Assembly: GCA_016125385.1 (NCBI GenBank)
Contig: WGLV01000022.1
Location: forward strand, 310,001 to 374,000
Direction: 5' to 3'
Source: a bacterium
Lineage (GTDB): Bacteria > Hinthialibacterota > Hinthialibacteria > Hinthialibacterales > Hinthialibacteraceae
DNA: 64,000 bases
How positions within the stretch are numbered: position 1 is the first letter of the stretch; the number at the start of each line of letters is the position of its first letter. This document shows positions 1-64,000 of this stretch, piece after piece. The notes beneath the pieces are model-generated. The model searched no databases, was not told where the DNA came from, and worked only from the letters and a program-made list of their open reading frames with translations. Made by a program: the position numbers and the translations under genes.

Positions 1-1
1 G

Positions 2-1501
2 TTCGAGAACGAATCGGAGCCGGAGAAGTGGGGGTACATCGGCGTCGATGGAGACAACCTGATCGCCGGGGCGGGACGAGTCAGCTACTTCGATTTTATC
101 GATATGGGCGAAGGGCTTGACGCCAAAAAGAAACCTTTCGTGAATTTTGATGACGCGTCCAGCAAACGGCTGGTGGTGATGGATCGGCACAGCGGTGAAG
201 TGAAATGGACTTTTACCTCCGAACTGGGCATTCGGCATAACGCGATCTGCGCGGGAGATGGGAAGCTGTATTGCGTCGACCGGATGCCGGATCCGGTGGC
301 TGACGCGCTCAAGCGGCGCGGCAAGAAATTTTTTGGAACGCCGAGACTCTACGCGTTCGACCTTGAAACCGGAGACGTGGTCTGGAGCCGGTCGGAGGCC
401 ATCTTTGGCACCTGGTTGAGCTATTCAAAGGAACATGACCTGCTGCTTGAGGCTGGGCGTCCATCGCGAGACATGATCGCGGGCGAGCCACAAGGGATGG
501 CCGCCTGGAACGCCAAAACCGGCGAACTCTCCTGGCGTAACACCGCCGAATATAACGGACCGCCGATTCTTCACCACGACGAAATTATCACTGATCCGTA
601 TGCGTTTAACTTGCTGACTGGTGAACGCGTCATGCGCAAAAATCCGCTGACCGGCGATGAAGCGCCGTGGATGTTTACCCGCGCATACGGATGCAACTAC
701 GCCATCGCCAGTGAATACATGCTGACGTTCCGTTCGGCGGCGGCTGGTTTTTTCGATCTGGCATCGGATGGCGGCACGGGGAACTTCGGCGGATTCAAAT
801 CAAGTTGCACCAATACGCTGATCGCGGCCGACGGGCTATTGAACGCGCCCGATTATACCCGGACCTGCTCCTGCCCGTATCAGAATCAGACCTCGCTGGC
901 GATGATTCACGACCCAGGGGTGGAGATATGGACCTATAACCATCTTGAAGACGTGAACGGCCCCATCCAACGCGTCGGCGTCAATCTGGGCGCGCCTGGC
1001 GATCGGCGCGCCGATGGCGGCACGCTCTGGCTGGAATATCCCTTCGAAGGAGGCCCCACGCCTGAACTGGAGATTGAAGCCGAGCCGGACGGCGTAGCGT
1101 ATTTTCGCCATCACAGCGCCCGCATGAATGGCGGGGCGGCGCCGTGGATCGCGGCCTCTGGCGCGAAGGGGATCACCAGATTTCGTATACGTCTCGATCA
1201 AGACGGCGCCGCGAGCAAGGAATACGCCGTCCGGCTGGTGTTTTCAGAGCCGGAGGCATTGAAGCCGGGCGACCGGACATTTGACGTATTTCTGCAGGGT
1301 GAGCCGGTTCTGGAGAATTTTGACGCGGCCGCCGAGGCTGGTTCGATCAGAACAGGTGTCACTCGTGAATTCAAAAACGTGCGGGTGAGCGACTGGCTAA
1401 TGATAGAGTTGAAGGCGAGTGCTTCCACGCCGGATGCGAAGCCGATTCTTTGCGGCGTCGAAGTCGTTTCAAACGCCTCGCTGGCGATGTCCAGCGAGTG
1501 A
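2..1501 (+). CDS. Exported PQQ-type beta-propeller protein with C-terminal malectin-like domain (5' partial)
   Basis: The frame is open from base 2, so the gene begins before the window; 499 codons are visible. The first ~290 residues have repeated blade-like strands typical of BamB/PQQ-quinoprotein propellers (for example AKTGELSWRN and LETGDVVW). A cysteine-rich stretch, NAPDYTRTCSCPYQNQTSLA, lies before a C-terminal domain with the malectin pattern (FDVFLQGEPVLENFDAAAEAG in two parts, then a final CGVEV strand). Malectin domains bind carbohydrate, so a surface sugar-related role is inferred. No PQQ-dehydrogenase catalytic set is visible. A strong terminator follows 40 bases after the stop. 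Confidence 0.75.
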   Translation, partial: FENESEPEKWGYIGVDGDNLIAGAGRVSYFDFIDMGEGLDAKKKPFVNFDDASSKRLVVMDRHSGEVKWTFTSELGIRHNAICAGDGKLYCVDRMPDPVADALKRRGKKFFGTPRLYAFDLETGDVVWSRSEAIFGTWLSYSKEHDLLLEAGRPSRDMIAGEPQGMAAWNAKTGELSWRNTAEYNGPPILHHDEIITDPYAFNLLTGERVMRKNPLTGDEAPWMFTRAYGCNYAIASEYMLTFRSAAAGFFDLASDGGTGNFGGFKSSCTNTLIAADGLLNAPDYTRTCSCPYQNQTSLAMIHDPGVEIWTYNHLEDVNGPIQRVGVNLGAPGDRRADGGTLWLEYPFEGGPTPELEIEAEPDGVAYFRHHSARMNGGAAPWIAASGAKGITRFRIRLDQDGAASKEYAVRLVFSEPEALKPGDRTFDVFLQGEPVLENFDAAAEAGSIRTGVTREFKNVRVSDWLMIELKASASTPDAKPILCGVEVVSNASLAMSSE

Positions 1502-1541
1502 AGTCAACCCTGTGGCCGCTGTTTTACGGCTTTAGTCAATC

Positions 1542-1575
1542 AACGGCTCGTTCAATCCGGACGAGCCGTTTTTTT
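1542..1575 (+). terminator. Rho-independent terminator
   Basis: A perfect 10-bp stem (AACGGCTCGT / ACGAGCCGTT) with a 9-base loop runs straight into seven T residues. It ends transcription of the propeller/malectin gene. Confidence 0.9.
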
Positions 1576-1666
1576 ATGGTGGAACAGGACGACTGGCAAG
1601 GGGAGTGTTGAGAAGGTTAAGTTATTTGTAATGAATTGGATATGGCGATCGTGGCGTCTTTGTTTT

Positions 1667-1695
1667 TTGTTGTTTTGCGCCATTCGGGATATACT
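1667..1695 (+). promoter_or_regulatory. Sigma-70-type promoter
   Basis: TTGTTG, a 17-base spacer and TATACT, about 75 bases upstream of the 1769 start. The -10 context (CGGGATATACTATAAG) recurs almost exactly at 41763. Confidence 0.5.
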
Positions 1696-1768
1696 ATAAG
1701 TAGAAAGGGTTTGGCGGGAAAACCGGGAGAATGAGAAAAGGAACTATGAATCGGAACGAGGCGATATC

Positions 1769-2155
1769 ATGTTACCGATCAACATACTGGGCGATGCGGC
1801 TGCCGCTGAGTCGATGGTCGTTCAGTCAAACAAACCCAATCGAAACGACCCCCGCGGCGAATCGGACCGCTTTGACCGTGAGTTAGAGCGGCATCTGGAC
1901 GCCGACAGGCTCATCGTAAATCCTGTTTCACGTTCATCCGCGCAACGAGCCGTGAGCGCTCATGAAGATCGCCGGATGCGAAGCGTGCTCAAACACCGAA
2001 CCACTTTTTCCCGCGATCGCGTCCCGCTCGATCATCCCCAGTTGCATGAGGCCTCCGCCTCTCAGCCGCTGTTATTCGATCTGTATGGTGAAGATGGATT
2101 TTCCCATAACAGGACGGACATCGTTCCGGGGAGCCTGGTGGATGTGAAGATCTAA
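1769..2155 (+). CDS. Hypothetical protein, 128 aa
   Basis: Not recognised. The protein is charged and Arg/Asp/His-rich, has no signal peptide or membrane segment, and ends in GSLVDVKI. Support for a real gene is a GAGG ribosome site 7 bases before the ATG, a good promoter ~75 bases upstream and a strong terminator 30 bases after the stop. A second short frame starts at 1746 behind AAAAGGA and overlaps this one; it is 46 codons and looks less protein-like. Coding potential is only moderate. Confidence 0.5.
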   Translation: MLPINILGDAAAAESMVVQSNKPNRNDPRGESDRFDRELERHLDADRLIVNPVSRSSAQRAVSAHEDRRMRSVLKHRTTFSRDRVPLDHPQLHEASASQPLLFDLYGEDGFSHNRTDIVPGSLVDVKI

Positions 2156-2185
2156 CAATTTTCCATTGAAACGGTATGTTAAAAA

Positions 2186-2216
2186 GCCGGCGGGAATGAA
2201 TCCCGCCGGCATTTTT
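2186..2216. terminator. Bidirectional terminator
   Basis: A 10-bp stem (GCCGGCGGGA / TCCCGCCGGC) with loop ATGAA is flanked by A5 on the left and T5 on the right. It can therefore stop both the 1769 gene and the convergent RraA-like gene. Confidence 0.85.
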
Positions 2217-2223
2217 ATGTCGA

Positions 2224-2964
2224 TCAGATTCGATTATTGACTTCAGCCGCTTTGCGGATGGATTTGTATTTCTTCACCGCTTCGGTGGTGATCGCTTCTT
2301 TCTTTTCCAGTTCAATCGCCTTGTTCAACACGTCCCAGGCTCTGGCTTGTGGAACCACCACCACACCGTCCGCGTCGCCAACGATCATATCGCCGGGATT
2401 CACGGTGACGCCGCCGCATTGAACCGGTTCGTTTTTGGCGACATTGACGTAGCGTCCCACCGAGTTGCTGGGTACGACGCCACGCGCATACACCGGAAAA
2501 CCTTTTCCGATAATTTCCAACCTGTCGCGGCAGCCGCCGTCAAGCACCGCGCCCGCGAAGCCGTTTTCCATCGAGCCGGTACACATGATGCCGCCGAACG
2601 CCGCCACATCGGCGCCGTCGGGGCCGTCCATCACGATCACCAGAACGCGCCCGGGCGGTTCGGTATCGATCAGTTCCAGCGCCATCGAGGGCGGCTCTTT
2701 GCGATTGGCCGGTCTGGCGAGCACGGTCACCGCGCGTCCGCACATTTTGGTGGGGAACAATGGGCGGATATCATGCGACATGAATCCGCGCCGACCGATG
2801 ACCTGATCGACGGCGTCCGACACCGAGGCGGAGGCGACTTGCATAAAGCCGTCGATGAGCGGATCGTCGACGGGCGGGCGATACACCGAGGCCGTCTGAC
2901 AACCACTGAGAACCAAACTGAGCGTGATCAAAAACAGGGCTAAGATTGAATATCGCTGCTTCAT
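2224..2964 (-). CDS. RraA/HMG-aldolase-fold lipoprotein
   Basis: The body matches the RraA / 4-hydroxy-4-methyl-2-oxoglutarate aldolase fold: GG-IMCTGSMENG around 124-134, then the hallmark DGGCRD at 142-147, whose Arg-Asp pair is catalytic in the aldolases, and PGDMIVGDADGVVVVP. The chosen start has GGGAGGG upstream on the minus strand and gives MKQRYSILAL followed by a hydrophobic core and lipobox LSGC (Cys22). A further 24 codons upstream are open but would bury this signal. Family members are normally cytosolic, so a lipid-anchored copy is odd. Substrate unknown; aldolase, oxaloacetate decarboxylase or a binding role are all possible. Confidence 0.8.
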   Translation of the reverse strand: MKQRYSILALFLITLSLVLSGCQTASVYRPPVDDPLIDGFMQVASASVSDAVDQVIGRRGFMSHDIRPLFPTKMCGRAVTVLARPANRKEPPSMALELIDTEPPGRVLVIVMDGPDGADVAAFGGIMCTGSMENGFAGAVLDGGCRDRLEIIGKGFPVYARGVVPSNSVGRYVNVAKNEPVQCGGVTVNPGDMIVGDADGVVVVPQARAWDVLNKAIELEKKEAITTEAVKKYKSIRKAAEVNNRI

Positions 2965-3153
2965 TGAGACCCTCCCGAAATCGATCCATTTCCATACAAG
3001 AAATACACCAAACGCCGGGCCGGTTTCAATCCTCACGCCTCGCTCCGGCTATCGATTGGCGCGAGTTGACGCTTCCCCTGTTTTCGCGCTACTTATAGGA
3101 TTGGTTCGGTTGAATTGTATGAATGCGGTGAACGAAGGGGGCCAGTCACGCGT

Positions 3154-3765
3154 ATGGATACCCGGCGCGGTGGATTTACCCTGACGGAATTGCTGGTCGT
3201 GGTGGCGATTATTCTGATTCTGGCGTCGATCGCGTTGCCGAATTTTCATCATGCCCAGATCCGCGCCAAGGTGTCGCGCACGCAAGCCGACATGCACACG
3301 ATAGAAATCGCGCTGGAGTCGTATCATATCGATTGCGGCGCGTACCCGCCCTGGACGCAGAACCTCGTAACAGAAGTCGACGACCGTCACCCCAACCAGA
3401 TTCGCTATTACCGCATGACGACGCCTACGGCGTATCTATCCGAGATTCCCCGCGATCCGTTTTCAACGCGCGCCAACGCCTTTGACTGGGAGCGCTGGGG
3501 ATGGGGTTATGATTACGTGGATGCGTTTGATGAGAAAAATGGTCTGGTCGATCCCGACGCGTGGGGGCACGTCTGGCGAATCAACAGCTGGGGACCCGAC
3601 TCGACCAACGGTTTCGCGGGACGGTATATCGGTTGCGTGCGCGGCCGGCCCGAGTTTTTGTACTCACCCACGAATGGGCTGACCAGCGCGGGCGATATCC
3701 TGCGCGTGGGGCAGCGAGGCGGTCCGTTTCTGGATTACTACTGTCCGATTCCGAACGGGAGTTAA
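3154..3765 (+). CDS. Type II/IV pseudopilin (prepilin-type protein)
   Basis: MDTRRGG precedes FTLTELL, a class III prepilin peptidase site with cleavage after Gly7 and Glu at mature position 5, followed by a ~20-residue hydrophobic helix and then HHAQIRAKV. The C-terminal half ends with the family motif SPTNGLTSAGDILR, shared with three other pseudopilins in the window. An in-frame ATG 39 bases upstream would put 13 extra residues before the leader; the later ATG gives a normal short leader. The role is a subunit of a short periplasmic pseudopilus in a type II secretion-like machine. It precedes a hydrolase gene by 18 bases. Confidence 0.85.
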   Translation: MDTRRGGFTLTELLVVVAIILILASIALPNFHHAQIRAKVSRTQADMHTIEIALESYHIDCGAYPPWTQNLVTEVDDRHPNQIRYYRMTTPTAYLSEIPRDPFSTRANAFDWERWGWGYDYVDAFDEKNGLVDPDAWGHVWRINSWGPDSTNGFAGRYIGCVRGRPEFLYSPTNGLTSAGDILRVGQRGGPFLDYYCPIPNGS

Positions 3766-3783
3766 ACGGCGGGAGCGAGCGGC

Positions 3784-4647
3784 GTGAAAAAACTCTGGAT
3801 CAATACCGTTTTGATCGTCGTCATCCTGATCGCGGGCGCCCAGGTGGTGCGGAAACTGAAGGGGATGAACGACACCGCGGATGGCGCTTCAGTTGAAGTG
3901 GAAAGCGAAGACGTCCGGCGGGAGATCGATCAGCAGGCGCTGATCGAGTATTCGAAGAATCTCGACTGGTCGAGCGTGGTTCCCATTCAGGCGGAGGCGG
4001 ATCAATACACAAAGCCCAGTTCGACGGTGAGCGGCCGGATGGGATTTCCCTATTTGTGTTTTCTTCCGCGTGGGTATGGAGAAGAGCCGGGCCGCACGTA
4101 TCCGTTGATCCTGTTTCTACACGGGGCGGGATCGAAGGGGAGTGATCTGTCAAAACTTCGCAACCACACTCCGCTTGAATACCTCGAACGCGCGGACGAC
4201 AGCCATTTCATCTATGTCAGCCCGCAATGTCCTGAAGGCGGCGGCTGGAGCAGCAACGAACTGCACCGTTTTCTTCAGAAGGTTCTCGAAGCATACCCGA
4301 TCGATGAGAAACGCGTCTACCTGACCGGAATCAGCATGGGCGGACATGGCTCATGGGCGCTTGCGGAAGATTTTCCTCATTCATTCGCGGCGGTGGTGGT
4401 ATTATGCGGAGCGGGCGATCCGGTTCTGGCGCGAGCGAGGCTCAGGCATACGCCCATCTGGATTGTCCATGGTGAACTCGACACCGTGGTTCCGGTGAGC
4501 CGGGCGTGGGAGATGATCAACGCGCTCGAACCGGTGAATCCCGATCTGATGTACACGATTTTTCCCAACGTGGATCACGGCGGCGTGGCGGGCGTGTACC
4601 AGCGCATTTCGTTTTACGCGTGGCTGCTGCAACACAGGCGAGGGTGA
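3784..4647 (+). CDS. Alpha/beta hydrolase (phospholipase/carboxylesterase type), membrane-anchored or exported
   Basis: GTG start. Residues 5-20 are a hydrophobic anchor or signal. The hydrolase domain has the oxyanion strand LILFLHGAGSKGSD, the nucleophile elbow GISMGG (Ser184), Asp233 in HGELDTVVP and His265 in NVDHGG, which is a complete Ser-Asp-His triad. The layout resembles the esterase/PHB-depolymerase-like group of predicted peptidases. It probably hydrolyses esters outside the cytoplasm. It is co-transcribed with the pseudopilin upstream and the lipoprotein one base downstream. Confidence 0.8.
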   Translation: MKKLWINTVLIVVILIAGAQVVRKLKGMNDTADGASVEVESEDVRREIDQQALIEYSKNLDWSSVVPIQAEADQYTKPSSTVSGRMGFPYLCFLPRGYGEEPGRTYPLILFLHGAGSKGSDLSKLRNHTPLEYLERADDSHFIYVSPQCPEGGGWSSNELHRFLQKVLEAYPIDEKRVYLTGISMGGHGSWALAEDFPHSFAAVVVLCGAGDPVLARARLRHTPIWIVHGELDTVVPVSRAWEMINALEPVNPDLMYTIFPNVDHGGVAGVYQRISFYAWLLQHRRG

Positions 4648-4648
4648 G

Positions 4649-5059
4649 ATGAAGTCAACCCGGCGGTTGTTTCTGGCGAATATGGCGGCGGGGTTCGCCG
4701 TGTTCGCGTGCGGCGGCAAGAAAGGATATTTGAGCGACGCGGAGCGCAACCGTACTGAACTGGCGCTGGAACGATGCCGAGCCATGAAGTCTCGTCTGGC
4801 TGAGCCGGACAAGTGGGTGGCGCAAACCGCGCTGAAGACGCTCGACGACGCGCGGGCCGCGATTGAAGAAAACGTCGCCAAAATGCCGGAAGGCCGACAG
4901 CAGGCGATGCGAACGTCGGTGGTGGAATGGAAAAAGCGCGTGCTGAGGGTGACGATGATGGGCGCGCCAAAGGAATCAAAGCCGTATTTCGATGCGCTCA
5001 ACGATGCGAACGAGCAGTCGATTCAACTGCTTTCCCAATTCATCGATTCAGATCAATAA
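4649..5059 (+). CDS. Hypothetical lipoprotein, 136 aa
   Basis: The start lies one base after the hydrolase stop, so translation is coupled. The N-terminus MKSTRRLFLANMAAG resembles a twin-Arg-like signal and runs into VFACGG, a plausible lipobox at Cys21. The mature part is a charged, predicted all-helical protein of about 115 residues with no recognised domain. It is convergent with the VOC gene, with a 4-base gap. Confidence 0.7.
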   Translation: MKSTRRLFLANMAAGFAVFACGGKKGYLSDAERNRTELALERCRAMKSRLAEPDKWVAQTALKTLDDARAAIEENVAKMPEGRQQAMRTSVVEWKKRVLRVTMMGAPKESKPYFDALNDANEQSIQLLSQFIDSDQ

Positions 5060-5063
5060 ACCG

Positions 5064-5453
5064 TCAGGGACGTTCGACGATCTGGAGCAGGTTGCCTTCG
5101 GGATCGAGAAAGTTACGCAGGCGGCCTCCACCCAGCGCATCGCCTATGTCTCCCGCCCATTCGACGCCGCGCGATTCCAACACGCGTATCGCCTGATCGA
5201 GATTCGCCACGCGCAATGCCAGATGAGACCAGCCCGGCGCCCACAGCGTGCGTTGCGGGCGGGGTTCGCCATCATTGGGGCCGATCTCAAGATATGTCCC
5301 GTCCGAGGATCGGATCAGGTAGCCTCCGGAGCCGTTATCCGCGGCGATTTGGTAATCGAGAACATCGCAATACCACCGAGCCAGGCGGTGAGGGTCTTGC
5401 GCGGAAATGGCGAAATGATCGAGACTGGTCAATACGGGTTTCGCATCGTTCAT
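5064..5453 (-). CDS. VOC (glyoxalase/bleomycin-resistance) family protein
   Basis: 129 aa with the VOC beta-alpha-beta-beta-beta layout: LDHFAISAQDPHRLARWYCDVL at the start, then HLALRVANLDQAI for the second module and NFLDPEGNLLQIVERP at the end. Candidate metal ligands are His near residue 12, Glu in TYLEIGP, His in SHLALRV and the terminal Gln/Glu. Its ATG overlaps the TGA of the cytochrome gene by four bases (ATGA), so it is the last gene of a three-gene operon. Substrate unknown. Confidence 0.85.
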   Translation of the reverse strand: MNDAKPVLTSLDHFAISAQDPHRLARWYCDVLDYQIAADNGSGGYLIRSSDGTYLEIGPNDGEPRPQRTLWAPGWSHLALRVANLDQAIRVLESRGVEWAGDIGDALGGGRLRNFLDPEGNLLQIVERP

Positions 5454-6040
5454 TGGATGGGGTCCTGATGAGAGAAGGCCTGAGACGCGAGAGGCAGCCG
5501 GGTTTCGGCGCCTTTACGCTGGGCGACAATCACGGTTTTCGATAAGGATGAAGCCGCGTCCACTCCAGCGGGGTAGGTAAAACTCCAGCGCGCGTCATCA
5601 ACCTTGGCGGGATAGGATTTTCCACCGATCTCCACGTGAACGGTGGATCCTTCCATGACTTCGCCTTCAATGGCGTCTCCATTCAACGCCGTCCAATCGA
5701 GGAAGGGCTGCTTGCGGATCATGCTGCGGTGAAAGGCGACCTGCGCGTCGAGTTCGCGTCCTTCGAGAGGGGCGGCGCCGGGACCGGACGCCATGTCGTC
5801 GACGAACTTGCGCAATTCCGCCTCGCTGAGGCCCACGCCGAATTCATCGCCGTAGTTGGCTCCGTAATCGCCGTGGCATCGCGCGCAACTCATCGAAAAG
5901 TAGTCGATGGGTTCAAAACCGAGAGGTTCAGCCGGTGCGGCGGACGCCGGAGCGTCCGCCGTTGGAGCCGAATGTTGACATGCCGACGCGATCATCAACG
6001 TGGCGGCGGCAAGAAGAATTATGCGGTTTTTACTGACCAA
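5450..6040 (-). CDS. Lipoprotein c-type cytochrome
   Basis: One haem-binding CARCH motif (Cys52, Cys55, His56 counted from the TTG start) follows a signal sequence with lipobox SAC (Cys21). The chosen TTG has GGAG eight bases upstream inside the end of the previous gene; a GTG five codons earlier is an alternative. The C-terminal ~90 residues form a separate beta-rich segment (VHVEIGGKSYPAKV). It probably accepts electrons in the periplasm from the sugar-dehydrogenase-like propeller encoded immediately upstream, whose coding region it overlaps. Confidence 0.8.
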   Translation of the reverse strand: MVSKNRIILLAAATLMIASACQHSAPTADAPASAAPAEPLGFEPIDYFSMSCARCHGDYGANYGDEFGVGLSEAELRKFVDDMASGPGAAPLEGRELDAQVAFHRSMIRKQPFLDWTALNGDAIEGEVMEGSTVHVEIGGKSYPAKVDDARWSFTYPAGVDAASSLSKTVIVAQRKGAETRLPLASQAFSHQDPIQ

Positions 6041-7250
6041 TTTCCGTTTCTCCACCGATGTATTCAATGCGGTACACCTGATTGGTGTAATCGCAACTGA
6101 AGAGGATGGAACCGTCGGGCGCCATAGTGCAATCGACGGGACGGCCCAACACGCCATCTCTATCTTTGGCGCCGACGTCGTTCGATTTCAAGGTGCTTAC
6201 CACATCGAGGGAGCCGTACGGCTTGCCTGTCTGGTCGTCAAAGAGCACGCGGATGATGCTGTAACCAACGCGAACCGAGCGGTTCCATGATCCGTGACTG
6301 GCTAAAAACGCATCGCCCAGGTGATCTTTGGGGAGCTTTTTGACCGAGTCGACGAAGCAGAAGCCATTCACGGCGGCGTGAGACGGAAGCAGCCATTCGG
6401 GCGAAATCGTTTTGGCGGCCAGTTCGAGGATGTCGGGCCGTTTGAGAAATTCGAGGCGTGGGAGTTTGTCGCCGACGATGAACGGATGGCCGTAGAAGCC
6501 GCCCTCGACATACTTGTTGAACTCGCCGGGGGGCTGCTGGTTGGTGACGGGCTGGTTGCTTTCATCCTCGCCAAGTTCCTTGCCGTACCAGTCGCTGTTG
6601 TGATCGGGTCCCCAGATTTCGGTGGTTCCGGGGCGGTAGCGGTATTTTTCCGTGTTCCGGATGCCGCTGGCGATCAGCTTGCGCTGTTTGCCGTCGAGCG
6701 AGTAGAACCAGAGTTTCTTGCGATCGGTGTCCTGTTCTTCACTGATGTTGCTGACGTCGCCGATGGAGGTGTAGAAACCGTCGCCGGTGACGAAGATGGG
6801 ACGCCACCAGTGACCCTTGCCGCCGGGCAGGTCGCCATCCTTGATGATGGTGACTACTTCATCCGCTTTGCCGTCACCGTTGGTGTCGCGGCCTTTATAG
6901 ATTCCCTGTGAGACGGTGAACCACAGCCAGCCTTTGTAGTAATGCATTCCATGAACGGTCTTTTTATCCGTGACGAAATCGTTTACGGTTTCATATACGC
7001 CGTCGTTGTTTTTGTCGCGCAGGGCGACGATTTTGCCATGACGGGGCTGGCTGACGTACAGCGTGCCGTGGTCGTCGAATTCAATGAAGCGGGCTTCTTC
7101 CAACGGTTCGGAAGCGAGGCTGACGCGGTATCCATCACGCACTCGGAATTCAGGCATGCCCTCGCCCAGTTCACCCGCGGCGAAGACGTTAAGCGAGACG
7201 AATACAGCGACTATCGGTGCAAGCAATCGTATGGCCTTCATATATTCCAT
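6030..7250 (-). CDS. Glucose/sorbosone dehydrogenase-like exported beta-propeller
   Basis: 406 aa with a signal peptide (cleavage near FAAGELG). Repeated blades such as GTLYVSQPRHGKIVAL, calcium-like DTNGDGKAD, HWWRPIFVTGDGFYTSIGD and LASHGSWNRS match the PQQ-dependent soluble aldose / L-sorbosone dehydrogenase family. The catalytic His of that family may be in the HWWRP segment, but I cannot align it confidently. A second ATG at 7241 sits better behind AAAGGA than the first. It leads an operon with a cytochrome c and a VOC protein, supporting a periplasmic oxidation role. Confidence 0.8.
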   Translation of the reverse strand: MEYMKAIRLLAPIVAVFVSLNVFAAGELGEGMPEFRVRDGYRVSLASEPLEEARFIEFDDHGTLYVSQPRHGKIVALRDKNNDGVYETVNDFVTDKKTVHGMHYYKGWLWFTVSQGIYKGRDTNGDGKADEVVTIIKDGDLPGGKGHWWRPIFVTGDGFYTSIGDVSNISEEQDTDRKKLWFYSLDGKQRKLIASGIRNTEKYRYRPGTTEIWGPDHNSDWYGKELGEDESNQPVTNQQPPGEFNKYVEGGFYGHPFIVGDKLPRLEFLKRPDILELAAKTISPEWLLPSHAAVNGFCFVDSVKKLPKDHLGDAFLASHGSWNRSVRVGYSIIRVLFDDQTGKPYGSLDVVSTLKSNDVGAKDRDGVLGRPVDCTMAPDGSILFSCDYTNQVYRIEYIGGETEIGQ

Positions 7251-7742
7251 GATCCTTTCGTAATGAAAACAGGTTTGAGTTGGATTTCCCGATTCGCGAA
7301 TCTAAGAGCAGGAGACGATGATGGAGGGATTTCGAGAAGCCGATCGAGGTGAGCGAACCGGGTATTTAACCATTAAAACAAGGAATGGTGAATTTGGCAA
7401 ACCGTGCCGACAAGGGGATGGAGTTGATTAGAAGACTGTTTATTTCGTGTTATTCTATTGAATTATATTATATGTAATGCTATATTTTTATTATAAGGCT
7501 AATAATATCAATATGTTAATTTGTTAAATCCGGTTGAGGTTTGTCAGTTTTTTTATCAGAAATACACCTTTCGTTACGATTTTTCCGGGTGTATTCCGTT
7601 TTTCAGACTGCCTCAATCCGATTCTTGGCAAGCCGCTCGGGGACAGGTTTTCAGCGTTGCGCGACACACATCATCAGGACGGATCGCGTCTTCGTTCATT
7701 GGCGCATGGGCGGAGCTGCCTGCCGGGAAAGCGAGTGCAGGA
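7251..7742 (+). other. AT-rich intergenic/leader region
   Basis: Between the divergent dehydrogenase and methyltransferase genes. Bases 7435-7515 are very AT-rich and hold a candidate plus-strand promoter. The frame of the methyltransferase stays open back to a TTG at 7521, but that extension has no ribosome site and poor protein character. Confidence 0.5.
7458..7486 (+). promoter_or_regulatory. Candidate sigma-70 promoter for the methyltransferase
   Basis: TTGAAT, a 17-base spacer and TATATT in a strongly AT-rich patch. The transcript leader would be about 250 bases if translation begins at 7743. Confidence 0.4.
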
Positions 7743-9086
7743 ATGGAGAGAAACGGGAAATCCGCCGGACGGAATCCACTGGACGCCATCAGTTCACAAC
7801 TGTTTGAACGCGTTCAGGCGGCGGGAGACGGCGGCTGGGATATCAACGATCCTGAGTCGGTCAACGCTCTGTTTGATGGATTGGTTCGGGATCACGTACA
7901 ACTGGCGGTGCAAACGCACCGGCTATCGAAGTGGTTGAAGCAGGCGATGATCGAACGCGCGGTGCAGGCCACGGCTCCACCGGGCGCGCGCGAGGACGGC
8001 GGGTATCTGTTTACCAGCGCGGGGTACTCCGGCGTCCATCAGCGGTATGACGACGCCAAACCGATCCCTGAACCGCTTCACATGCAGCCGGAGTGGCGAT
8101 TCGTTCAACAGGCGGTGGAAGAAAGCAAGACGGCGTTTTACGACCTGTCTCACCGGCTACAGATCGATCCCGATCCGGAGCCGAAAGAAGAACACCGCCG
8201 CCGCTGCGGCGAGGTGCTCGATCAATTCAACGAGCGGCTGCGCAAGACGGCCGCTTTGCTGGAAGGGTATCAATACGCCGATTCGGTATGGGGTTATGCG
8301 TTTAAGGAAATTTTCCCTTATTTTTTACGCAGCCGTTTCGCCGAACGGACTTATTCAAAGCCGAAAGGATACGCCGGCGATTTTCAGATGATCGAGATGC
8401 TGTACAACAACCAGCCCGACGGCGACGGCAAACTGGGGCGGCTGGTCGACGCCTGGTGTCTGGAAACGGCCACCGCCCGCGCGGTGCGAGGGCGGCGCAA
8501 ACTGTTGACGCAACTGCTGGCGAAATTCACATACGCGAGGCGCAATCAAAACGATCCGATACGGGTGTTGAATCTGGGGTGTGGTTCAAACCGCGAATTG
8601 TTCGATTTTCTTGCGCATTGCGATTACGACAACCGGATCGAGGCGGTTTGCGTTGATACCGATCGCGACGCGCTGACCTTCACCAATCATCACGTCAACG
8701 TATTTCACCACAGGGCGTCGGTCAAACTGCTGGATGACAACGTCGCCCGCTGGTCTGTGGGGAAGGGGAGGCATTCATACGGGCCGCAGGATCTGATCTA
8801 CTCTTCGGGGCTGACCGATTATTTCGGCGCGAGAATGTTCCGCGCGCTGGCGACGCGCTGTTACGATCATCTGCGTCCCGGGGGAGTTTTGATCATCGGG
8901 AACTTCGGCGACACGAACCCGCATCGCGCCTTCATGGATCACATTATTCACTGGCGGTTGATTCACCGCAGCGAAGAGGAGTTTCGCAATCTGTTTTCAG
9001 ACACGCCGTTCGGGTCGCGGGTGAAGGTGATCGCCGAGCCGCAATCGATCAACCTGTTCGCGATCGCTCAAAAGCCCGCACGGTGA
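7743..9086 (+). CDS. SAM-dependent methyltransferase, resembling 3-OH-PAME (PhcB-type) synthases
   Basis: 447 aa from the only early ATG; an open extension to a TTG at 7521 would give 521 aa but has no ribosome site. The N-terminal half is helical and charged. A linker SKPKGYAGDFQMIEMLYNN precedes a Rossmann methyltransferase with motif I VLNLGCGSNREL, a DTDRDAL acidic strand end, and HLRPGGVLIIGNFG. The GYAGD-type linker plus class I fold is what I associate with enzymes annotated as fatty-acid methyl ester signal synthases; this is a resemblance, not proof. It is convergent with a sensor kinase, 22 bases apart. Confidence 0.65.
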   Translation: MERNGKSAGRNPLDAISSQLFERVQAAGDGGWDINDPESVNALFDGLVRDHVQLAVQTHRLSKWLKQAMIERAVQATAPPGAREDGGYLFTSAGYSGVHQRYDDAKPIPEPLHMQPEWRFVQQAVEESKTAFYDLSHRLQIDPDPEPKEEHRRRCGEVLDQFNERLRKTAALLEGYQYADSVWGYAFKEIFPYFLRSRFAERTYSKPKGYAGDFQMIEMLYNNQPDGDGKLGRLVDAWCLETATARAVRGRRKLLTQLLAKFTYARRNQNDPIRVLNLGCGSNRELFDFLAHCDYDNRIEAVCVDTDRDALTFTNHHVNVFHHRASVKLLDDNVARWSVGKGRHSYGPQDLIYSSGLTDYFGARMFRALATRCYDHLRPGGVLIIGNFGDTNPHRAFMDHIIHWRLIHRSEEEFRNLFSDTPFGSRVKVIAEPQSINLFAIAQKPAR

Positions 9087-9108
9087 GGAAGGACGTGGCT
9101 GGAAGCGG

Positions 9109-11067
9109 TTAGCGCAGCCGCCCGGCGTTTTTGGTGTCGGGTTCGCCATCCAGCACGTTGCGGACTTTTTGAGTAAGGGTGTAGGCGGTAAAGGGTTTTT
9201 CGAGAAGGCTGACGCCGTCTTCAATCAGGCCGTGGTGGAGAATCGCGTCGTTGGTATAACCCGACATATAGAGAATCTTGACGTTGGGCAGTTCACGTGA
9301 AACATGACCTGCCAGATCGCCGCCGCTCATTTTGGGCATGATGACGTCGGTGAGAAGAAGATCGATCGCGCCGCCGCGTTCTTCACAGATTCGTACTGCA
9401 TCCGCCCCGTTGTTCGCTTCGAAAATGGTGTAGCCGTTTTCTTCAAGAATCTCACGGGCGAGAGAACGGACGGTGTCATCGTCTTCGACCAGCAGGATGG
9501 TCTCGCGCCCCCGCATCAGAGGAACCTGGAGCGCTTCCATCGCGACGCGCTCGACGCCTGAGGCGATGCGCGGGAGATATACTTTGAACGTCGAGCCCTT
9601 ACCCGGTTCACTGTAAACCGAGATCGACCCTTCGCTCTGCTTGATGATTCCATACACGGTGGCCAGACCGAGCCCGGTCCCCTTGCCGACTTCTTTGGTG
9701 GTGAAAAACGGCTCGAAGATGTGCGACTGGGTTTCACGGTCCATTCCAACGCCGGTGTCGTTCACCGACATGAGGATGTAATCACCCTCACGCAGGGTTG
9801 AGTTGCGGTCTTCGTGAGGCCGGTCGAACGATACGTTGGCGGTTCGGACGGTGATGACGCCGCCGCGCGGCATGGCGTCACGGGCGTTGATCACCAGATT
9901 CATGATGACCTGTTCGATCTGGCTGGGGTCGGCTTTGACCAGGCCGAGATCGGATTCGAGATACACCTTGAGTACGATATCTTCGCCCATGAGGCGTTCA
10001 AGCAGGTCTTTCATGCTTTTGATGACGTGATTGAGGTTCAGTTCACGGGGCTGCAGGCGCTGTTTGCGACTGAACGCCAGCAACTGCCTGATCAGCCCGG
10101 CCGCGCGTTCACTGGCGTTGCGGATATCGCCGATCTTTTTTCGGTATGGATTGTTATCATCCATGCGCATCAACAGCAGGTCGCTGTTCGCCTTGATGAT
10201 GGTGAGGATGTTGTTGAAATCATGGGCCACGCCGCCCGCCAGCCGCCCGATCGCCTCCATTTTCTGCGATTGAACCAGCTGTTCCTCCAGCTTGTTCTTC
10301 ATTTCCTCAACGAGTTTTTTCTCATGGAGATTTTCAATCAGATCGCGATGTTTACGGGCGAGAGTGATCTCCAGCATTTCGTTGGCTTCCTGAAGATCGT
10401 GTTTGGCTTCTTCAAGTTCCATGCGGAGTTTGTATTCGCGAAAGCGCAAATTGTGCCCCACCGCGGCGGCGATGATGATGATGAACAACGAGGAGGCGAC
10501 GAAGAAATTGTTGGAAATGAAGAGGCGATAGAATTCGCTGTTAGGATCGCCGGGGAAGATCAGAGATGAATCGAGTTGAAACGCCAGGCTGGGCTCCTGC
10601 AGCAGCACGGTGATGAGGTAGATCAGATACATGCCGATGCAGTGAAGAGCGATCGTTTTAAAGCGAAGCGGATACAGTACGCCGAATGCGATGAAGACCA
10701 GATTGAGACCCGCGTAATACGGAGTGGCGTACCCGCCAACGTCGACGATCATCTTCAAGATGCTGAGACCGACTACGTAATAACCCAGCACGGCGAGGTA
10801 CGAACTGTACACGCCGAGGTTCCATAACCGGTTGACGATGAAGATGACGACGCAACTGAATGAAGCGATGAGGCGGTAGGTCAGGAACTGGTAGAAATGT
10901 TCGCTGTATAAGATCCAGTCGACCAGACTGAACAACGGAACCAGAATCACGCCGATCAGAGAGAGTTTATCGACCCAGATACGGATCAGCGGCTCCTGAT
11001 CCTTTTGGAAATTGCGCAGGAGTTCTTCTTTGGAAAGCGTTTGTGTTTTGCTCAGGTTGTCAATCAA
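9109..11067 (-). CDS. Membrane hybrid histidine kinase with C-terminal receiver
   Basis: 652 aa; TTG start, with no in-frame ATG upstream. Residues ~35-215 hold about six membrane segments and no large periplasmic loop, then a coiled coil (215-265), HisKA with phospho-His in GGVAHDFNN, HATPase boxes (LVINARDAMP, NDTGVGM, GTGLGLATVYG) and a receiver domain with VEDDD and the Asp of LLLTDVIMPKMSG. A membrane-embedded sensor suggests a small or hydrophobic ligand. Neighbouring FadL porin, methyltransferase and HD-GYP regulator genes hint at one signalling circuit. No separate output domain is present. Confidence 0.9.
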   Translation of the reverse strand: MIDNLSKTQTLSKEELLRNFQKDQEPLIRIWVDKLSLIGVILVPLFSLVDWILYSEHFYQFLTYRLIASFSCVVIFIVNRLWNLGVYSSYLAVLGYYVVGLSILKMIVDVGGYATPYYAGLNLVFIAFGVLYPLRFKTIALHCIGMYLIYLITVLLQEPSLAFQLDSSLIFPGDPNSEFYRLFISNNFFVASSLFIIIIAAAVGHNLRFREYKLRMELEEAKHDLQEANEMLEITLARKHRDLIENLHEKKLVEEMKNKLEEQLVQSQKMEAIGRLAGGVAHDFNNILTIIKANSDLLLMRMDDNNPYRKKIGDIRNASERAAGLIRQLLAFSRKQRLQPRELNLNHVIKSMKDLLERLMGEDIVLKVYLESDLGLVKADPSQIEQVIMNLVINARDAMPRGGVITVRTANVSFDRPHEDRNSTLREGDYILMSVNDTGVGMDRETQSHIFEPFFTTKEVGKGTGLGLATVYGIIKQSEGSISVYSEPGKGSTFKVYLPRIASGVERVAMEALQVPLMRGRETILLVEDDDTVRSLAREILEENGYTIFEANNGADAVRICEERGGAIDLLLTDVIMPKMSGGDLAGHVSRELPNVKILYMSGYTNDAILHHGLIEDGVSLLEKPFTAYTLTQKVRNVLDGEPDTKNAGRLR

Positions 11068-11184
11068 CGCCCTCTGGCTCCCATACCAATTCTATTCACC
11101 GCCCAAGACCCATGTGGCCGTTCAGGAACGGAATGGCAAATCAACACGGTTTCATCGCATGATCTCAATGCGTCATTGTATTTC

Positions 11185-12420
11185 CTAAAAGTGAAAATTG
11201 AATCCGATGTTAGCGAGCCAGATATCAGAATGGATATCGCCCGCCGAGGGACGCGAGGGATCAAAGCCGATGTTCCGGTCTCCCCAAGCGTACGCCATAC
11301 CCGCGTCGAGACTGAATGAGTCGCAGAAACGGTATTCGACGCCAGTGCTGACGATCCACCCCGGCGTATCGGGGATGGATGGAATCATGGAGTAGTCGGG
11401 CATCCCTGAGGATAACCATCCGGCGCCTTGCATCCAGGTTAATTTATCGGTGACACGGAACATGCTTCCCGCGTGGAAACTCCAGATCGATCCCCAGTCC
11501 AGCGGCAGACCGGCGGAGGGGATGCGATCGAAATCGAAGGTGAAATTGTTGTTCTCGCCGTAATCGGTATAGGTCGCGTCAAACGCGGCCGTCCACCAAT
11601 CGGTGATCTCATACGCCACGCCCGCCGCGATACGCTGAGGGACATGGATTTTTGCGCTGAAATCATCCCGGGGGAGACCCAGCAGAGGCGGGAGCGTCGT
11701 GGAGCCGTCCATATCGACGTCGACCGGGAAGGAATACTTTACGCCAAGCCGCCAGCGGTCCGGCGTCCAGAGAACGCCGAGAGCGCCGCCTACGCCGAAA
11801 CCGTCCGCGTCGCCGACGTTATGCCCCAGAAAGGTTCCTCCCACGACGACCGGAAGGCGGAAATGGAGGTCGAGGTAATCAACGTTGAGGCTTGCGCCTA
11901 CCGAAACGTCTTCGGAAACCTGATAAGAGGCCGCCAGCGAGAGCTCAATGTCGGCGAGCTCGGTGTTATAGCCGGGAAAAGTCAGGCTGGCGTCGCGGAA
12001 ATCAGCCGAAAGACCGTAGGGCGCCCACAAGGCGAAGCCTATAACCCAGCGGTCATCGAGACGATAGGCGAGCGCGGCTTCAGGAAACTGAAAAATTTCA
12101 TCCTTGGCTTCAAAATGAGTTCCGCCGAGCAACGGCGCCTGATCGTAAGAAAAATCCGTCCAGACGCTAACGTCGCCCAGGTAAAGCTCCAAGCCGTCGA
12201 CGGTCGACAGAGCCGCCGGATTGAGCGCCGCGTTGATCGGGCCGGCGTGCAAGCCGGTCACGTCGCCCGCGCCTGACATGGAAAGGCCCCGTGCGGATTG
12301 GCTGCCAAGACGGTTCAACAGGCCCGCATGAGTAATGGGAGGTGAGCAAAGTGATATGGCGATAACCAGCGTGGCGATGAATCCACGCGCGGCCGCGGCG
12401 CCCATGCCGTAACGATTCAT
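11185..12420 (-). CDS. OmpP1/FadL/TodX-family outer-membrane transporter
   Basis: 411 aa with a signal peptide ending near THAGLLNRLGSQSARG. The next segment GLSMSGAGDVTGLHAGPINAALNPAAL is the family's N-terminal hatch (NPAAL motif). Many alternating beta strands follow, ending in the outer-membrane-type terminal strand IGFNFHF with C-terminal Phe. The family moves long-chain fatty acids and other hydrophobic compounds across the outer membrane. It lies between a sensor kinase and an HD-GYP regulator on the same strand. Confidence 0.88.
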   Translation of the reverse strand: MNRYGMGAAAARGFIATLVIAISLCSPPITHAGLLNRLGSQSARGLSMSGAGDVTGLHAGPINAALNPAALSTVDGLELYLGDVSVWTDFSYDQAPLLGGTHFEAKDEIFQFPEAALAYRLDDRWVIGFALWAPYGLSADFRDASLTFPGYNTELADIELSLAASYQVSEDVSVGASLNVDYLDLHFRLPVVVGGTFLGHNVGDADGFGVGGALGVLWTPDRWRLGVKYSFPVDVDMDGSTTLPPLLGLPRDDFSAKIHVPQRIAAGVAYEITDWWTAAFDATYTDYGENNNFTFDFDRIPSAGLPLDWGSIWSFHAGSMFRVTDKLTWMQGAGWLSSGMPDYSMIPSIPDTPGWIVSTGVEYRFCDSFSLDAGMAYAWGDRNIGFDPSRPSAGDIHSDIWLANIGFNFHF

Positions 12421-12489
12421 GAGGAACAGTCTCCTTGCGGATGTGTTGGAATTGTGTGCGATACTCTCAGTAGCCGGGTTGGTCCGGCA

Positions 12490-13599
12490 TTACGTCAAAT
12501 ACAAACGCTGAGCCAGATGGAGTCCTCCCCCACCTGAACCGCCGCTCAGTATCGGCTCGATTTCATCCCGCAACTTCATGATTGCTTCCAGAGCGCGTTC
12601 AAAGGCCATCACCACACGCGGATCGAATTGCGCGTTCGCTCCGGCGCGGATCGCTTCCAGTGAATCGTCGACTGTATAGGCGTGTTTGTAGACGCGTTTT
12701 GAGGTCAGGGCGTCAAACACGTCGGCGACTTTGACGATACGCGCTTCGAAAGGAATATTTTCTCCCGTCACCTCGTTGGGATATCCGGTCCCGTCCCAGT
12801 TTTCATGATGATTGAGCGCGATGCACTCCGCCAGCCGAAGCAGGTCTGATTTGGAGTTGGACAGGATATTGGCGCCGATGCGGGTGTGTTCGCGCATGAC
12901 CGCCCATTCATCATCCGTTAACGGCCCCGGTTTGAGCAGGATCGATTCAGGAACGCCGATCTTGCCGATATCATGGCAGACCGCCGCCTGGCGGATGAGC
13001 TGGGCGCGCGATGGTGAGACGCCCAATTCAATGGCGATGAGTTCGGCGTATCCGCTCATCCGGAGCAGGTGGATTCCGGTTTCGCCGTCCTTATACTCAG
13101 CGGCCATGGAGAGTCGGATCAGGGTTTCTTCGTGGGCGTGCCGCAGTTCGGTGGTGCGCTCAAGTACTTTCTGCTCGAGAAGGTCGCGGTCACGCCGGAT
13201 CAGGTCATGATAGGCTTTGACGGTCAGCAGGTTTCGAGTACGGATGAGCAATTCGGTCGCGTCGACCGGTTTATACAGAAACTCGTCGGCGCCGGCTTTT
13301 TTTCCGTTAATGCGGGCGTCGTAATCGTATTGGCCAGTAAGAAAGATGATGGGTATGTGACGAGTTTCGGGGTTGCTTTTGATGTGCTGGCAGGTTTCGA
13401 CGCCGTCCATTTCAGGCATCATCACGTCGAGAATGATCAGATCGGGAGGGGATATTCGCACCCGCTCAAGGCACTCGACTCCATTGGACGCGGAATCAAC
13501 CTTGTAGCCTTCAAGCTCAAGCAATTCCTGAACGACCATGCGGATTTCCGCATTGTCATCCGCGACCAGAATTCGATTCGCTGGATTAGCGTCAGACAT
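12490..13599 (-). CDS. Response regulator with HD-GYP output domain
   Basis: 369 aa. Receiver domain 8-130 with acidic pair ADDN, phospho-Asp in LIILDVMMPEMDG and Lys in LYKPVD. The HD-GYP domain spans ~165-350 with the HD dyad in AVCHDIGKIG and the signature HHENWDGTGYP, so residues for cyclic-di-GMP phosphodiesterase activity are present. A likely role is lowering c-di-GMP on phosphorylation by a partner kinase; the hybrid kinase upstream in the same direction is a candidate. It ends in a Gly/Ser-rich tail. Confidence 0.93.
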   Translation of the reverse strand: MSDANPANRILVADDNAEIRMVVQELLELEGYKVDSASNGVECLERVRISPPDLIILDVMMPEMDGVETCQHIKSNPETRHIPIIFLTGQYDYDARINGKKAGADEFLYKPVDATELLIRTRNLLTVKAYHDLIRRDRDLLEQKVLERTTELRHAHEETLIRLSMAAEYKDGETGIHLLRMSGYAELIAIELGVSPSRAQLIRQAAVCHDIGKIGVPESILLKPGPLTDDEWAVMREHTRIGANILSNSKSDLLRLAECIALNHHENWDGTGYPNEVTGENIPFEARIVKVADVFDALTSKRVYKHAYTVDDSLEAIRAGANAQFDPRVVMAFERALEAIMKLRDEIEPILSGGSGGGGLHLAQRLYLT

Positions 13600-14002
13600 G
13601 ATTTGAATCCCAAAACCAGACGTTGTGAGTTAAACCCTGACACGGTTGTTATCCCTCAAGTATCACGATCCGCTATTGATTCGAAGTAAGCGGATGAATT
13701 AGTATAATGACACAACAGCGAACGTAATTATAGCATAGTTCCAACGAATTTAACAGTAAGAATTTAACTAATTGATCTATTTGTTCTTTTGCTCATTATT
13801 ATATAAAATTCGCTGAACTTGCGCTCAAAATGGAATCTGATGAAAAGTAATGAAACGTTGCTCCAATTTAAGCGCGGAAAGCACAAAAATACCATAGATC
13901 AATCTCAAAAATAAGGTTTTATTGAATTGATGGATAAAAAAGACATAAAAAAGGGGCCGAATGGCCCCTTTTGTCGTTGTTTTCCATTGTAATATCGCAT
14001 GG
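13600..14002 (-). other. AT-rich intergenic region
   Basis: Separates the DUF3500 gene from the HD-GYP regulator. It contains the DUF3500 terminator (13946-13972) and a possible minus-strand -10 (TATACT at 13706-13701) for the HD-GYP gene. No coding sequence is convincing. Confidence 0.5.
13946..13972 (-). terminator. Terminator of the DUF3500 gene
   Basis: Stem AAGGGGCC / GGCCCCTT with a 4-base loop; on the minus strand it is followed by a run of T. Confidence 0.85.
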
Positions 14003-15019
14003 TTAATGTGCCTGGGCGTGACTTTTGAGATAATGATCGCGTAGAACATCCAGACCAAAGTCGTGCTCGGGGCTGCGCCAGACGGTGTGAATATGGTTCG
14101 CATTGTTCTGGGTATTGTCGAATTCGATGAGCGTTTCCGGTCCCTGAATGCGATAGTAATGTCCGACGCCGGGGTGAGTGGCGCCCGCCCATGCGAAATA
14201 GAGTTCGTTTTCGCTGGCCTGTTGCAGGCGCGCCATCTCGTGCTGTGCGATGATCGGGTGAAGGTTGTGAGCGTAAGTTTTGACCAACTGCCAGAACAAA
14301 ACCTTCTGTCCTTGGGTCAATTGACCGACGGTGATGCCTTCAGGGGCGAACGGCTCAATCTGGCGCTTGTTGTCCGAGATGATATCACCCGGTGCTTTTT
14401 CATTGATAACCGCGATTTTATGCTGATCGTCGTTAAGTGAATTCACCAGTTGAAAGCCGAGGTCTTCTTCTTTCGACAGGACGCGCATGCCTTTCAGGGG
14501 GCCTTCACGGACGTCAGCGGGATTGGTTCCCATGAAAAAAGGGGTGAATGATACGAGTTTTCCCTTGTCGAGCGCGTAATTGAGCGACAGGTGATGTCCC
14601 TCAACCCGCCACCCCCACGGGCCATCCAGGCTTGGTTCTCCAAAGATGGTGAAGTGGTATCCACCGGGATTCCGGATATCGCGGTGCTCCATGTCAAACA
14701 ACACTTTTTCGAGCGACATGATGCGCAGGGCTTTTTCCATGCCGTCATGACCCAGTCCGGTGTTCATCAGGGCGTGGGCGAGATGGCGTTGAACCTGGGT
14801 CATCTGGTCCTGAATGACGCCCTGGCGTTCGACGGGGCGGTAGTCCCAATGGGTGCGTTCATCATCAATCACGTCAAAGGTGAATGACTGTTGGGTATCC
14901 TGGCTGAAGGCGTTCATGAAGTATCTGGCCGCATCAAGCATCTCGTTCTGCTGCGACCACGCCAGTGGAGTGATCAGGTACATCAAGAGCAGAATTCCTA
15001 ATCGTTTCACTTGTTTCAT
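14003..15019 (-). CDS. Exported DUF3500-family protein
   Basis: 338 aa with a signal peptide (LGILLLMYLITPLAWSQ). The segments WGWRVEGHHLSLNYAL, PFFMGTNPADV and YFAWAGATHPGVGHYYRIQGP match the conserved blocks I associate with DUF3500 proteins, whose function is not established. The conserved His and Trp residues suggest a metal- or ligand-binding enzyme. Single-gene unit with its own terminator. Confidence 0.8.
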   Translation of the reverse strand: MKQVKRLGILLLMYLITPLAWSQQNEMLDAARYFMNAFSQDTQQSFTFDVIDDERTHWDYRPVERQGVIQDQMTQVQRHLAHALMNTGLGHDGMEKALRIMSLEKVLFDMEHRDIRNPGGYHFTIFGEPSLDGPWGWRVEGHHLSLNYALDKGKLVSFTPFFMGTNPADVREGPLKGMRVLSKEEDLGFQLVNSLNDDQHKIAVINEKAPGDIISDNKRQIEPFAPEGITVGQLTQGQKVLFWQLVKTYAHNLHPIIAQHEMARLQQASENELYFAWAGATHPGVGHYYRIQGPETLIEFDNTQNNANHIHTVWRSPEHDFGLDVLRDHYLKSHAQAH

Positions 15020-15202
15020 CCTTTCATCCGAGGGCTAACATGATATGAATTATCTCATAACTAGAGTATGAATGGGAAGCTCGGCGGGATGATTCAAGCG
15101 AGCAAATGGGATATTCGTTCAAGACCGTGGGGGAATCAGCCGAAAAATGAGAGAGTTGAATCGATTTCCCATTCGAGCCAATGATTTTTCACAGGCGCCG
15201 GT

Positions 15203-16210
15203 ATGAAGCGAATTCTTGTAACGGGCGGATTTGGGTTTCTGGGAAGCCATCTGCTGGAGATTCTTCTGGCCGATCCGGAAACCCGCGTCCATGTAATTGA
15301 TAACCTGAGTACGAGCCCTCTGCCTCTGGATTACCTTCTCGACACGCTGGGGCGTCCGGAGCGTTTGACTTATGACATCGTTTCGGTGGAACGGTTTTTC
15401 AGTGAAGGACTGGCGAAAGAGCGTTTCGACCGGATTTATCATCTGGCGTCGGTGGTCGGGCCGGCGGGCGTGTTACAGCACGCCGGGCGCATCTCGTCAT
15501 CGATCATCCGGGACGCCGCGCTGATTATGGATTATGCGCTGGAAACGGGCGCCAAGATGGTTGATATCTCCACCAGCGAAGTATACGGAGGCGGGCGCGA
15601 CGGGTATTGCCGCGAAGATATGGCTCAGATTATTCAGCCCGAGGTCACGATCAGGCTGGAATACGCGGTTGGTAAACTGGCGTCGGAAGTCTCGCTGATC
15701 AATTTCACGAAGGTAACGCCTTTCGATTGCTCAATCGTCCGCCCGTTCAACATTTCGGGGCCGAGGCAGTCAGGCAAGGGGGGATTCGTACTGCCGCGCA
15801 TGGCGGGGCAGGCGTTATCGGGCCGTCCTTTGACCGTGTTTAACGAAGGTTTGCAGATTCGCGCGTTCACCCATGTGAAAGACGTGGCGGAGGGCGCCGT
15901 TCTCGTCATGGAAAAAGGCGAGCGGGGCGGCGTGTACAATATCGGCTATTCACAGAACAAGATTACGATCCGGGACCTGGCGGAACGGGTGGTTAAACTG
16001 GCGGATTCATCCAGCCGGATTGAATTCATCGATCCCAAGACAATTTACGGCGAACACTACGCCGAAGCGAACGATAAATTTCCCGACGATACCAAAGCGG
16101 TGAAAGAACTGGGTTGGAAACCGAAATACAGCATGGATGACATCATCGCGGATACGATCGAGTTCATGCGTTCGTTGCCCGATGATCTGTTCGAGCAAAT
16201 CCGCGGTTAA
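15203..16210 (+). CDS. NAD-dependent nucleotide-sugar epimerase/dehydratase (extended SDR)
   Basis: 335 aa. The N-terminus VTGGFGFLGSHL is the GxxGxxG dinucleotide site, with Asp in VIDNLS. Catalytic pieces are STSEVYGG (Ser/Thr) and EYAVGK (Tyr-x3-Lys); NISGPRQ and TKAVKELGW follow the pattern of UDP-glucuronate decarboxylase and UDP-glucose epimerase relatives. It acts in the cytoplasm on a nucleotide sugar; the exact reaction is not decided. First gene of a glycan cluster with a methyltransferase 21 bases and a GT2 55 bases apart. Confidence 0.88.
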   Translation: MKRILVTGGFGFLGSHLLEILLADPETRVHVIDNLSTSPLPLDYLLDTLGRPERLTYDIVSVERFFSEGLAKERFDRIYHLASVVGPAGVLQHAGRISSSIIRDAALIMDYALETGAKMVDISTSEVYGGGRDGYCREDMAQIIQPEVTIRLEYAVGKLASEVSLINFTKVTPFDCSIVRPFNISGPRQSGKGGFVLPRMAGQALSGRPLTVFNEGLQIRAFTHVKDVAEGAVLVMEKGERGGVYNIGYSQNKITIRDLAERVVKLADSSSRIEFIDPKTIYGEHYAEANDKFPDDTKAVKELGWKPKYSMDDIIADTIEFMRSLPDDLFEQIRG

Positions 16211-16231
16211 ATCAGACGAACGAAAAGCGCT

Positions 16232-16825
16232 ATGAATCCTGAACCGAAATTACTGATCCCCCAGCCCCCGCTGACCAAAGCGAAACTCGCCTACCAGCGG
16301 ATCGCCCAGGAGTTGCAGGGAGCGAATCTGGTTCTCGACGTTGGCGGAGGATCGGGATTCACATTAACGGAAGTGAAAAAATGTCATCCCGATCCGGACG
16401 CGATGTTCATCGTGTCGATGGACGTCTGGATGCCCACCATTCTTGAAGCGCGGACAAAATATTCGCTTCCGCATTACGTGCAGGCGGACGCGTTTCGGAT
16501 TCCATTCAAATCTCAGAGCGTTGACGCGGCGCTGATGATCGACGTGATCGAGCATTTTGAACAACATGACGCGATCAAGGTTTTGCATGAAATCAGGCGC
16601 GTCGTGAAGCACAAGATCATCGTTTATACGCCGACGGGATTCATGCCCCAGGATGAAGAGGATGGGAATCCCTACCAGCGGCATCGCTCCGGATGGCGCG
16701 CGATGGATTTTCGCCGGATGGGCTTTGTAGTAGAGGGGCATGGCGCTCGCGGGGGGGTGAATCCTCCACCGGCTGATAAACTCGATCTCTCACTTGCTCT
16801 GTTCGCGGTGAAACGATTTTCCTGA
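16232..16825 (+). CDS. Class I SAM-dependent methyltransferase
   Basis: 197 aa. Motif I LVLDVGGGSGFTL, an acidic second strand end (SMDVW), and DAALMIDVIEHFEQHD as motif post-I/II place it in the methyltransferase-11/ubiE-like group. Position between an epimerase and a glycosyltransferase suggests methylation of a sugar or glycan intermediate, but this is inferred from context. Confidence 0.8.
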   Translation: MNPEPKLLIPQPPLTKAKLAYQRIAQELQGANLVLDVGGGSGFTLTEVKKCHPDPDAMFIVSMDVWMPTILEARTKYSLPHYVQADAFRIPFKSQSVDAALMIDVIEHFEQHDAIKVLHEIRRVVKHKIIVYTPTGFMPQDEEDGNPYQRHRSGWRAMDFRRMGFVVEGHGARGGVNPPPADKLDLSLALFAVKRFS

Positions 16826-16858
16826 CGGGTTCCGCGAAGGGCCACGCTTCAATAGACC

Positions 16859-18004
16859 ATGTCACGTCCCCGATTTTCCATAATGATTCCCACTCGAAAC
16901 CGGGCGCCGCTGCTGAAAAAGGCGCTTTTGAGTCTGCAACGGCAATCCTTTGAAAATTTTGAAGTCATTGTTTCAGACGATCATAGCGAAGACGAAACGC
17001 CGCGAATCGTTGAATCGATGCAAGATCCGCGTTTCAGGCTGGTTCATCCGCCGGAACGGATGATTATGGCGGATCACTACGAGTTTGTTTCAACGCATGC
17101 GGCGGGAGAATATCTGAAGTACATGCCCGATCGCAGCGTGATGTACTCGCATGCGTTGCAGACTCTTTCAGACGTGATCGATCGGACGCACGCGCCGCTG
17201 ATCGGTCACCATTCAGACGCGTATCGGGACGCGGACGATGATAACCGGATCTTTGAGAAATCGATTCGCACCGGCCGGCTTCAGAAACTGCCGGGAGATC
17301 TGATTCTGAGCTCGTATTACAACTTCGTGGCGCCTCAGAGCCCCGTCCCCCTGGCGACTCCGGCGTGCAGCACGTGTCACGCCATGCTGGCTGAGCGCGT
17401 CAGAAAGCAGGGCAACGGGCGTCTGATCAATCCCTACGTTCCCGACGTGTATTATCCGGTGTCGCTGGTGGCGCTGTGCGGCGGGATGTTGTACGTTGAC
17501 GCGGCGCTGACGGTCGGGGCGGGATTCAAGTCAAGCGTCGGACTTAATCTGCACGCGCGACGAAGCTCGATGATGGATGTTCTGGTTGGTCCTCAAACAG
17601 ATTTTTGTACTCGTACGCCATGCCCGAACCTGCTTCTGAACGCCAACCTGGTGACGGATGATTTTCTTCATTTACAGGAAATGTTTCCCCGGGAACTGGG
17701 CAGGTATCAATTCGATCCCATCGGGTATTTCGCGTATTTGAAACGGGAACTGAACAAACTGGATAATCATGGCGTCGATATCACTGAAGAATTCAAAATA
17801 TTTGAGCAAGGATTAAGACGCTGCGCCCGCGAGAACGTCGAAAAGGCTTTTGAATTGCTTGATGATTATCTGTTTTACGCGGAAAAGCCGCTTGAAAATC
17901 TCGCTCAGGCTGAGCGAGTCAATCTGGACTTCGATACAAAGGACATCATGGAAGTGTTGCCTGATGTTGAAAGCCGGTTTCCTTTTTCGCTGTCTCTGGC
18001 ATGA
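16859..18004 (+). CDS. Family 2 (GT-A) glycosyltransferase
   Basis: 381 aa. FSIMIPTRNRAPLLKKALLSL and VIVSDDHSEDETPRI are the typical GT2 nucleotide-binding start. Where a DxD metal motif is expected (after GEYLKYM) the sequence is PDRSVM with a single Asp, so sugar transfer may be altered or the metal site divergent. The C-terminal ~130 residues are helical with no recognised domain. No transmembrane segment is obvious. It probably extends a surface glycan with the two upstream genes. Confidence 0.8.
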   Translation: MSRPRFSIMIPTRNRAPLLKKALLSLQRQSFENFEVIVSDDHSEDETPRIVESMQDPRFRLVHPPERMIMADHYEFVSTHAAGEYLKYMPDRSVMYSHALQTLSDVIDRTHAPLIGHHSDAYRDADDDNRIFEKSIRTGRLQKLPGDLILSSYYNFVAPQSPVPLATPACSTCHAMLAERVRKQGNGRLINPYVPDVYYPVSLVALCGGMLYVDAALTVGAGFKSSVGLNLHARRSSMMDVLVGPQTDFCTRTPCPNLLLNANLVTDDFLHLQEMFPRELGRYQFDPIGYFAYLKRELNKLDNHGVDITEEFKIFEQGLRRCARENVEKAFELLDDYLFYAEKPLENLAQAERVNLDFDTKDIMEVLPDVESRFPFSLSLA

Positions 18005-18261
18005 TTTGATTCTCGAATCCGCCCGCAATCGAACCGCAAACCTTGGTTTCTTTCAGCTATTTTTTCACGATCCGGAATACGTACATATCCAATGTGGTGA
18101 ACGTCATGTTTTCAGATGATTTTCACCGGTGACGCCTTGGTTTGAAAAAGATCCTGTAATTGACAACCGGCATTAAAGAATCAAATATCTCCATTTACTT
18201 TTTGGCCGTAAGTAATTATCCTGTTCTCGAAGCACACACTTTAAAAGATGGAGGAACGAGG

Positions 18262-19284
18262 ATGATGAAAAAGACGATTTTGACTGGTCTTACCCTCGTG
18301 CTTTGCATGAGCGTCTATGCGCAGGCTGATGTTTTTTCTTATCTTACGGAGTTTGAGACTCAAGGAGACCCGCTTTCAATCGCGGCGGATTCGAGCGGAG
18401 GGCTGTATTACACGGTATTCACCTTCAGCGGCGCGAATCTGACCGCGTGCTACTACATCGCCGATCCGGTCAACGCGAACGCCCTGGAGAGTCACGTTCT
18501 GGTAGACAATGGCGCGGAAACGGATGTTCCAGCCGGGCGTGGTTTCACCAGCGTGGCGGTTGATGCGCAGGGCAACGTATACCTGGCTCTGGAAAGCGGC
18601 AACGCGGCGACGGCTTCGGTGAGAAAACTGAGTCCGGCCCCGGCCTTTGAACCCGTGGACGATTTCTTCGGCGGCATCGTCGCTGGAATCGCGCGTTATA
18701 ACGGAGTCGAAGTGCTTGATGATACGACCATCGCGCTGACGACATTCAACACGGTGGAATTCTGGGATTCCCGCGACGCGACTCCATTGATTACGGTTAC
18801 TGGCGGTGAGGCTTTTCAGCGTGAACTGGCGTATAATCCAAACACGCATGACATTTATATCGCGAAAAACGGCGGCAATCTGGCTAACAGCGCGAATCTG
18901 CTGAGCGGCGGTTCACCGGACAACCTCGACGGGTACACCACGATCACGGCCGGCTTCATCGCTCAGGGCGGCGTTGCGACCCAGTACGGATCAAACGGTC
19001 AGCTGATCGCCTATGACGCGGAGAGCAATTTAATTTATATCCCCGATTACACTGCGGATGAGCCCCCTTCCATCGCGGCGTATGATCCCGCGGACCTGAG
19101 CGCCCCGGCGTTCAAACTGGACGCTTCCGAATCGCCGAATGGCGCGTTCACCACACCGTCCGACGCGGTCGCCGTGCATGAAGCCTCTGGAGACACTCTG
19201 CTTTTCGTGACCGACAACCCCAACGATCGAATTGTTGTGTTTACGACGGGATCCACCCACGTCGGCGAGTGGTCACTTTATTAA
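18262..19284 (+). CDS. Exported propeller-like protein ending in W-S-L-Y
   Basis: 340 aa. The ATG at 18262 has GGAGG seven bases upstream; it gives MMKKTILTG, a signal peptide cleaved near YAQADV. The body has repeated strands (GLYYTVFTFSG, NVYLALESGNA, LIYIPDYTADE, TLLFVTDNPND) consistent with a beta-propeller. It ends GEWSLY at the C-terminus, like two other exported proteins here (NLWALYLK, SDWALYN). A terminator and then a pseudopilin gene follow. No enzymatic motif was found. Confidence 0.8.
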   Translation: MMKKTILTGLTLVLCMSVYAQADVFSYLTEFETQGDPLSIAADSSGGLYYTVFTFSGANLTACYYIADPVNANALESHVLVDNGAETDVPAGRGFTSVAVDAQGNVYLALESGNAATASVRKLSPAPAFEPVDDFFGGIVAGIARYNGVEVLDDTTIALTTFNTVEFWDSRDATPLITVTGGEAFQRELAYNPNTHDIYIAKNGGNLANSANLLSGGSPDNLDGYTTITAGFIAQGGVATQYGSNGQLIAYDAESNLIYIPDYTADEPPSIAAYDPADLSAPAFKLDASESPNGAFTTPSDAVAVHEASGDTLLFVTDNPNDRIVVFTTGSTHVGEWSLY

Positions 19285-19298
19285 ACGCGTACTATAAT
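19270..19298 (+). promoter_or_regulatory. Possible promoter for pseudopilin 19421
   Basis: TGGTCA, 17 bases, TATAAT, overlapping the 3' end of the W-S-L-Y gene. The start point would lie before the 19333 hairpin, which would then act as an attenuator for the pseudopilin. Chance occurrence is possible. Confidence 0.3.
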
Positions 19299-19332
19299 TT
19301 CATTCAGAAACTTTTTTGCGCTGACATAGTGG

Positions 19333-19358
19333 GGAGGGGCCTTGCGGCCCCTCCTTTT
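19333..19358 (+). terminator. Rho-independent terminator
   Basis: Perfect 9-bp stem GGAGGGGCC / GGCCCCTCC, TTGC loop, then TTTT. It lies between the W-S-L-Y protein gene and the pseudopilin. Confidence 0.9.
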
Positions 19359-19420
19359 CAATTTTCAGCCTGAAATTTTCAACACACATCATGGAACCGG
19401 AAAGGAACAGGTAGTAAAAC

Positions 19421-20002
19421 ATGAAACAAAGCGCGTTCACCCTGATTGAATTGCTCATCGTTGTGGCGATTATCGGCATTCTCGCCGCGATCGCCGTCCC
19501 CAACTTCCTCAACGCGCAGATACGCGCCAAAGTCGCGGCGTCTGAATCGGACATGCGGAATATCGGCACGGCGATCGAGATGTATACGCTCGATAACAAC
19601 AAACCGCCCCGCACCTTTACGGAAGGGTGTTACACCGGAACCTGCACAGGCAGCCAGATGTCGCGCTTCACCCGCCTGTCGAAGCTGACGACGCCGATTT
19701 CGTACATGAGCAGCGTGCCCGAAGACAAATTTAATAACCCCATCGCTCAGGCGGAGCAGGCGCCCAGCACGGACCCGCTTAACACCTACCCTTATTGGGA
19801 ACCGGTGATGGCGGATACCTACCGCACCCCGACCGGGCTGGGACGCCATTTCAAGGATCAGGGACACCCCAACAAGCAGTGGGCCCTGATGAGCTATGGT
19901 CCCGACGGCGATTTTGAAGCGGCGGGCGGCGGAGACCTCGCTCCGTACAACACATCGAACGGATTGAACTCGAACGGCGACATCATGCGGTTCGGCAACT
20001 GA
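19421..20002 (+). CDS. Type II/IV pseudopilin
   Basis: 193 aa. The leader is very short (MKQSA) before FTLIELLIVVAIIGILAAIA; Glu is at mature position 5 if cleavage follows Ala, an unusual -1 residue (Gly is usual). NFLNAQIRAKV continues the N-terminal helix. The C-terminus has YGPDGD and TSNGLNSNGDIMR, the motif shared by all four pseudopilins here. Its gene sits 137 bases after the W-S-L-Y protein gene. Expected as a processed subunit of a periplasmic pseudopilus. Confidence 0.88.
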   Translation: MKQSAFTLIELLIVVAIIGILAAIAVPNFLNAQIRAKVAASESDMRNIGTAIEMYTLDNNKPPRTFTEGCYTGTCTGSQMSRFTRLSKLTTPISYMSSVPEDKFNNPIAQAEQAPSTDPLNTYPYWEPVMADTYRTPTGLGRHFKDQGHPNKQWALMSYGPDGDFEAAGGGDLAPYNTSNGLNSNGDIMRFGN

Positions 20003-20028
20003 ATCACATCCGCTGGACGTACAATCAT

Positions 20029-20063
20029 GAGCCCAAACCGCATGCGGTTTGGGCTCTGTTTTT
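20029..20063 (+). terminator. Rho-independent terminator
   Basis: Twelve-base-pair perfect stem GAGCCCAAACCG / CGGTTTGGGCTC, CATG loop, followed by TGTTTTT. It ends the 19421 pseudopilin transcript. Confidence 0.9.
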
Positions 20064-20272
20064 CGCAAACGGCGGCTTTCTGCTATACTGTTTTCATCGC
20101 CTGAGAACCGATCGGGTGCATTGTGTCGAAAATCACGCTTTTCCAGTGGTATTCGCCGACTGTACCAAGCACGATTCATTGCCAGTGTTATTTTAGTAAA
20201 CGCTGAATCTTCAAACTCCAAATTCACCCCATTGTTCGGATCGCTTCCCCAAAACAAACAAGGAGAACGTAT

Positions 20273-21469
20273 TTGTCCTGGCGACGTTTTTTTGAGATTG
20301 AACTTGAACGCCCCGCGATCGGTTGCGGCCTGATGTCGGGTACTTCAGTTGACGCCGTCGACGCGGCGCTGGTTGAGATCATGCCCTCCGCGCCGTCGCC
20401 GGTGAGGCTGATTCACTATCATGAGATGTCGATTCCAGCCGGATTGAAAGACCGGATTCTCGCGGCGATGAAACCGGGCGCGGGCGGCGTCGATCATCTC
20501 TGTCAGTTAAATGTTGAAGTGGCGAACGTCTTCGCCGACGCGGCGCTTGAAACGATTGTTGAAGCGGATGTTCCAATCGAGAGGGTTTCTTTCATCGCTT
20601 CACACGGACAGACGGTGTATCACGTACCGCGCGCCGATGAAGCGCGCGGCTGGGCCACGCCCTCGTCGCTTCAACTGGGAGCGCCCAGCGTAATCGCCGA
20701 ACGGACTGGTCTAACCACAATCGGAAACTTCCGTTTACGCGACATGGCCGCCGGGGGCGTCGGGGCGCCACTGATTCCCTACGCGGAAGCGGTGATGTTC
20801 GGGCGCATGATCGACAACGTGATCTGCCTGAACATCGGGGGCATCGCGAATTGCACCCTGATTCGACAGGATGGGAGCGTAATCGCGTTCGATTGCGGCC
20901 CGGGCAATATGGTGATGGACGCCATCATGCGCCGCATGACGGGGGAGCCGTTTGATGAGAACGGCCGGCTGGCGGCTTCAGGAAAAGTCATTCCGGCGTT
21001 GCTTGAAGAAGCGTTGAAACATCCTTTCTTTCAACAGGCGCCTCCCAAAGCGACGGGGCATGAGGATTTTGGAGAACTGTACGCCGATTGGTTCATCACT
21101 CATTCAAATCACGCCTCCACCCCCGATCTGATGGCGACCGCGATGGAACTGACGGCGCAGAGCATTACTCATGCGCTGAGAGAGTTTGTGATCGATGAGT
21201 CGCCGGCGCGCACGGTGATTCTCAGCGGCGGCGGAGCGATGAACGCGGCCTTGATCGAGCGATTGCGCGGCCTGTCAAAAGACCTGGTCTGGCGCAAATC
21301 GGATGAATACGGCTTCGCGGGCGCGGCGAAGGAGGCAATGGGGTTCGCGATTCTTGGCTTCGCGGCGTTACACGGAACGCCGAATACCATTCCATCCGCG
21401 ACGGGGGCGGCGCATGCGGTGGTGGCGGGAGAGATCGCCCCAGGGAGAACGGGGACCTTTCACGAATGA
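20273..21469 (+). CDS. anmK: Anhydro-N-acetylmuramic acid kinase
   Basis: 398 aa; TTG start set by AAGGAG seven bases upstream. GLMSGTSVDAVDAALVEI (20-37) is the diagnostic phosphate-binding loop; ASHGQTVYH, GNFRLRDMAAGGVGAPLIPYAE, NIGGIAN and VILSGGGAMNAALIERL match the family through to the end. It converts cell-wall-derived anhydro-MurNAc and ATP to MurNAc-6-phosphate in peptidoglycan recycling. It stands alone between two pseudopilin units; no murQ is next to it. Confidence 0.95.
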   Translation: MSWRRFFEIELERPAIGCGLMSGTSVDAVDAALVEIMPSAPSPVRLIHYHEMSIPAGLKDRILAAMKPGAGGVDHLCQLNVEVANVFADAALETIVEADVPIERVSFIASHGQTVYHVPRADEARGWATPSSLQLGAPSVIAERTGLTTIGNFRLRDMAAGGVGAPLIPYAEAVMFGRMIDNVICLNIGGIANCTLIRQDGSVIAFDCGPGNMVMDAIMRRMTGEPFDENGRLAASGKVIPALLEEALKHPFFQQAPPKATGHEDFGELYADWFITHSNHASTPDLMATAMELTAQSITHALREFVIDESPARTVILSGGGAMNAALIERLRGLSKDLVWRKSDEYGFAGAAKEAMGFAILGFAALHGTPNTIPSATGAAHAVVAGEIAPGRTGTFHE

Positions 21470-21787
21470 AGCAGGGAATGGGTGTTACACCGATTCAATT
21501 CATTAATGAAGCCGCGTGGTTTGTTTCATGGTTTGATGAAGGAATAATGTTGGTGACCTTGAAGTGATTCGCTATAATTTTGGCAAGAATATCGCTTAGG
21601 CTGTCCACAAGAATTTCATCAATCCTGTTTGCTCATCCCGCCTGTTGTCAGCCCTGTTGAATCAGAGCAAATTTGTAAAACATGTAAAAAGGTAAAAAGT
21701 CCATTGAATTATTCAATCGGCTGAGTTAGAGTCTCAGGAATAAAGTGCGAGTCATAAATAAATGCAATTTGATGTAAAAGGAGCGTC
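21470..21787 (+). other. Non-coding leader region
   Basis: 318 bases between anmK and the next pseudopilin. It holds a well-spaced promoter (21550-21578) and no coding sequence. The predicted pseudopilin leader is about 200 bases long; I could not identify a known riboswitch in it. Confidence 0.5.
21550..21578 (+). promoter_or_regulatory. Sigma-70-type promoter
   Basis: TTGGTG, exactly 17 bases, TATAAT; the best promoter match near the 21788 pseudopilin. Confidence 0.55.
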
Positions 21788-22378
21788 GTGGCTGTCATGG
21801 AAAAAAGAAAAGCATTCACTCTAATTGAGTTGCTCATCGTGGTCGCGATCATTGGAATTCTGGCCGCGATCGCGGTTCCCAACTTTTTGAACGCGCAAAT
21901 GAGGGCCAAAGTGGCGAAGGCGGAATCGGAATTACGTACGCTCTCAACCGCGCTGGAATCTTACAGCATTGACAACAATATGTACCCGCCGTGGGTGAAT
22001 GAGAACGGCGTCGCGCGAAACGGCGGCGGGCTGGGTATCAGTTTCCGTTACCATGCGCTGACCTCGCCGGTGTCATACCTTTCGTCGGTTCCGATCGATC
22101 CTTTCATCGATCAGAAAAAGGAAAATCAGGACGCCGTATATGACACCTACGATTACGTTGACGCCTGGTCGACCATTCACTGGTTAAAGGCGACCAGTCT
22201 TGGGAACTCGTTCCGATGCGCGGTATGGCGCGCGGCCAGCGCCGGACCCGATTACACGATGACGTATGGCAGCGCGTTCACCTATTCGCCTTCTAACGGT
22301 TTGAACAGTTGGGGCGATATTGTGCGGCTTGGACCGAGGGCGTCTTTCCCCTGTGACAAGTCGCTGGTCGGGAAATAG
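21788..22378 (+). CDS. Type II/IV pseudopilin
   Basis: 196 aa from a GTG with AGGAG five bases upstream; an ATG three codons later is the alternative. The leader MEKRKA precedes FTLIELLIVVAIIGILAAIAVPNFLNAQMRAKV, near-identical to the 19421 product, again with Ala at -1. The C-terminal half carries SAGPDYTMTYG and SPSNGLNSWGDIVR, then a variable tail with one Cys. It is followed by a terminator and a W-A-L-Y exported protein. A subunit of a short pseudopilus is expected. Confidence 0.88.
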   Translation: MAVMEKRKAFTLIELLIVVAIIGILAAIAVPNFLNAQMRAKVAKAESELRTLSTALESYSIDNNMYPPWVNENGVARNGGGLGISFRYHALTSPVSYLSSVPIDPFIDQKKENQDAVYDTYDYVDAWSTIHWLKATSLGNSFRCAVWRAASAGPDYTMTYGSAFTYSPSNGLNSWGDIVRLGPRASFPCDKSLVGK

Positions 22379-22399
22379 GAAATCTGGAATCCAGAAAGC

Positions 22400-22430
22400 A
22401 AAAGGGCCTGCGGGCCCTTTTGTATTTTTT
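22400..22430 (+). terminator. Rho-independent terminator
   Basis: Stem AAAGGGCC / GGCCCTTT with loop TGCG, then TTGTATTTTTT. It separates the pseudopilin from the W-A-L-Y gene. Confidence 0.85.
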
Positions 22431-22574
22431 TCACCCGCGAAGTTCGCCAATCCTGCATCAAGCATCCTCCCCAATCACAACTGGCGTTCTTCTTGCCTAA
22501 CAACAGAGGGAACGCAGGCGGCCATTTTATCTGGATCGCCTTTAAATCACGGGAATCTGGAAGGAGTGCTGACT

Positions 22575-24035
22575 ATGAGATGGAGAATTTCATCTGGAGG
22601 ACTTGCTGTCTTTTTCACAATCGCCTGTTTGAATTTGAACGGATTTGCGCTTTCGGTGACAGTGAATTCAGGAGGCGGAGCGGACGCGACCACGATCAAT
22701 GGCGCGCTGGATATGATTCGCGCCGCGCCCGAAGTCGATAACGAAGTGCTGATTACCGGCGGCGGCCCTTATGAAGAAGTGATTATCATCGACGTTCCGG
22801 TTGCGATTCGAGGCGCCGACTCGGAGAACAGGCCGACAATCATCATCGTTCAGAACGACACGGTGGCGGGACGTGAACTCGACGGCATCGTGAATTCGGC
22901 TGGCGTGGATATCACGCTGGAAAACCTGATTTTCATCCCTTCGCTTTCAGCCTGGCCAACGGATGACGGTTTTGATTTCATGCCGCTGACGGACGCAGAC
23001 GATTTTTCGATTACGGTTAAAAATTGTCTCGTGACGGCCAACGATGGAACGGATAAGCCGGTGACGCTGGATGGCCTGACCTACGAAGAAAACAAGATGC
23101 TCTCAGGCGCGGTGTCGATTCAGGACGACGGCTTTCAGATTCTGAGCGTGTTCGGCGGGCGCCCCAACGGAAAAATTCACGCGACGCTGGATGGTCTGGT
23201 CGTCTCGCACATCGCCTTCGACGGGGTTCCGGACAGCAGTTCGGGCCAGGACTGTTTTATTCTGGGAGGCGATAACCTGACCGTCACGATGAAAAACACG
23301 GTGGCGTCGTATGGCGAACGGTTTGGCTTTCAGCTATTGCAGAACGTAACCGTGAACATGGAGGGGACCCCGGACGCGCCGATCATCGCGAAGGGCATGG
23401 GCAGTTCAGGCGTATTGTGTTTCAGTGGATTTCATGACTGGAACTACGTCCAGTGTCTGGAGAACCCGCTTGGCGTACGTATCGATCTCGACACCAACCA
23501 GGCTCATTCCATCAACCATTTACTGGTGACGGGAGCATCCGATTTGGGGCTTGGGTACTTTTATGCTCCAGCCGAAGGGCTCGTACGTGATTTTTCGGTT
23601 AAAAACGCGACGTTTTACAATTGCGCGGAAGCGTTGGCGTTGCGGTTGGGCGCCGGCGTCGCCGGTGATGCGCTCCAGTTGTCTGTAAGCGACATCGTCG
23701 TGGCGGGCGAAGGCGGAGACGATACGTTTTTTGTTCCCGCGGTCGGCGTGGATGAGACCCCCGCGGCGAGCGTTACGATTTCGAACAGCGCGGTGGTGAC
23801 GGATGGACCTAACGCCGTGCTGCCTGGCGATTTTCTCGACGTGTTGACGATGACGGACATCATCAACGCGGATCCGATGTTCGTTTCGACGGACCCCACG
23901 AGTTCAGATTTTCTGAAAGTTTCTTCTGATGCGTACGCGTCCGCCGGCACGGACGGCTCGATGCTGGCGGGATATTATGGCATGGATGATTCACCGACTT
24001 CTTCCGTGAATCTCTGGGCGTTGTACCTCAAATAG
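22575..24035 (+). CDS. Exported right-handed beta-helix protein ending in W-A-L-Y
   Basis: 486 aa. AAGGAG eight bases before the ATG fixes the start; signal peptide MRWRISSGGLAVFFTIA, cleaved near FALS. Repeated rungs (VTVNSGGGADATTINGAL, LENLIFIP, FSITVKNCLV, VKNATFYNCAEAL) give a parallel beta-helix of the pectate-lyase/polysaccharide-binding type, with no clear catalytic Asp or Lys cluster. A Ser/Thr-rich linker leads to the end NLWALYLK. It lies after a pseudopilin gene and a terminator. Role: surface or secreted carbohydrate-related protein by inference. Confidence 0.82.
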   Translation: MRWRISSGGLAVFFTIACLNLNGFALSVTVNSGGGADATTINGALDMIRAAPEVDNEVLITGGGPYEEVIIIDVPVAIRGADSENRPTIIIVQNDTVAGRELDGIVNSAGVDITLENLIFIPSLSAWPTDDGFDFMPLTDADDFSITVKNCLVTANDGTDKPVTLDGLTYEENKMLSGAVSIQDDGFQILSVFGGRPNGKIHATLDGLVVSHIAFDGVPDSSSGQDCFILGGDNLTVTMKNTVASYGERFGFQLLQNVTVNMEGTPDAPIIAKGMGSSGVLCFSGFHDWNYVQCLENPLGVRIDLDTNQAHSINHLLVTGASDLGLGYFYAPAEGLVRDFSVKNATFYNCAEALALRLGAGVAGDALQLSVSDIVVAGEGGDDTFFVPAVGVDETPAASVTISNSAVVTDGPNAVLPGDFLDVLTMTDIINADPMFVSTDPTSSDFLKVSSDAYASAGTDGSMLAGYYGMDDSPTSSVNLWALYLK

Positions 24036-24057
24036 AGCGAGCCCTTGCATGATGTAT

Positions 24058-24090
24058 AAAGGCCCTTTCCGAATCGGGAGGGGCCTTTTT
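24058..24090 (+). terminator. Terminator of the W-A-L-Y gene
   Basis: Imperfect 10-bp stem GGCCCTTTCC / GGGAGGGGCC region with GAATC loop, followed by TTTTT. Confidence 0.7.
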
Positions 24091-24091
24091 G

Positions 24092-27000
24092 TTAATCGGA
24101 TTCTTGTGGTGGAGGAGTTCGGGTGAGCGCGCTTCGAATCACCATCGCCAGTTGATCGGGGGAGAATGGCTTTTGAAGGAAGACCGCATCCTGCGACGCA
24201 ATCGTCGAATTATCGATGATATCCATCGCATAACCCGACATGAAGACCACGCGGGCTTCTGGATGGGCGTCACGAACACGAGTGGCGACTTCGGGACCAT
24301 TCAGACGAGGCATGACCACGTCAGTGACGATTACGTCGATTTCATCCTCTGTTTCGCGGGCGATGCGAATCGCGTCCGCGCCGTCCTGAGCCAAAATGAC
24401 GGTGTAGCCGAATGAAGAAAGAGAATCGCTGATCATTCCGCGAACGGCCTGTTCGTCTTCGACCACCAGAATCGTTTCATGACCGAGCACATCGTGTTGA
24501 ATATCGCTCAGGGCGACCTCCGGTTTGGGGGAATTCAAGGCGATAGGGAAGAAGATTTCAAATTCGGTTCCGATGCCTTCGCGGCTGTAAACGCGGATCG
24601 CGCCCCGGCTCTGTTTGACGATTCCATAGACGGTGGCCAGTCCGAGGCCTGTTCCTTTGCCGACCTCCTTTGTGGTAAAGAAAGGCTCGAAGATATGAGA
24701 GCGGACGGCCTCGCTCATTCCCTCTCCATTGTCGGAGATACCAAGCAGGACGTATTGGCCGGGCGGCAGGGAGAAATCGCCGAATCTCAGTTCCCGCTCG
24801 AGAAACGTATTTTCGGTGCGAATACGGATCGCGCCGCCGGATGGCATGGCATCGCGGGCATTGATGGCGATATTTAAAATGACCTGCTGAATCTGGCCCG
24901 GGTCGGCTTCGATGGCCCGCAGGTCATCGCCGGGCAGTATTTCGAGTTCGATGTTTTCAGTGATCAGACGCTGCAGCATCTGGGTCATATCGTTGAGAAT
25001 CTGGTTGAGGTTGATTCGCTCGGGCTGAAGCAACTGTTTTCGGCTGAAGGCGAGCAGTTGCTGGGTCAGTTTGGCGGCGCGTTGTCCCGCCTCAAAAATC
25101 TGTTTCAACGGGATGGCGCCGGGATCATCAGGCTCTTTTTGGTTCAACAGGAGTTCGCTGTAACCATTCACGACCGTCATCAGGTTATTAAAGTCGTGCG
25201 CGATACCACCCGCTAATTGTCCAACGGCTTCCATTTTTTGAGCGTGACGCAATTGCTCTTCGAGAGACTGTTTTTCTTCTTCCGCTTTCCGGCGGTCGGA
25301 CACGTCATGAATCAGGGCGAGGACATACTCCGCCACCCCTTCGCTGGAGCCAATGGTTTGGAGGTCGGCTTCGCAATACAGGACCTGCCCCTCTTTTTGT
25401 TGAAACCGGAGTTCAAAGTGATGCTGCCCTGAGACGTCGAGCGCCTGTTGAAAAGCCTGGCGGCCTTTTTCGGCCTCTTCGGGATGCAGGGCGGCGAGCC
25501 AGTCCGAGGATAACAACTCCTGACGGCTGTATCCCAACAGATTGATCAAGCCGGGATTGACCTCAAGCCAGCGCCCTTCAGGCGAGCAAATCGCCAGCCC
25601 CATGCTTGGGATTTCAAAATAACTGCGGAAACGTTGTTCGCTGCGGCGGATGCGTTCTTCATTGATCTTGCGTTCGGTGATGTTCTGAACCGCGCCGATG
25701 ATCGAGCAGTTGTCATTGTCGCAAACCGGAGAGATTTCAGCCTGTTCAAATACCCAGAGCTGGACGCCATCGGGCCGCAGCAGGCGGTGGTCCATCATCA
25801 GTGGGGTTTTTTGTTTGCATGCTTCGTCAATCGCGATTCGAAGCGCTTCGCGGTCGCCGGGATGCGTGAACTGGAGATAGGCGCCGAGAGTGTGCGGAAA
25901 CGAATCGGGTTTGATTCCGAGGAGTTCGTACACATAACTGGAGAGCTCAATGCGCCGCGTGTTGCAGTCAAGCAGCCACGTTCCGAACTTGGCGGTGGTT
26001 TGGGCTTTCTCCATGATGTAGCGGTTTTCTTCCAGCGCGCGCGTTCGAGCCTGAACGATGGTTTCCAGATTCTGGTAGGCTTCATTCAGTTCCCGCTTCG
26101 ATCGCAAGGTGAGAAGCGTCAAGCCAAACATGGCGAAAATGGTCAGCAGTACGCCTAAACGAAAGGCGGGAATTTCCTGAAGGGGCGTCGGATTTACGGT
26201 GAAGCCGAGGGCGATGGGCGTCCCATCGGTTTCTCCCTCCGCATTACGCGCTTTGACCAGGAGAGTGTGTTCTCCAATGCTGAGCGTATCCGTATCGATT
26301 TGGAGCGTGGACTGAGGCGAAAATTCAGACCATTCGCCGCCGTCGAGAGACCATGAGAAAACATAAGATCGTATGGAATCGCCGGGAGCGAAGCGGCGGC
26401 GGTCGGAAAAATGGAATTGAGCGTTCTGGCCCCGTAAAATCCGGGAATCCGCGATCGTGGCGAATGTTTCGGGCGGTGATTTAATCGCGTTATAGCGGCA
26501 GGTTCTGTCACCGATGTTAACCCACAATTCATTTTCAATGGGCGCTTCCAGACCATTGATCGATCCCTTCTCCGGGAACTGTATCCTCAGGGGACGCCAG
26601 TTCGTGTCTTCACTGATATGGAAAAGGCAGTTATCACCTCCAAAGATCAGGGCGCTATGTCCCCAGCGCATGCAGAAATCATGGATGTCGGCGTTGAATT
26701 CTGTCCAATTCCCATTCTGCCAGTGTACGATCCGGCCTTGATTTCCCGCAGGTCCGGTTACCGCGAACCAGTAATCATCTTGCCCGTATTCGATCATGCC
26801 GAAGACGATCTGATCCGTAAATTGATCGAAGGCCGTCCACTCACCGGTTTGGTCATCGCGCCGATACAATCCGCATTGACCGAAAAGCCAGAGATTGTTC
26901 AGGGAATCGACTTGAATATACGGGGTGTGAAGATTGAGCAGGCCAGGGGGATTCGAAATGGTAGTCCAGGTTTCATCGCTGGCATTTCCCAGAATCCAAT

Positions 27001-27976
27001 CGTGATCCCGTTCTCCCCTGGCAATGAACCATGCGGAGCCATCCTGAGCGGCCACACGGGAAAAAATACGTTTGCCTTGCAATTGGGGCGGCGTAATACT
27101 CGACCAGCCGCGCTCTTTAGTATAGTGAGATAAGGTCAACTGCCGAAAGGAGTCGAAGCCCTCAGCCCACGTTTCGCCACTTAGACTGGAGCCGATCCAG
27201 TTCGTGTCGTGGAGGCCCGTCTGTTCCGGTCCGAACACCGTTTCTTTTCCATCATCCCAGCGGACGATTCGATCGCCGTTCCAACCCCATACCGTGTCTC
27301 CGCCATGCGTCATCATGTAGGAATGGTTCGGGTCGGCGACGTTCCATGTTTTACCCTGCTTAATGATCGTCTGATTGTCGCCACTGAACCATATTCGGCC
27401 CTGCGGATCGGAGGTGGCAGGATGAGGCAGATTTTTATAAACCCGCCATTCAAAATCGCCGGGATTCCAACGAGTGAGCAGGTTATACCCGCCCGCCCAG
27501 ACGCTGCCATCGGGGGCCTGTACGATACACTCGATATCTCGCGCGGACGACTGGATCGGGGGTGAGATTTCTCTGGGCGCCTGTCCGGTTAGCGTACAGA
27601 AAGCTCGGCGATTCTGATTGATGTTTAGATTGGTGACGACTTGGCTATTGAGGGAAATCGCCAGACAGGGCGATTCGAGGCTCTGACGAGTTTTTAACCA
27701 GTATCCAACCTGATTCTGATAAAGCCCTGAGGGACCATACACCCATAGCGAGCCATCCGGCAACTCACCCATGGATTGGAAGGGTTCATTTTCATTCACG
27801 ACTTTGTCGCCACGAAACAACGGCGACCATTGGCCTTGTTCAAACGTTACGACGCCTGAATCAGTTAGAATGTACTCTTTGCCGTGTGAGTCGCGGAAAT
27901 AATCCCACACATATTCACTCGGCAGCCCGTCCTTCACGGTGAATGACTTCCACGTTCCGTCTTTATAATGGCTCAA
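24092..27976 (-). CDS. Two-component hybrid kinase, large C-terminal fragment of a TGA-interrupted gene
   Basis: 1294 codons from a TTG; the same frame continues upstream through TGA at 28019-28021 into the signal-peptide part, so this is most likely the 3' portion of one gene. Order: reg_prop-like propeller blades (1-510), Y_Y_Y-type beta-sandwich (~515-600), one membrane helix (~608-628), coiled coil, two PAS domains, HisKA (GGIAHDFNN), HATPase (IAINARDAMP, SDNGEGM, GTGLGLATVYG) and receiver with VIVTDVVMPRLNG. The architecture is that of periplasmic polysaccharide sensors. Without the upstream part it lacks a signal peptide, so export and sensing would fail. Confidence 0.8.
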   Translation of the reverse strand: MSHYKDGTWKSFTVKDGLPSEYVWDYFRDSHGKEYILTDSGVVTFEQGQWSPLFRGDKVVNENEPFQSMGELPDGSLWVYGPSGLYQNQVGYWLKTRQSLESPCLAISLNSQVVTNLNINQNRRAFCTLTGQAPREISPPIQSSARDIECIVQAPDGSVWAGGYNLLTRWNPGDFEWRVYKNLPHPATSDPQGRIWFSGDNQTIIKQGKTWNVADPNHSYMMTHGGDTVWGWNGDRIVRWDDGKETVFGPEQTGLHDTNWIGSSLSGETWAEGFDSFRQLTLSHYTKERGWSSITPPQLQGKRIFSRVAAQDGSAWFIARGERDHDWILGNASDETWTTISNPPGLLNLHTPYIQVDSLNNLWLFGQCGLYRRDDQTGEWTAFDQFTDQIVFGMIEYGQDDYWFAVTGPAGNQGRIVHWQNGNWTEFNADIHDFCMRWGHSALIFGGDNCLFHISEDTNWRPLRIQFPEKGSINGLEAPIENELWVNIGDRTCRYNAIKSPPETFATIADSRILRGQNAQFHFSDRRRFAPGDSIRSYVFSWSLDGGEWSEFSPQSTLQIDTDTLSIGEHTLLVKARNAEGETDGTPIALGFTVNPTPLQEIPAFRLGVLLTIFAMFGLTLLTLRSKRELNEAYQNLETIVQARTRALEENRYIMEKAQTTAKFGTWLLDCNTRRIELSSYVYELLGIKPDSFPHTLGAYLQFTHPGDREALRIAIDEACKQKTPLMMDHRLLRPDGVQLWVFEQAEISPVCDNDNCSIIGAVQNITERKINEERIRRSEQRFRSYFEIPSMGLAICSPEGRWLEVNPGLINLLGYSRQELLSSDWLAALHPEEAEKGRQAFQQALDVSGQHHFELRFQQKEGQVLYCEADLQTIGSSEGVAEYVLALIHDVSDRRKAEEEKQSLEEQLRHAQKMEAVGQLAGGIAHDFNNLMTVVNGYSELLLNQKEPDDPGAIPLKQIFEAGQRAAKLTQQLLAFSRKQLLQPERINLNQILNDMTQMLQRLITENIELEILPGDDLRAIEADPGQIQQVILNIAINARDAMPSGGAIRIRTENTFLERELRFGDFSLPPGQYVLLGISDNGEGMSEAVRSHIFEPFFTTKEVGKGTGLGLATVYGIVKQSRGAIRVYSREGIGTEFEIFFPIALNSPKPEVALSDIQHDVLGHETILVVEDEQAVRGMISDSLSSFGYTVILAQDGADAIRIARETEDEIDVIVTDVVMPRLNGPEVATRVRDAHPEARVVFMSGYAMDIIDNSTIASQDAVFLQKPFSPDQLAMVIRSALTRTPPPQESD

Positions 27977-28018
27977 GCCTCCCCGGTCTTTAGCGCTGGG
28001 CCATTTATCACAGCAAAA

Positions 28019-28459
28019 TCATAATCCACCATCGGCCGCCTGATGGATGCGGCGTACGCTTTGACCCGCCAACCCGGTTTGCGAGCCGTGGGTGTAGAAT
28101 TTTTTTTCGGAAGGATCGAACTCACCCGCGCCCTGGTCCGTGCCGATCCATACGCGCCCATCGCTGGTGACGCATACGCAACGTACCATTGAGGACGGGA
28201 GTCCGTCATCTTCAGTGAAATGACTCCAGTCATAGCCGTTGAAGTAAAAAAGGCCGTTTGACGATGCGACCCACGCTGAAGAATCGTCCTCAAAGTCGAT
28301 ATAGAACACTCTCTGGCCATTGAGTTGGATCTCATTGAGATAGGAAGCGACGCTGAATTTCGATTGAAGTACGACGGGCTGAAAAGGTTCATTTTCCGAT
28401 TGTGAAAATGAGGTGAGGGAGAATAAGGACAGAAAGAAGAAAAACAGAGAAAATTGCAT
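28019..28459 (-). CDS. N-terminal fragment of the interrupted reg_prop hybrid kinase
   Basis: 146 codons: signal peptide (MQFSLFFFFLSLFSLTSFS) then two propeller blades, SSAWVASSNGLFYFNG and GRVWIGTDQGAGEFD. It stops at TGA directly after AADGGL. In the other blades the position is Trp (SAWVAS, RVWIGT), and the frame after the TGA continues the blade (FCCDKWPSAKDRGGL then SHYKDGTWKSF). A TGG-to-TGA change is the simplest reading. The product alone would be a secreted stub. Confidence 0.75.
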   Translation of the reverse strand: MQFSLFFFFLSLFSLTSFSQSENEPFQPVVLQSKFSVASYLNEIQLNGQRVFYIDFEDDSSAWVASSNGLFYFNGYDWSHFTEDDGLPSSMVRCVCVTSDGRVWIGTDQGAGEFDPSEKKFYTHGSQTGLAGQSVRRIHQAADGGL

Positions 28460-28595
28460 GGATCAGGTTGTTGTGTCTCGAAGTTTTGCAGAATTTTACC
28501 TTAGGAGTGGTTATTTAGCGAGTGCAAATAAACAAGCCTTTTCCCTTCATTGCGTAGATTATCGAAATAATGACGGATTTGTTTCGACAAGCAGG

Positions 28596-29168
28596 TCATG
28601 GTGCGACTGGTTCAACGAGGGGTTGCTTGATGGTATACCAGCCACCACCGGAGACGCGATGCAAATCGCCCCGGCTGTAAAGGCCGTTGCTGGTTGAATA
28701 GGTTTTTCCGCCCCATTCCAGATCGGGGCCGATCGCATAAAACACCCAGCCTCCTCCCGCGCCCTGGCTCCATTCCGGCGTATTTTCATATCCCATGCCG
28801 AGCAGCACGCGCAGATAGCCCCGGTCTCCATCGAATTCGTGATAATGGGGGAATCCATAAGCGGGCCATTGAGCGACGAGACCACCTTTTCGCTGGAAGG
28901 GATCAATGGGGCGGCTGGATAAATAGGCGATGGGCGTGGTGGCCCAGTTGTTTTGGGTTTCGCAGTCGCAGTGATCGGGCGAGATATTGTTGTCGACGCG
29001 GAACATGGCGGCCGCCTGATCGAGCAGGCGCATGCTCTCGACGGTCTGAGAGACTTTGGCGCGCATCTGGGCCTGGAGGTAGTTAGGCACGGCGATGGCC
29101 GTGAGAATGCCGATGATCGCGGCGGCGATCAGTAATTCGATAAGCGAAAACGCACGGCGGCGATTCAA
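28596..29168 (-). CDS. Type II/IV pseudopilin
   Basis: 190 aa from a TTG that has GGAGG eight bases upstream; an ATG seven codons earlier (29189) has no ribosome site. The leader MNRRRA precedes FSLIELLIAAAIIGILTAIAVPNYLQAQMRAKV, with Glu at mature position 5. The body has an extra Cys pair region (DHCDCETQ) and the C-terminal motif YAIGPD then STSNGLYSRGDLHR, a variant of the GDI motif of its relatives. It follows, on the same strand, the W-A-L-Y gene at 29252-30700. Confidence 0.85.
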   Translation of the reverse strand: MNRRRAFSLIELLIAAAIIGILTAIAVPNYLQAQMRAKVSQTVESMRLLDQAAAMFRVDNNISPDHCDCETQNNWATTPIAYLSSRPIDPFQRKGGLVAQWPAYGFPHYHEFDGDRGYLRVLLGMGYENTPEWSQGAGGGWVFYAIGPDLEWGGKTYSTSNGLYSRGDLHRVSGGGWYTIKQPLVEPVAP

Positions 29169-29190
29169 CGAACGGGCCTCCAAGTCCATA

Positions 29191-29223
29191 AGAAAGGGGA
29201 CGTGGAAATTGTTCCACGTCCCC
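29191..29223 (-). terminator. Terminator between W-A-L-Y gene and pseudopilin
   Basis: Twelve-bp perfect stem GGGGACGTGGAA / TTCCACGTCCCC with a 4-base loop, followed on the minus strand by TTTCTT. Confidence 0.85.
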
Positions 29224-29251
29224 CGGGTATGTCAATGCAGGTCAGTCTGGA

Positions 29252-30700
29252 TCAGTTATACAACGCCCAGTCGGAAGCGGAGGAGCTGCCGAAAGGCGAA
29301 GCGAATACACGCAAGGCGACTTCACCCTTGCCCGCGCTGGACTGGCTGAAGTTTTTGTCACGCCACAAAACGGCGACGATGCCGTTACGCATATCAACTA
29401 CCGGATCCGCGTCATCCGCGACGACGTCATTGGCGGTGATTCCGGAGATGATAAACGAAGGAGTGGCGGGCGATCCGTCGGCGTTGAAGAAGCGGGCGCA
29501 GACGGCGCTTCCGCCGGTGAAGTCGACGATGTCCTTGTTTTCATAGACCACTACGAAATTGCCGGCTTCATCGATGGCGCAATCGGCTGAGTTGGCGCCC
29601 GTGCCAAGCGTTTCGTCCTGAGGAGCCGAAACCAGTTTAGGGGCCAGTTTCATAGAGCCGTCTTTCGACCAGACAGCCGCAAAGACATTGTTATCAGCCG
29701 AAGGAGCGTCGGCAGTACCTTTTGACGGCTGAGCGATCAGGACGTCGCCATTGGTGTTGGCGTCAACGCCCGTGCTTCCACCACGGCCGCCCGCATTCAA
29801 TTGAGGAGCGGCGGTTTCCATGGCGATGGAATCGCCCATCGGGGTCAGGTCATTGTTCATCATACGAAGATAAACCTTGCCGCCCGCTTCATAGCGAACC
29901 GCGAATCCACCATTAAACGGAGCCGCGCCTTTCCAGATGTTGGCGTCAGCGTCTTCCTGCTGAACCGCGACCGGTCCAGCGACAACCTCGCCGCCGTCTT
30001 TTGAAACGCCAGCGATAATAGTTTTGTGGTCGGAGGCAAAACCGAACAGGTCGACGGCGTCGGTATTCTGGCCGTTCTGCGCGATCGAGCAGACGTTGCC
30101 ATCGCTCAGGTAGAAGGGTTCGCCCATACGAGCGGTGCCGGGCAGGGTCAGGTAGTCGATCGGGTAGGTGACGAAGATCGAGTGACGAACGCTGCCGTCG
30201 TTGTTGAAGGTGGTGACGGCGGGGTTGTCCTGGTCGGTGCCGAGAGGCAGTTCAGGAGCCGCGTTGCTGGGGTCTTCAGCGGTTCCGTCCCAATCCCAGA
30301 AAGTCGAGCCATACGCAAAACCGCCACCGAACTGATTGGCGTTGATTTTGGGCGCCCAGTTGCCGCCGAGGCCGATCAGGGTTCCGTCATTACGATAGTG
30401 ACCGCGAACCGTGTCTGTCAGACGAGTTCCGCTCTGATCGTAGAGCAGCCACGCCGCAGCCAGCCCCACGCCAGCGGGGACATCCGCGTTCTTGTCGTCT
30501 TCCCAGCCAAGAGCGATGTTGCCATTGGACAGTACGGAAATGGCGAGCGATTCAAGGCTGCCGCCATTGCCGATCGCGCTATCGGTTACGATCAGCGTGT
30601 CGGTCATCGGAGTTACGCCGGCTTCAGAGACGGAAACCGGTTGGGCCCAGGCGCCTGCCGCAACGAACAGGCCGAGTGCCGCGAGTGCAAGTTTCTTCAT
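29252..30700 (-). CDS. Exported propeller-like protein ending in W-A-L-Y-N
   Basis: 482 aa. GGAGG seven bases before the ATG selects MKKLALAALGLFVAAGAWAQ, a clear signal peptide; an open extension upstream is ignored. The body has repeated strands (NGNIALGWEDD, RHSIFVTYPID, NFVVVYENKD, IVAVLWRDKN) like a multi-bladed propeller, no catalytic motif, and the C-terminus SSSASDWALYN. It is the third member of the W-[SA]-L-Y set, again beside a pseudopilin gene. Expected to be secreted or surface-held; function unknown. Confidence 0.8.
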   Translation of the reverse strand: MKKLALAALGLFVAAGAWAQPVSVSEAGVTPMTDTLIVTDSAIGNGGSLESLAISVLSNGNIALGWEDDKNADVPAGVGLAAAWLLYDQSGTRLTDTVRGHYRNDGTLIGLGGNWAPKINANQFGGGFAYGSTFWDWDGTAEDPSNAAPELPLGTDQDNPAVTTFNNDGSVRHSIFVTYPIDYLTLPGTARMGEPFYLSDGNVCSIAQNGQNTDAVDLFGFASDHKTIIAGVSKDGGEVVAGPVAVQQEDADANIWKGAAPFNGGFAVRYEAGGKVYLRMMNNDLTPMGDSIAMETAAPQLNAGGRGGSTGVDANTNGDVLIAQPSKGTADAPSADNNVFAAVWSKDGSMKLAPKLVSAPQDETLGTGANSADCAIDEAGNFVVVYENKDIVDFTGGSAVCARFFNADGSPATPSFIISGITANDVVADDADPVVDMRNGIVAVLWRDKNFSQSSAGKGEVALRVFASPFGSSSASDWALYN

Positions 30701-30958
30701 AGTCCATCCTCCATGTTTTAAACATACTCTCAAGATTTTACGCGAGGTTTTTCAGAACTCCGTTCGAACGATCAGTAAGGCTTTCTGTGTAGTGACAGGG
30801 TGCGGTTTTCGAGCGGGGAGCTGAAAAAATCAGCGGTTCCAACTTTTCAAGCTGGATGAAAAACAAGCAAATCCGGGCATCACCTCCCATGACAAACGAT
30901 TTGAATTATCAGCCAGAGGTGCGGGGACAAATGAAGGAGTGATTCAGTAGATCAGGTT

Positions 30959-30987
30959 ACTATATAAAGATTTGATTTTTGTTTCAA
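30959..30987 (-). promoter_or_regulatory. Sigma-70-type promoter
   Basis: On the minus strand TTGAAA, 17 bases, TATAGT, in an AT-rich patch; it would drive the W-A-L-Y gene. Confidence 0.5.
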
Positions 30988-31094
30988 TATATAAATAAAT
31001 CATTTTTTGATCCACGAAACAAGAGGGTTATCAAAAGCATCCGGGATTCCGGCGGCTCTTTAAGGGAGTTTGATGGGGAAGCTAGCGTGAGATT

Positions 31095-31125
31095 AAAAAC
31101 GCCCCGGGGCGACCCGGGGCGTTTT
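31095..31125 (-). terminator. rpoD terminator
   Basis: Thirteen-bp stem AAAACGCCCCGGG / CCCGGGGCGTTTT with a 4-base loop; the minus-strand 3' side runs into T residues. Confidence 0.9.
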
Positions 31126-31150
31126 GAGAGCATGTTTTATTGACGACGGA

Positions 31151-32893
31151 TCAATCGACGAAATCGCGCAGTTTGCGGCTGCGGATGGGGTGGCGCAGTT
31201 TGCGCAATGCTTTGGTTTCGATCTGGCGGACGCGTTCACGGGTGACGCCGAAGCGGTTGCCGACCTCTTCGAGGGTACGCTGATAGCCGTCGCCGATTCC
31301 AAAACGAAGGCGCAACACGGTTTCTTCACGCTCGGTCAGCGTTTTGAGAACCTGTTCGACCTGATCGTACATCATCGTTTCTGAGGTTTTGTTTGAAGGC
31401 GATATGGCGTTTTTGTCTTCAATGAAATCGCCGAAATGAGTGTCGCCGTCGTCGCCCACAGGCGTTTCAAGTGAAATGGGCTGCTGGGCGATTTTGAAGA
31501 CGCCACGCACCTTGTCGACCGGCATGGCGATGTGTTTTGAAATCTCTTCGGGAGTCGGCTCGCGGCCAAGTTCCTGGACCATGCGGCGGGAGATGCGGGT
31601 GATCTTGTTGATGGTTTCGATCATGTGGACCGGGATGCGAATCGTCCGCGCCTGGTCGGCGATGGCGCGGGTGACGGCCTGACGGATCCACCAGGTGGCG
31701 TAGGTGCTGAACTTGTAGCCGCGGCGGTATTCGAATTTATCAACCGCGCGCATGAGACCAATGTTGCCTTCCTGAATCAGGTCGAGGAACTGCAAGCCGC
31801 GATTGGTGTAGTTCTTCGCGATTGACACGACGAGACGGAGGTTGGCTTTGACTACGTCCATCTTGGCCTGATGGGCGATTCGTTCGCCTTCGCGGATCAT
31901 CTCATACGTACGGGTGAACGAATCGGGATCGTCGTCGAGTTCTTTGAGACTTTTGGCGAGACGCTCTTGAGCGCGAGCGTAGCGCTTTGAAATTTGCAGC
32001 AGGTCTTCGCGATTTTTGCCGGTGCGCTTTTCGAGCTCACTGCGACCGAACGTGGTGTTGCGCAGTTTGCGGAAAAACTCCTCCAGTTTGGAGGCGGACA
32101 GTTTCAAGCGTTTTTCGATGGAATGAATGTCATTGCGCGCTTCCTGGATGCGGCGTTGAAGCGCGACCATTTTTTTCGCGATGCGCCCGACTTGTTCATG
32201 ATCGAGTTTCATCGAAATGAGCAGATTGCCGAGGCGTTGCTTTTTTTCCTGAAGCGTCTTGGGATTTTTTCTGGAGGCGCGGCGTTCGTATTTAAAGACC
32301 TGGGTTTGATCTTTATGGAGCTGAGCGAGTTTTGCTCGCAGGTCTTTGAGCACCGTGTCGCGATCGAATTCGGCGAAATCTTCTTTCAGGTCGAAGTTTT
32401 GAATCATGTCTTCGGCCTTGGCGCGGCCGTTTTCGAGGCGGTCGACCAGTTTGCTGATTTCGCGGAGACCGGTCTTGCTCTGGGCCAGCGCGCGGCATAC
32501 TTTGAAGCGGCCCGATTCAATTCGCTTGGCCAGTTCGATTTCCTGTTCACGGGTGAGCAGGGGCACGCGTCCCATTTCGCGCAGGTACAGGCGCACGGGA
32601 TCGTCGACCCCGATGCGTTCTTCATGATACTCGTCTTCTTCTTCCTCTTCGGCTTCGGCGTTGCGCAACTGTTTTGCGTCTGAGGCGGTCATCTCATAAT
32701 CATCGACGACGGGAATTTCGAGGTCGTTCAGCGCGATGAACATGTCGTCGAGTTCTTCCACGCTCATCGCCTCGTCGTTGATCATGCGATTGACGTCATC
32801 GTATGTCAGGCGGCCGTTGCGTTCTCCCAGTTCGATCAGCTTGCGGAATTTAGGGTCTTTCTGCATTCCTTCGAGGGGTTTCTGCTTCGCCAT
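31151..32893 (-). CDS. rpoD: Primary RNA polymerase sigma factor (sigma-70)
   Basis: 580 aa. Residues 1-60 resemble sigma region 1.1; an acidic run (81-92) precedes [12 protein letters not shown] (region 1.2). Regions 2.1-2.4 are complete ([41 protein letters not shown] in overlapping pieces), then region 3 and region 4 with [18 protein letters not shown] as the -35-binding helix-turn-helix. A group 1 housekeeping factor; the non-conserved region between 1.2 and 2.1 is about 190 residues and rich in charged coiled-coil sequence. Monocistronic. Confidence 0.96.
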
Positions 32894-33314
32894 GGACCAT
32901 TCTCCCTAAGGTCATTCAAGATACGGATTACGTTTCCCACTTCAAAAAAAATCCAGATGAACACACACAAATACACACACAGACGGTTCCCTCAAACCGT
33001 TACTTCTTAAACATCCTATCGAACTCAAAACATGGTAAGAGTGTTGGGGGGGTGGAAGGATAGACGAGGAATTTGTGTCTTCCTTCATTGCGACGGAAAG
33101 TTGGATTAACCACTACAATCACGATCCGCGTTGTCCGTTCTCTTTGAGGCTCAAGCCCGCCGAGCGTTGCATCCCATCGGGCTTTTCTCGATCATCCTTG
33201 GCAGAGTATAGACGCGTTTTCACATCGGGCAAGAGAGTTCCCGAAGAAAAAATTCATGCGTGTTTATTTGCGATCAATCCAGATCGAAATGGTGTTTTTT
33301 ACTTTATTCAGCGA
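32894..33314 (-). other. Intergenic region upstream of rpoD
   Basis: 421 bases. It contains an AC/GT-rich run (32955-32982) and a 6-bp hairpin (ACGGTT / AACCGT, 32983-33000) in what would be the rpoD leader. A stem around GCCCG at 33151-33184 has no T-run in the needed direction. No coding sequence is seen. Confidence 0.45.
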
Positions 33315-34832
33315 TTACTTGATAAACGAATTTTCGGAAAGATTGAGTTCGGCGAGGTAATAGCCCGGTTCGTTATCAGGGATGGCGTCGACGACGTCGC
33401 CCATGCGATTGATGAGTCCGGTGACGCCCGTGTTGGCGTCGCGCAAAACAGGCAGACGCGATTCAACCGCGCGGAACTGGCACTGGATGAAATGCTGTCG
33501 CAGGCCGGCCGATCGTTTGAACCATGCGTCATTGGTTATGACGACGAGAAAATCCGCGCCGTTTTTTTGCGCGAGACGCGCCTGCCACGACAGGGTTGAT
33601 TCGAAACAGATGGAGACGGCGAAGCGCGGTCCCTTGCGCGTCTGGAACAGGGTCTGATGCGAGCCCGGTTGAAAGATGCCGGCGCCGGCTTCTTCAATCA
33701 GCGTTTCGATGTAGTAAAACGGCCAGTAGGAACCCCACGGAATCCATTCGCCATACGGGACGAGATGCATCTTGTCGTAGGACGGCGACTGTTTCAACGC
33801 AAGGGTAGGCGGTTCGCCGCCGATCAGATCGGGACGGAAGTGAAGCGCGCGATTGTAATACTGATAGTGGCCTTCATCGATCTCGACGGCGTGAACGGAA
33901 CCGGTCAGTAGTTCGACGTCATGTTCGCTGGAGAACTCGATGATTTTGCTCAGCCCTTCGTCCCAGTAATTGAGCGGGTAGGGAATCGTACTCTCAGGCC
34001 ACACGATCAGATCGGGGGATTCGCTCATCGCCTGTCGTGAAAGTTCAAGGTATCGGTCAAGCATCTGCTGAATGGACGCGGAATCTTTTTCATCCTGCGC
34101 GAACGCGCCCTGGATCAGCGCGACGCGAAACCGGTTGATGGATGAATCATTCGCGGGGGAGAGCTGGCCGCGTCTGACGTAGCCCGCCGCGTCAATCGCG
34201 AGAAGAAGAACAACCAGACTTACAGCGTACGCCAGCGGCAGGCGAGGCGCAGGAAGCGCCTGCCGATCGGGTGAGCGGCGGATGAGGCTCCATACCCAGG
34301 GAACGGTTTCGGACAGGGCGGCGTTGAGAGAGACGATGAAGAACGATAGGCCGGTGATTCCAAACCACTCGATCGCCTGACGAAGCGCTTTCATATTAAA
34401 GACGGCGTGCCCGGCGAACCCCCATGAAAAAGCAAACCAGCCCAGCGATCGAAGATATTCGACCGCGGCCCAGGAGAATCCGAAAAGCAAGACGCCGAAA
34501 CGGCGGTCGCGAAACCGGCTCCATATCCAGAATGAAGGGATGTATGAGGCGCCCAGCACCAGTGCAAGGAGTAGTAACGCGGGGCCTGCGACGAGAAACA
34601 GCCAGTGGAGCAGGAGAAGGTTGTAGGCGAAGCCTGTTAACAAGCCGAGCCAGATCGCGCGTCTTGATTCATTCTTTCTTACGCGCGTCAGAGCGGGTAA
34701 CAATGCGATCCAGATCAGAAACGAACAATCGAACGGGGGAAACGCCGCGGCGAACAATGCGGCGGACAGCAGCGCGCACGCGCAATCAATGCGATCCAGA
34801 TTCGGGATCAAATTCGAGATCGTCTTCTTCAC
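33315..34832 (-). CDS. lnt: Apolipoprotein N-acyltransferase
   Basis: 505 aa, GTG start 47 bases inside the end of yacG. The N-terminal ~210 residues have six or more membrane segments, then a nitrilase-type periplasmic domain with Glu in VWPESTIPY, Lys in DKMHLVPYGEWIPWG and Cys in ISICFESTLSW-like VSICFEST, the expected Glu-Lys-Cys triad. It transfers the third acyl chain to lipoproteins at the outer face of the inner membrane. This agrees with the several lipobox proteins in the window. Confidence 0.93.
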   Translation of the reverse strand: MKKTISNLIPNLDRIDCACALLSAALFAAAFPPFDCSFLIWIALLPALTRVRKNESRRAIWLGLLTGFAYNLLLLHWLFLVAGPALLLLALVLGASYIPSFWIWSRFRDRRFGVLLFGFSWAAVEYLRSLGWFAFSWGFAGHAVFNMKALRQAIEWFGITGLSFFIVSLNAALSETVPWVWSLIRRSPDRQALPAPRLPLAYAVSLVVLLLAIDAAGYVRRGQLSPANDSSINRFRVALIQGAFAQDEKDSASIQQMLDRYLELSRQAMSESPDLIVWPESTIPYPLNYWDEGLSKIIEFSSEHDVELLTGSVHAVEIDEGHYQYYNRALHFRPDLIGGEPPTLALKQSPSYDKMHLVPYGEWIPWGSYWPFYYIETLIEEAGAGIFQPGSHQTLFQTRKGPRFAVSICFESTLSWQARLAQKNGADFLVVITNDAWFKRSAGLRQHFIQCQFRAVESRLPVLRDANTGVTGLINRMGDVVDAIPDNEPGYYLAELNLSENSFIK

Positions 34833-34989
34833 GGGGCAGGGGCTCGCTTATGCTGTAATCGCCGCTGAACCAGCGGCCCAAGTCGACCATCTTACAGCGG
34901 GGACTGCAGAACGGAAACGTCGGCGTTCGAATACCTTCGGGCAAGGGTTGGCCGCAGGTTCGGCAGTGAATTCTGATTACGTCAGCCAT
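34786..34989 (-). CDS. yacG: DNA gyrase inhibitor YacG-type zinc protein
   Basis: 67 aa with Cys9, Cys12, Cys28 and Cys32 (CRTCG and FCSPRC), then KMVDLGRWFSGDYSI, the family signature. Known members bind zinc and inhibit GyrB. The acidic tail overlaps the GTG of lnt by 47 bases, so the two genes are coupled. Confidence 0.9.
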   Translation of the reverse strand: MADVIRIHCRTCGQPLPEGIRTPTFPFCSPRCKMVDLGRWFSGDYSISEPLPREEDDLEFDPESGSH

Positions 34990-35197
34990 TGGTCATCCTT
35001 CGCGGGTGGATTAGGTTGCCGTTTCCATTGTAAACGGGACGGCGAAACCGGCAATGGAGAAAACGAGAGGTTCAAGCGCCGCCTTCATCGGCCGATGGTA
35101 TAGAACACGCCACGTTTTTTTGGAACCTCCGGGCGGAAATGAACTATACTATGAATAGAATCGCGCCCCGCCATGATACGGCGGTGAAAGGAGCGGG

Positions 35198-35473
35198 ATG
35201 ATGGAAAAGACCGACGTCCTGATGGTCTGGGGAGTCATCATTCTATTGTGCCTCTTATCGTTGACGCGACCTTCGGAGTGGTGGAAGGCGATCCGTCATA
35301 TTTATCGCGATCTGGTGAACGGGTTAAAATGGCAGCCCTATCTGCCCTATATCACGGGCGGGATGAAAAAGGGCAAAGCGCCCTCCCAACAGATGTTTGA
35401 TTTCGACGGCAAACCCGAACACGGCGCGCCGGGCCGCGATGCAATCTTTCCGCGTTCGCGGCGATCGACCTGA
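35198..35473 (+). CDS. Hypothetical small membrane protein, 91 aa
   Basis: AAAGGAG precedes tandem ATGs. Residues 8-21 (MVWGVIILLCLLSL) are one membrane segment, then WWKAIRHIYRDLVNG amphipathic helix and a basic, disordered tail. TATACT at 35145-35150 may be its -10. A terminator follows. No family recognised. Confidence 0.6.
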   Translation: MMEKTDVLMVWGVIILLCLLSLTRPSEWWKAIRHIYRDLVNGLKWQPYLPYITGGMKKGKAPSQQMFDFDGKPEHGAPGRDAIFPRSRRST

Positions 35474-35501
35474 CCCAAAACCCTGAACCAGAAGAGCACT
35501 C

Positions 35502-35532
35502 GACGGCTCCGTCAGCAAGATGGAGCCGTTTC
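35502..35532 (+). terminator. Probable terminator
   Basis: Stem ACGGCTCC / GGAGCCGT with an 11-base loop, followed by TTTCC; a weaker T-run than other terminators here. Confidence 0.6.
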
Positions 35533-35646
35533 CGTGTAAAGTTTCGATTCAATATTTGACGATACGGCATTTCTTCTCAAGGAATCTTCGACCTCCGCCG
35601 ATACTGGAATACGACCATGTAATTCCCGGAAACAGGTGTATTCATT

Positions 35647-37059
35647 ATGGCAGAGGGCTACCAGTCTCCTTTCATCGTAAAGGGCTTGTTTAACACGAAT
35701 TTCGGGTTGAACGGACTCTTTAACCGCAATCAGAACGCCAACTCGTCACCGCTGAATCTGTTGGGCGGAGCGTTGAACAAATCGAACAACGCCAACAACG
35801 GGTTGGCCTCACTGGTGAAATCGCCGCTGACTCACGCGCCGGTTTCTTCCACACGCGACGCCTCGAACGACAAATCAGACGGAAAAGACAAAGACAAGGT
35901 CGACCTGTCGAACTTCGCCAAGGACGCCGCCGACAAAGCGGTTGAATCGGCGCGCAAAAACGGGTTGAAGCCAGGCGTGACCAACCAGGTTATTGTCAGC
36001 GACGACGGGCGTTTTGAAGCGTCCATCGACCTGCGCAAAGCCTCCGACGGCAGTTTCTCACTTGATCTCGCGGTGAAATTCGCGCAATCGTCCGTGACCG
36101 GGTTGAGTTCGACGCAGGGACAGGCCGTCTCACAGCAACCACAACCCAAATCAGCCAGCGACTCCGCCGTTAAAAACGCGGCGGATCAGGATGAAGCCAC
36201 GGCGCCCGATGTTCCCGCCGAAGAGGCCAGTGGCGACGTGGATCAGGGAGATTCGGTCTCCACCGACGGAACGTCTTCGCCACAACCGCAGTTTCAGGAC
36301 GGTGGTTCCGGCTTGTCGTATTCAGGACTCCAGGCGTACGCCGCGCGCTATACCTCGTTTGAACAGCAGCTCTCGACGCGCGACTTTCAGGCAAACATCT
36401 TTTATGAAGAATCGAAAGCGGTGGCGCTGAAAGCATCTCAGGCGCATGGCAACGCAACCGGCGCGAACGTACTCGACGTAGCCAAAGGCGTCGCGCATGA
36501 ATTCACGCTGAACATTTCGATTTCAGGCGCCGACCTGAACAACTTCAACGACATCGCCGATCAGCTCTCCCAGTTTGACGACACAGGAACATTGTCGGGC
36601 TTTCTGGACGCCGCCCGCGGCGTGTTGAGCGCCGATTCGAGCAATCTGGGCTCATTCGTCGACGCGACCAAGGGACTGATCGATTCAGCCCGCGATCACG
36701 TCGCCTCCAAACTGGGGAACTTCTTCTCCGGACTCAGCCAGCAGTCTAATCCCGATCTGGAAAGCCTGGGCTTTACGCCGGAGTTCTTCCAGAACGTGGG
36801 AGAAGACGTGCAGAAAGACCTCGGTCAGTTCTTCTCGCTGACCAATAACTTCCTGTCGCAACTGGGTGGCGGAAACGCGCTTCCGCAGGATCAACAGTCG
36901 CAGACGGCGGAACTGTTGCAGAAGAACATGGACGCGTTGCGCGAACAGCAGAAAAAAGAACTGGAAAAAGCGAAAGAAGAAGTCTCTCAGCCCCGCGGAG
37001 TGAACACCTACACGCCCGCCGATCAACCACAGGCTTCCCTGGTTGACGAATTGGCCTGA
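35647..37059 (+). CDS. Hypothetical low-complexity protein, 470 aa
   Basis: Not recognised with confidence. The first ~60 residues are Asn/Gly/Leu-rich (LFNTNFGLNGLFNRNQNANS) with no signal peptide. Two folded-looking parts, ~85-160 (VTNQVIVSDDGRFEASIDLR) and ~225-420 (FTLNISISGADLNNFNDIAD), are joined by an acidic Ser/Gln-rich linker. A Gln/Lys coiled coil precedes the tail. The segment IYEESKAVALKAS...LNISISGADL recalls DUF5610-like or flagellar-hook-length-type proteins, a weak resemblance. A strong terminator follows. Confidence 0.6.
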   Translation: MAEGYQSPFIVKGLFNTNFGLNGLFNRNQNANSSPLNLLGGALNKSNNANNGLASLVKSPLTHAPVSSTRDASNDKSDGKDKDKVDLSNFAKDAADKAVESARKNGLKPGVTNQVIVSDDGRFEASIDLRKASDGSFSLDLAVKFAQSSVTGLSSTQGQAVSQQPQPKSASDSAVKNAADQDEATAPDVPAEEASGDVDQGDSVSTDGTSSPQPQFQDGGSGLSYSGLQAYAARYTSFEQQLSTRDFQANIFYEESKAVALKASQAHGNATGANVLDVAKGVAHEFTLNISISGADLNNFNDIADQLSQFDDTGTLSGFLDAARGVLSADSSNLGSFVDATKGLIDSARDHVASKLGNFFSGLSQQSNPDLESLGFTPEFFQNVGEDVQKDLGQFFSLTNNFLSQLGGGNALPQDQQSQTAELLQKNMDALREQQKKELEKAKEEVSQPRGVNTYTPADQPQASLVDELA

Positions 37060-37120
37060 TGAGACGGTAAAAACATACACAGAAGCCATTTTGAGCGGTG
37101 AACGCTCAAGACCACCTGAC

Positions 37121-37154
37121 GCCCCGCGATCGAAGTCGATCGTGGGGTTTTTTT
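37121..37154 (+). terminator. Rho-independent terminator
   Basis: Stem CCCCGCGATCG / CGATCGTGGGG (one wobble) with AAGT loop, then seven T residues. Confidence 0.88.
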
Positions 37155-37255
37155 CACACTTTTCACTTAATGAAATCGGATTTTGAGCCATTTTGACGCA
37201 TGGGGCGAGAGGGTGCTTTTCGGTGTATCTCTAGTATTTACAGACTGTTGTCGTG

Positions 37256-37272
37256 TTGGCACGGCTGATGCA
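37256..37272 (+). promoter_or_regulatory. Sigma-54-like (-24/-12) promoter of the Hsp20 operon
   Basis: TTGGCACGGCTGATGCA matches the TGGCAC-N5-TTGCA consensus with one mismatch; GG (37258-37259) and GC (37270-37271) are exactly ten bases apart, as RpoN needs. It is about 72 bases before the first Hsp20 ATG. An activator site was not identified. Confidence 0.6.
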
Positions 37273-37300
37273 ATAAGGTGAAAGTGAAAAAGGAAAACAA

Positions 37301-37319
37301 TCGCGAGCGAGACTCGCGA
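37301..37319 (+). other. Hairpin in the Hsp20 leader
   Basis: Perfect 7-bp inverted repeat TCGCGAG / CTCGCGA with a 5-base loop, 12 bases before the GGAGG ribosome site. It could affect translation with temperature, but it does not sequester the site itself. Confidence 0.4.
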
Positions 37320-37344
37320 AACAATTATCAGGAGGTCAGTGGTC

Positions 37345-37806
37345 ATGAACGTTTGGAACGCTTTTCAGGAGTTGGATCGGATTCGTGACGAATTCGACCG
37401 TGCTTTAGATCCACGCCGCAATCGATTCGGCGATGGCCGCTGGCGTCTGGCTTTTCTGCCGGGATACGGCGCCCGACGCTATCCGCTGGTTAACGTATTT
37501 GAAGAGAAAGACGCATACGTGATTGAGGCGCTGGCGCCGGGGCTGGACCCGAAACAGGTCAACGTGACCGTCGTTGGAAACGTTTTGACGCTGAGCGGCG
37601 AGAAGACGCGTGGCAACGGAGACGTCAAGCCGGAAGCGGTGCATCGCAGCGAACGGGCGGCGGGCAAGTTTGTGCGCTCGGTCGAGTTGCCAGCCGAGGT
37701 TGATTCGGAAAAGGTGTCGGCTGAGTACAAGAACGGCATTCTGAAGATCAACGCGCCCAAGCACGAAAAAGCACGCCCCCGCGCCATTGAAGTCAAAGTC
37801 GGTTAA
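37345..37806 (+). CDS. Small heat-shock protein Hsp20 (first of three)
   Basis: 153 aa. The ATG has GGAGG nine bases upstream; a GTG two codons earlier is too close to it. Alpha-crystallin domain ~48-145: YPLVNVFEEKDAYVIEALAPG, VVGNVLTLSGEK and the closing VSAEYKNGILKINAPK with the IxI-like tail reduced. ATP-independent holdase chaperone of the cytoplasm. First gene after the sigma-54-like promoter; next Hsp20 is 31 bases away. Confidence 0.9.
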   Translation: MNVWNAFQELDRIRDEFDRALDPRRNRFGDGRWRLAFLPGYGARRYPLVNVFEEKDAYVIEALAPGLDPKQVNVTVVGNVLTLSGEKTRGNGDVKPEAVHRSERAAGKFVRSVELPAEVDSEKVSAEYKNGILKINAPKHEKARPRAIEVKVG

Positions 37807-37837
37807 GCAGAAGAACCACATAAAGGAGATTCCGCCA

Positions 37838-38242
37838 ATGAGCGTTGAAAAAACCGTCCCCACGACGCAGGAAAATCAGGGTTCCGTTACTCAGGAGTTG
37901 TCACGGGAAGAGCAGTTTTACGTGGCGCCGCCGGTCGATATTCACGAACACTCCGACCGGATCGTGCTGGTAGCCGACGTGCCCGGCGCGACGAAAGAGG
38001 GTATCCGGGTGAAAGTAGAGGATAACGTCCTCACCCTGGAAGCCTCGACGGAAACCAACGAACCGGTTGCTCCGGTTTACCGGGAATATCAGATGGTCAA
38101 CTTTTTCCGCCAGTTTGAATTTTCCGAGCAGATCGATTCGGAAAAGATATCGGCGGAATTGAAGAACGGCGTTCTGACGGTCAATTTGCCCAAGGTGGAG
38201 AAGGCGAAGCCCCGGCAGATTGAAGTGAAGTATTCCGAATAA
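37838..38242 (+). CDS. Small heat-shock protein Hsp20 (second of three)
   Basis: 134 aa; AAAGGAG seven bases before the ATG sets this start. The short N-terminal arm (SVEKTVPTTQENQG) is followed by an alpha-crystallin domain: PPVDIHEHSDRIVLVADVPG, VEDNVLTLEAST, and SAELKNGVLTVNLPK, the family's end signature. Sequence differs clearly from the first and third copies, so it may form hetero-oligomers with them. Confidence 0.92.
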   Translation: MSVEKTVPTTQENQGSVTQELSREEQFYVAPPVDIHEHSDRIVLVADVPGATKEGIRVKVEDNVLTLEASTETNEPVAPVYREYQMVNFFRQFEFSEQIDSEKISAELKNGVLTVNLPKVEKAKPRQIEVKYSE

Positions 38243-38280
38243 CGCCGGGAAGTATAAAACCAAGCAAGGAGGTTGAGACG

Positions 38281-38754
38281 ATGAATCTGGTTCCGAGCCG
38301 ATGGCATAACCCCGCGGAAGAGTTCGCTCGCGACATGGATCGTTTCTTCTCCAACTGGATGCGTGACGACATGCGTGGCCGCGATCCGCTGCGAGGAGAT
38401 TTTTTCGCTCCATTCCGCCGAATCGAAAGCGGCGTCGCGGTCGATGTTTCTGAAACGGACAATGAAGTTCATGTACGGGCCGAAGTCCCCGGCATGGATA
38501 AGGATCACATCCACATCGAGATCGCCGGCGACCGGTTGACGTTGCGCGGCGATAAGAGACAGGAGCACAAGCACGACGAACGCGGCATTCACGTTCTGGA
38601 GTGTTCATACGGTACATTTCAGCGGATTATTCCGCTGCCGGTCGAGGTAGAAAGCGAAACAGCGAACGCAACGTATAAAGATGGGGTATTGGAGATCACG
38701 TTGCCCAAAGCCGAACACGCCAAGCCTCGCGCTGTGGAAGTGAAAGTGAATTAA
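38281..38754 (+). CDS. Small heat-shock protein Hsp20 (third of three)
   Basis: 157 aa; AAGGAGG precedes the ATG. A basic/acidic N-terminal arm (EEFARDMDRFFSNWMRDDMRG) precedes the alpha-crystallin domain with GVAVDVSETDNEVHVRAEVPG, IAGDRLTLRGDK and NATYKDGVLEITLPK. Closest in layout to the classic Hsp20/HspA proteins. A terminator ~50 bases downstream closes the operon. Confidence 0.92.
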   Translation: MNLVPSRWHNPAEEFARDMDRFFSNWMRDDMRGRDPLRGDFFAPFRRIESGVAVDVSETDNEVHVRAEVPGMDKDHIHIEIAGDRLTLRGDKRQEHKHDERGIHVLECSYGTFQRIIPLPVEVESETANATYKDGVLEITLPKAEHAKPRAVEVKVN

Positions 38755-38802
38755 GACGGACGAAATCCGTAGCAAGGCCGCGTTACGCGGCTGACGTTCA
38801 CC

Positions 38803-38835
38803 AGCCCGGGATGTTTTTCATTCCGGGCTGTTTTT
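38803..38835 (+). terminator. Hsp20 operon terminator
   Basis: Stem AGCCCGGGATG / CATTCCGGGCT with TTTTT loop, then TTTTT. Confidence 0.88.
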
Positions 38836-38954
38836 GTGTGCAGGCGCCGCGGCGCTCATCCCTTCCGAATCAAACCTTTTGCGCGTAGGTTGATTCGAAG
38901 ACGATTACGCCATCCCTCGCGGAGACTTCGCCGCGTTTATTCAATCAGCACACC

Positions 38955-40346
38955 ATGCGAAACCTGGGATTCGATTCAACCTTACTGAAGCCATTGCTTC
39001 AGATCTCGTGGCCGACGGTCGTGTATTCGCTTCTCGAAACCACGGTCGGGCTGGTGGATATCTATTTCGCCGGTTACCTGGGCCATGAAGCCGTGGCCGC
39101 GCTGGGTTTTTCACGCCAGATTTTTCTGATTTTGATGATCGGCACGATCGCCATCACCACCGGAACCATCACGCTGATCTCACAGAATTACGGCGCCCGG
39201 CGCTTCGCGAGAGCGTCGGCGGTGGCCTGGCATTCACTTCTGGTTTCGATCGCCGCCGGGCTGGTTTTGGGCGTAATCGGCGCGCTCATGGCGAGAACCG
39301 GTCTATTGGCGTTGGGGGCGATGCCGTCGGTGCTGTATCACGGCGTGCCGTATTTACGGATTCTGCTCAGCGGCGTCGTCTTCATGATGATTAACTTTTC
39401 GACCAACGCGGTGTTTCGCGCGGTGGGCGATACGGTGACGCCGTTGAAAATCGCGCTGCTGGTCAACGCGCTGAACGTGGTTTTCGATTACGTTCTGCTG
39501 TTCGGCATCGGGCCGCTGCCGGCATTCGGCGTGTCGGGAATTGCGGTGGGGACGCTGCTGGCGCGGGCGATCGGCGGGGCGCTGGCCATCATGATTTTGC
39601 TTAGCCCCCAGCGAGAAGTGGGCATCAAACCGGCGTTTCCGCTGGATTGGAGCGTATTACGCGACATCTTTCATATCGGCGTACCCAGCGGATTTTCCGG
39701 ATTTTTCCGGAACGGAGCGCGCATTCTCTTCATCGGCATTCTCGCCTCAACGGCGATCGGGACGACGGCGGTGGCGGCCGCGGCGGTCGGTTTTCAGATT
39801 CGGATGTTGACCATCATGCCCGCGCTGGCGTTTCAGGTTGGGACGGCCGCGCTGGTGGGTCAGAGCCTTGGGGCGGGCGACGTCAAACGCGCCGAGGCCT
39901 ACGGCTGGACGGCGATTCAATTTATTTCACTGGTGATGGCGGGGGCGGGCTGCGTGTTCGCGTTATGGCCTCAGACCATCGTCTCGCTGTTCACCAACGA
40001 CCCCGCCGTGTTGCACCTGGCGGGAATCACCATGCGTGGCATCGCCGTCGAACAGTTCTGTAACTGTATTTCCATCGTGGCGGGCGGCGCGCTGGCGGGC
40101 GCGGGCGATACACACCCATCCATGCGATACACCATCTTTGCGCAGTGGGGACTGATGGTTCCCGCCGCGTGGCTGCTGGCGGCGTACAGCCCCTGGACGG
40201 TATACGGTGCGTGGCTGGCGTGGAGCATCGCGCCAGCCGTGCAGTCGGTCCTGACGGTTTTGCGGTTCTGGCGGGGGAAATGGAAGACGATGCGGTTCGC
40301 GTTTCACGAAGAAGAACCCACCCCCTGCGACGCCGTGCCCGAGTGA
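38955..40346 (+). CDS. MATE-family multidrug/cation antiporter
   Basis: 463 aa with about twelve membrane segments. SWPTVVYSLLETTVGLVDIYFAG at the start, LGFSRQIFLI, and GVPSGFSGFFRNGARIL opening the second half show the internal two-fold MatE repeat. QSLGAGDVKRAEAYGW is the family's inter-helix loop. It exports cationic compounds using Na+ or H+ at the inner membrane. Single gene; substrate unknown. Confidence 0.93.
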   Translation: MRNLGFDSTLLKPLLQISWPTVVYSLLETTVGLVDIYFAGYLGHEAVAALGFSRQIFLILMIGTIAITTGTITLISQNYGARRFARASAVAWHSLLVSIAAGLVLGVIGALMARTGLLALGAMPSVLYHGVPYLRILLSGVVFMMINFSTNAVFRAVGDTVTPLKIALLVNALNVVFDYVLLFGIGPLPAFGVSGIAVGTLLARAIGGALAIMILLSPQREVGIKPAFPLDWSVLRDIFHIGVPSGFSGFFRNGARILFIGILASTAIGTTAVAAAAVGFQIRMLTIMPALAFQVGTAALVGQSLGAGDVKRAEAYGWTAIQFISLVMAGAGCVFALWPQTIVSLFTNDPAVLHLAGITMRGIAVEQFCNCISIVAGGALAGAGDTHPSMRYTIFAQWGLMVPAAWLLAAYSPWTVYGAWLAWSIAPAVQSVLTVLRFWRGKWKTMRFAFHEEEPTPCDAVPE

Positions 40347-40379
40347 TCGCGCACGCCGCGTTGGAGTCGAACCGGCGGA

Positions 40380-40580
40380 TTATAACGCGATTTCACGAAC
40401 GCATTTCGCGGCGGACGTGAAGGCTTCGTCGATGGGTTCAAGATAGAGGCGAATCGCGTCTCGGACGTTGGCCAGCGCTTCTTCTTCGGTTTCGCCTTCA
40501 CTCATACAACCGGGCAACGCGGGCACGTATGCGGTGAATCCACCCACGTCACAGGGTTCGAGCACGATCTGAAAATTCAT
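40380..40580 (-). CDS. HicB-like protein (orphan antitoxin type)
   Basis: 66 aa. MNFQIVLEPCDVGGFTAYVPALPGCMSEGET then EEEALANVRDAIRLYLE is the HicB RNase-H-like fold signature. There is no C-terminal DNA-binding domain, and no HicA-like toxin is encoded on either side, so this is an orphan or a non-toxin-antitoxin HicB relative. A reasonable ribosome site (GAGG) lies before the ATG. Confidence 0.85.
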   Translation of the reverse strand: MNFQIVLEPCDVGGFTAYVPALPGCMSEGETEEEALANVRDAIRLYLEPIDEAFTSAAKCVREIAL

Positions 40581-40626
40581 GTCAAACCTCCTCAGTGAAA
40601 CGGCGCCATTCGAATCGGATTCGAAC

Positions 40627-41616
40627 TTACTGAAGGGCTTCGATGGACTGAACTCTCAACTCGGCGTTGTAAAGAATTTTTCTTGATTTTTCACCCTGTT
40701 CGTTCAGAACAAAGACGTTTACCCAGATGGATGAAACCGAAGGGTAGGGAAGGCCGCCGGGCATCAGGCCGTCGACCTGGTTGTCGATCATGATGAGGTT
40801 GTCTTTTTCCCAGTCATTGTTGCGGTTCGCGGGTCTTTTCACGCCGATATCGAGCTTCAGGCATGAGAAATTCGATTTGTCAATCACCAGCATGACGGTC
40901 AGGTCGCTTTCCTGCAGTTCCTGATTCATCGCCAGCCCGCGCAGGAAGGTCATCAACTCCCCGTCGAGGCGTTCGGGCGTGAACAGAAAAACGTGTGGAT
41001 CGATGCTGTTGGTGCGAAACTCAATTTTATTTACGTCGCTGGGCATTCCAATCAATTCGGGTCGCGGATACCAGAGGTTGGGGATGTAATGAAAATCGAC
41101 CATCGCCTGGGGGATGATCAGATGAAGCATGTTTGAATCGACGTCGTTGCCGATGGGCTGAAGGGTAAACCGGTATTCCGGCGCCACCGTTGTGGAACTT
41201 TCGAGTTTGCGGAGTTGATCGCCGGACGCGTTCACGCGGGGATCGTTGGTGGTGAGGATGGTGTAAGACGAGAGCAGCCTCTGGGCGCCGGTCATTTTGA
41301 CGCCGTTCAGAATGATATCCCAATCCATCATCATGGCGCTGTTAAAAAACAGAGGGAATTCTTTGTACAGCGCGTCTTCAACCGGAAGAGAGTAGAGGTC
41401 TTCCAGTTCGGGCTTCAAGTCGTCGGTGACGATGTTTTTATAAAACCGGTGGTATTGAAATTTGATATGGGCCTGCAGTTCCTGCGCCGCCTGCACATGG
41501 TCAAGATAGTTGCGCAAGACTTCTTCTTTTGAAATGGTTGATTGCGCGGCCGCGTGGAAACAAAAAACCGATGCGCATACCCACAAGTTGATGGCGGTAA
41601 TCAATCGAAGTTTCAT
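40627..41616 (-). CDS. Exported hypothetical protein
   Basis: 329 aa from the ATG with GAGAGG six bases upstream (another ATG two codons earlier is too close). Signal peptide KLRLITAINLWVCASVFCFHAAAQ. The remainder has alternating amphipathic helices and strands (YRFTLQPIGN, LHLIIPQAMVDFHY, VFLFTPERLDGELM) and no recognised domain or catalytic motif. Single-gene unit. Confidence 0.75.
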   Translation of the reverse strand: MKLRLITAINLWVCASVFCFHAAAQSTISKEEVLRNYLDHVQAAQELQAHIKFQYHRFYKNIVTDDLKPELEDLYSLPVEDALYKEFPLFFNSAMMMDWDIILNGVKMTGAQRLLSSYTILTTNDPRVNASGDQLRKLESSTTVAPEYRFTLQPIGNDVDSNMLHLIIPQAMVDFHYIPNLWYPRPELIGMPSDVNKIEFRTNSIDPHVFLFTPERLDGELMTFLRGLAMNQELQESDLTVMLVIDKSNFSCLKLDIGVKRPANRNNDWEKDNLIMIDNQVDGLMPGGLPYPSVSSIWVNVFVLNEQGEKSRKILYNAELRVQSIEALQ

Positions 41617-41967
41617 AAACATCCTCTCTCAGACCTGCCCTGAGTCCATCCCTGATAACGAATCATGATAGAAAAGGTATCGTACGGCTGATGTTAACTC
41701 CCTTGAAATTTTGCTAAAGGTTCATGAGAGTTTTCTACAGGGTATGTTTAATTGACGAAATCGGGATACACTATAAAGCAATGGAGTCGATCAATGCGAT
41801 ATCACGTCATTCTGATCGGTATGGGCCTTTGTATGGCCATTGTTGCGGCCGTGCATTTTATTATCGTGGCGTCCATGTAATCTCCGTATCCTGACATCCC
41901 CTGATTTTTCCGTTTCACGGCCGCGATTTAACAGCGTAACGCATCTTGATTCGCTACAGGAGCCGCT
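41617..41967 (+). other. Intergenic region with a tiny ORF
   Basis: 351 bases between divergent genes. It contains the 28-codon ORF at 41794 with its ribosome site and the promoter-like GGGATACACTATAAAG at 41763. Nothing else is seen. Confidence 0.5.
41794..41880 (+). CDS. Candidate 28-aa membrane peptide
   Basis: MRYHVILIGMGLCMAIVAA then VHFIIVASM: a single hydrophobic helix over nearly the whole peptide. GGAG lies six bases upstream, and a TATA-rich -10-like element (ACTATAAAG) ~20 bases above that. The size fits small single-helix membrane proteins that modulate larger complexes. Below normal gene-finder length; comparison with relatives would decide. Confidence 0.45.
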   Translation: MRYHVILIGMGLCMAIVAAVHFIIVASM

Positions 41968-43452
41968 ATGCCTCGAATTACAGGAATTCTAAAAGCATCC
42001 GCTTCGGGCCGCTTTTACCCCGATCAACCCGCTGAGTTGAGAGAGAACGTCGAGCGTTATCTCAAGGAAGCGAGCGTTACGCCGAGCCGTGAAAGCGTGT
42101 TCGCCGTTTTGACGCCGCACGCGGGGTATCCATTCTCGGGGCCGGTGGCGGGGGCTTCATTCCGGTTCGTGCAAGAGCAGCCCGTCGATACCGTGCTGTT
42201 TGTCGCGCTCGCCCATCAGGGGGTTGAAGGCGCGTCGGTGTTCCAGGGCGTAGGTTATGAAACGCCGCTTGGCTTTATTGAAAACGATCGCGAACTGGCG
42301 AAGGATCTGATCGCCGGCGGCTACCCCATGACCGACAACCTGACGCCTCACATCGGCGAGCATTCGGTCGAAGTGAACCTGCCATTCGTGCAGATCGCGT
42401 TTCCCAAAGCACGCGCCGCCTCGATTCTGATATCGGAGGTTAGTCCGGGATTGTGCGCCACAGTGGGTGAACGCATCGCCCAGGCGCTGCGGAGGCATTC
42501 AAACCAGCGCATCCTGCTGGCCGTCTCATCCGACATGAGTCACTACCCCCGTTACGAGACGGCTGAGCGCGTCGATCGAGCCATGCTGGAAACGGTGAAA
42601 ACGCTCGATCCCGCCCGGGTGATCCACGATCTGGATTCGCTGGTGGATGAGCGTGAGCCCAACCTGCATTGCGTGATGTGCGGCGGAGCCGCCATGGTGT
42701 CCACGATTCACGCCGCGAGAGCGATGGGCGCGGAAAAGGCTGTCATTCTCGGGTATCGAAACAGCGGCGACAGCGGGCTCGCGGATCGGTCGCGGGTGGT
42801 GGGATATGGCTCTCTCGCGATTATGACGGGAAAGAACGATGAGGCGAAAAAACAATCCGGTTCGCATTCATCTCTGAGCGAAGCCGATCAGAAAGAACTG
42901 CTTTCTCTGGCGCGGAGGGGGCTGGAAGCCGAGTTTAATGGAAGCGATGATCCATCCCGTTCAGACCGGCCCGCATTACAGCGTGAAGCCGGCGTCTTCG
43001 TCACGCTGAAACGGCATGGGGAGTTACGAGGTTGCCTGGGGCGCTTCGATCCAGAAGGCATTCCGCTTTTTGAACTCGTGCCGTTGATGGCCGTGCAATC
43101 GGCGACGCACGACCATCGCTTTTCGCCGCTACGGAAAGAAGAACTCGCTGAAACCGATATTCAGGCTTCCGTATTGTCGCCGCTTCGGCTGGTGGAAGAT
43201 GTCAATGAAATTCAGGTGGGCCGGGACGGATTGCAGATCGTCGCGCGCGGCCCACTCGGAGGACGCCGGGCGGGGACGCTGCTTCCCCAGGTGGCGACGG
43301 AACGAGGATGGAGCGTCTATGAATTTCTGGAAGCGACCTGTACGAAGGCCGGTTTAAGCGTGGACGCGTGGAAACAACCGGGCACGGAAATCTATGCTTA
43401 TTCAGCCGAAGTGTTCGGCGATCTTGATTTCGGCGCGCCGCCGTTCGCGTGA
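41968..43452 (+). CDS. MEMO1/AmmeMemoRadiSam-B fused to AMMECR1/AmmeMemoRadiSam-A
   Basis: 494 aa in two domains. Residues ~10-275 are MEMO-like (SASGRFYPDQPAELRENVERY, TPHAGYPFSGPVAGASF, His in HIGEHSVEVNLPF, SSDMSHYPRYE, HCVMCGGAA). A linker follows, then the AMMECR1 domain ~300-485 (GVFVTLKRHGELRGCLG, DHRFSPLRKEELAETDIQASVLSPL, LLPQVATERGWSVYEFLEATC). Many prokaryotes encode the two with a radical SAM partner; no radical SAM gene is in this window. Biochemical role unknown; a fused arrangement argues that the two act together. Confidence 0.93.
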   Translation: MPRITGILKASASGRFYPDQPAELRENVERYLKEASVTPSRESVFAVLTPHAGYPFSGPVAGASFRFVQEQPVDTVLFVALAHQGVEGASVFQGVGYETPLGFIENDRELAKDLIAGGYPMTDNLTPHIGEHSVEVNLPFVQIAFPKARAASILISEVSPGLCATVGERIAQALRRHSNQRILLAVSSDMSHYPRYETAERVDRAMLETVKTLDPARVIHDLDSLVDEREPNLHCVMCGGAAMVSTIHAARAMGAEKAVILGYRNSGDSGLADRSRVVGYGSLAIMTGKNDEAKKQSGSHSSLSEADQKELLSLARRGLEAEFNGSDDPSRSDRPALQREAGVFVTLKRHGELRGCLGRFDPEGIPLFELVPLMAVQSATHDHRFSPLRKEELAETDIQASVLSPLRLVEDVNEIQVGRDGLQIVARGPLGGRRAGTLLPQVATERGWSVYEFLEATCTKAGLSVDAWKQPGTEIYAYSAEVFGDLDFGAPPFA

Positions 43453-43513
43453 TCGATTCGCTCTCTCACGCCCGGGATTGACATCAAGCACATCGGGTCG
43501 ATACTACCCACCC

Positions 43514-43945
43514 ATGAACGAACTCTATGAGATTCTTCCTCAATACCGCGCCTTAAACGATCTGATGCGCCATCTGGATGAACCTTTCGATCCGGAGGCG
43601 GGTTCACGGGTGTACTGGCGAGGAGCGGCGTATCGGGTAATCGGTTCGAATAAAGACCGAATCGTGTTGATCGCCGAGCCGGTGATTTTGCCCATCCAGC
43701 CGGACGATCTGATTCACGTCGACGGGTGGGAGGAAGACGGCGATTTTATCTATCTGCCCTCAAATGAAGAACTGCTGGATATTTTACGGCGCCGCACGTC
43801 GTTGTTCCCCATGATGACGCCCGGCGTGAAAGCGACTCGCGAAGTGTGGCAGGTGAAGCATCCCGAGGCGGACCCGGTCGTGTGCAAGTCGCTGACCGAG
43901 GCTCTGCTTGAAACCACGCTGGCGGTGATCAGCCAACAGCAATAA
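43514..43945 (+). CDS. Hypothetical protein, 143 aa
   Basis: Start at the ATG 61 bases after the upstream stop; the ORF open further upstream overlaps the fusion gene and is not used. The protein is acidic, with no membrane segment: YWRGAAYRVIGSNKDRIVLIAEPVILPIQPDD reads as a small beta-barrel, then a helical tail. No family recognised. Confidence 0.65.
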   Translation: MNELYEILPQYRALNDLMRHLDEPFDPEAGSRVYWRGAAYRVIGSNKDRIVLIAEPVILPIQPDDLIHVDGWEEDGDFIYLPSNEELLDILRRRTSLFPMMTPGVKATREVWQVKHPEADPVVCKSLTEALLETTLAVISQQQ

Positions 43946-44019
43946 CTCCTCCCTCCGGCTTATTTCGTTTCTCCGTTCGTGACATAATTCAACCCACTCA
44001 TTCACTGGAGGATTGCAGC

Positions 44020-45609
44020 ATGAGACATCAATGGTTTCGGCGTATGGCGATCGGCGCGTTCGCGCTGTTCGCGGCATCAAGCGTGTTCGCGGCGCGTCAA
44101 TTCGACGTCGTCATTTATGGCGGGACGGCGGGTGGCGCGGCGGCGGCCATCGCCGCGTGCCGCGAAGGATTCACCGCCGTGTTGATCGAGCCGGGCGCAC
44201 ATATCGGTGGACTGACCTCCGGTGGATTGGGACGCACCGACGTAGGCAACTCGACCGTGATCGGCGGTATATCACGCGAGTTTTACGTTCGCCTTGGCAA
44301 GCATTACGGCGAGCCGATTTCGTGGCGGTTTGAGCCGAGCGTGGCTGAAGGTCTTCTGCTTGAAATGCTCGATGAAGCGAAGGTGGAAGTCATCACAGGA
44401 CAGCGTTTGGAATCGGTCACGATGGAGGGGAAGAAGATTACCTCGATTTCAACCCAGACGGGCGATGTGTACGAAGGCCCTGTCTTTATCGACGCTTCGT
44501 ACGAAGGCGATCTGATGGCGAAGGCGGGCGTAAGTTACACCGTTGGACGCGAAGGCCGGGACCAATACGGCGAATCGCTGGCGGGCCGCGCCGTCCATAG
44601 CCCGATTCATCAATTCGATGTGAACGTTTCGCCTTACGATGAGAACGGCAAGGTGATTCCGCTGGTGGGGACGCATGATCCAGGCGTGGTGGGCGGCCCC
44701 GATAAAATGGTTCAGGCCTATAACCTGCGTCTCTGTTTCACCAACGCCGCGGAAAATCGTTTACCTTATCCCAAACCGGAGGGGTACGACCCAGCAACGT
44801 ATGAACTGTTGAAGCGGTATCTGGAAAAAAAGCCCGATATCAAAATCGACGAGTTGTTCATCTGGTCGATGATGCCAAACCATAAAACCGACATCAATAA
44901 CAAAGGCCCCATCTCAACCGATTACATCGGCATGAGCTGGGATTACCCCGACGCGGATTACGAGCAACGCGAGTCGATCTATCAGGATCATCTTCGTTAT
45001 ACGCAGGGATTGTTCTATTTCCTTTCGACCGATCCATCCGTGCCGGAACAGATTCAAACCTGGATCAGGCAATGGGGACCTTGCAAGGACGAATTCACCG
45101 ATAACGGCGGGTGGCCTCACCAGATGTACGTCCGAGAGGCGCGGCGTATGATCGGCGCTCACGTGCATACTCAGCACGATTGTCAGGAAAACCTGACGAA
45201 GACCGATTCGGTGGGCATGGGCGCGTATAACATGGACTCGCATAACGTGCAGCGATTCATCAATAAGGACGGTTTTGTGGAAAACGAAGGCGACGTTGAA
45301 ATCGGACCCAGGGGACCATATGAAATCGCCTATCGCTGCCTTACGCCGAAAGAAGATGAATGCGTGAACCTGATCGTGCCGGTTTGCGTTTCAGCGTCAC
45401 ACGTCGCGTTTGGCAGCATCCGCATGGAACCGGTGTTTATGGTGTTGGGGCACAGCGCCGGGGTGGCGGCGGGGCTGGCTATCAAGGCGAACAAGCCTGT
45501 GCAGGAAATCGATACGGAAGCCCTTATGAAACGCCTTCGCGAACAGGGGCAGGTGCTCTCGAACGACGATGCGATTCAGAGCGGCAAAGCGGTTGGTGGA
45601 AACCCATAA
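44020..45609 (+). CDS. Exported FAD-dependent oxidoreductase (FAD_oxidored family)
   Basis: 529 aa with a signal peptide (FRRMAIGAFALFAASSVFAA). FDVVIYGGTAGGAAAAIAACREGF is a Rossmann FAD site, followed by EPGAHIGGLTSGGLGRTDVG, diagnostic for this family, and VFIDASYEGDLMAKAGVSYTVGRE. The C-terminal ASHVAFGSIRMEPVFMVLGHSAGVAAGLA closes the FAD fold. The family is abundant in planctomycete-like genomes; substrate unknown. A signal peptide with an internal FAD site suggests Tat-like export, though RR is followed by MAIG rather than a full twin-Arg motif. Confidence 0.88.
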   Translation: MRHQWFRRMAIGAFALFAASSVFAARQFDVVIYGGTAGGAAAAIAACREGFTAVLIEPGAHIGGLTSGGLGRTDVGNSTVIGGISREFYVRLGKHYGEPISWRFEPSVAEGLLLEMLDEAKVEVITGQRLESVTMEGKKITSISTQTGDVYEGPVFIDASYEGDLMAKAGVSYTVGREGRDQYGESLAGRAVHSPIHQFDVNVSPYDENGKVIPLVGTHDPGVVGGPDKMVQAYNLRLCFTNAAENRLPYPKPEGYDPATYELLKRYLEKKPDIKIDELFIWSMMPNHKTDINNKGPISTDYIGMSWDYPDADYEQRESIYQDHLRYTQGLFYFLSTDPSVPEQIQTWIRQWGPCKDEFTDNGGWPHQMYVREARRMIGAHVHTQHDCQENLTKTDSVGMGAYNMDSHNVQRFINKDGFVENEGDVEIGPRGPYEIAYRCLTPKEDECVNLIVPVCVSASHVAFGSIRMEPVFMVLGHSAGVAAGLAIKANKPVQEIDTEALMKRLREQGQVLSNDDAIQSGKAVGGNP

Positions 45610-45632
45610 TACGTCTTAGTGAACAGGATTGG

Positions 45633-45661
45633 AAAAGGGAGGCTTCGACCTCCCTTTTTTC
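45633..45661 (+). terminator. Rho-independent terminator
   Basis: Stem GGGAGG / CCTCCC (extended by A-T pairs) with CTTCGA loop, then TTTTTT. Confidence 0.88.
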
Positions 45662-45776
45662 GTGACAAGATTCGTGGAAATATGGCGAATGTAAACAACC
45701 GTATGCGACGCCGGCGAACGGGCGGCCTCATAAGCGGTTATTTCATGCCTGTCGTAATAGTGAATCAGGAGACGCT

Positions 45777-46406
45777 ATGAATCGAGTTGCTTTGACTTTG
45801 CTGGTTGTATGGCTCGCCGCATTGCTGTCCGGCTGCGAATCGGCCCCGAAAAAGAAACCGGCGCACGATTCGCGTTTCGCGCCGCCGGGGATGGTGAATC
45901 TGGCGGGCGCGGTGAACCGCGACTTTCGCGCGCCGTGGCCCGACCGGCCGACTGATGGATACCGCGAGTGGTTTCGCGGCGCGAGAATCCGCCTTGAGGA
46001 CGACCCGGAGGTGGAGTTCGCGCTGAGCCCCCGCGGCGGCGTTATCGTTCTGGGGCCGCGTGAGTCGATTTCGATGCCGCTGCCCAAACCGGTCTGGTTT
46101 AAGAAGATCGCTATTCTGTGCAGCGCCGAGCGCGCGCCGATGCAGGGGATGACTTTCACCGTTGAAGTCGTCAACGTGGGCGGCGGCGTGAACAGCGTGA
46201 GGCTGAAAGCGAAAGAATGGCAAGTGCGAGGCTTCCCCGTTCAGCCGTATGAAATCCGGCTGCCCGCCGAGGTGAACGGGAAGCGTGAACTCGCCCGGTT
46301 GTCAGCCGTCATCTATCCGATGGAGTCGATGGCGACCGAGATCCGCATCAAGAACAACATGGCCGATCCACAGCCATTGTTGATCGCGGGGCTGACTCTG
46401 TTGTAA
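45777..46406 (+). CDS. Hypothetical lipoprotein, paralogue of next gene
   Basis: 209 aa. MNRVALTLLVVWLAALLSGC has a textbook lipobox (Cys20), then a basic linker. The ~170-residue mature domain shares with the next product VNR...PW...YREWF, GGVIVLGPRES, KIAILCSAE, and a C-terminal RIKNN...LLIAGLTL. It looks like a beta-sandwich. Function unknown; its partner is 16 bases downstream. Confidence 0.75.
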   Translation: MNRVALTLLVVWLAALLSGCESAPKKKPAHDSRFAPPGMVNLAGAVNRDFRAPWPDRPTDGYREWFRGARIRLEDDPEVEFALSPRGGVIVLGPRESISMPLPKPVWFKKIAILCSAERAPMQGMTFTVEVVNVGGGVNSVRLKAKEWQVRGFPVQPYEIRLPAEVNGKRELARLSAVIYPMESMATEIRIKNNMADPQPLLIAGLTLL

Positions 46407-46422
46407 GCGAACCGGACGGATT

Positions 46423-47208
46423 ATGAAGCGTGAAGATTTCTGGCTTGGTTTTTTTCTGCTGATCGCCGTTCTGCTGGCGGTGGGGATGTTCACGCTGGAC
46501 GATCACTTGTTCGGTTCGGGAGAGCGCGAAGTGGTGTATGGCAACGCGCCGGCGAGTTCGCTTCCGCCGAGACCGATTTCTCCCGTCGCGCGGAGACGAA
46601 TGGCCGCCAGCCGAAGCGCGACGCCTTTTCTCATCATTCCGTATCCAACGCCGACGGTCACGCCTACACCCGTTCCGTGGGATCAGGGCAAACCGTTTTC
46701 GCAACTGGTAAACCGCACGTGGAAGAGTCCGTGGGTGAATCAGGATGAATTCGGATACCGTACCTGGTTTGAAGACGCTGATTATACCGTCGGTGAATTT
46801 ACCTTCCATCTCGATGCGAAGGGCGGCGTGTTAAGCCTGGCGCCGGGGGAATCGGCGGTCGTGAGCGTAACCCCGGGCGTCAAAGCGAACGGAATCGCCT
46901 TGCTCTGCTCGGCGAATTTTCTTTATTCAAATTCATTGCCGGTGGAAATCGACATTCAAACCGCTCCGAATGAGAGCATAACCAAACATGCCGTCGTGGA
47001 TGAGTGGTTCTCCCGGACGAAAACCGGCCAACCCGGCGAGGTGAAATTCGACGTGTTTGTGGATGGGTACAAATCGGATGGGTACGTTTCAGCCGCGGTG
47101 GTTCCGTACGAGGGCGAAGTGATAGCGATCCGTATCAGGAACGACCGGGCCAATTGGCGGCAGTATGTCATGATCGCGGGGATCGCACTTGGAGACAATG
47201 AGAACTAG
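46423..47208 (+). CDS. Membrane-anchored hypothetical protein, paralogue of previous gene
   Basis: 261 aa. An N-terminal membrane segment (WLGFFLLIAVLLAVGMFTL) anchors a Pro/Arg-rich stalk (PTPTVTPTPVPW), then the same domain as the upstream lipoprotein: VNRTWKSPW, YRTWFEDA, GGVLSLAPGES, IALLCSANF, RIRNDRANWRQYVMIAGIAL. Two diverged copies, one tethered by lipid and one by a helix, point to a paired envelope role. Convergent with the osmoprotectant operon, overlapping by 4 bases. Confidence 0.72.
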   Translation: MKREDFWLGFFLLIAVLLAVGMFTLDDHLFGSGEREVVYGNAPASSLPPRPISPVARRRMAASRSATPFLIIPYPTPTVTPTPVPWDQGKPFSQLVNRTWKSPWVNQDEFGYRTWFEDADYTVGEFTFHLDAKGGVLSLAPGESAVVSVTPGVKANGIALLCSANFLYSNSLPVEIDIQTAPNESITKHAVVDEWFSRTKTGQPGEVKFDVFVDGYKSDGYVSAAVVPYEGEVIAIRIRNDRANWRQYVMIAGIALGDNEN

Positions 47209-48689
47209 GAACGCAGTGCGTGGGGAATCAGCCAGCGTTCGATGAGTTCAAATAATCCCTGGGCCGCGAGCGCCATTATCGCGGCGGGTACGGCGCCTTC
47301 CATGATAAGCCCCATGTTATCCAGCCGGATGCCGGTGAGGATGGGCTGTCCATAGCCGCCCGCGCCGATCAGCGCGCCCAGCGTCGCCGTGCCGATGTTA
47401 ATGACCACCGAGGTTTTGACGCCCGCCAGAATAGAACGGAACGCCAGCGGCAATTCGATCAATCGAAGACGCGCGAAGGCGGGCAGGCCCATCGCTTCCG
47501 CCGACTCGCGGATCGAGACCGGAATTCCGCATAACCCCGCGTAGGTGTTGCGCACGATGGGCAGCAGGCTGTAGAAGAAAAGCGCCGCGATGGCGGGTTT
47601 GGCGCCGATGCCCAGCAGAGGAATCATGAAGACGAAAATCGCCAGCGAAGGGATGGTCTGAATCACGCTGACCACGCCGAGAATCGCCTGGCCGAATCCC
47701 CGAGACTTGGCCGCCGCCACGCCGAGCGGAATCGCGATCAGAATCGCTCCCGCCATTGAGACGCCGACGAGATAAAGATGCCGCATCGTGTTGTATACGA
47801 AACGTTCCCATAATGTGCGCTGCGCGGTTTGAGTGTCGAGATTAAACTCGCGACGGATGAATTCGGAAGCGACCTGGCCGTCGGGGATTTGTTCGATCTT
47901 GGCCTGGGCGTTCATCGAACGCATGGCATCGTCACTGATGGCGCCAGCCAGACGATCGAGACGCTCCACCACGGCCGGGGCGGATTGGCGCAATTCTTCG
48001 CGATAGAGGAAAACCGCTTTGTATTCAGGAAAATGGCCGAGGTCGTCTTCAAGCACGTGAAGGTGGTAATACTCAATCTCGGCGTCGGTTGCGTAGACGT
48101 CGGCCAGGTCGATTGAACCGCCCTCGAGCCCGCGATAGGCGAGATCGTGTTCAAGACCGTTCACATTGGTCTGGGGAAGATTGTACCGCTGTTTGAGCGC
48201 GGGCCATCCGTCGGCGCGATCCATGAATTCGTTTGAGAAACCAAAGGCGAGATCGGGATGAGCGCGCAGATCGGAGATGGTTTTCACGCCGAGCTCGCTG
48301 GCGCGCCGCTCGCGCATGGCGAGGGCATAGGTGTTGTTGAAGCCGAGCGGCTTCGTCATGCGCAAGCCGCGTTCGCGCAAGGCCGCGCGCAATTCATCGT
48401 CCGTCTGAATTTTTTGTTGCGAGAGTATTTCGTGGGTAAGCGTTCCGGTGTATTCCGGGTAAAGATCGATATCGCCCTGTTCGAGGCCGTTCCACAAGAA
48501 CCGGGTTCCAAACCCTTTGCGATGGTCGACTTGAAAGCCCGCGTCGCGGATCAGTTGCGAGGCGATATCGCCAAGAATGACCGATTCGGTGAAGTTTTTC
48601 GATCCCACGTGAATCGTTTGAGCGCTGGCGGCGGTCAGGAGTCCCGCAAGGAGGAACAAGGCGAACAGCAGCGTGACGGCGCGTCTCAT
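47205..48689 (-). CDS. Osmoprotectant ABC transporter, fused substrate-binding protein and permease
   Basis: 494 aa. A signal peptide (LLFALFLLAGLLTAASAQ) and an OpuAC-type binding domain (TIHVGSKNFTESVILGDIASQLI, GDIDLYPEYTGTL, ADVYATDAEIEYY) occupy residues 20-275. The rest is a membrane permease with ~5-6 helices and the BPD-transport loop GLPAFARLRLIELPLAFRSILAG. Glycine betaine, carnitine or choline is the likely substrate. The binding domain precedes the permease, so the ligand pocket is tethered at the outer face. It follows the ATPase gene, whose stop it overlaps by 4 bases. Confidence 0.92.
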   Translation of the reverse strand: MRRAVTLLFALFLLAGLLTAASAQTIHVGSKNFTESVILGDIASQLIRDAGFQVDHRKGFGTRFLWNGLEQGDIDLYPEYTGTLTHEILSQQKIQTDDELRAALRERGLRMTKPLGFNNTYALAMRERRASELGVKTISDLRAHPDLAFGFSNEFMDRADGWPALKQRYNLPQTNVNGLEHDLAYRGLEGGSIDLADVYATDAEIEYYHLHVLEDDLGHFPEYKAVFLYREELRQSAPAVVERLDRLAGAISDDAMRSMNAQAKIEQIPDGQVASEFIRREFNLDTQTAQRTLWERFVYNTMRHLYLVGVSMAGAILIAIPLGVAAAKSRGFGQAILGVVSVIQTIPSLAIFVFMIPLLGIGAKPAIAALFFYSLLPIVRNTYAGLCGIPVSIRESAEAMGLPAFARLRLIELPLAFRSILAGVKTSVVINIGTATLGALIGAGGYGQPILTGIRLDNMGLIMEGAVPAAIMALAAQGLFELIERWLIPHALRS

Positions 48690-49438
48690 GGCGAATCCTC
48701 CTTGAGCGCGTCGAGATGGCTGCGTTGCGCCTTGATAAAGCGGTTGACGAATTCATCGGCGGGGTTATGAAACAGTTCGTGTAACGAGCCCTGTTGTAAC
48801 ACGCCGCCCTGACGCATGAGTACGATGGAATGGCCGAAAAACGCGGCTTCGGCGAGATCGTGCGTCACCATCACCACGGTTTTTTTCAGCGTGCGGAAGA
48901 TGTCGCGCAGCTCCTCCTGCAGCTCGGCGCGAATCATCGGGTCGAGCGCGCCAAGCGGTTCATCCATTAACAGTACGCGCGGATCGAGCATCAGCGCGCG
49001 CATCAGGCTCACGCGCTGCTGTTGTCCGCCGGAGAGGTGCGCGGGATGACGGTCCAGTCCGCTGGCGGGGAAATGGGTCAGTTCGGCGAGTTCATGCAAC
49101 CGGTCATTTACGCGATCGCCGGACCAGCCCAGGTAATGCGCCATCAGAGTGGCGTTTTCACGCGCGGTCAGGTGAGGGAAGAGGCCGCCATCCTGAATGA
49201 CGTAGCCCATGCGCCGGCGCATTTCGATCAGGGCGCCTGGCTGTAACCGCTCGCCTTCAAAGATGACTTCGCCTTCGCTGGGTTCGATCAGCCCGATCAG
49301 GAGGCGCAGCAAGGTCGATTTGCCGCAGCCGCTGGGACCGATCAGGATGGTGGTTTCCCCTTCGGGAATGGACAGGTTGACGTCGCGAAGCGCATCGGCG
49401 GTTTCATAGCGCTTCCATACATGGCGTAAATCAAACAT
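48686..49438 (-). CDS. Osmoprotectant ABC transporter ATP-binding protein
   Basis: 250 aa, OpuCA-like. Walker A GPSGCGKST (34-42), Q-loop VIQDGG, signature LSGGQQQR, Walker B VLLMDEPLGALD and His switch VMVTHD. The C-terminus is short, without CBS domains, so ionic-strength sensing of the OpuA type is absent. First gene of a two-gene operon with the fused permease. Confidence 0.93.
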   Translation of the reverse strand: MFDLRHVWKRYETADALRDVNLSIPEGETTILIGPSGCGKSTLLRLLIGLIEPSEGEVIFEGERLQPGALIEMRRRMGYVIQDGGLFPHLTARENATLMAHYLGWSGDRVNDRLHELAELTHFPASGLDRHPAHLSGGQQQRVSLMRALMLDPRVLLMDEPLGALDPMIRAELQEELRDIFRTLKKTVVMVTHDLAEAAFFGHSIVLMRQGGVLQQGSLHELFHNPADEFVNRFIKAQRSHLDALKEDSP

Positions 49439-49652
49439 GAATCCCGTTCGTGGAAGGAAATTTCAACGGCGGAAATCCGCCATCGCTCTTTTCACCATAC
49501 AGAAAAAAACTCAAATTGAAACCGGCGGGCGGATTGAAAAAAATGGAAACGCCCTCAAGATACAACCAGCCCCGGCGGATTCTTCGTCCCGCTGACGTTA
49601 ATTCAAATTTAACACGCCGCCAAACCAATCCATAAGGAAGGAGCGCTCACCG

Positions 49653-50051
49653 ATGATGCAACACGATCCCAAGTTCATCGAAATCGTCAAAGACGCCAAG
49701 CGCCGCGTTCAGGAAACCAACGTGCAGACCGTGAAAGAGCGCATGGATCGGGGGGATTCGTTTCTGTTGATCGACGTACGCGAAGATCATGAATGGCAGC
49801 GCGGCCGCCTGCCGCGCGCGGTTCACCTTGGCAAGGGAATCATCGAACGCGATATCCATCTCGTGGCGGCCGACCCGAATCAGGAGATTATTCTGTATTG
49901 CGGGGGCGGATACCGGTCGGCGCTGGCGGCGGATAACCTGCAGAAAATGGGCTATAAGAAAGTGATTTCCATGGATGGCGGCTTCAAAGGGTGGAAGGAA
50001 GCCGGCTATCCGATCGCGCGGGGCGACGCAGGACCTTCATCATCCAGGTAA
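49653..50051 (+). CDS. Rhodanese-domain sulfurtransferase-like protein
   Basis: 132 aa; AAGGAAGGAG upstream of tandem ATGs. LLIDVREDHEWQRGRLPRAVHLG and the active loop YCGGGYRSA with Cys83 form a single-domain rhodanese; MDGGFKGWKEAGYP is the standard end. The loop is six residues, as in thiosulfate-type sulfurtransferases. Cytoplasmic. Confidence 0.93.
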   Translation: MMQHDPKFIEIVKDAKRRVQETNVQTVKERMDRGDSFLLIDVREDHEWQRGRLPRAVHLGKGIIERDIHLVAADPNQEIILYCGGGYRSALAADNLQKMGYKKVISMDGGFKGWKEAGYPIARGDAGPSSSR

Positions 50052-50069
50052 GACGCAAGGACGTTTCTC

Positions 50070-51317
50070 ATGCGATGTATTCTCACCCCGGTCGGTTCGG
50101 CCGGCGACGTGTTCCCCTTGATCGGATTAGGCAAAGGGCTGGTCGAACGCGGTTATGAAGCCGTGATCACCGCGCCGGAACCTTTCAGGCAAGCCAGCCT
50201 TGACGCCGGACTGCAATTTGAACCCACCTGGCAAGCCGAGCAATATCAAGACACGATTAACGATCCCAACCTGTGGCACCCGCGGCGCGGGCTTCGTCTC
50301 GTTCTGAAAGCGATCAGCGACTCGCTTCATGAAGCCTACGAACAACTGGAGCGGTTGTACGTTCCCGGCGAGACGATTCTGATCAGCCATACGCTCGCTT
50401 TCGCCACGCGCGTATTCGAAGAGAAGACAGGCGCGCCCGCCGCGACCGTTCACCTCGCGCCCAGTGTGTTTCGATCCGATTTTCGTCAGCCGGTGATGCC
50501 CAACCAAACCGATTTGAGCGGCTGGCCCATCTGGCTCAAGCGGATGCTCTGGGGGGCGGTGGACCGCTGGGCGATCGATCCTTATGTTCTTCCCGCGTTA
50601 AATACCTTTCGCGAGCGGCTGGGGCTTCAACCGGTGTATCGCGTTTTCAAACACTGGCTGCATTCACCCCGCCAGATTATCGGATTTTTCCCCGACTGGT
50701 TTGGAGAGCCGCAGAGCGACTGGCCCCGTCAATTGACGCTGACGGGGTTTCCCCTGTACGACCACGGAACCAGCGAGTCGCTCAACGATGAACTGGAGGC
50801 GTATCTGGAGGCGGGCGAACCGCCGATCGTTTTTACGCCCGGTTCGGCCAACCTGCACGCCGCGCGGTTTTTTCATGCGGCGGCTGAATCGGCGGAGATG
50901 CTCAAGCGGCGTGCTCTGTTCGTGACCATGTTTCAAGAGCAACTGACCGATACAGCGAACGAATATGTGCATTCCGTGAAATACGCGCCGTTTTCAAAAC
51001 TCTTTTCGCGATGCGCGGCGGTGGTTCATCATGGAGGGATCGGGACCTGCGCGAAATCGTTCGCGGCGGGCGTTCCACAGCTGATCACGCCGATGGGATT
51101 CGATCAACCGGATAACGCCGCGCGCGTGGCGCGGCTGGGAACCGGGGCGCTGCTCGAACCCCGCCGCGTGACCGGACGCCATTTCGCACGTGAACTGGAA
51201 CGCCTGTTGAGCAGCGACGCCGTCGCCGACTCGTGCATGTTCTATCAAAACGCGGTCAACGCCAACAACGCCATCGAACGCGCCTGCGCCGTGATCGAAC
51301 GGCTGGGAAACAATTGA
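50070..51317 (+). CDS. UDP-glycosyltransferase-like (GT1/MGT) enzyme
   Basis: 415 aa. CILTPVGSAGDVFPLIGLGKGLVERGYEA is the N-terminal acceptor-binding half of GT-B enzymes such as sterol glucosyltransferases; the C-terminal half has VHHGGIGTCAKSFAAGVPQLITPMGFDQPDNA, the sugar-nucleotide signature. It glycosylates a lipid-like or polyketide/hopanoid-like acceptor. Starts 18 bases after the rhodanese. Confidence 0.9.
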   Translation: MRCILTPVGSAGDVFPLIGLGKGLVERGYEAVITAPEPFRQASLDAGLQFEPTWQAEQYQDTINDPNLWHPRRGLRLVLKAISDSLHEAYEQLERLYVPGETILISHTLAFATRVFEEKTGAPAATVHLAPSVFRSDFRQPVMPNQTDLSGWPIWLKRMLWGAVDRWAIDPYVLPALNTFRERLGLQPVYRVFKHWLHSPRQIIGFFPDWFGEPQSDWPRQLTLTGFPLYDHGTSESLNDELEAYLEAGEPPIVFTPGSANLHAARFFHAAAESAEMLKRRALFVTMFQEQLTDTANEYVHSVKYAPFSKLFSRCAAVVHHGGIGTCAKSFAAGVPQLITPMGFDQPDNAARVARLGTGALLEPRRVTGRHFARELERLLSSDAVADSCMFYQNAVNANNAIERACAVIERLGNN

Positions 51318-51332
51318 CCGGGAGAAGAACGA

Positions 51333-52694
51333 ATGTGGAAGACTCTCAGCATCACAATTCTGTCGATCGCCGTGTTCGTTGGGGCTGCCAGCGCGGAATG
51401 GACGGAAGCGGAATTTCCGCTATCGATCAGTTCCAATCATCGTTATCTGGTTGACGCTCATGGAGAACCGTTTTTTTATCAGGCGGATACGCCCTGGATG
51501 ATTTTTCTCAAGCTGACGCTGGATGAAGCGGAGGAATACATGGCGGCGAGAAAAGCGCAGGGATTTACCGCATTACAGGTTCAACTGACCGGTTTTCTGG
51601 GAGACCGTAATCGGGACGGTCAGTCGCCATTCGATGAGTCGTTTGACTTCTCCAAGCCGAATGAAGCCTATTTTGCGCACGTCGATCGCGTGATTGAAAA
51701 AGCGCGGGACATGAACCTGTTTCTCGCAATCGCCCCGTTATGGAAAGGGTGTTGCGGAGAAGGTTGGGCGGGTAACAACAAGGACGGCTCGCCGAAACCA
51801 ATGAACGTGAACGGCGTGGAGAAATGCCGCGAATTCGGCCGATACCTGGGTACGCGATACGGGCGCTTCAATCACATCATGTGGATCATGGGAGGAGACA
51901 ACGACCCGGGCGAATCGCGCGATCTGATCCGCGCGCTGGCCGAAGGGATCAAGGAAAAAGCTCCGCGACAGTTCTGCACCTATCACGCCGCCTCAAGTCA
52001 TTCAAGCACGGACGTTTGGCCTGATGAAAACTGGCTGGACATCGCGATGGTTTATACCTATTTCCGTGGATTCAACAAAGCATGGAACAAAGATCAGCCC
52101 GACGTGTATGAAGTCAGTTATCGGGAATATCACAAAACACCCGTGCATCCATTCTTCCTAGGTGAATCGACCTACGAAGGTGAACACGGCGACTGGGGCA
52201 CAGCCCTGCAGGCGCGAAAACAGGCGTACTGGTGCGTGCTCTCCGGCGGGATGGGGCACGCGTATGGCTCCGATAACTGGCCGATCCCGGACGGGTGGAG
52301 GAAGAACATCAAGCATCCCGGCGCGGAGAGCATGAAATATCTTCGCGATCTGGTTTCGACGTTTCGCTGGACGGAACTGATTCCCGACGAACAACACGGA
52401 TTGCTGGTCAAAGGCAGTGAGCCGTTCGCGCAAAACGACTGCGCCGCATCCGCCGTCGCCAGTGATGGATCATTTGCTCTTGTTTATGTTCCAACTCCGC
52501 GAGAACTGACCATTGACGCGTCGAAGATGGCTGGCGAGATGATTCAGGCCCGGTGGTATGACCCAACCAGCGGAACTTATCGAGACGCGGGGCCTCCGTT
52601 CAAACGTAATCAACAAAGAAACTTTTTTACAGATATGCCGAACAAGGCGGGTGATTCCGACTGGGTGCTGGTTCTCGAAGCCAAGGCTCGGTAA
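51333..52694 (+). CDS. Exported DUF4038 (apiosidase-like, GH140-type) glycoside hydrolase
   Basis: 453 aa, signal peptide cleaved near ASAEW. ISSNHRYLVDAHGEPFFYQADTPW starts a TIM-barrel of the DUF4038 family; FTALQVQLTGFLGDRNRDGQ, IMWIMGGDNDP and HPFFLGESTYEGEHGDW hold the two acidic residues expected for catalysis. The C-terminal ~90 residues (MIQARWYDPTSGTYRDAG) form the collagen-binding-like beta domain often attached to it. A plant/algal polysaccharide target is inferred from the family. Fifteen bases after the GT1 gene. Confidence 0.9.
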   Translation: MWKTLSITILSIAVFVGAASAEWTEAEFPLSISSNHRYLVDAHGEPFFYQADTPWMIFLKLTLDEAEEYMAARKAQGFTALQVQLTGFLGDRNRDGQSPFDESFDFSKPNEAYFAHVDRVIEKARDMNLFLAIAPLWKGCCGEGWAGNNKDGSPKPMNVNGVEKCREFGRYLGTRYGRFNHIMWIMGGDNDPGESRDLIRALAEGIKEKAPRQFCTYHAASSHSSTDVWPDENWLDIAMVYTYFRGFNKAWNKDQPDVYEVSYREYHKTPVHPFFLGESTYEGEHGDWGTALQARKQAYWCVLSGGMGHAYGSDNWPIPDGWRKNIKHPGAESMKYLRDLVSTFRWTELIPDEQHGLLVKGSEPFAQNDCAASAVASDGSFALVYVPTPRELTIDASKMAGEMIQARWYDPTSGTYRDAGPPFKRNQQRNFFTDMPNKAGDSDWVLVLEAKAR

Positions 52695-52741
52695 AAGAAC
52701 TCAGGGCTGCGTAGTAGTAAATTACGCACAATCACTAAGCA

Positions 52742-53149
52742 TTATTTGATAAAATCAAGTTCAAATCGTTGGTTGGGGCCGTCGCAGCGAAGGAAATAAT
52801 GAGATAACAAATCGCGCCCTAGCAAGCCATAGCGTGGATTCACAGTACCGATGATCTCAACGTCATTGAACAAGCGATCGAAGATCATCAAATTTATGAT
52901 GTATATTTGATGCACAAATGCGTTCCGGTTATAGTCGTGAAATATTTTCGATTTTGCAGGAGGTATCAAGAGCGATTGAAATAATGTTTTAGGTAGAGCG
53001 GACCGGGAAGCGCCGGTATCAATCAACAATCTGGCGTTCCCCTCGATGCGCCTAGCGATATTTTCAATTCGGATCTGAATGAATGGACATAACAGATTTT
53101 CTGACGCGGTTTTCGATCCATCCTGGGTTTGATATTGAATAAAACTCAT
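52742..53149 (-). CDS. Retropepsin-like aspartic protease
   Basis: 135 aa. LLIDTGASRSALP carries the catalytic DTG (Asp44), with the flap region following, and the second psi loop NPRYGLLGRDLLSHY that retropepsins use as Gly-Leu-Leu-Gly-Arg-Asp. Cytoplasmic, no signal. It starts 7 bases after the DUF5678 gene, a pairing often seen in bacterial operons. Base composition is lower in GC than its neighbours. Confidence 0.85.
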   Translation of the reverse strand: MSFIQYQTQDGSKTASENLLCPFIQIRIENIARRIEGNARLLIDTGASRSALPKTLFQSLLIPPAKSKIFHDYNRNAFVHQIYIINLMIFDRLFNDVEIIGTVNPRYGLLGRDLLSHYFLRCDGPNQRFELDFIK

Positions 53150-53155
53150 GGAAAT

Positions 53156-53479
53156 TCAGTCAACGGTTAATGGAAAATTCAATTCAACGGGTTCCTGTTC
53201 ATCAGGAAAGTCAACGTAAAATGGAATATTGCCCAGTTTCCGATATAAATCACCCGCCAGCTCACTCACTGAGCTCCCCGTTGCGATGATTTTTTCGTCA
53301 TGAACCGCGACGCATCGCCCCGGGTATTCTCGCATAAACGCGCTCCGATTGTTCTCATAGAATTCTCTATTTCGAAGCCACTGCTCGTACAGGGTTTTAT
53401 ACTCTTGTGACAAATCCTCAATGAGATCGTCAGCATCCCGTCGATGATCCTTCATATTGGAAAATGGGTTGGGAGTCAT
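53156..53479 (-). CDS. DUF5678-domain protein
   Basis: 107 aa. The N-terminal half is a charged helix; AFMREYPGRCVAVHDEKIIATGSSVSELAGDLYRKLG is the small DUF5678 beta-grasp-like domain. GAGG lies nine bases before the ATG, with a strong promoter just above. It precedes the aspartic protease, and could be its partner or substrate. Confidence 0.78.
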   Translation of the reverse strand: MTPNPFSNMKDHRRDADDLIEDLSQEYKTLYEQWLRNREFYENNRSAFMREYPGRCVAVHDEKIIATGSSVSELAGDLYRKLGNIPFYVDFPDEQEPVELNFPLTVD

Positions 53480-53500
53480 GGTTTTCGCCTCTAAAAGAAA

Positions 53501-53530
53501 ATCCTAGTAGGCGTTTCGCTACATTGTCAA
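53501..53530 (-). promoter_or_regulatory. Sigma-70-type promoter for the DUF5678/protease pair
   Basis: Minus strand TTGACA, 18 bases, TAGGAT. The -35 is consensus. Confidence 0.55.
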
Positions 53531-53536
53531 GAAAAA

Positions 53537-53968
53537 TCATCCCAACGCGTCGCGGATGATGGCGCGGTGGTCGAACGCGATGGGGAGGGAATCAAATTCG
53601 GCGGAGTGGGGATCGATCCATACCACCGCGTTGGCGTCGTCTCCCGCTATCGCCTGGCGGGAGGTTTCCATCGGGACGGGTTTGGCGAGATACGCCGCCG
53701 TGACGGTGTGCCAGCGCGGGTCTCGGGCGGGATCGGAATACACGCCGATCAGGCGTTCGATCTCGACGCGCAGTCCGGTTTCTTCCAGCGCTTCACGTAG
53801 AGCGCACTGTTCGACGGTTTCCTGATTGACCTCCAGAAATCCACCGGGCAGGGCGCAGGCGCCCTGAAAGGGCGGGTTGCCGCGCTGAATAAGCAATATT
53901 TCGCCGCGCTCATTGGGAATGAGCATATCAGCGGTGACGTTGGGGCGGGGATATTCGGTTTGACTCAT
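53537..53968 (-). CDS. NUDIX hydrolase
   Basis: 143 aa from the ATG (an in-frame GTG ten codons earlier is possible). The Nudix box GGFLEVNQETVEQCALREALEETG is complete with the catalytic REALEET; LPGGF before and YSDPARDPRWHTVTAAYLA after resemble ADP-ribose or nucleotide pyrophosphatases. Substrate not determined. Confidence 0.9.
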   Translation of the reverse strand: MSQTEYPRPNVTADMLIPNERGEILLIQRGNPPFQGACALPGGFLEVNQETVEQCALREALEETGLRVEIERLIGVYSDPARDPRWHTVTAAYLAKPVPMETSRQAIAGDDANAVVWIDPHSAEFDSLPIAFDHRAIIRDALG

Positions 53969-54128
53969 GACTGGAGCGTCCGGCGGTGGAGCAAACACTC
54001 ATCCGACGGAACCGAGCATTCGTATCCGAGTGATTTCCAACAAAAATTCCAAAAGCACAAGATGTGAACAGGACGGGTTTGATAAAGAATTCATTATCAT
54101 CCACCCGCCCTGACTCGATCTGTTTGTT

Positions 54129-56498
54129 TTATACCGCTTTTTTCTCTTCTTCTTTCTTCTCAAGCGGCGGCGGGTTTTTCATCAGGCTGCGCAACATTTC
54201 GTCCGGGGTTTTCTGAAGCGGCGAAGGCCGGTCAGCCGGGCGCGAATAATTGCACTCTTTTTTCTGGCATTTGATGGTCGGGCCCTTGCGCTTGTAATCT
54301 TTGAAAACGAGGAAGGGCGCGCCGCATTCGGGGCATGGTTCATCGATAGGGGGATCCCACGCGACGAAGTCGCACTTCGGATAGTTCCCGCATCCATAGA
54401 ACACGACGCCCCGGCGCGAGCGGCGCTGAATCACGTCGCCGCCGCAACCCGGCAGCGGGCATTTGATGCCGGTGGGAATCGGTTTGGTGTTCTTGCAATC
54501 GGGATACGCCGAACAGGCCAGAAAATGCCCGTACTGGCCGGGACGGATCACCATCGGCGCGCCGCACTTGTCGCACTCGACATCGGTTTCGATCATCTCC
54601 GGTTCGGAGATGGGCGCGGTGTAATCGCATTCCGGATAATTGGAGCAGGCGAGGAACCAGCTGGTACGGCCCCACTTTTTCAGCATTTTGCCGCCGCACT
54701 TTTTGCATTCGATGTCGGTTGGTTCCTGCAACGATCGCAACGATTCGCCGATTCCCTTGGGCGCTTTTTCCAGATCGAGCGCGAAGGGATCGTAAAACTC
54801 CTTCAGAATCTGCACCCAGTCGATGCGGCCTTCTTCCACCTCGTCGAGTCGCGCCTCGATATCGGCGGTAAAGCCGACCTCGAAGATATCCTGAAAATTG
54901 TCGACCAGCAGTTTATTGATGACTTCGCCCAGGTCGGTGGGGTGAAAGCGTTTTTCCTGCCGGGTGATGTAGTTGCGGTCGACCAGCGTCTTGACGATGC
55001 TGGCGTAGGTGCTGGGGCGGCCTATGCCCTTGCCTTCGAGTTCGCGAATAAGGCTGGCGTCATTGTAACGAGCGGGCGGTTTGGTGAAATGCTGGTTCGG
55101 TTCGATCGATTTCAGATTCAGTTCTTCGCCCTCGTTCATCTGGGGCAGCAACTGGTCTTTCTGGTCTTCCGGATCGTGATAGGCGCGAGTAAAGCCGTCG
55201 AAGATCAACACGGACCCCGTCGCGCGGAAGACGAGATCGCCGCCGGCGATGTGGATGGTGGTCGATTCATACTCGGCGGGCGCCATCTGGCAGGCTTCAA
55301 AGCGCTGCCAGATCAACTTGTAGAGTTTGTACTGATCGTTATTGAGCTTCGATTTCAGTTTATCCGGCGAGTGTTTTCCGTCGAGCATGGTGGGCCGGAT
55401 GCACTCGTGGGCATCCTGGGCGCTTTTTCGGGTTTTATAGACGTTCCATGATTTGGGGACGTACTTCTCGCCATAGGTCGTCTTGATGTGATCGCGAACG
55501 CGTCCAATGGCTTCTTCCGCGATACGGACCGAGTCGGTACGCATGTAGGTGATCAGGCCGATGGTTTCGTCGCCAATGTCGATGCCTTCATAGAGGCTCT
55601 GGGCGATGCGCATGGTGCGGTCGCCATGAAAGCCCAGCATGCGTGAGGCGTCCTGCTGAAGCGTGCTGGTGATGTAGGGCGCCGGGGGCTTGCGGGTCCG
55701 TTTGCGGCTGGTGATTTTATCAATCGCATAAGAAGCCTTCTGGATGCGTTCGATCAACTCTTTGGCTTGCGCTTCGGTCTGAATGTGAAGCGTGTTCGAT
55801 TCTTCTTTTTCGTCGCTCTCACCCTGATGGTTAATGCGCAGGCCGTCGACGCTGTACAACTCCGCGGAGAGTTTTTTGCGATTTTTATTGGTGAAGTCGC
55901 CGTGCAGCGTCCAGTATTCGACGGGGACGAATTTACGGATTTCTCCCTCACGTTCGCAGATCAGGCGCAGGGCGACCGATTGAACTCGTCCCGCCGAGAG
56001 AGAACTTTTATTGCGCGCCACCATGCGAGTCAGCATGGGGCTGATTTTGTACCCCACCAGGCGGTCGAGAATGCGGCGCGCCTGTTGAGCGTTGACGAGG
56101 TCCATGTTGATTTCAAGCGGGGTATTGATCGCCTTCTGGATGGCGTTTTTGGTGATTTCGTTGAAGGTGATGCGGTAAAATTCCTTGTCTTTGGCGACTT
56201 CTTTCAGCAGTTCGACCAGGTGCCAGGAGATGGCTTCACCTTCGCGGTCAGGGTCGGGCGCGAGGTAGATGGAGTCGCTTTTGGAGGCCAGTTTGGTCAG
56301 TTTTTTGACCGTTTTTTCCTGATCTCCGGTGGTGACGTAGGTCGGGTTGAAGTGATTTTCGACGTCCACGCCCAGTTCGCGGGTCGGCAGGTCTCGCACG
56401 TGTCCCATCGAGGCGGCGACTTCATATCCGTCGCCCAGGAATTTATTGATGGTTTTCGCCTTGGCGGGCGATTCGACGATCACGAGCGATTTAGGCAC
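54129..56498 (-). CDS. topA: DNA topoisomerase I
   Basis: 789 aa from a GTG chosen because AGGAGG lies eight bases upstream; the ORF is open 17 codons further. Toprim SLVIVESPAKAKTINKFLG with DPDREGEAISWHL, then GLITYMRTDS with catalytic Tyr. The last ~180 residues carry four zinc ribbons (CKKCGGKM, CDKCGAPM, CPLPGCGGD, CPECGAPF). It relaxes negative supercoils. Monocistronic. Confidence 0.96.
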   Translation of the reverse strand: MPKSLVIVESPAKAKTINKFLGDGYEVAASMGHVRDLPTRELGVDVENHFNPTYVTTGDQEKTVKKLTKLASKSDSIYLAPDPDREGEAISWHLVELLKEVAKDKEFYRITFNEITKNAIQKAINTPLEINMDLVNAQQARRILDRLVGYKISPMLTRMVARNKSSLSAGRVQSVALRLICEREGEIRKFVPVEYWTLHGDFTNKNRKKLSAELYSVDGLRINHQGESDEKEESNTLHIQTEAQAKELIERIQKASYAIDKITSRKRTRKPPAPYITSTLQQDASRMLGFHGDRTMRIAQSLYEGIDIGDETIGLITYMRTDSVRIAEEAIGRVRDHIKTTYGEKYVPKSWNVYKTRKSAQDAHECIRPTMLDGKHSPDKLKSKLNNDQYKLYKLIWQRFEACQMAPAEYESTTIHIAGGDLVFRATGSVLIFDGFTRAYHDPEDQKDQLLPQMNEGEELNLKSIEPNQHFTKPPARYNDASLIRELEGKGIGRPSTYASIVKTLVDRNYITRQEKRFHPTDLGEVINKLLVDNFQDIFEVGFTADIEARLDEVEEGRIDWVQILKEFYDPFALDLEKAPKGIGESLRSLQEPTDIECKKCGGKMLKKWGRTSWFLACSNYPECDYTAPISEPEMIETDVECDKCGAPMVIRPGQYGHFLACSAYPDCKNTKPIPTGIKCPLPGCGGDVIQRRSRRGVVFYGCGNYPKCDFVAWDPPIDEPCPECGAPFLVFKDYKRKGPTIKCQKKECNYSRPADRPSPLQKTPDEMLRSLMKNPPPLEKKEEEKKAV

Positions 56499-56745
56499 GT
56501 TACAGACCTCCTGAGTTACTTCCTGTTTTTCGGTTGTTGGATCGTTCACCCGGCATGAGAGGCGGGATGAAGCGGATTTTTCTACTGTCCAGCGTCAGTC
56601 AGTGTAGTTTGTTTTGCGGCGATGAGAATCCTTCAAATTATGCGCAAGGCGGGCTGAAATTGAATTTTATCCTCTTAACCCATTATATTTCAGGTGGATA
56701 CCGTTTTTGGATCCGGTTGGGAAGAGTTCCTGAACCCCGCCGGGG

Positions 56746-57522
56746 TTAAGAAATAGATGCAATTTCGATTTTGTTCAAGGGTCTCCACTCGCCAGGCTTG
56801 AGCTTGCCCAGCTTGATCTGGCCTACCTGAATCCGTTTCAGCCGCTTGACGTTCAGCCGCAGGACGCCGCACATTTTTCGGATCTGGCGATTGCGTCCTT
56901 CTCGAATCGCGATGGTGAATTCGAGGGGATTACGCGGGTTCGGCGCGCTGATTCGGGCGGGCAGGGTTTTACGTCCTTCAACCCGGACGCCTTCTTCGAG
57001 GCGTTTCAACTCATTCGGTTTCGGGGCGCGATCCAGTGTGACCTGGTATTCCTTCCATATCTCATGCGAAGGATGAAGCATGGTCTGGTTCCAGTCGCCG
57101 TCATTGGTTAACAATAATAAACCTTCCGAATCCGCGTCGAGCCGGCCGCAGGGGAACACTCCCGCGCCGGCGATCTCGGGCGGGAGGCAATCCAGCACGG
57201 TTTTGCGGTGTTGCGGGTCTTTTCGGGTCGTGACCACGCCCTGTGGTTTGTATAACGCGATGTAAACCTTTTCAGGTTGACTCGTGAGTTCGACGCCATC
57301 GACCGCGACCCGCTGTGATTCAGGATCGACGCTGACGCCCAGTTCGCGCTCGACGACGCCGTCGACCGAGACGCGGCCTTCTTCGATCCAGCGGTCGGCT
57401 TCGCGGCGAGAGCAGAGCCCGTGTTGGGCGAGCAGCTTATTGAGCCGAATCGCTTTTGATTTCGGCTCCGTCATCTCCGGATTCAGAATCGATTCCGGCG
57501 GTTTGATTCGGGGTTTCTTCAT
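56746..57522 (-). CDS. rluB: 23S rRNA pseudouridine synthase of the RluB/RsuA family
   Basis: 258 aa. An S4 domain (RLNKLLAQHGLCSRREADRWIEEGRVSVDG) precedes the catalytic domain with FPCGRLDADSEGLLLLTNDG (catalytic Asp) and REGRNRQIRKMCGVL. Last gene of scpA-scpB-rluB; the first ATG lies 86 bases inside scpB. An ATG at 57474 would shorten the overlap to 38 bases. Confidence 0.93.
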   Translation of the reverse strand: MKKPRIKPPESILNPEMTEPKSKAIRLNKLLAQHGLCSRREADRWIEEGRVSVDGVVERELGVSVDPESQRVAVDGVELTSQPEKVYIALYKPQGVVTTRKDPQHRKTVLDCLPPEIAGAGVFPCGRLDADSEGLLLLTNDGDWNQTMLHPSHEIWKEYQVTLDRAPKPNELKRLEEGVRVEGRKTLPARISAPNPRNPLEFTIAIREGRNRQIRKMCGVLRLNVKRLKRIQVGQIKLGKLKPGEWRPLNKIEIASIS

Positions 57523-58138
57523 GGTTGGTTTCAGTTTGGGGATCGGCGTTTTCTTCAGGCGCGCCGCCGTTTTCAGGAGCGGATTCTTCGGCGCCGACGC
57601 CGCTGGAGAAAGTTTCTTCCAGATTTTCGACCGGGGGCAGGTCTTTCAGCGAATTGATGCCGAAATGCTCCAGAAAGCGCCGAGTGGTTCCATATAAGTT
57701 AGGCCGGCCGGGGACTTCTTTCACCCCGGTGACTTTGACGAATCGCTTGTCGAGCAGCGATTTGAGAACGCCGTCGACGCCCACGCCGCGAATCGCTTCG
57801 ATCTCGGCGCGGGTGATCGGTTGTTTGTAGGCGATGATGGCCAGCGTTTCGAGAGCGGGGCCGCTGAGAGTGAACGTTTTTTTGCGTTCAAGAAAACTGT
57901 TGACGTATGAGCTGTACGTCGGGCGGGTTCGCAGTTGAAAGCCGCCCGCGACTTCCATCAACTGAATGCCGCGTCCCGCCTCGACCAACGTCTCGGCCAG
58001 ATGGTCTAAACCTTCACGCACGCGCTCTTCGGGCAGATCGAGCGTATCGGCGAGGCGCTTGACGGGGACGGGGTCTCCCGAAACGAACACCAGCGATTCA
58101 AGCACGCCGGCGAGTTGATCGTTATCCATTTCCTTCAT
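57437..58138 (-). CDS. scpB: Segregation and condensation protein B
   Basis: 233 aa. Start chosen at MKEMDNDQ, 17 bases inside scpA; an ORF extending 68 codons upstream runs into scpA in another frame and is rejected. LESLVFVSGDPVPVKRLADTL, LETLAIIAYKQPITRAEIEAIRGV and LLDKRFVKVTGVKEVPGRPNLYGTT are the two winged helices of ScpB. An acidic tail ends inside rluB. It forms a condensin complex with ScpA and SMC. Confidence 0.92.
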   Translation of the reverse strand: MKEMDNDQLAGVLESLVFVSGDPVPVKRLADTLDLPEERVREGLDHLAETLVEAGRGIQLMEVAGGFQLRTRPTYSSYVNSFLERKKTFTLSGPALETLAIIAYKQPITRAEIEAIRGVGVDGVLKSLLDKRFVKVTGVKEVPGRPNLYGTTRRFLEHFGINSLKDLPPVENLEETFSSGVGAEESAPENGGAPEENADPQTETNHEETPNQTAGIDSESGDDGAEIKSDSAQ

Positions 58139-58994
58139 TGTTATCCGACTCGGGCGCGGACGCCTCGTCTTCCTCCATTGAATCGTAGTCGATTTCACCG
58201 GCTTCGCCGCCGTCGTCAACCTGCGTATTGGCGTCTTTGAATTTGGGGCCTTTAACCAGCACGATTTCCGTGTGAGAGCCGTCTTGCCGGGCGCGTATTT
58301 CTTTGAGACGGACCAGTTCAAGCAGCGCCAGGAAGACGACAATGATCTCCAGTTTGGATTGCAGCGTGCGCAGGTAATCGGTCAGCACCAGGTGTTCGTT
58401 ATGGGCGAGCAGGGCTTCGATTTCGAGCATCTTTTCGTCGACAGAATAGTCTTCGCCTTCAACGATGCGTCCCCTGGCGGCGCCGATTTCGCTGATGATT
58501 TTCTGAAACGTCTGGTAGAGGTCGTATACGCTGACCTCGGAAAATTCAACCACCTCACGGGGGCCTTCGGGCGAAGGGCCAACGCGGGGGATGAGCGCCG
58601 CCGTGAGTTCCTCACGCTGTTTGAGATCTTCGGCGAGCGCGCGGAAGCGTTCGTATTCCAACCGGCGCAGTTCGAGTATCTGATCATTGATCTCTTCCTC
58701 TTCCGGTTCGGTTTCTTCTTTGGGGAGCAGGGCGCGCGATTTGTAACGGATCAGCGTCGCCCCCAGCACGAGATATTCGCCGCCTTCCTCAAGGTCTTTA
58801 TTTTCCATCTCGCGGATTTTTTTCAGATAGGCGTCGGTGATTTCGGCGATCGAGATGGAGCAGACGTCCAGCTCATGCTTGGAAATCAAATGTACCAGCA
58901 GATCGAGCGGCCCGGTGTAATTGGGCAGTTCGACGGGCAATCGAGTGGGTTCCGGCGTATCGTTCATACCAAGATTGGTTCCGTAATGATCCAT
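58122..58994 (-). CDS. scpA: Segregation and condensation protein A (kleisin)
   Basis: 290 aa. LPNYTGPLDLLVHLISKHELDVCSISIAEITDAYL is the SMC-head-binding N-terminal domain; GEYLVLGATLIRYKSRALLPK then follows, and VFLALLELVRLKEIRARQ is the C-terminal winged helix. The tail is acidic. First gene of scpA-scpB-rluB. Confidence 0.93.
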   Translation of the reverse strand: MDHYGTNLGMNDTPEPTRLPVELPNYTGPLDLLVHLISKHELDVCSISIAEITDAYLKKIREMENKDLEEGGEYLVLGATLIRYKSRALLPKEETEPEEEEINDQILELRRLEYERFRALAEDLKQREELTAALIPRVGPSPEGPREVVEFSEVSVYDLYQTFQKIISEIGAARGRIVEGEDYSVDEKMLEIEALLAHNEHLVLTDYLRTLQSKLEIIVVFLALLELVRLKEIRARQDGSHTEIVLVKGPKFKDANTQVDDGGEAGEIDYDSMEEDEASAPESDNNEGNG

Positions 58995-59098
58995 TTGAAT
59001 TAAAGAGGAATCATATTCGTTTGAATCGATTTGTGTAAGAACATGATTTAAAACATACAGGACTGTTTATGCAATGACAAATGGGATCCACCAGTAAA

Positions 59099-60640
59099 TT
59101 ATTCCCACTCGATGGTGCTGGGGGGTTTGGACGAGACGTCGTACACCACCCGGTTGACGCCGCGCACTTCGTTGATGATTCGATTGGAGATGCGCTTGAG
59201 GACCTCAGTGGGAATCGGGTACCAGTCGGCGGTCATGTAATCGGTGGTCTGGACGGCGCGCAAGGCGATCACCTGCTCGTAGGTGCGGCTGTCTCCCATG
59301 ACGCCCACCGACCGCACTGGCAGCAGCACCGCGAAGGCCTGACCGATATCACGATACAATCCCGCCTCTTTCAGCTCGCCCATATAGATGTGATCGGCGT
59401 GCCGAAGAATCTCCAGCCGGTCGCGGGTGATCTCTCCCAGAATGCGGATGGCGAGACCCGGGCCGGGGAAGGGATGACGGTAGACGCTTTCTTCGTCAAG
59501 ACCCAGTTCGAGGCCCAGCGCGCGGACTTCGTCTTTGAACAGTTCGCGCAGGGGTTCGATCAGCTTCAGTTCCATATCTTCAAGCAGGCCGCCGACGTTA
59601 TGATGGGTTTTGATGGTGGCGGAGGGCCCTTTGAACGAAACCGACTCGATCACATCGGGGTAGAGAGTCCCCTGCAGAAGATAATTCACGTCGCCGATCC
59701 GTTTCGCCTCGATCTCAAACACCTCGATGAAGGTGTTGCCAATGATCTTGCGCTTCGATTCGGGATCGGTGACGCCGTACAGTTTTTTCATGAAGGTTTC
59801 ACCGGCGTCGATGAGATGCAGATTGATGCCCATGCGGTCGCGCAGCCGCGCCATGACCTGCTCGGCTTCTTTCATGCGCAGTACGCCGTTGTCGACCAGA
59901 ATCGCGTGGAAGCGCGAGCCGATCGCCTTGTGCATCAGCACCGCCGCCACCGTTGAATCGACGCCGCCGCTGACCGCGCCGATGACGGTTTCTGATTCGC
60001 CGACGGTTTGACGGATGCGTTCGATGGTTTCTTCGAGAAAGGACCCCATCGTCCAGTCGCGCGCGCAGCCACACACCCCGCATACGAAATTTTCGAGGAT
60101 GGTTTTGCCCATCGGCGTATGGCTGACCTCGGGGTGAAACTGGATGCCGAACCAGTTTCTTCGCGGGTCGCACACGGCGGCGTGCTCGGAGTTGGAGGTC
60201 CGGGCGATATCGCTGAATCCATCCGGCAGGCTCAAGACCTTGTCGCCGTGGCTCATCCAGACCTGGATGTGTTCGGGGAGGCCTTTAAACAGCGGCTCCG
60301 CCGTCTGAATTTTCAGCTCGGCGTGGCCGTACTCACGTTTTTCACTGGCGGCGACTTCGCCGCCGTGGGCCCGGGACATTTCCTGAAGGCCGTAGCAGAT
60401 GCCAAGCATCGGGACGCCGAAATCCCACAAGGCCGGGTCGGCGTGAGGAGCGCCGTCTTCATAGACCGAGTAGGGACCGCCGGAGAGTACGATTCCTTTT
60501 GGCTCCATCGCGTGTAATTCGGCGGCTTTGATGGTGCATGGATGCAACTCGCAATACACGCCCAGTTCGCGGATGCGCCGCGCGATGAGATGGCTATATT
60601 GGGAGCCAAAATCAAGAATGATGATGGAATCGTGTCGCAT
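59099..60640 (-). CDS. guaA: GMP synthase (glutamine-hydrolysing)
   Basis: 513 aa. Class I glutamine amidotransferase domain with nucleophile in MLGICYGLQ and His-Glu in [11 protein letters not shown]; then the ATP-pyrophosphatase with [17 protein letters not shown], and the dimerisation domain ending PPSTIEWE. It makes GMP from XMP, glutamine and ATP. Monocistronic. Confidence 0.96.
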
Positions 60641-60815
60641 AAATTAGACTCCACTAGTATAATAAAAGTAGTAAAGTAACGAGGCGAACCCGGCTGGATG
60701 AGCGATCTCGGAATGTTGAACGTAACGTAACTCAATCGGGGCGTTTTCAAAAGGGACGAAACGCCATCATTTAGGGTTATCTCGCCGCTTTACGCACAAA
60801 ATAGCGACCGTTTTC

Positions 60816-60844
60816 TTGCGAGACGGGGATGTTCGCGGTATAGT
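60816..60844 (+). promoter_or_regulatory. Sigma-70-type promoter of nuoABCD
   Basis: TTGCGA, 17 bases, TATAGT, about 45 bases before the nuoA ATG. Confidence 0.6.
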
Positions 60845-60888
60845 AGCCAAAATGGCTACAAATTTATCGAAGAAGGCGACTAAAAAGA

Positions 60889-61260
60889 ATGCTGCTCTAT
60901 GATTATCTGCCCGTGTTGTTTATGGCGGCTGTCGCGATCGGATTCGCCGCCATCAACGTGGTTGGATCGTTTCTGATCGGCCCCCGCGTTGAAAAGCCGG
61001 AAAAACTTGATCCCTATGAATGCGGGATGCCGCCAATCGGCAACCCTCATGAAGCGTTCAACGTCAAGTTTTTTCTGGTGGCTATGCTTTTCGTCATCTT
61101 CGACATCGAAATCGTCTTCCTGGTATTGTGGGCCGTCGTCTTCAAGCAGCTCTCCTGGTACGGCATTGGCGTTATGGCCTTCTTCCTGGCGATTCTGGTC
61201 GTCTCGCTCGTCTACGAGTTGAAAAAAGGAGTTTTGGAATGGGCCTCGAAAAAACGCTAG
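60889..61260 (+). CDS. nuoA: NADH-quinone oxidoreductase subunit A
   Basis: 123 aa with three membrane helices. [38 protein letters not shown] is the conserved loop and second helix, including the ECG motif and Asp/Glu in FDIE. Part of the membrane arm of complex I. Its end overlaps nuoB by 22 bases. Confidence 0.95.
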
Positions 61261-61805
61261 TGGATTTCGTCGGCAGCGACGTTATTACCACCACGGTTGA
61301 TAAAGTTGTTAATTGGTCACGAAAGAACGCCATCTGGCCGCTGACGATGGGGCTGTCGTGCTGCGCCATCGAGATGATGGCGACCGGCGCATCACGGTAT
61401 GACATGGCGCGCTTCGGCGCGGAGGTGTTTCGCGCTTCGCCCCGCCAGGCCGATCTGATGATCGTAGCGGGTACGCTGACCAAGAAAATGGCTCCGGTGG
61501 TTCGCAAAATATACGATCAGATGGCGGAGCCCAAGTGGGTTATCTCGATGGGCGCATGCGCCTCCTGCGGAGGCATGTTTAACGTGTACAGCGTTGTACA
61601 GGGCGCCGACGAGGTTCTGCCGGTCGATGTGTACGTGCCGGGATGCCCGCCGCGCCCCGAAGCGCTGCTTTACGGCGTCTTGCAGTTGCAGCGCAAGATC
61701 GACGAGATGAAGCTGGGCACGCCCCGCCATGAACTGAAGCCAACCATTATCGGTGAGAGCAAGGACGAAAACCGAGTGCCTCCCAAGATGGTCGAAGTTG
61801 CGTAA
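61239..61805 (+). CDS. nuoB: NADH-quinone oxidoreductase subunit B
   Basis: 188 aa; AAAGGAG before the ATG fixes this start within nuoA. Cys41, Cys42, Cys107 and Cys136 ([22 protein letters not shown]) bind cluster N2, with an extra Cys110. Connects to quinone reduction. Confidence 0.95.
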
Positions 61806-61864
61806 TGGGTTTGATTGTCTTGGCTTGATGGCTATTTCCTGAAACGGTTTCGAAAGGTGAATCC

Positions 61865-62398
61865 ATGTCGTTTGCCATTGTCGGCGACCCTGTTGACATC
61901 GTAAAAAAGGCGATCCCGCAATCTTTTGATTCGGGAGCCATTGAGAAAGTGGAAGAATTTCGCGGCGAGTTGACTCTCTACGTCAAACCGGATGCTCTTC
62001 GCGATATCGCTCTTGCATTGCGCGATCATGAAGAATTGCGATTTGACCTGCTGCCCGACCTGACCGCCGTCGATCATCTGAAAGAAATGAAAGATGGCGA
62101 GGCGCGCTTTCACGTGGTGATTCATCTATTTTCGACCCGCCGTAAAAAGCGAATCCGCCTGAAGGTTCCTGTATGGGAAGCGGAATGCGAAGTCGATACG
62201 GTGACCGATATCTGGACTTCCGCCGACTGGCATGAGCGTGAATGCTTCGATCTGTTCGGTATCCGTTTTCGCAATCACCCCGATTTGCGCCGAATCATGA
62301 TGCCGGACGACTGGGAAGGACACCCCCTGCGGAAAGATTATCCGGTGTCGAACCAGGAACCCTACGAATACATCAACAAACAACTGGCCTCTGAGTGA
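61865..62398 (+). CDS. nuoC: NADH-quinone oxidoreductase subunit C
   Basis: 177 aa. FHVVIHLFSTRRKKRIRLKVPV, WTSADWHERECFDLFGIRFRNHPDLRRIMMPDDWEGHPLRKDYP is the conserved 30-kDa block (read in parts). Separate from nuoD, not fused. Confidence 0.95.
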   Translation: MSFAIVGDPVDIVKKAIPQSFDSGAIEKVEEFRGELTLYVKPDALRDIALALRDHEELRFDLLPDLTAVDHLKEMKDGEARFHVVIHLFSTRRKKRIRLKVPVWEAECEVDTVTDIWTSADWHERECFDLFGIRFRNHPDLRRIMMPDDWEGHPLRKDYPVSNQEPYEYINKQLASE

Positions 62399-62474
62399 TT
62401 TCTTCTTGTATCTCTGTTTGTAACTGGTTTAATGATTTGAAGTTGAGCGACGAGGATTCATAAAGGTTCTCACT

Positions 62475-63701
62475 ATGTCTTTTAAACTTGAATTCAAGAC
62501 GGACCGCACCATCTCGGAGAAACTGAAAGAGTATCATCCCGAGCACATGGTGTTGAACATGGGGCCCCAACACCCCAGTACCCACGGCGTTCTGCGTCTG
62601 GTTTGCGTACTGGACGGCGAAGAAATCGTCGATGTGATTCCAGACCTTGGTTATCTGCACCGAGGGATGGAAAAACTGGCGGAAGCGAAGGGGTATCACC
62701 GTTTCATTCCATTTACGGACCGTCTCGATTATCTCTCGCCCATGTCGAACAACACCGCGCTGGTTCTGGCGGTTGAAAAACTGCTGGGCGTCGAGGCGCC
62801 GCCTCGCGCGCAATATATCCGAACGATTTTGTGTGAGCTGGCTCGTATTTCATCCCACCTCTTGTGGCTGGGAACCGGAGCGCTCGATATCGGCGCCATG
62901 TCGGTGTTTCTGTATACCTTTCGTGAGCGTGAGACGCTGTACGATATTTTCGAGAGCGTCTGTGGAGCACGATTTACCGTCTCGTACATGCGGGTCGGCG
63001 GCGTTTCGGTGGATATTCCCCCGGACTTCAAGCAACGCGTTCAGGGCTTTATTGACGACTTCGCCCGGAAGATTGATGAGTACAACACTCTACTGACCGA
63101 TAACAAAATCTGGCGGATGCGCACTGAGGGCATCGGCGTGATTTCAGCCGAACGCGCCATTAACGCGGGGATGACCGGCCCCTGCCTGAGAGGCAGCGGC
63201 GTGGACGTCGATCTGAGGCGCGATAACCCCTACATGGCGTACGATCAGCTTGATTTTGACGTCCCGCTGGGCGAAAACGGCGACACCTTCGATCGGTATC
63301 TGGTCCGTATGGAAGAATTGCGTCAGTCGCGGCGCATCATTCAGCAAGCGCTGGACGGTATTCCCGATGGACCGATCAAGGTAGAGGACAACAAGATTTC
63401 GTTCCCCAATCGCGAATCGATCGAAACTTCGATGGAAGCGTTGATTCACCACTTTCTGCTCGCTTCGGAAGGCGTGAAAGCGCCTCCCGGCGAGGTTTAT
63501 CACGCCATTGAAGCACCGAAGGGGGAACTCGGTTTTTACGTGGTCGGCGATGGGACGGGTTATCCGAAACGGTTGCGTATTCGATCTCCGTCCTTTTGCA
63601 ATCTGTCCGTGCTGCCGGAACTGGCGCGTGGTCATATGATCGCCGACCTGGTGGCCTGCATCGGGACGATCGACCTCGTTCTCGGGGATTGCGACCGGTA
63701 A
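62475..63701 (+). CDS. nuoD: NADH-quinone oxidoreductase subunit D
   Basis: 408 aa. NMGPQHPSTHGVLRLV with the quinone-site His, DLGYLHRGMEKLAE, and LPELARGHMIADLVACIGTIDLVLGDCDR at the end. Followed by a terminator, so the remaining nuo genes are not in this transcript. Confidence 0.96.
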   Translation: MSFKLEFKTDRTISEKLKEYHPEHMVLNMGPQHPSTHGVLRLVCVLDGEEIVDVIPDLGYLHRGMEKLAEAKGYHRFIPFTDRLDYLSPMSNNTALVLAVEKLLGVEAPPRAQYIRTILCELARISSHLLWLGTGALDIGAMSVFLYTFRERETLYDIFESVCGARFTVSYMRVGGVSVDIPPDFKQRVQGFIDDFARKIDEYNTLLTDNKIWRMRTEGIGVISAERAINAGMTGPCLRGSGVDVDLRRDNPYMAYDQLDFDVPLGENGDTFDRYLVRMEELRQSRRIIQQALDGIPDGPIKVEDNKISFPNRESIETSMEALIHHFLLASEGVKAPPGEVYHAIEAPKGELGFYVVGDGTGYPKRLRIRSPSFCNLSVLPELARGHMIADLVACIGTIDLVLGDCDR

Positions 63702-63728
63702 CTGGAAGGTTTTTTTGAGTGAATTTGA

Positions 63729-63752
63729 AAAGGGGCCGAAAGGCTCCTTTTT
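63729..63752 (+). terminator. nuoABCD terminator
   Basis: Stem AAGGGGCC / GGCTCCTT (one wobble) with GAAA loop, then TTTTTTT. Confidence 0.85.
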
Positions 63753-63864
63753 TTATAGCAAATCTTTATAATTCAGATGTTTTAGATGAACTTTTCTTGC
63801 GGCGAAAAATGTCTTTCATCGGTCAATCGATGGTATCGCATCACTTTTTTACAAAAAACCCATT

Positions 63865-63893
63865 GACATAATTCACAAATGTTTCTATGCTAT
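63865..63893 (+). promoter_or_regulatory. Strong sigma-70 promoter at the window edge
   Basis: Consensus TTGACA, 17 bases, TATGCT. The transcript would run out of the window; the last 100 bases show no start codon with a ribosome site and contain GC-rich self-complementary sequence (GGCCCC ... GGGG at 63972-63992). Confidence 0.6.
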
Positions 63894-64000
63894 CGAATCA
63901 ATTCTACTGAATTTCGTTTTGATAAAGGGGATTTACTCACAACTTTTTATTATTTTGCTTCGCGACGCCAGCGGCCCCGGAAACAGGGGAGTACGGCTTC

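Follow-up and report, generated by a model that had tools for sequence, protein, structure and literature searches.

The locus raises the question of why the gene for a giant sensor kinase carries a TGA within its reading frame, at a codon where tryptophan is expected. An earlier note on the window (the whole 64,000-nucleotide stretch of DNA analysed) offered four options, namely a nonsense mutation, a phase-variable or mixed population allele, programmed readthrough, and a sequencing or assembly error. The reading frame, the homologous genes, the decoding of TGA in the genome and the state of the downstream sequence have been considered in turn.

Reading frame and domain order of the interrupted gene

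On the minus strand, positions 28021-28019 read TGA (GGT GGA TTA TGA TTT TGC TGT with the neighbouring codons), and the interrupted residue lies within the propeller blade motif DGGL-W-FCCDKWP. The open reading frames on its two sides, 28019-28459 and 24092-27976 (minus strand), share a common frame (28459-27976 = 483 = 3 x 161). When the TGA is read as Trp, a single protein of 1455 residues is obtained from 28459-24092 with zero further stops. The ORF coordinates and this single read-through protein thus bear out the earlier claim that the two parts are in the same frame, with no frameshift between them. The features of the gene are listed in Table 1.

Table 1. Features of the interrupted sensor kinase gene (window coordinates; residue numbers refer to the read-through frame).
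Feature	Position	Strand	Basis
Propeller-type hybrid sensor histidine kinase, whole frame, 1455 codons, one interruption	24092..28459	-	
Predicted 146-residue product 5' of the stop: signal-like N-terminus and first propeller blades	28019..28459	-	N-terminal hydrophobic stretch judged by eye
Reg_prop repeat PF07494, residues 86-108	28136..28204	-	Pfam
In-frame TGA, codon 147, conserved Trp position	28019..28021	-	Sequence and homologue codons
Downstream open part; earliest possible start TTG, 14 codons past the stop	24092..27976	-	
PAS_3 domain, better of two PAS matches, residues 966-1046	25322..25564	-	Pfam
HisKA phospho-acceptor domain, residues 1080-1142	25034..25222	-	Pfam
HATPase_c domain, residues 1186-1306	24542..24904	-	Pfam
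Response_reg receiver domain, residues 1330-1441	24137..24472	-	Pfam

The read-through frame displays, in order, a signal-like N-terminus, a Reg_prop beta-propeller, PAS domains, HisKA, HATPase and a receiver. The Reg_prop match (E 2.9e-15) is over the Pfam cut-off, as are HisKA (PF00512), HATPase_c (PF02518) and the receiver (PF00072), all in one chain, and the sensor part matches by sequence the solved propeller sensors 4a2l (E 1.6e-21) and 3v9f (E 6.6e-20) of the PDB. The propeller sensor kinase anatomy proposed earlier is therefore correct, and the interrupted gene is a member of an already known sensor kinase family. The Bacteroides-type Reg_prop hybrid two-component sensors represented by 4a2l and 3v9f likewise carry HisKA, HATPase and receiver domains after their propeller repeats; unlike them, the present kinase has PAS domains between sensor and kinase, and a stop at codon 147. 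A further difference concerns the Y_Y_Y domain, for which Pfam reported no match near the membrane segment up to E 1, and of which a diverged copy may still be present.

Hybrid sensor kinases are abundant in the family, with at least 39 matches to the kinase query (E <= 1e-10) in the organism's own genome and many propeller-type paralogues in one family genome of another genus.

The interrupted codon in homologous genes

The codon aligned to the TGA is TGG (Trp) in 13 of 13 homologous loci, none of which has a stop in the aligned stretch, and the motif WFC(C/S)D occurs at the site in 11 of them. Judged from this alignment, the Trp at the site is nearly invariant, and genes of the family do not end there. 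The claim that the TGA occupies a Trp position is thereby upheld; a stop where intact homologues have a sense codon is also what a pseudogene made by nonsense mutation would show. Two further genera of the family have full-length homologues, 34% and 32% identical, and the organism's own genome has a paralogue at 31%; all of these run without a break over the whole length, and together they rule out a chance adjacency of two ORFs. The earlier note had held that relatives split at the same place would count against its reading. No such split occurs among the 13 loci, and the closest full-length relatives in this comparison are about 34% identical and belong to other genera.

A functional division of the gene into two translated parts, the second being a 1294-aa kinase initiated internally, has also been considered. 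A strong SD-like GGGGAGG (duplex energy -11.0) stands before the TTG at 27976 and speaks for such a start. However, this element ends only 1 nt from the TTG, which is too near for normal initiation, and it is part of the coding sequence of the conserved Gly-Gly-Leu. A product of the second part would moreover start within the propeller and have no signal peptide, and none of the relatives compared is divided at this point. The internal propeller start, the lack of a signal peptide and the 1-nt spacing make a functional split improbable, and from the sequence the two halves are unlikely to be separate functional genes.

Decoding of TGA and the question of readthrough

The use of TGA elsewhere in the genome has been examined with regard to recoding. 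In 1.25 Mb of the organism's own genome, long ORFs end most often in TGA (288 TGA, 221 TAA, 73 TAG), and the role of this codon as a normal stop, claimed earlier, is also evident in the window, e.g. in gene 104-1501. RF2 is intact, with prfB scoring 521.7 bits against a cut-off of 370; the protein shares 69% identity with the RF2 of a MAG labelled Candidatus Omnitrophota bacterium Ch114, an approximate indication of lineage only. A UCA anticodon was absent from the 44 tRNA genes detected in the genome, and the single tRNA-Trp has the anticodon CCA with a fully paired 5-bp anticodon stem (GCUGA/UCAGC), A9 and G24, positions 9 and 24 having been assigned by eye on the cloverleaf. The reading of UGA is promoted by a 4-bp anticodon stem, A9C and G24A in tRNA-Trp (PMC13092985); none of these suppressor features is found in the tRNA-Trp(CCA) of this genome. 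The check for a TGA-reading tRNA proposed in the earlier note has thus yielded only an ordinary tRNA-Trp.

Recoding of UGA to Trp through tRNA-Trp(UCA) or a 4-bp-stem tRNA-Trp(CCA) (PMC13092985) has in common with this locus a TGA where Trp is expected. Unlike in those systems, RF2 is normal here, the tRNA-Trp has a 5-bp stem, TGA is the commonest stop and only one such site has been seen. Further stops were flagged among the 39 kinase matches in the genome; those re-examined fall where a domain or gene naturally finishes, or past it. Nothing indicates that TGA is decoded as an amino acid in this organism, and recoding lacks support; the lineage is documented to use TGA in its standard meaning. 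A codon-score scan for same-frame ORF pairs over 1.25 Mb returned mostly neighbouring genes starting soon after a stop, or antisense frames; the scan was too insensitive to list the present gene itself, and so gives no firm rate of nonsense mutation.

Selenocysteine insertion is unsupported as well, since matches to selB and tRNA-Sec in the genome are all below cut-offs, and neither a SECIS-like hairpin nor an Rfam match was found after the stop. A structured readthrough element likewise has no support, as the RNA 3' of the stop folds no better than shuffled sequences (z 0.34 to 1.48) and matches no Rfam family.

These observations also bear on programmed or elevated UGA readthrough, in which Trp or another residue would be inserted to give regulated amounts of the full-length kinase. 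In its favour are the position of the stop at a conserved Trp, UGG having UGA as its nearest codon, and the full conservation of the frame downstream. It is opposed, however, by TGG in place of TGA in the homologues, by the presence of RF2, by a tRNA complement with an ordinary tRNA-Trp and no detected UCA anticodon, by the sub-threshold SelB and tRNA-Sec matches and by the shuffle-like folding of the downstream RNA. Readthrough of this kind is considered very improbable, and it is hardly credible that the UGA serves in this lineage as a regulated site setting the amount of full-length sensor kinase.

Origin of the stop codon and its consequence for annotation

The state of the sequence beyond the stop has been used to judge the age of the lesion. 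Departures from near-invariant columns over residues 148-800 number 6 of 61, as compared to 1 of 57 to 12 of 60 in the relatives; the value is within the relatives' range, so decay is not advanced. Within the sensor part, the codon-score profile is also alike 5' and 3' of the stop. With the gene otherwise open and conserved as in the relatives, the sequence points to one recent lesion, or else to a wrong base in the consensus.

An error of consensus or assembly, the organism truly having TGG and an intact gene, would account for a lone base difference as the sole defect in a gene whose remainder appears functional, and the preserved kinase half is expected equally if the true codon is TGG. The genome is, moreover, a draft of 77 contigs (5.5 Mb, 95.8% complete). 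Against this, the site lies in the interior of a 427,691-base contig (the window being its positions 310001-374000), away from its ends, the change is not a homopolymer indel, and no near-identical copy is available for collapse, the next best copy being only 31% identical. The existence of another intact copy elsewhere in the genome is unsupported. An error is thus regarded as possible but rather unlikely. On account of the long contig, the nature of the change and the lack of a near-identical copy, a real nonsense allele is favoured, a preference over consensus error which is a judgement and not a measurement.

A recent nonsense allele, either fixed or one of several in the sampled population, is accordingly the preferred reading, with a probability of about two in three. 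The allele would have arisen when TGG (Trp) at codon 147 became TGA, a coding-strand transition from G to A. Translation would end after 146 residues, inside the N-terminal propeller and ahead of the membrane segment and of the PAS, kinase and receiver domains, so that signalling is probably abolished by the allele. A trace of full-length protein may still arise by background misreading, as at any UGA. Among the four options, the nonsense mutation (fixed or as a population allele) and the sequence or assembly error remain, while readthrough and phase variation are unsupported; a phase-variable switch has no visible basis in the sequence, the change being a substitution and not a change in the length of a repeat tract. 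Bacterial nonsense pseudogenes likewise have one premature stop in a gene that is intact in all other respects, and nothing distinctive is added here.

Gene callers will divide the locus into a fragment of 146 aa and a kinase of 1294 aa whose start is wrong, although it is one interrupted gene; beyond annotation the importance of the finding is little. The window also contains three type IV pilin-like genes with a prepilin N-terminal motif, of which 21788-22378 and 28596-29189 are confirmed by NCBIfam TIGR02532 and 3115-3765 was identified by eye. Near the broken kinase gene, at 31151-32893 on the minus strand, the primary sigma factor RpoD is encoded, with a match above the NCBIfam cut-off.

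Follow-up and report, generated by a model that had tools for sequence, protein, structure and literature searches.

A predicted sigma-54 switch with a matching activator site in front of chaperone genes in a little-known group of uncultured bacteria

Heat-shock genes are rarely linked to activator-driven transcription, and a near-consensus sigma-54 promoter directly in front of a three-gene Hsp20 operon raises the question of whether small heat-shock proteins, and perhaps other chaperones, are placed under sigma-54 control in this organism. The preliminary description of the window (the whole 64,000-nucleotide stretch of DNA analysed here) proposed control by RpoN on the basis of the promoter motif and its position, and noted no CIRCE element. 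Our analysis confirms the observation and supports that interpretation, but the scope is wider than the preliminary description supposed, and a second conserved element lies upstream that it had not recognized. The features of the locus, all on the forward strand, are as follows.

37121..37148 (+), an intrinsic-terminator-like hairpin (12-pair stem then a T run) that ends the upstream gene and insulates the operon
37184..37200 (+), a putative enhancer (upstream activating sequence), TGAGCCATTTTGACGCA, an exact match to the inverted repeat TGNGYCA-N3-TGRCNCA
37256..37272 (+), the sigma-54 -24/-12 promoter, TTGGCACGGCTGATGCA, with a predicted transcript start near 37283 (inferred)
37330..37335 (+), the ribosome-binding site AGGAGG of the first Hsp20 gene
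37345..37806 (+), the first small heat-shock protein gene (153 aa from the ATG; an alternative in-frame GTG lies at 37339), PF00011 E 1e-21
37838..38242 (+), the second small heat-shock protein gene (134 aa), PF00011 E 6e-20
38281..38754 (+), the third small heat-shock protein gene (157 aa), PF00011 E 6e-20
38802..38830 (+), an intrinsic-terminator-like hairpin (12-pair stem then a T run) at the end of the operon

The promoter carries GG at 37258-59, ten bases, and GC at 37270-71, reads as TGGCAC-N5-ATGCA, near the consensus YTGGCACGRNNNTTGCW, and ends 72 bases before the ATG at 37345. All three Hsp20 ORFs score above the Pfam HSP20 cut-off. No sigma-70-type site was found between 36900 and 39000, no CIRCE-like site was found in the window, no Rfam family is matched in the window, and the 5’ leader folds no better than shuffles (z -0.29), arguing against a ROSE-type thermometer. 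A 7-pair hairpin in the leader (37301-37319, TCGCGAG-CGAGA-CTCGCGA) does not cover the ribosome-binding site and was not seen in the relative G001 (G numbers denote individual genomes, G000 being that of the window). Further downstream, a single ORF at window positions 41968-43452 joins a Memo domain and an AMMECR1 domain.

The promoter motif alone is only moderate evidence. At up to 1 mismatch it is the only match in the window against 0.24 expected, and 22 of 100 shuffles of the window had at least one match. At up to 2 mismatches, matches are depleted, with 16 in the window against 45.7 expected, and 218 in the genome against 380 for the reversed pattern. There are two exact matches in the 5.5 Mb genome. 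The other lies on the minus strand of contig C38, in the intergenic region before a row of genes for a soluble PAS histidine kinase, a sigma-54 response regulator and a second receiver protein (C38:8000-18571), and points away from the kinase gene. What makes the promoter convincing is its position and conservation. The required machinery is also present, as the genome encodes RpoN (Sigma54_DBD, E 7e-61) and about 20 enhancer-binding proteins; 22 loci with clear enhancer-binding-protein domains were analyzed further. As an aside on this assembly, the sequence TGAGCTATGCTGACTCA recurs at seven places on contigs C10, C27, C41, C62, C63 and C72, at least four of them within about 115 bases of a contig end, and is probably part of a repeated element that broke the assembly.

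Class relatives were recovered by Hsp20 similarity, giving 14 genomes including G000. Three of their contigs have the same lengths as named records, G010 = LMZT01000121 (Candidatus Hinthialibacteria OLB16), G006 = JAKQSI010000004 and G011 = JABTUV010000010, and the group is probably Hinthialibacterota. In all class genomes with a clear ortholog, a sigma-54-like site lies about 70-140 nt before the hsp20 match. Reading these upstream regions revealed a second shared element, the 17-bp inverted repeat TGNGYCA-N3-TGRCNCA, whose window copy lies 55 bp upstream of the promoter and is the only match at up to 1 mismatch in the window, where 0.42 are expected. With at most 2 mismatches, and a sigma-54 site 20-200 bp downstream, the pair precedes hsp20 in 14 of 14 genomes (0.01 expected in dinucleotide shuffles) and groES in 14 of 16 loci, covering 14 of 14 genomes (0.1 expected). 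The two groES loci without it are extra copies in G011 and G013. The reversed repeat gave 0 of 30, and 29 control upstream stretches of activator genes gave 0. The hsp20 count is partly circular, because the pattern came from those loci, and it includes G009, whose Hsp20 is distant; the sigma-54 score weights and thresholds are our own. The groES count, however, is an independent test, as the enhancer pattern was fixed on hsp20 before groES was examined.

Exact copies of the repeat number 24 in the 14 genomes, against 3 for the reversed pattern, and 13 of these precede protein-quality genes: the hsp20 operon in G000, G005, G006, G007 and G008; a second hsp20 in G007; groESL in G011; dnaJ/cbpA in G000; dnaJ in G005, with only a weak sigma-54 partner; clpB in G001 and G002; and htrA in G004 and G010, in G010 as the gene ahead of grpE-dnaK. 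The other 11 are intragenic or lack a suitable sigma-54 site. ClpB, DnaJ and GroEL scored above a curated cut-off, HtrA was identified by trypsin and PDZ domains, and the DnaJ-like gene of G000 has DnaJ and DnaJ_C domains. Before grpE-dnaK, the pair is present in G003 (1 mismatch) and G001 (2) and weak in G000 (3 mismatches and a non-consensus -24), all with a TGGAA-type -24. dnaK itself showed no site because it lies inside an operon behind grpE or htrA-grpE; in 9 of the 12 class loci examined, an HtrA-like reading frame lies just before grpE-dnaK, as read from the translation, with only the G010 frame supported by Pfam. Another Hsp20 gene of G000, which overlaps the start of a lon-like protease gene (contig C76), has neither the enhancer nor a sigma-54 site before it, and two further near-matches to the enhancer in G000 have no sigma-54 partner.

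The conventional repressor system was not found. HrcA was detected in 0 of 14 class genomes, while 7 of 14 control genomes gave a match, and CIRCE was found neither in the window nor in 16 groES upstream regions.

The association extends beyond the class. Among 80 named Hsp20 relatives from many phyla, 31 have a strong sigma-54 site within 250 nt (0.68 expected in base shuffles), including Hydrogenedentota, Riflebacteria/Ozemobacter, Nitrospira, Methylomirabilis and a planctomycete. The same repeat plus a sigma-54 core occurs in 10 of 12 verrucomicrobial hsp20 loci (0.07 expected), including Chthoniobacter flavus Ellin428. Nine of nine Hydrogenedentota loci have a repeat of the same layout, like TGTTTCA-N3-TGAAACA, upstream of strong sigma-54 sites, which suggests the same circuit with changed specificity; this repeat was read from those same loci, however, and up to 4 mismatches were allowed (0.2 expected). 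The first repeat was found in 0 of 9 Riflebacteria loci.

The identity of the activator is less certain. None of the 22 activator loci of G000 has the repeat at its promoter, although a few 2-mismatch hits lie elsewhere in those loci, so that autoregulation does not point to the activator, and the loci of the C38 two-component system carry no enhancer. We tentatively favor an AtoC-like response regulator (L034; G000:C2:376132-377514, L073:2633-4015, minus strand), which has receiver, AAA+ and Fis-type HTH domains and whose closest named model is AtoC, but at 479 bits against an NCBIfam equivalog cut-off of 714; no AtoC, ZraR or NtrC assignment was supported. Orthologs with the helix GIGRRTLIRKL (read in part in two of them) were found in G001, G005, G006, G009, G011, G012 and G013, 7 of the 8 relatives sampled in depth, with about 85 of the 267 activator matches in the relatives compared. 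All 11 verrucomicrobial genomes sampled, for which 29 of 62 matches were compared, have an activator with a similar helix (RRT[LF]HR). Its best match in G000 is L034 in 10 of 11, and in the eleventh (G107) another G000 activator, L033, leads by 379 to 375 bits; these preferences over the next G000 protein are modest. A histidine kinase reading frame lies next to it in G011, G099 and G105, with kinase domains identified in G011 and G099. The preference for L034 rests on distribution, not on binding.

It is also possible, though we consider it unlikely, that the activator is instead an orphan single-domain (PspF-like) enhancer-binding protein (L039; G000:C2:97287-98294) kept inactive by a chaperone or partner protein. 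This protein is very conserved, with orthologs in 12 of 13 relatives at 51-91 percent identity, an invariant RPTLDRKI helix where the HTH was read, and no receiver domain; in G010 its HTH part is in a separate reading frame. However, no ortholog was found in G009, whose hsp20 and groES keep the pair, nor in 32 genomes from other groups, including 11 verrucomicrobial ones. It lacks the enhancer near its own gene, and it is syntenic with a Gly-rich secreted protein with a weak cohesin match. A chance promoter match in front of an ordinary operon would be favored by the commonness of loose matches and by the frequency of matches in shuffled sequence, but the conserved position in 14 of 14 genomes with a linked enhancer, and the same pair on other chaperone genes, refute it in practice. 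A further alternative, also unlikely in our view, is that the sigma-54 promoters are real but the regulon answers another signal (nitrogen, growth phase, envelope or oxidative stress), with chaperones produced as part of that program while heat acts through a separate sigma factor or an RNA thermometer. Activators of sigma-54 tend to sense non-thermal cues, Chlamydia uses sigma-54 with tandem sigma-66 promoters on hrcA-grpE (PMC8762339, PMC7482065), and a parallel sigma-32 system remains possible. The lack of a recognizable sigma-70-like site near the operon, a leader that folds no better than shuffles, and a target list that is nearly a textbook heat-shock list all speak against it.

Taken on sequence comparison alone, without expression or binding data, these results most likely reflect a working sigma-54 promoter paired with an upstream enhancer bound by an AAA+ enhancer-binding protein, and we hold this view with reasonable confidence. 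The operon would belong to a class-wide protein-quality regulon whose members vary between genomes, with hsp20 and groESL nearly everywhere, plus dnaJ/cbpA, clpB, htrA and probably grpE-dnaK. In this model, sigma-54 polymerase sits closed at 37256-37272 until a stress signal, probably through a histidine kinase, activates the protein bound at 37184-37200, which uses ATP to open the promoter, and the three Hsp20 proteins are made together with GroESL, DnaJ-type proteins, ClpB and HtrA. That the repeat is the activator’s binding site is inferred, and heat or misfolded protein as the signal is assumed. In these bacteria, activator-driven sigma-54 transcription would do, at least in part, the work that HrcA/CIRCE does elsewhere.

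Precedents for individual parts of this arrangement exist. The small heat-shock protein gene ibpB of E. coli is transcribed by sigma-54, with sigma-32 for ibpAB (PMC4370416), but there the sigma-54 promoter is a secondary one beside sigma-32 and serves one gene only, while here it is the only recognizable promoter, with a conserved enhancer and a likely chaperone regulon. In Chlamydia trachomatis, a sigma-54 promoter lies on the hrcA-grpE(-dnaK) operon, CtcB-CtcC (AtoS-AtoC) includes an AtoC-like activator, and 10 of 13 sigma-54 targets rise in heat shock (PMC8762339, PMC7482065); Chlamydia, however, keeps HrcA/CIRCE and a tandem sigma-66 promoter, and CtcC has no DNA-binding domain, while here HrcA was not found and an enhancer repeat is present. 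A 2025 matrix-based study predicted that IbpA, GroEL/ES, DnaK/J and GrpE groups are enriched in sigma-54 promoters in Planctomycetota and Bacteroidota (PMC12316311), but in the passages we consulted no enhancer, no activator for these genes and no Hinthialibacterota are mentioned. The repeat shares with NtrC-type enhancers a layout of two 7-bp halves around 3 bases upstream of a sigma-54 site, although its half-site is TGNGYCA where that of NtrC is probably TGCACCA. A term search of the Desulfovibrio sigma-54 regulome found no discussion of Hsp20 (PMC4641369), and searches among open-licence papers for a sigma-54 heat-shock regulon with a defined enhancer listed nothing closer.

It is tempting to speculate that in Hinthialibacterota and many Verrucomicrobiota the core heat-shock regulon is run by sigma-54 through one dedicated two-component enhancer-binding protein that reads TGNGYCA-N3-TGRCNCA, and that related lineages such as Hydrogenedentota would use the same circuit with a drifted enhancer. 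This remains a tentative proposal, slightly less likely than not, but it would represent a third main logic of bacterial heat-shock control beside alternative sigma-70-family factors and HrcA-type repressors. The enhancer motif gives a handle to find the regulon and its activator in other genomes. A regulon in which chaperones are switched on through sigma-54 and an enhancer-binding protein would put protein quality control under an ATP-driven, signal-gated switch.
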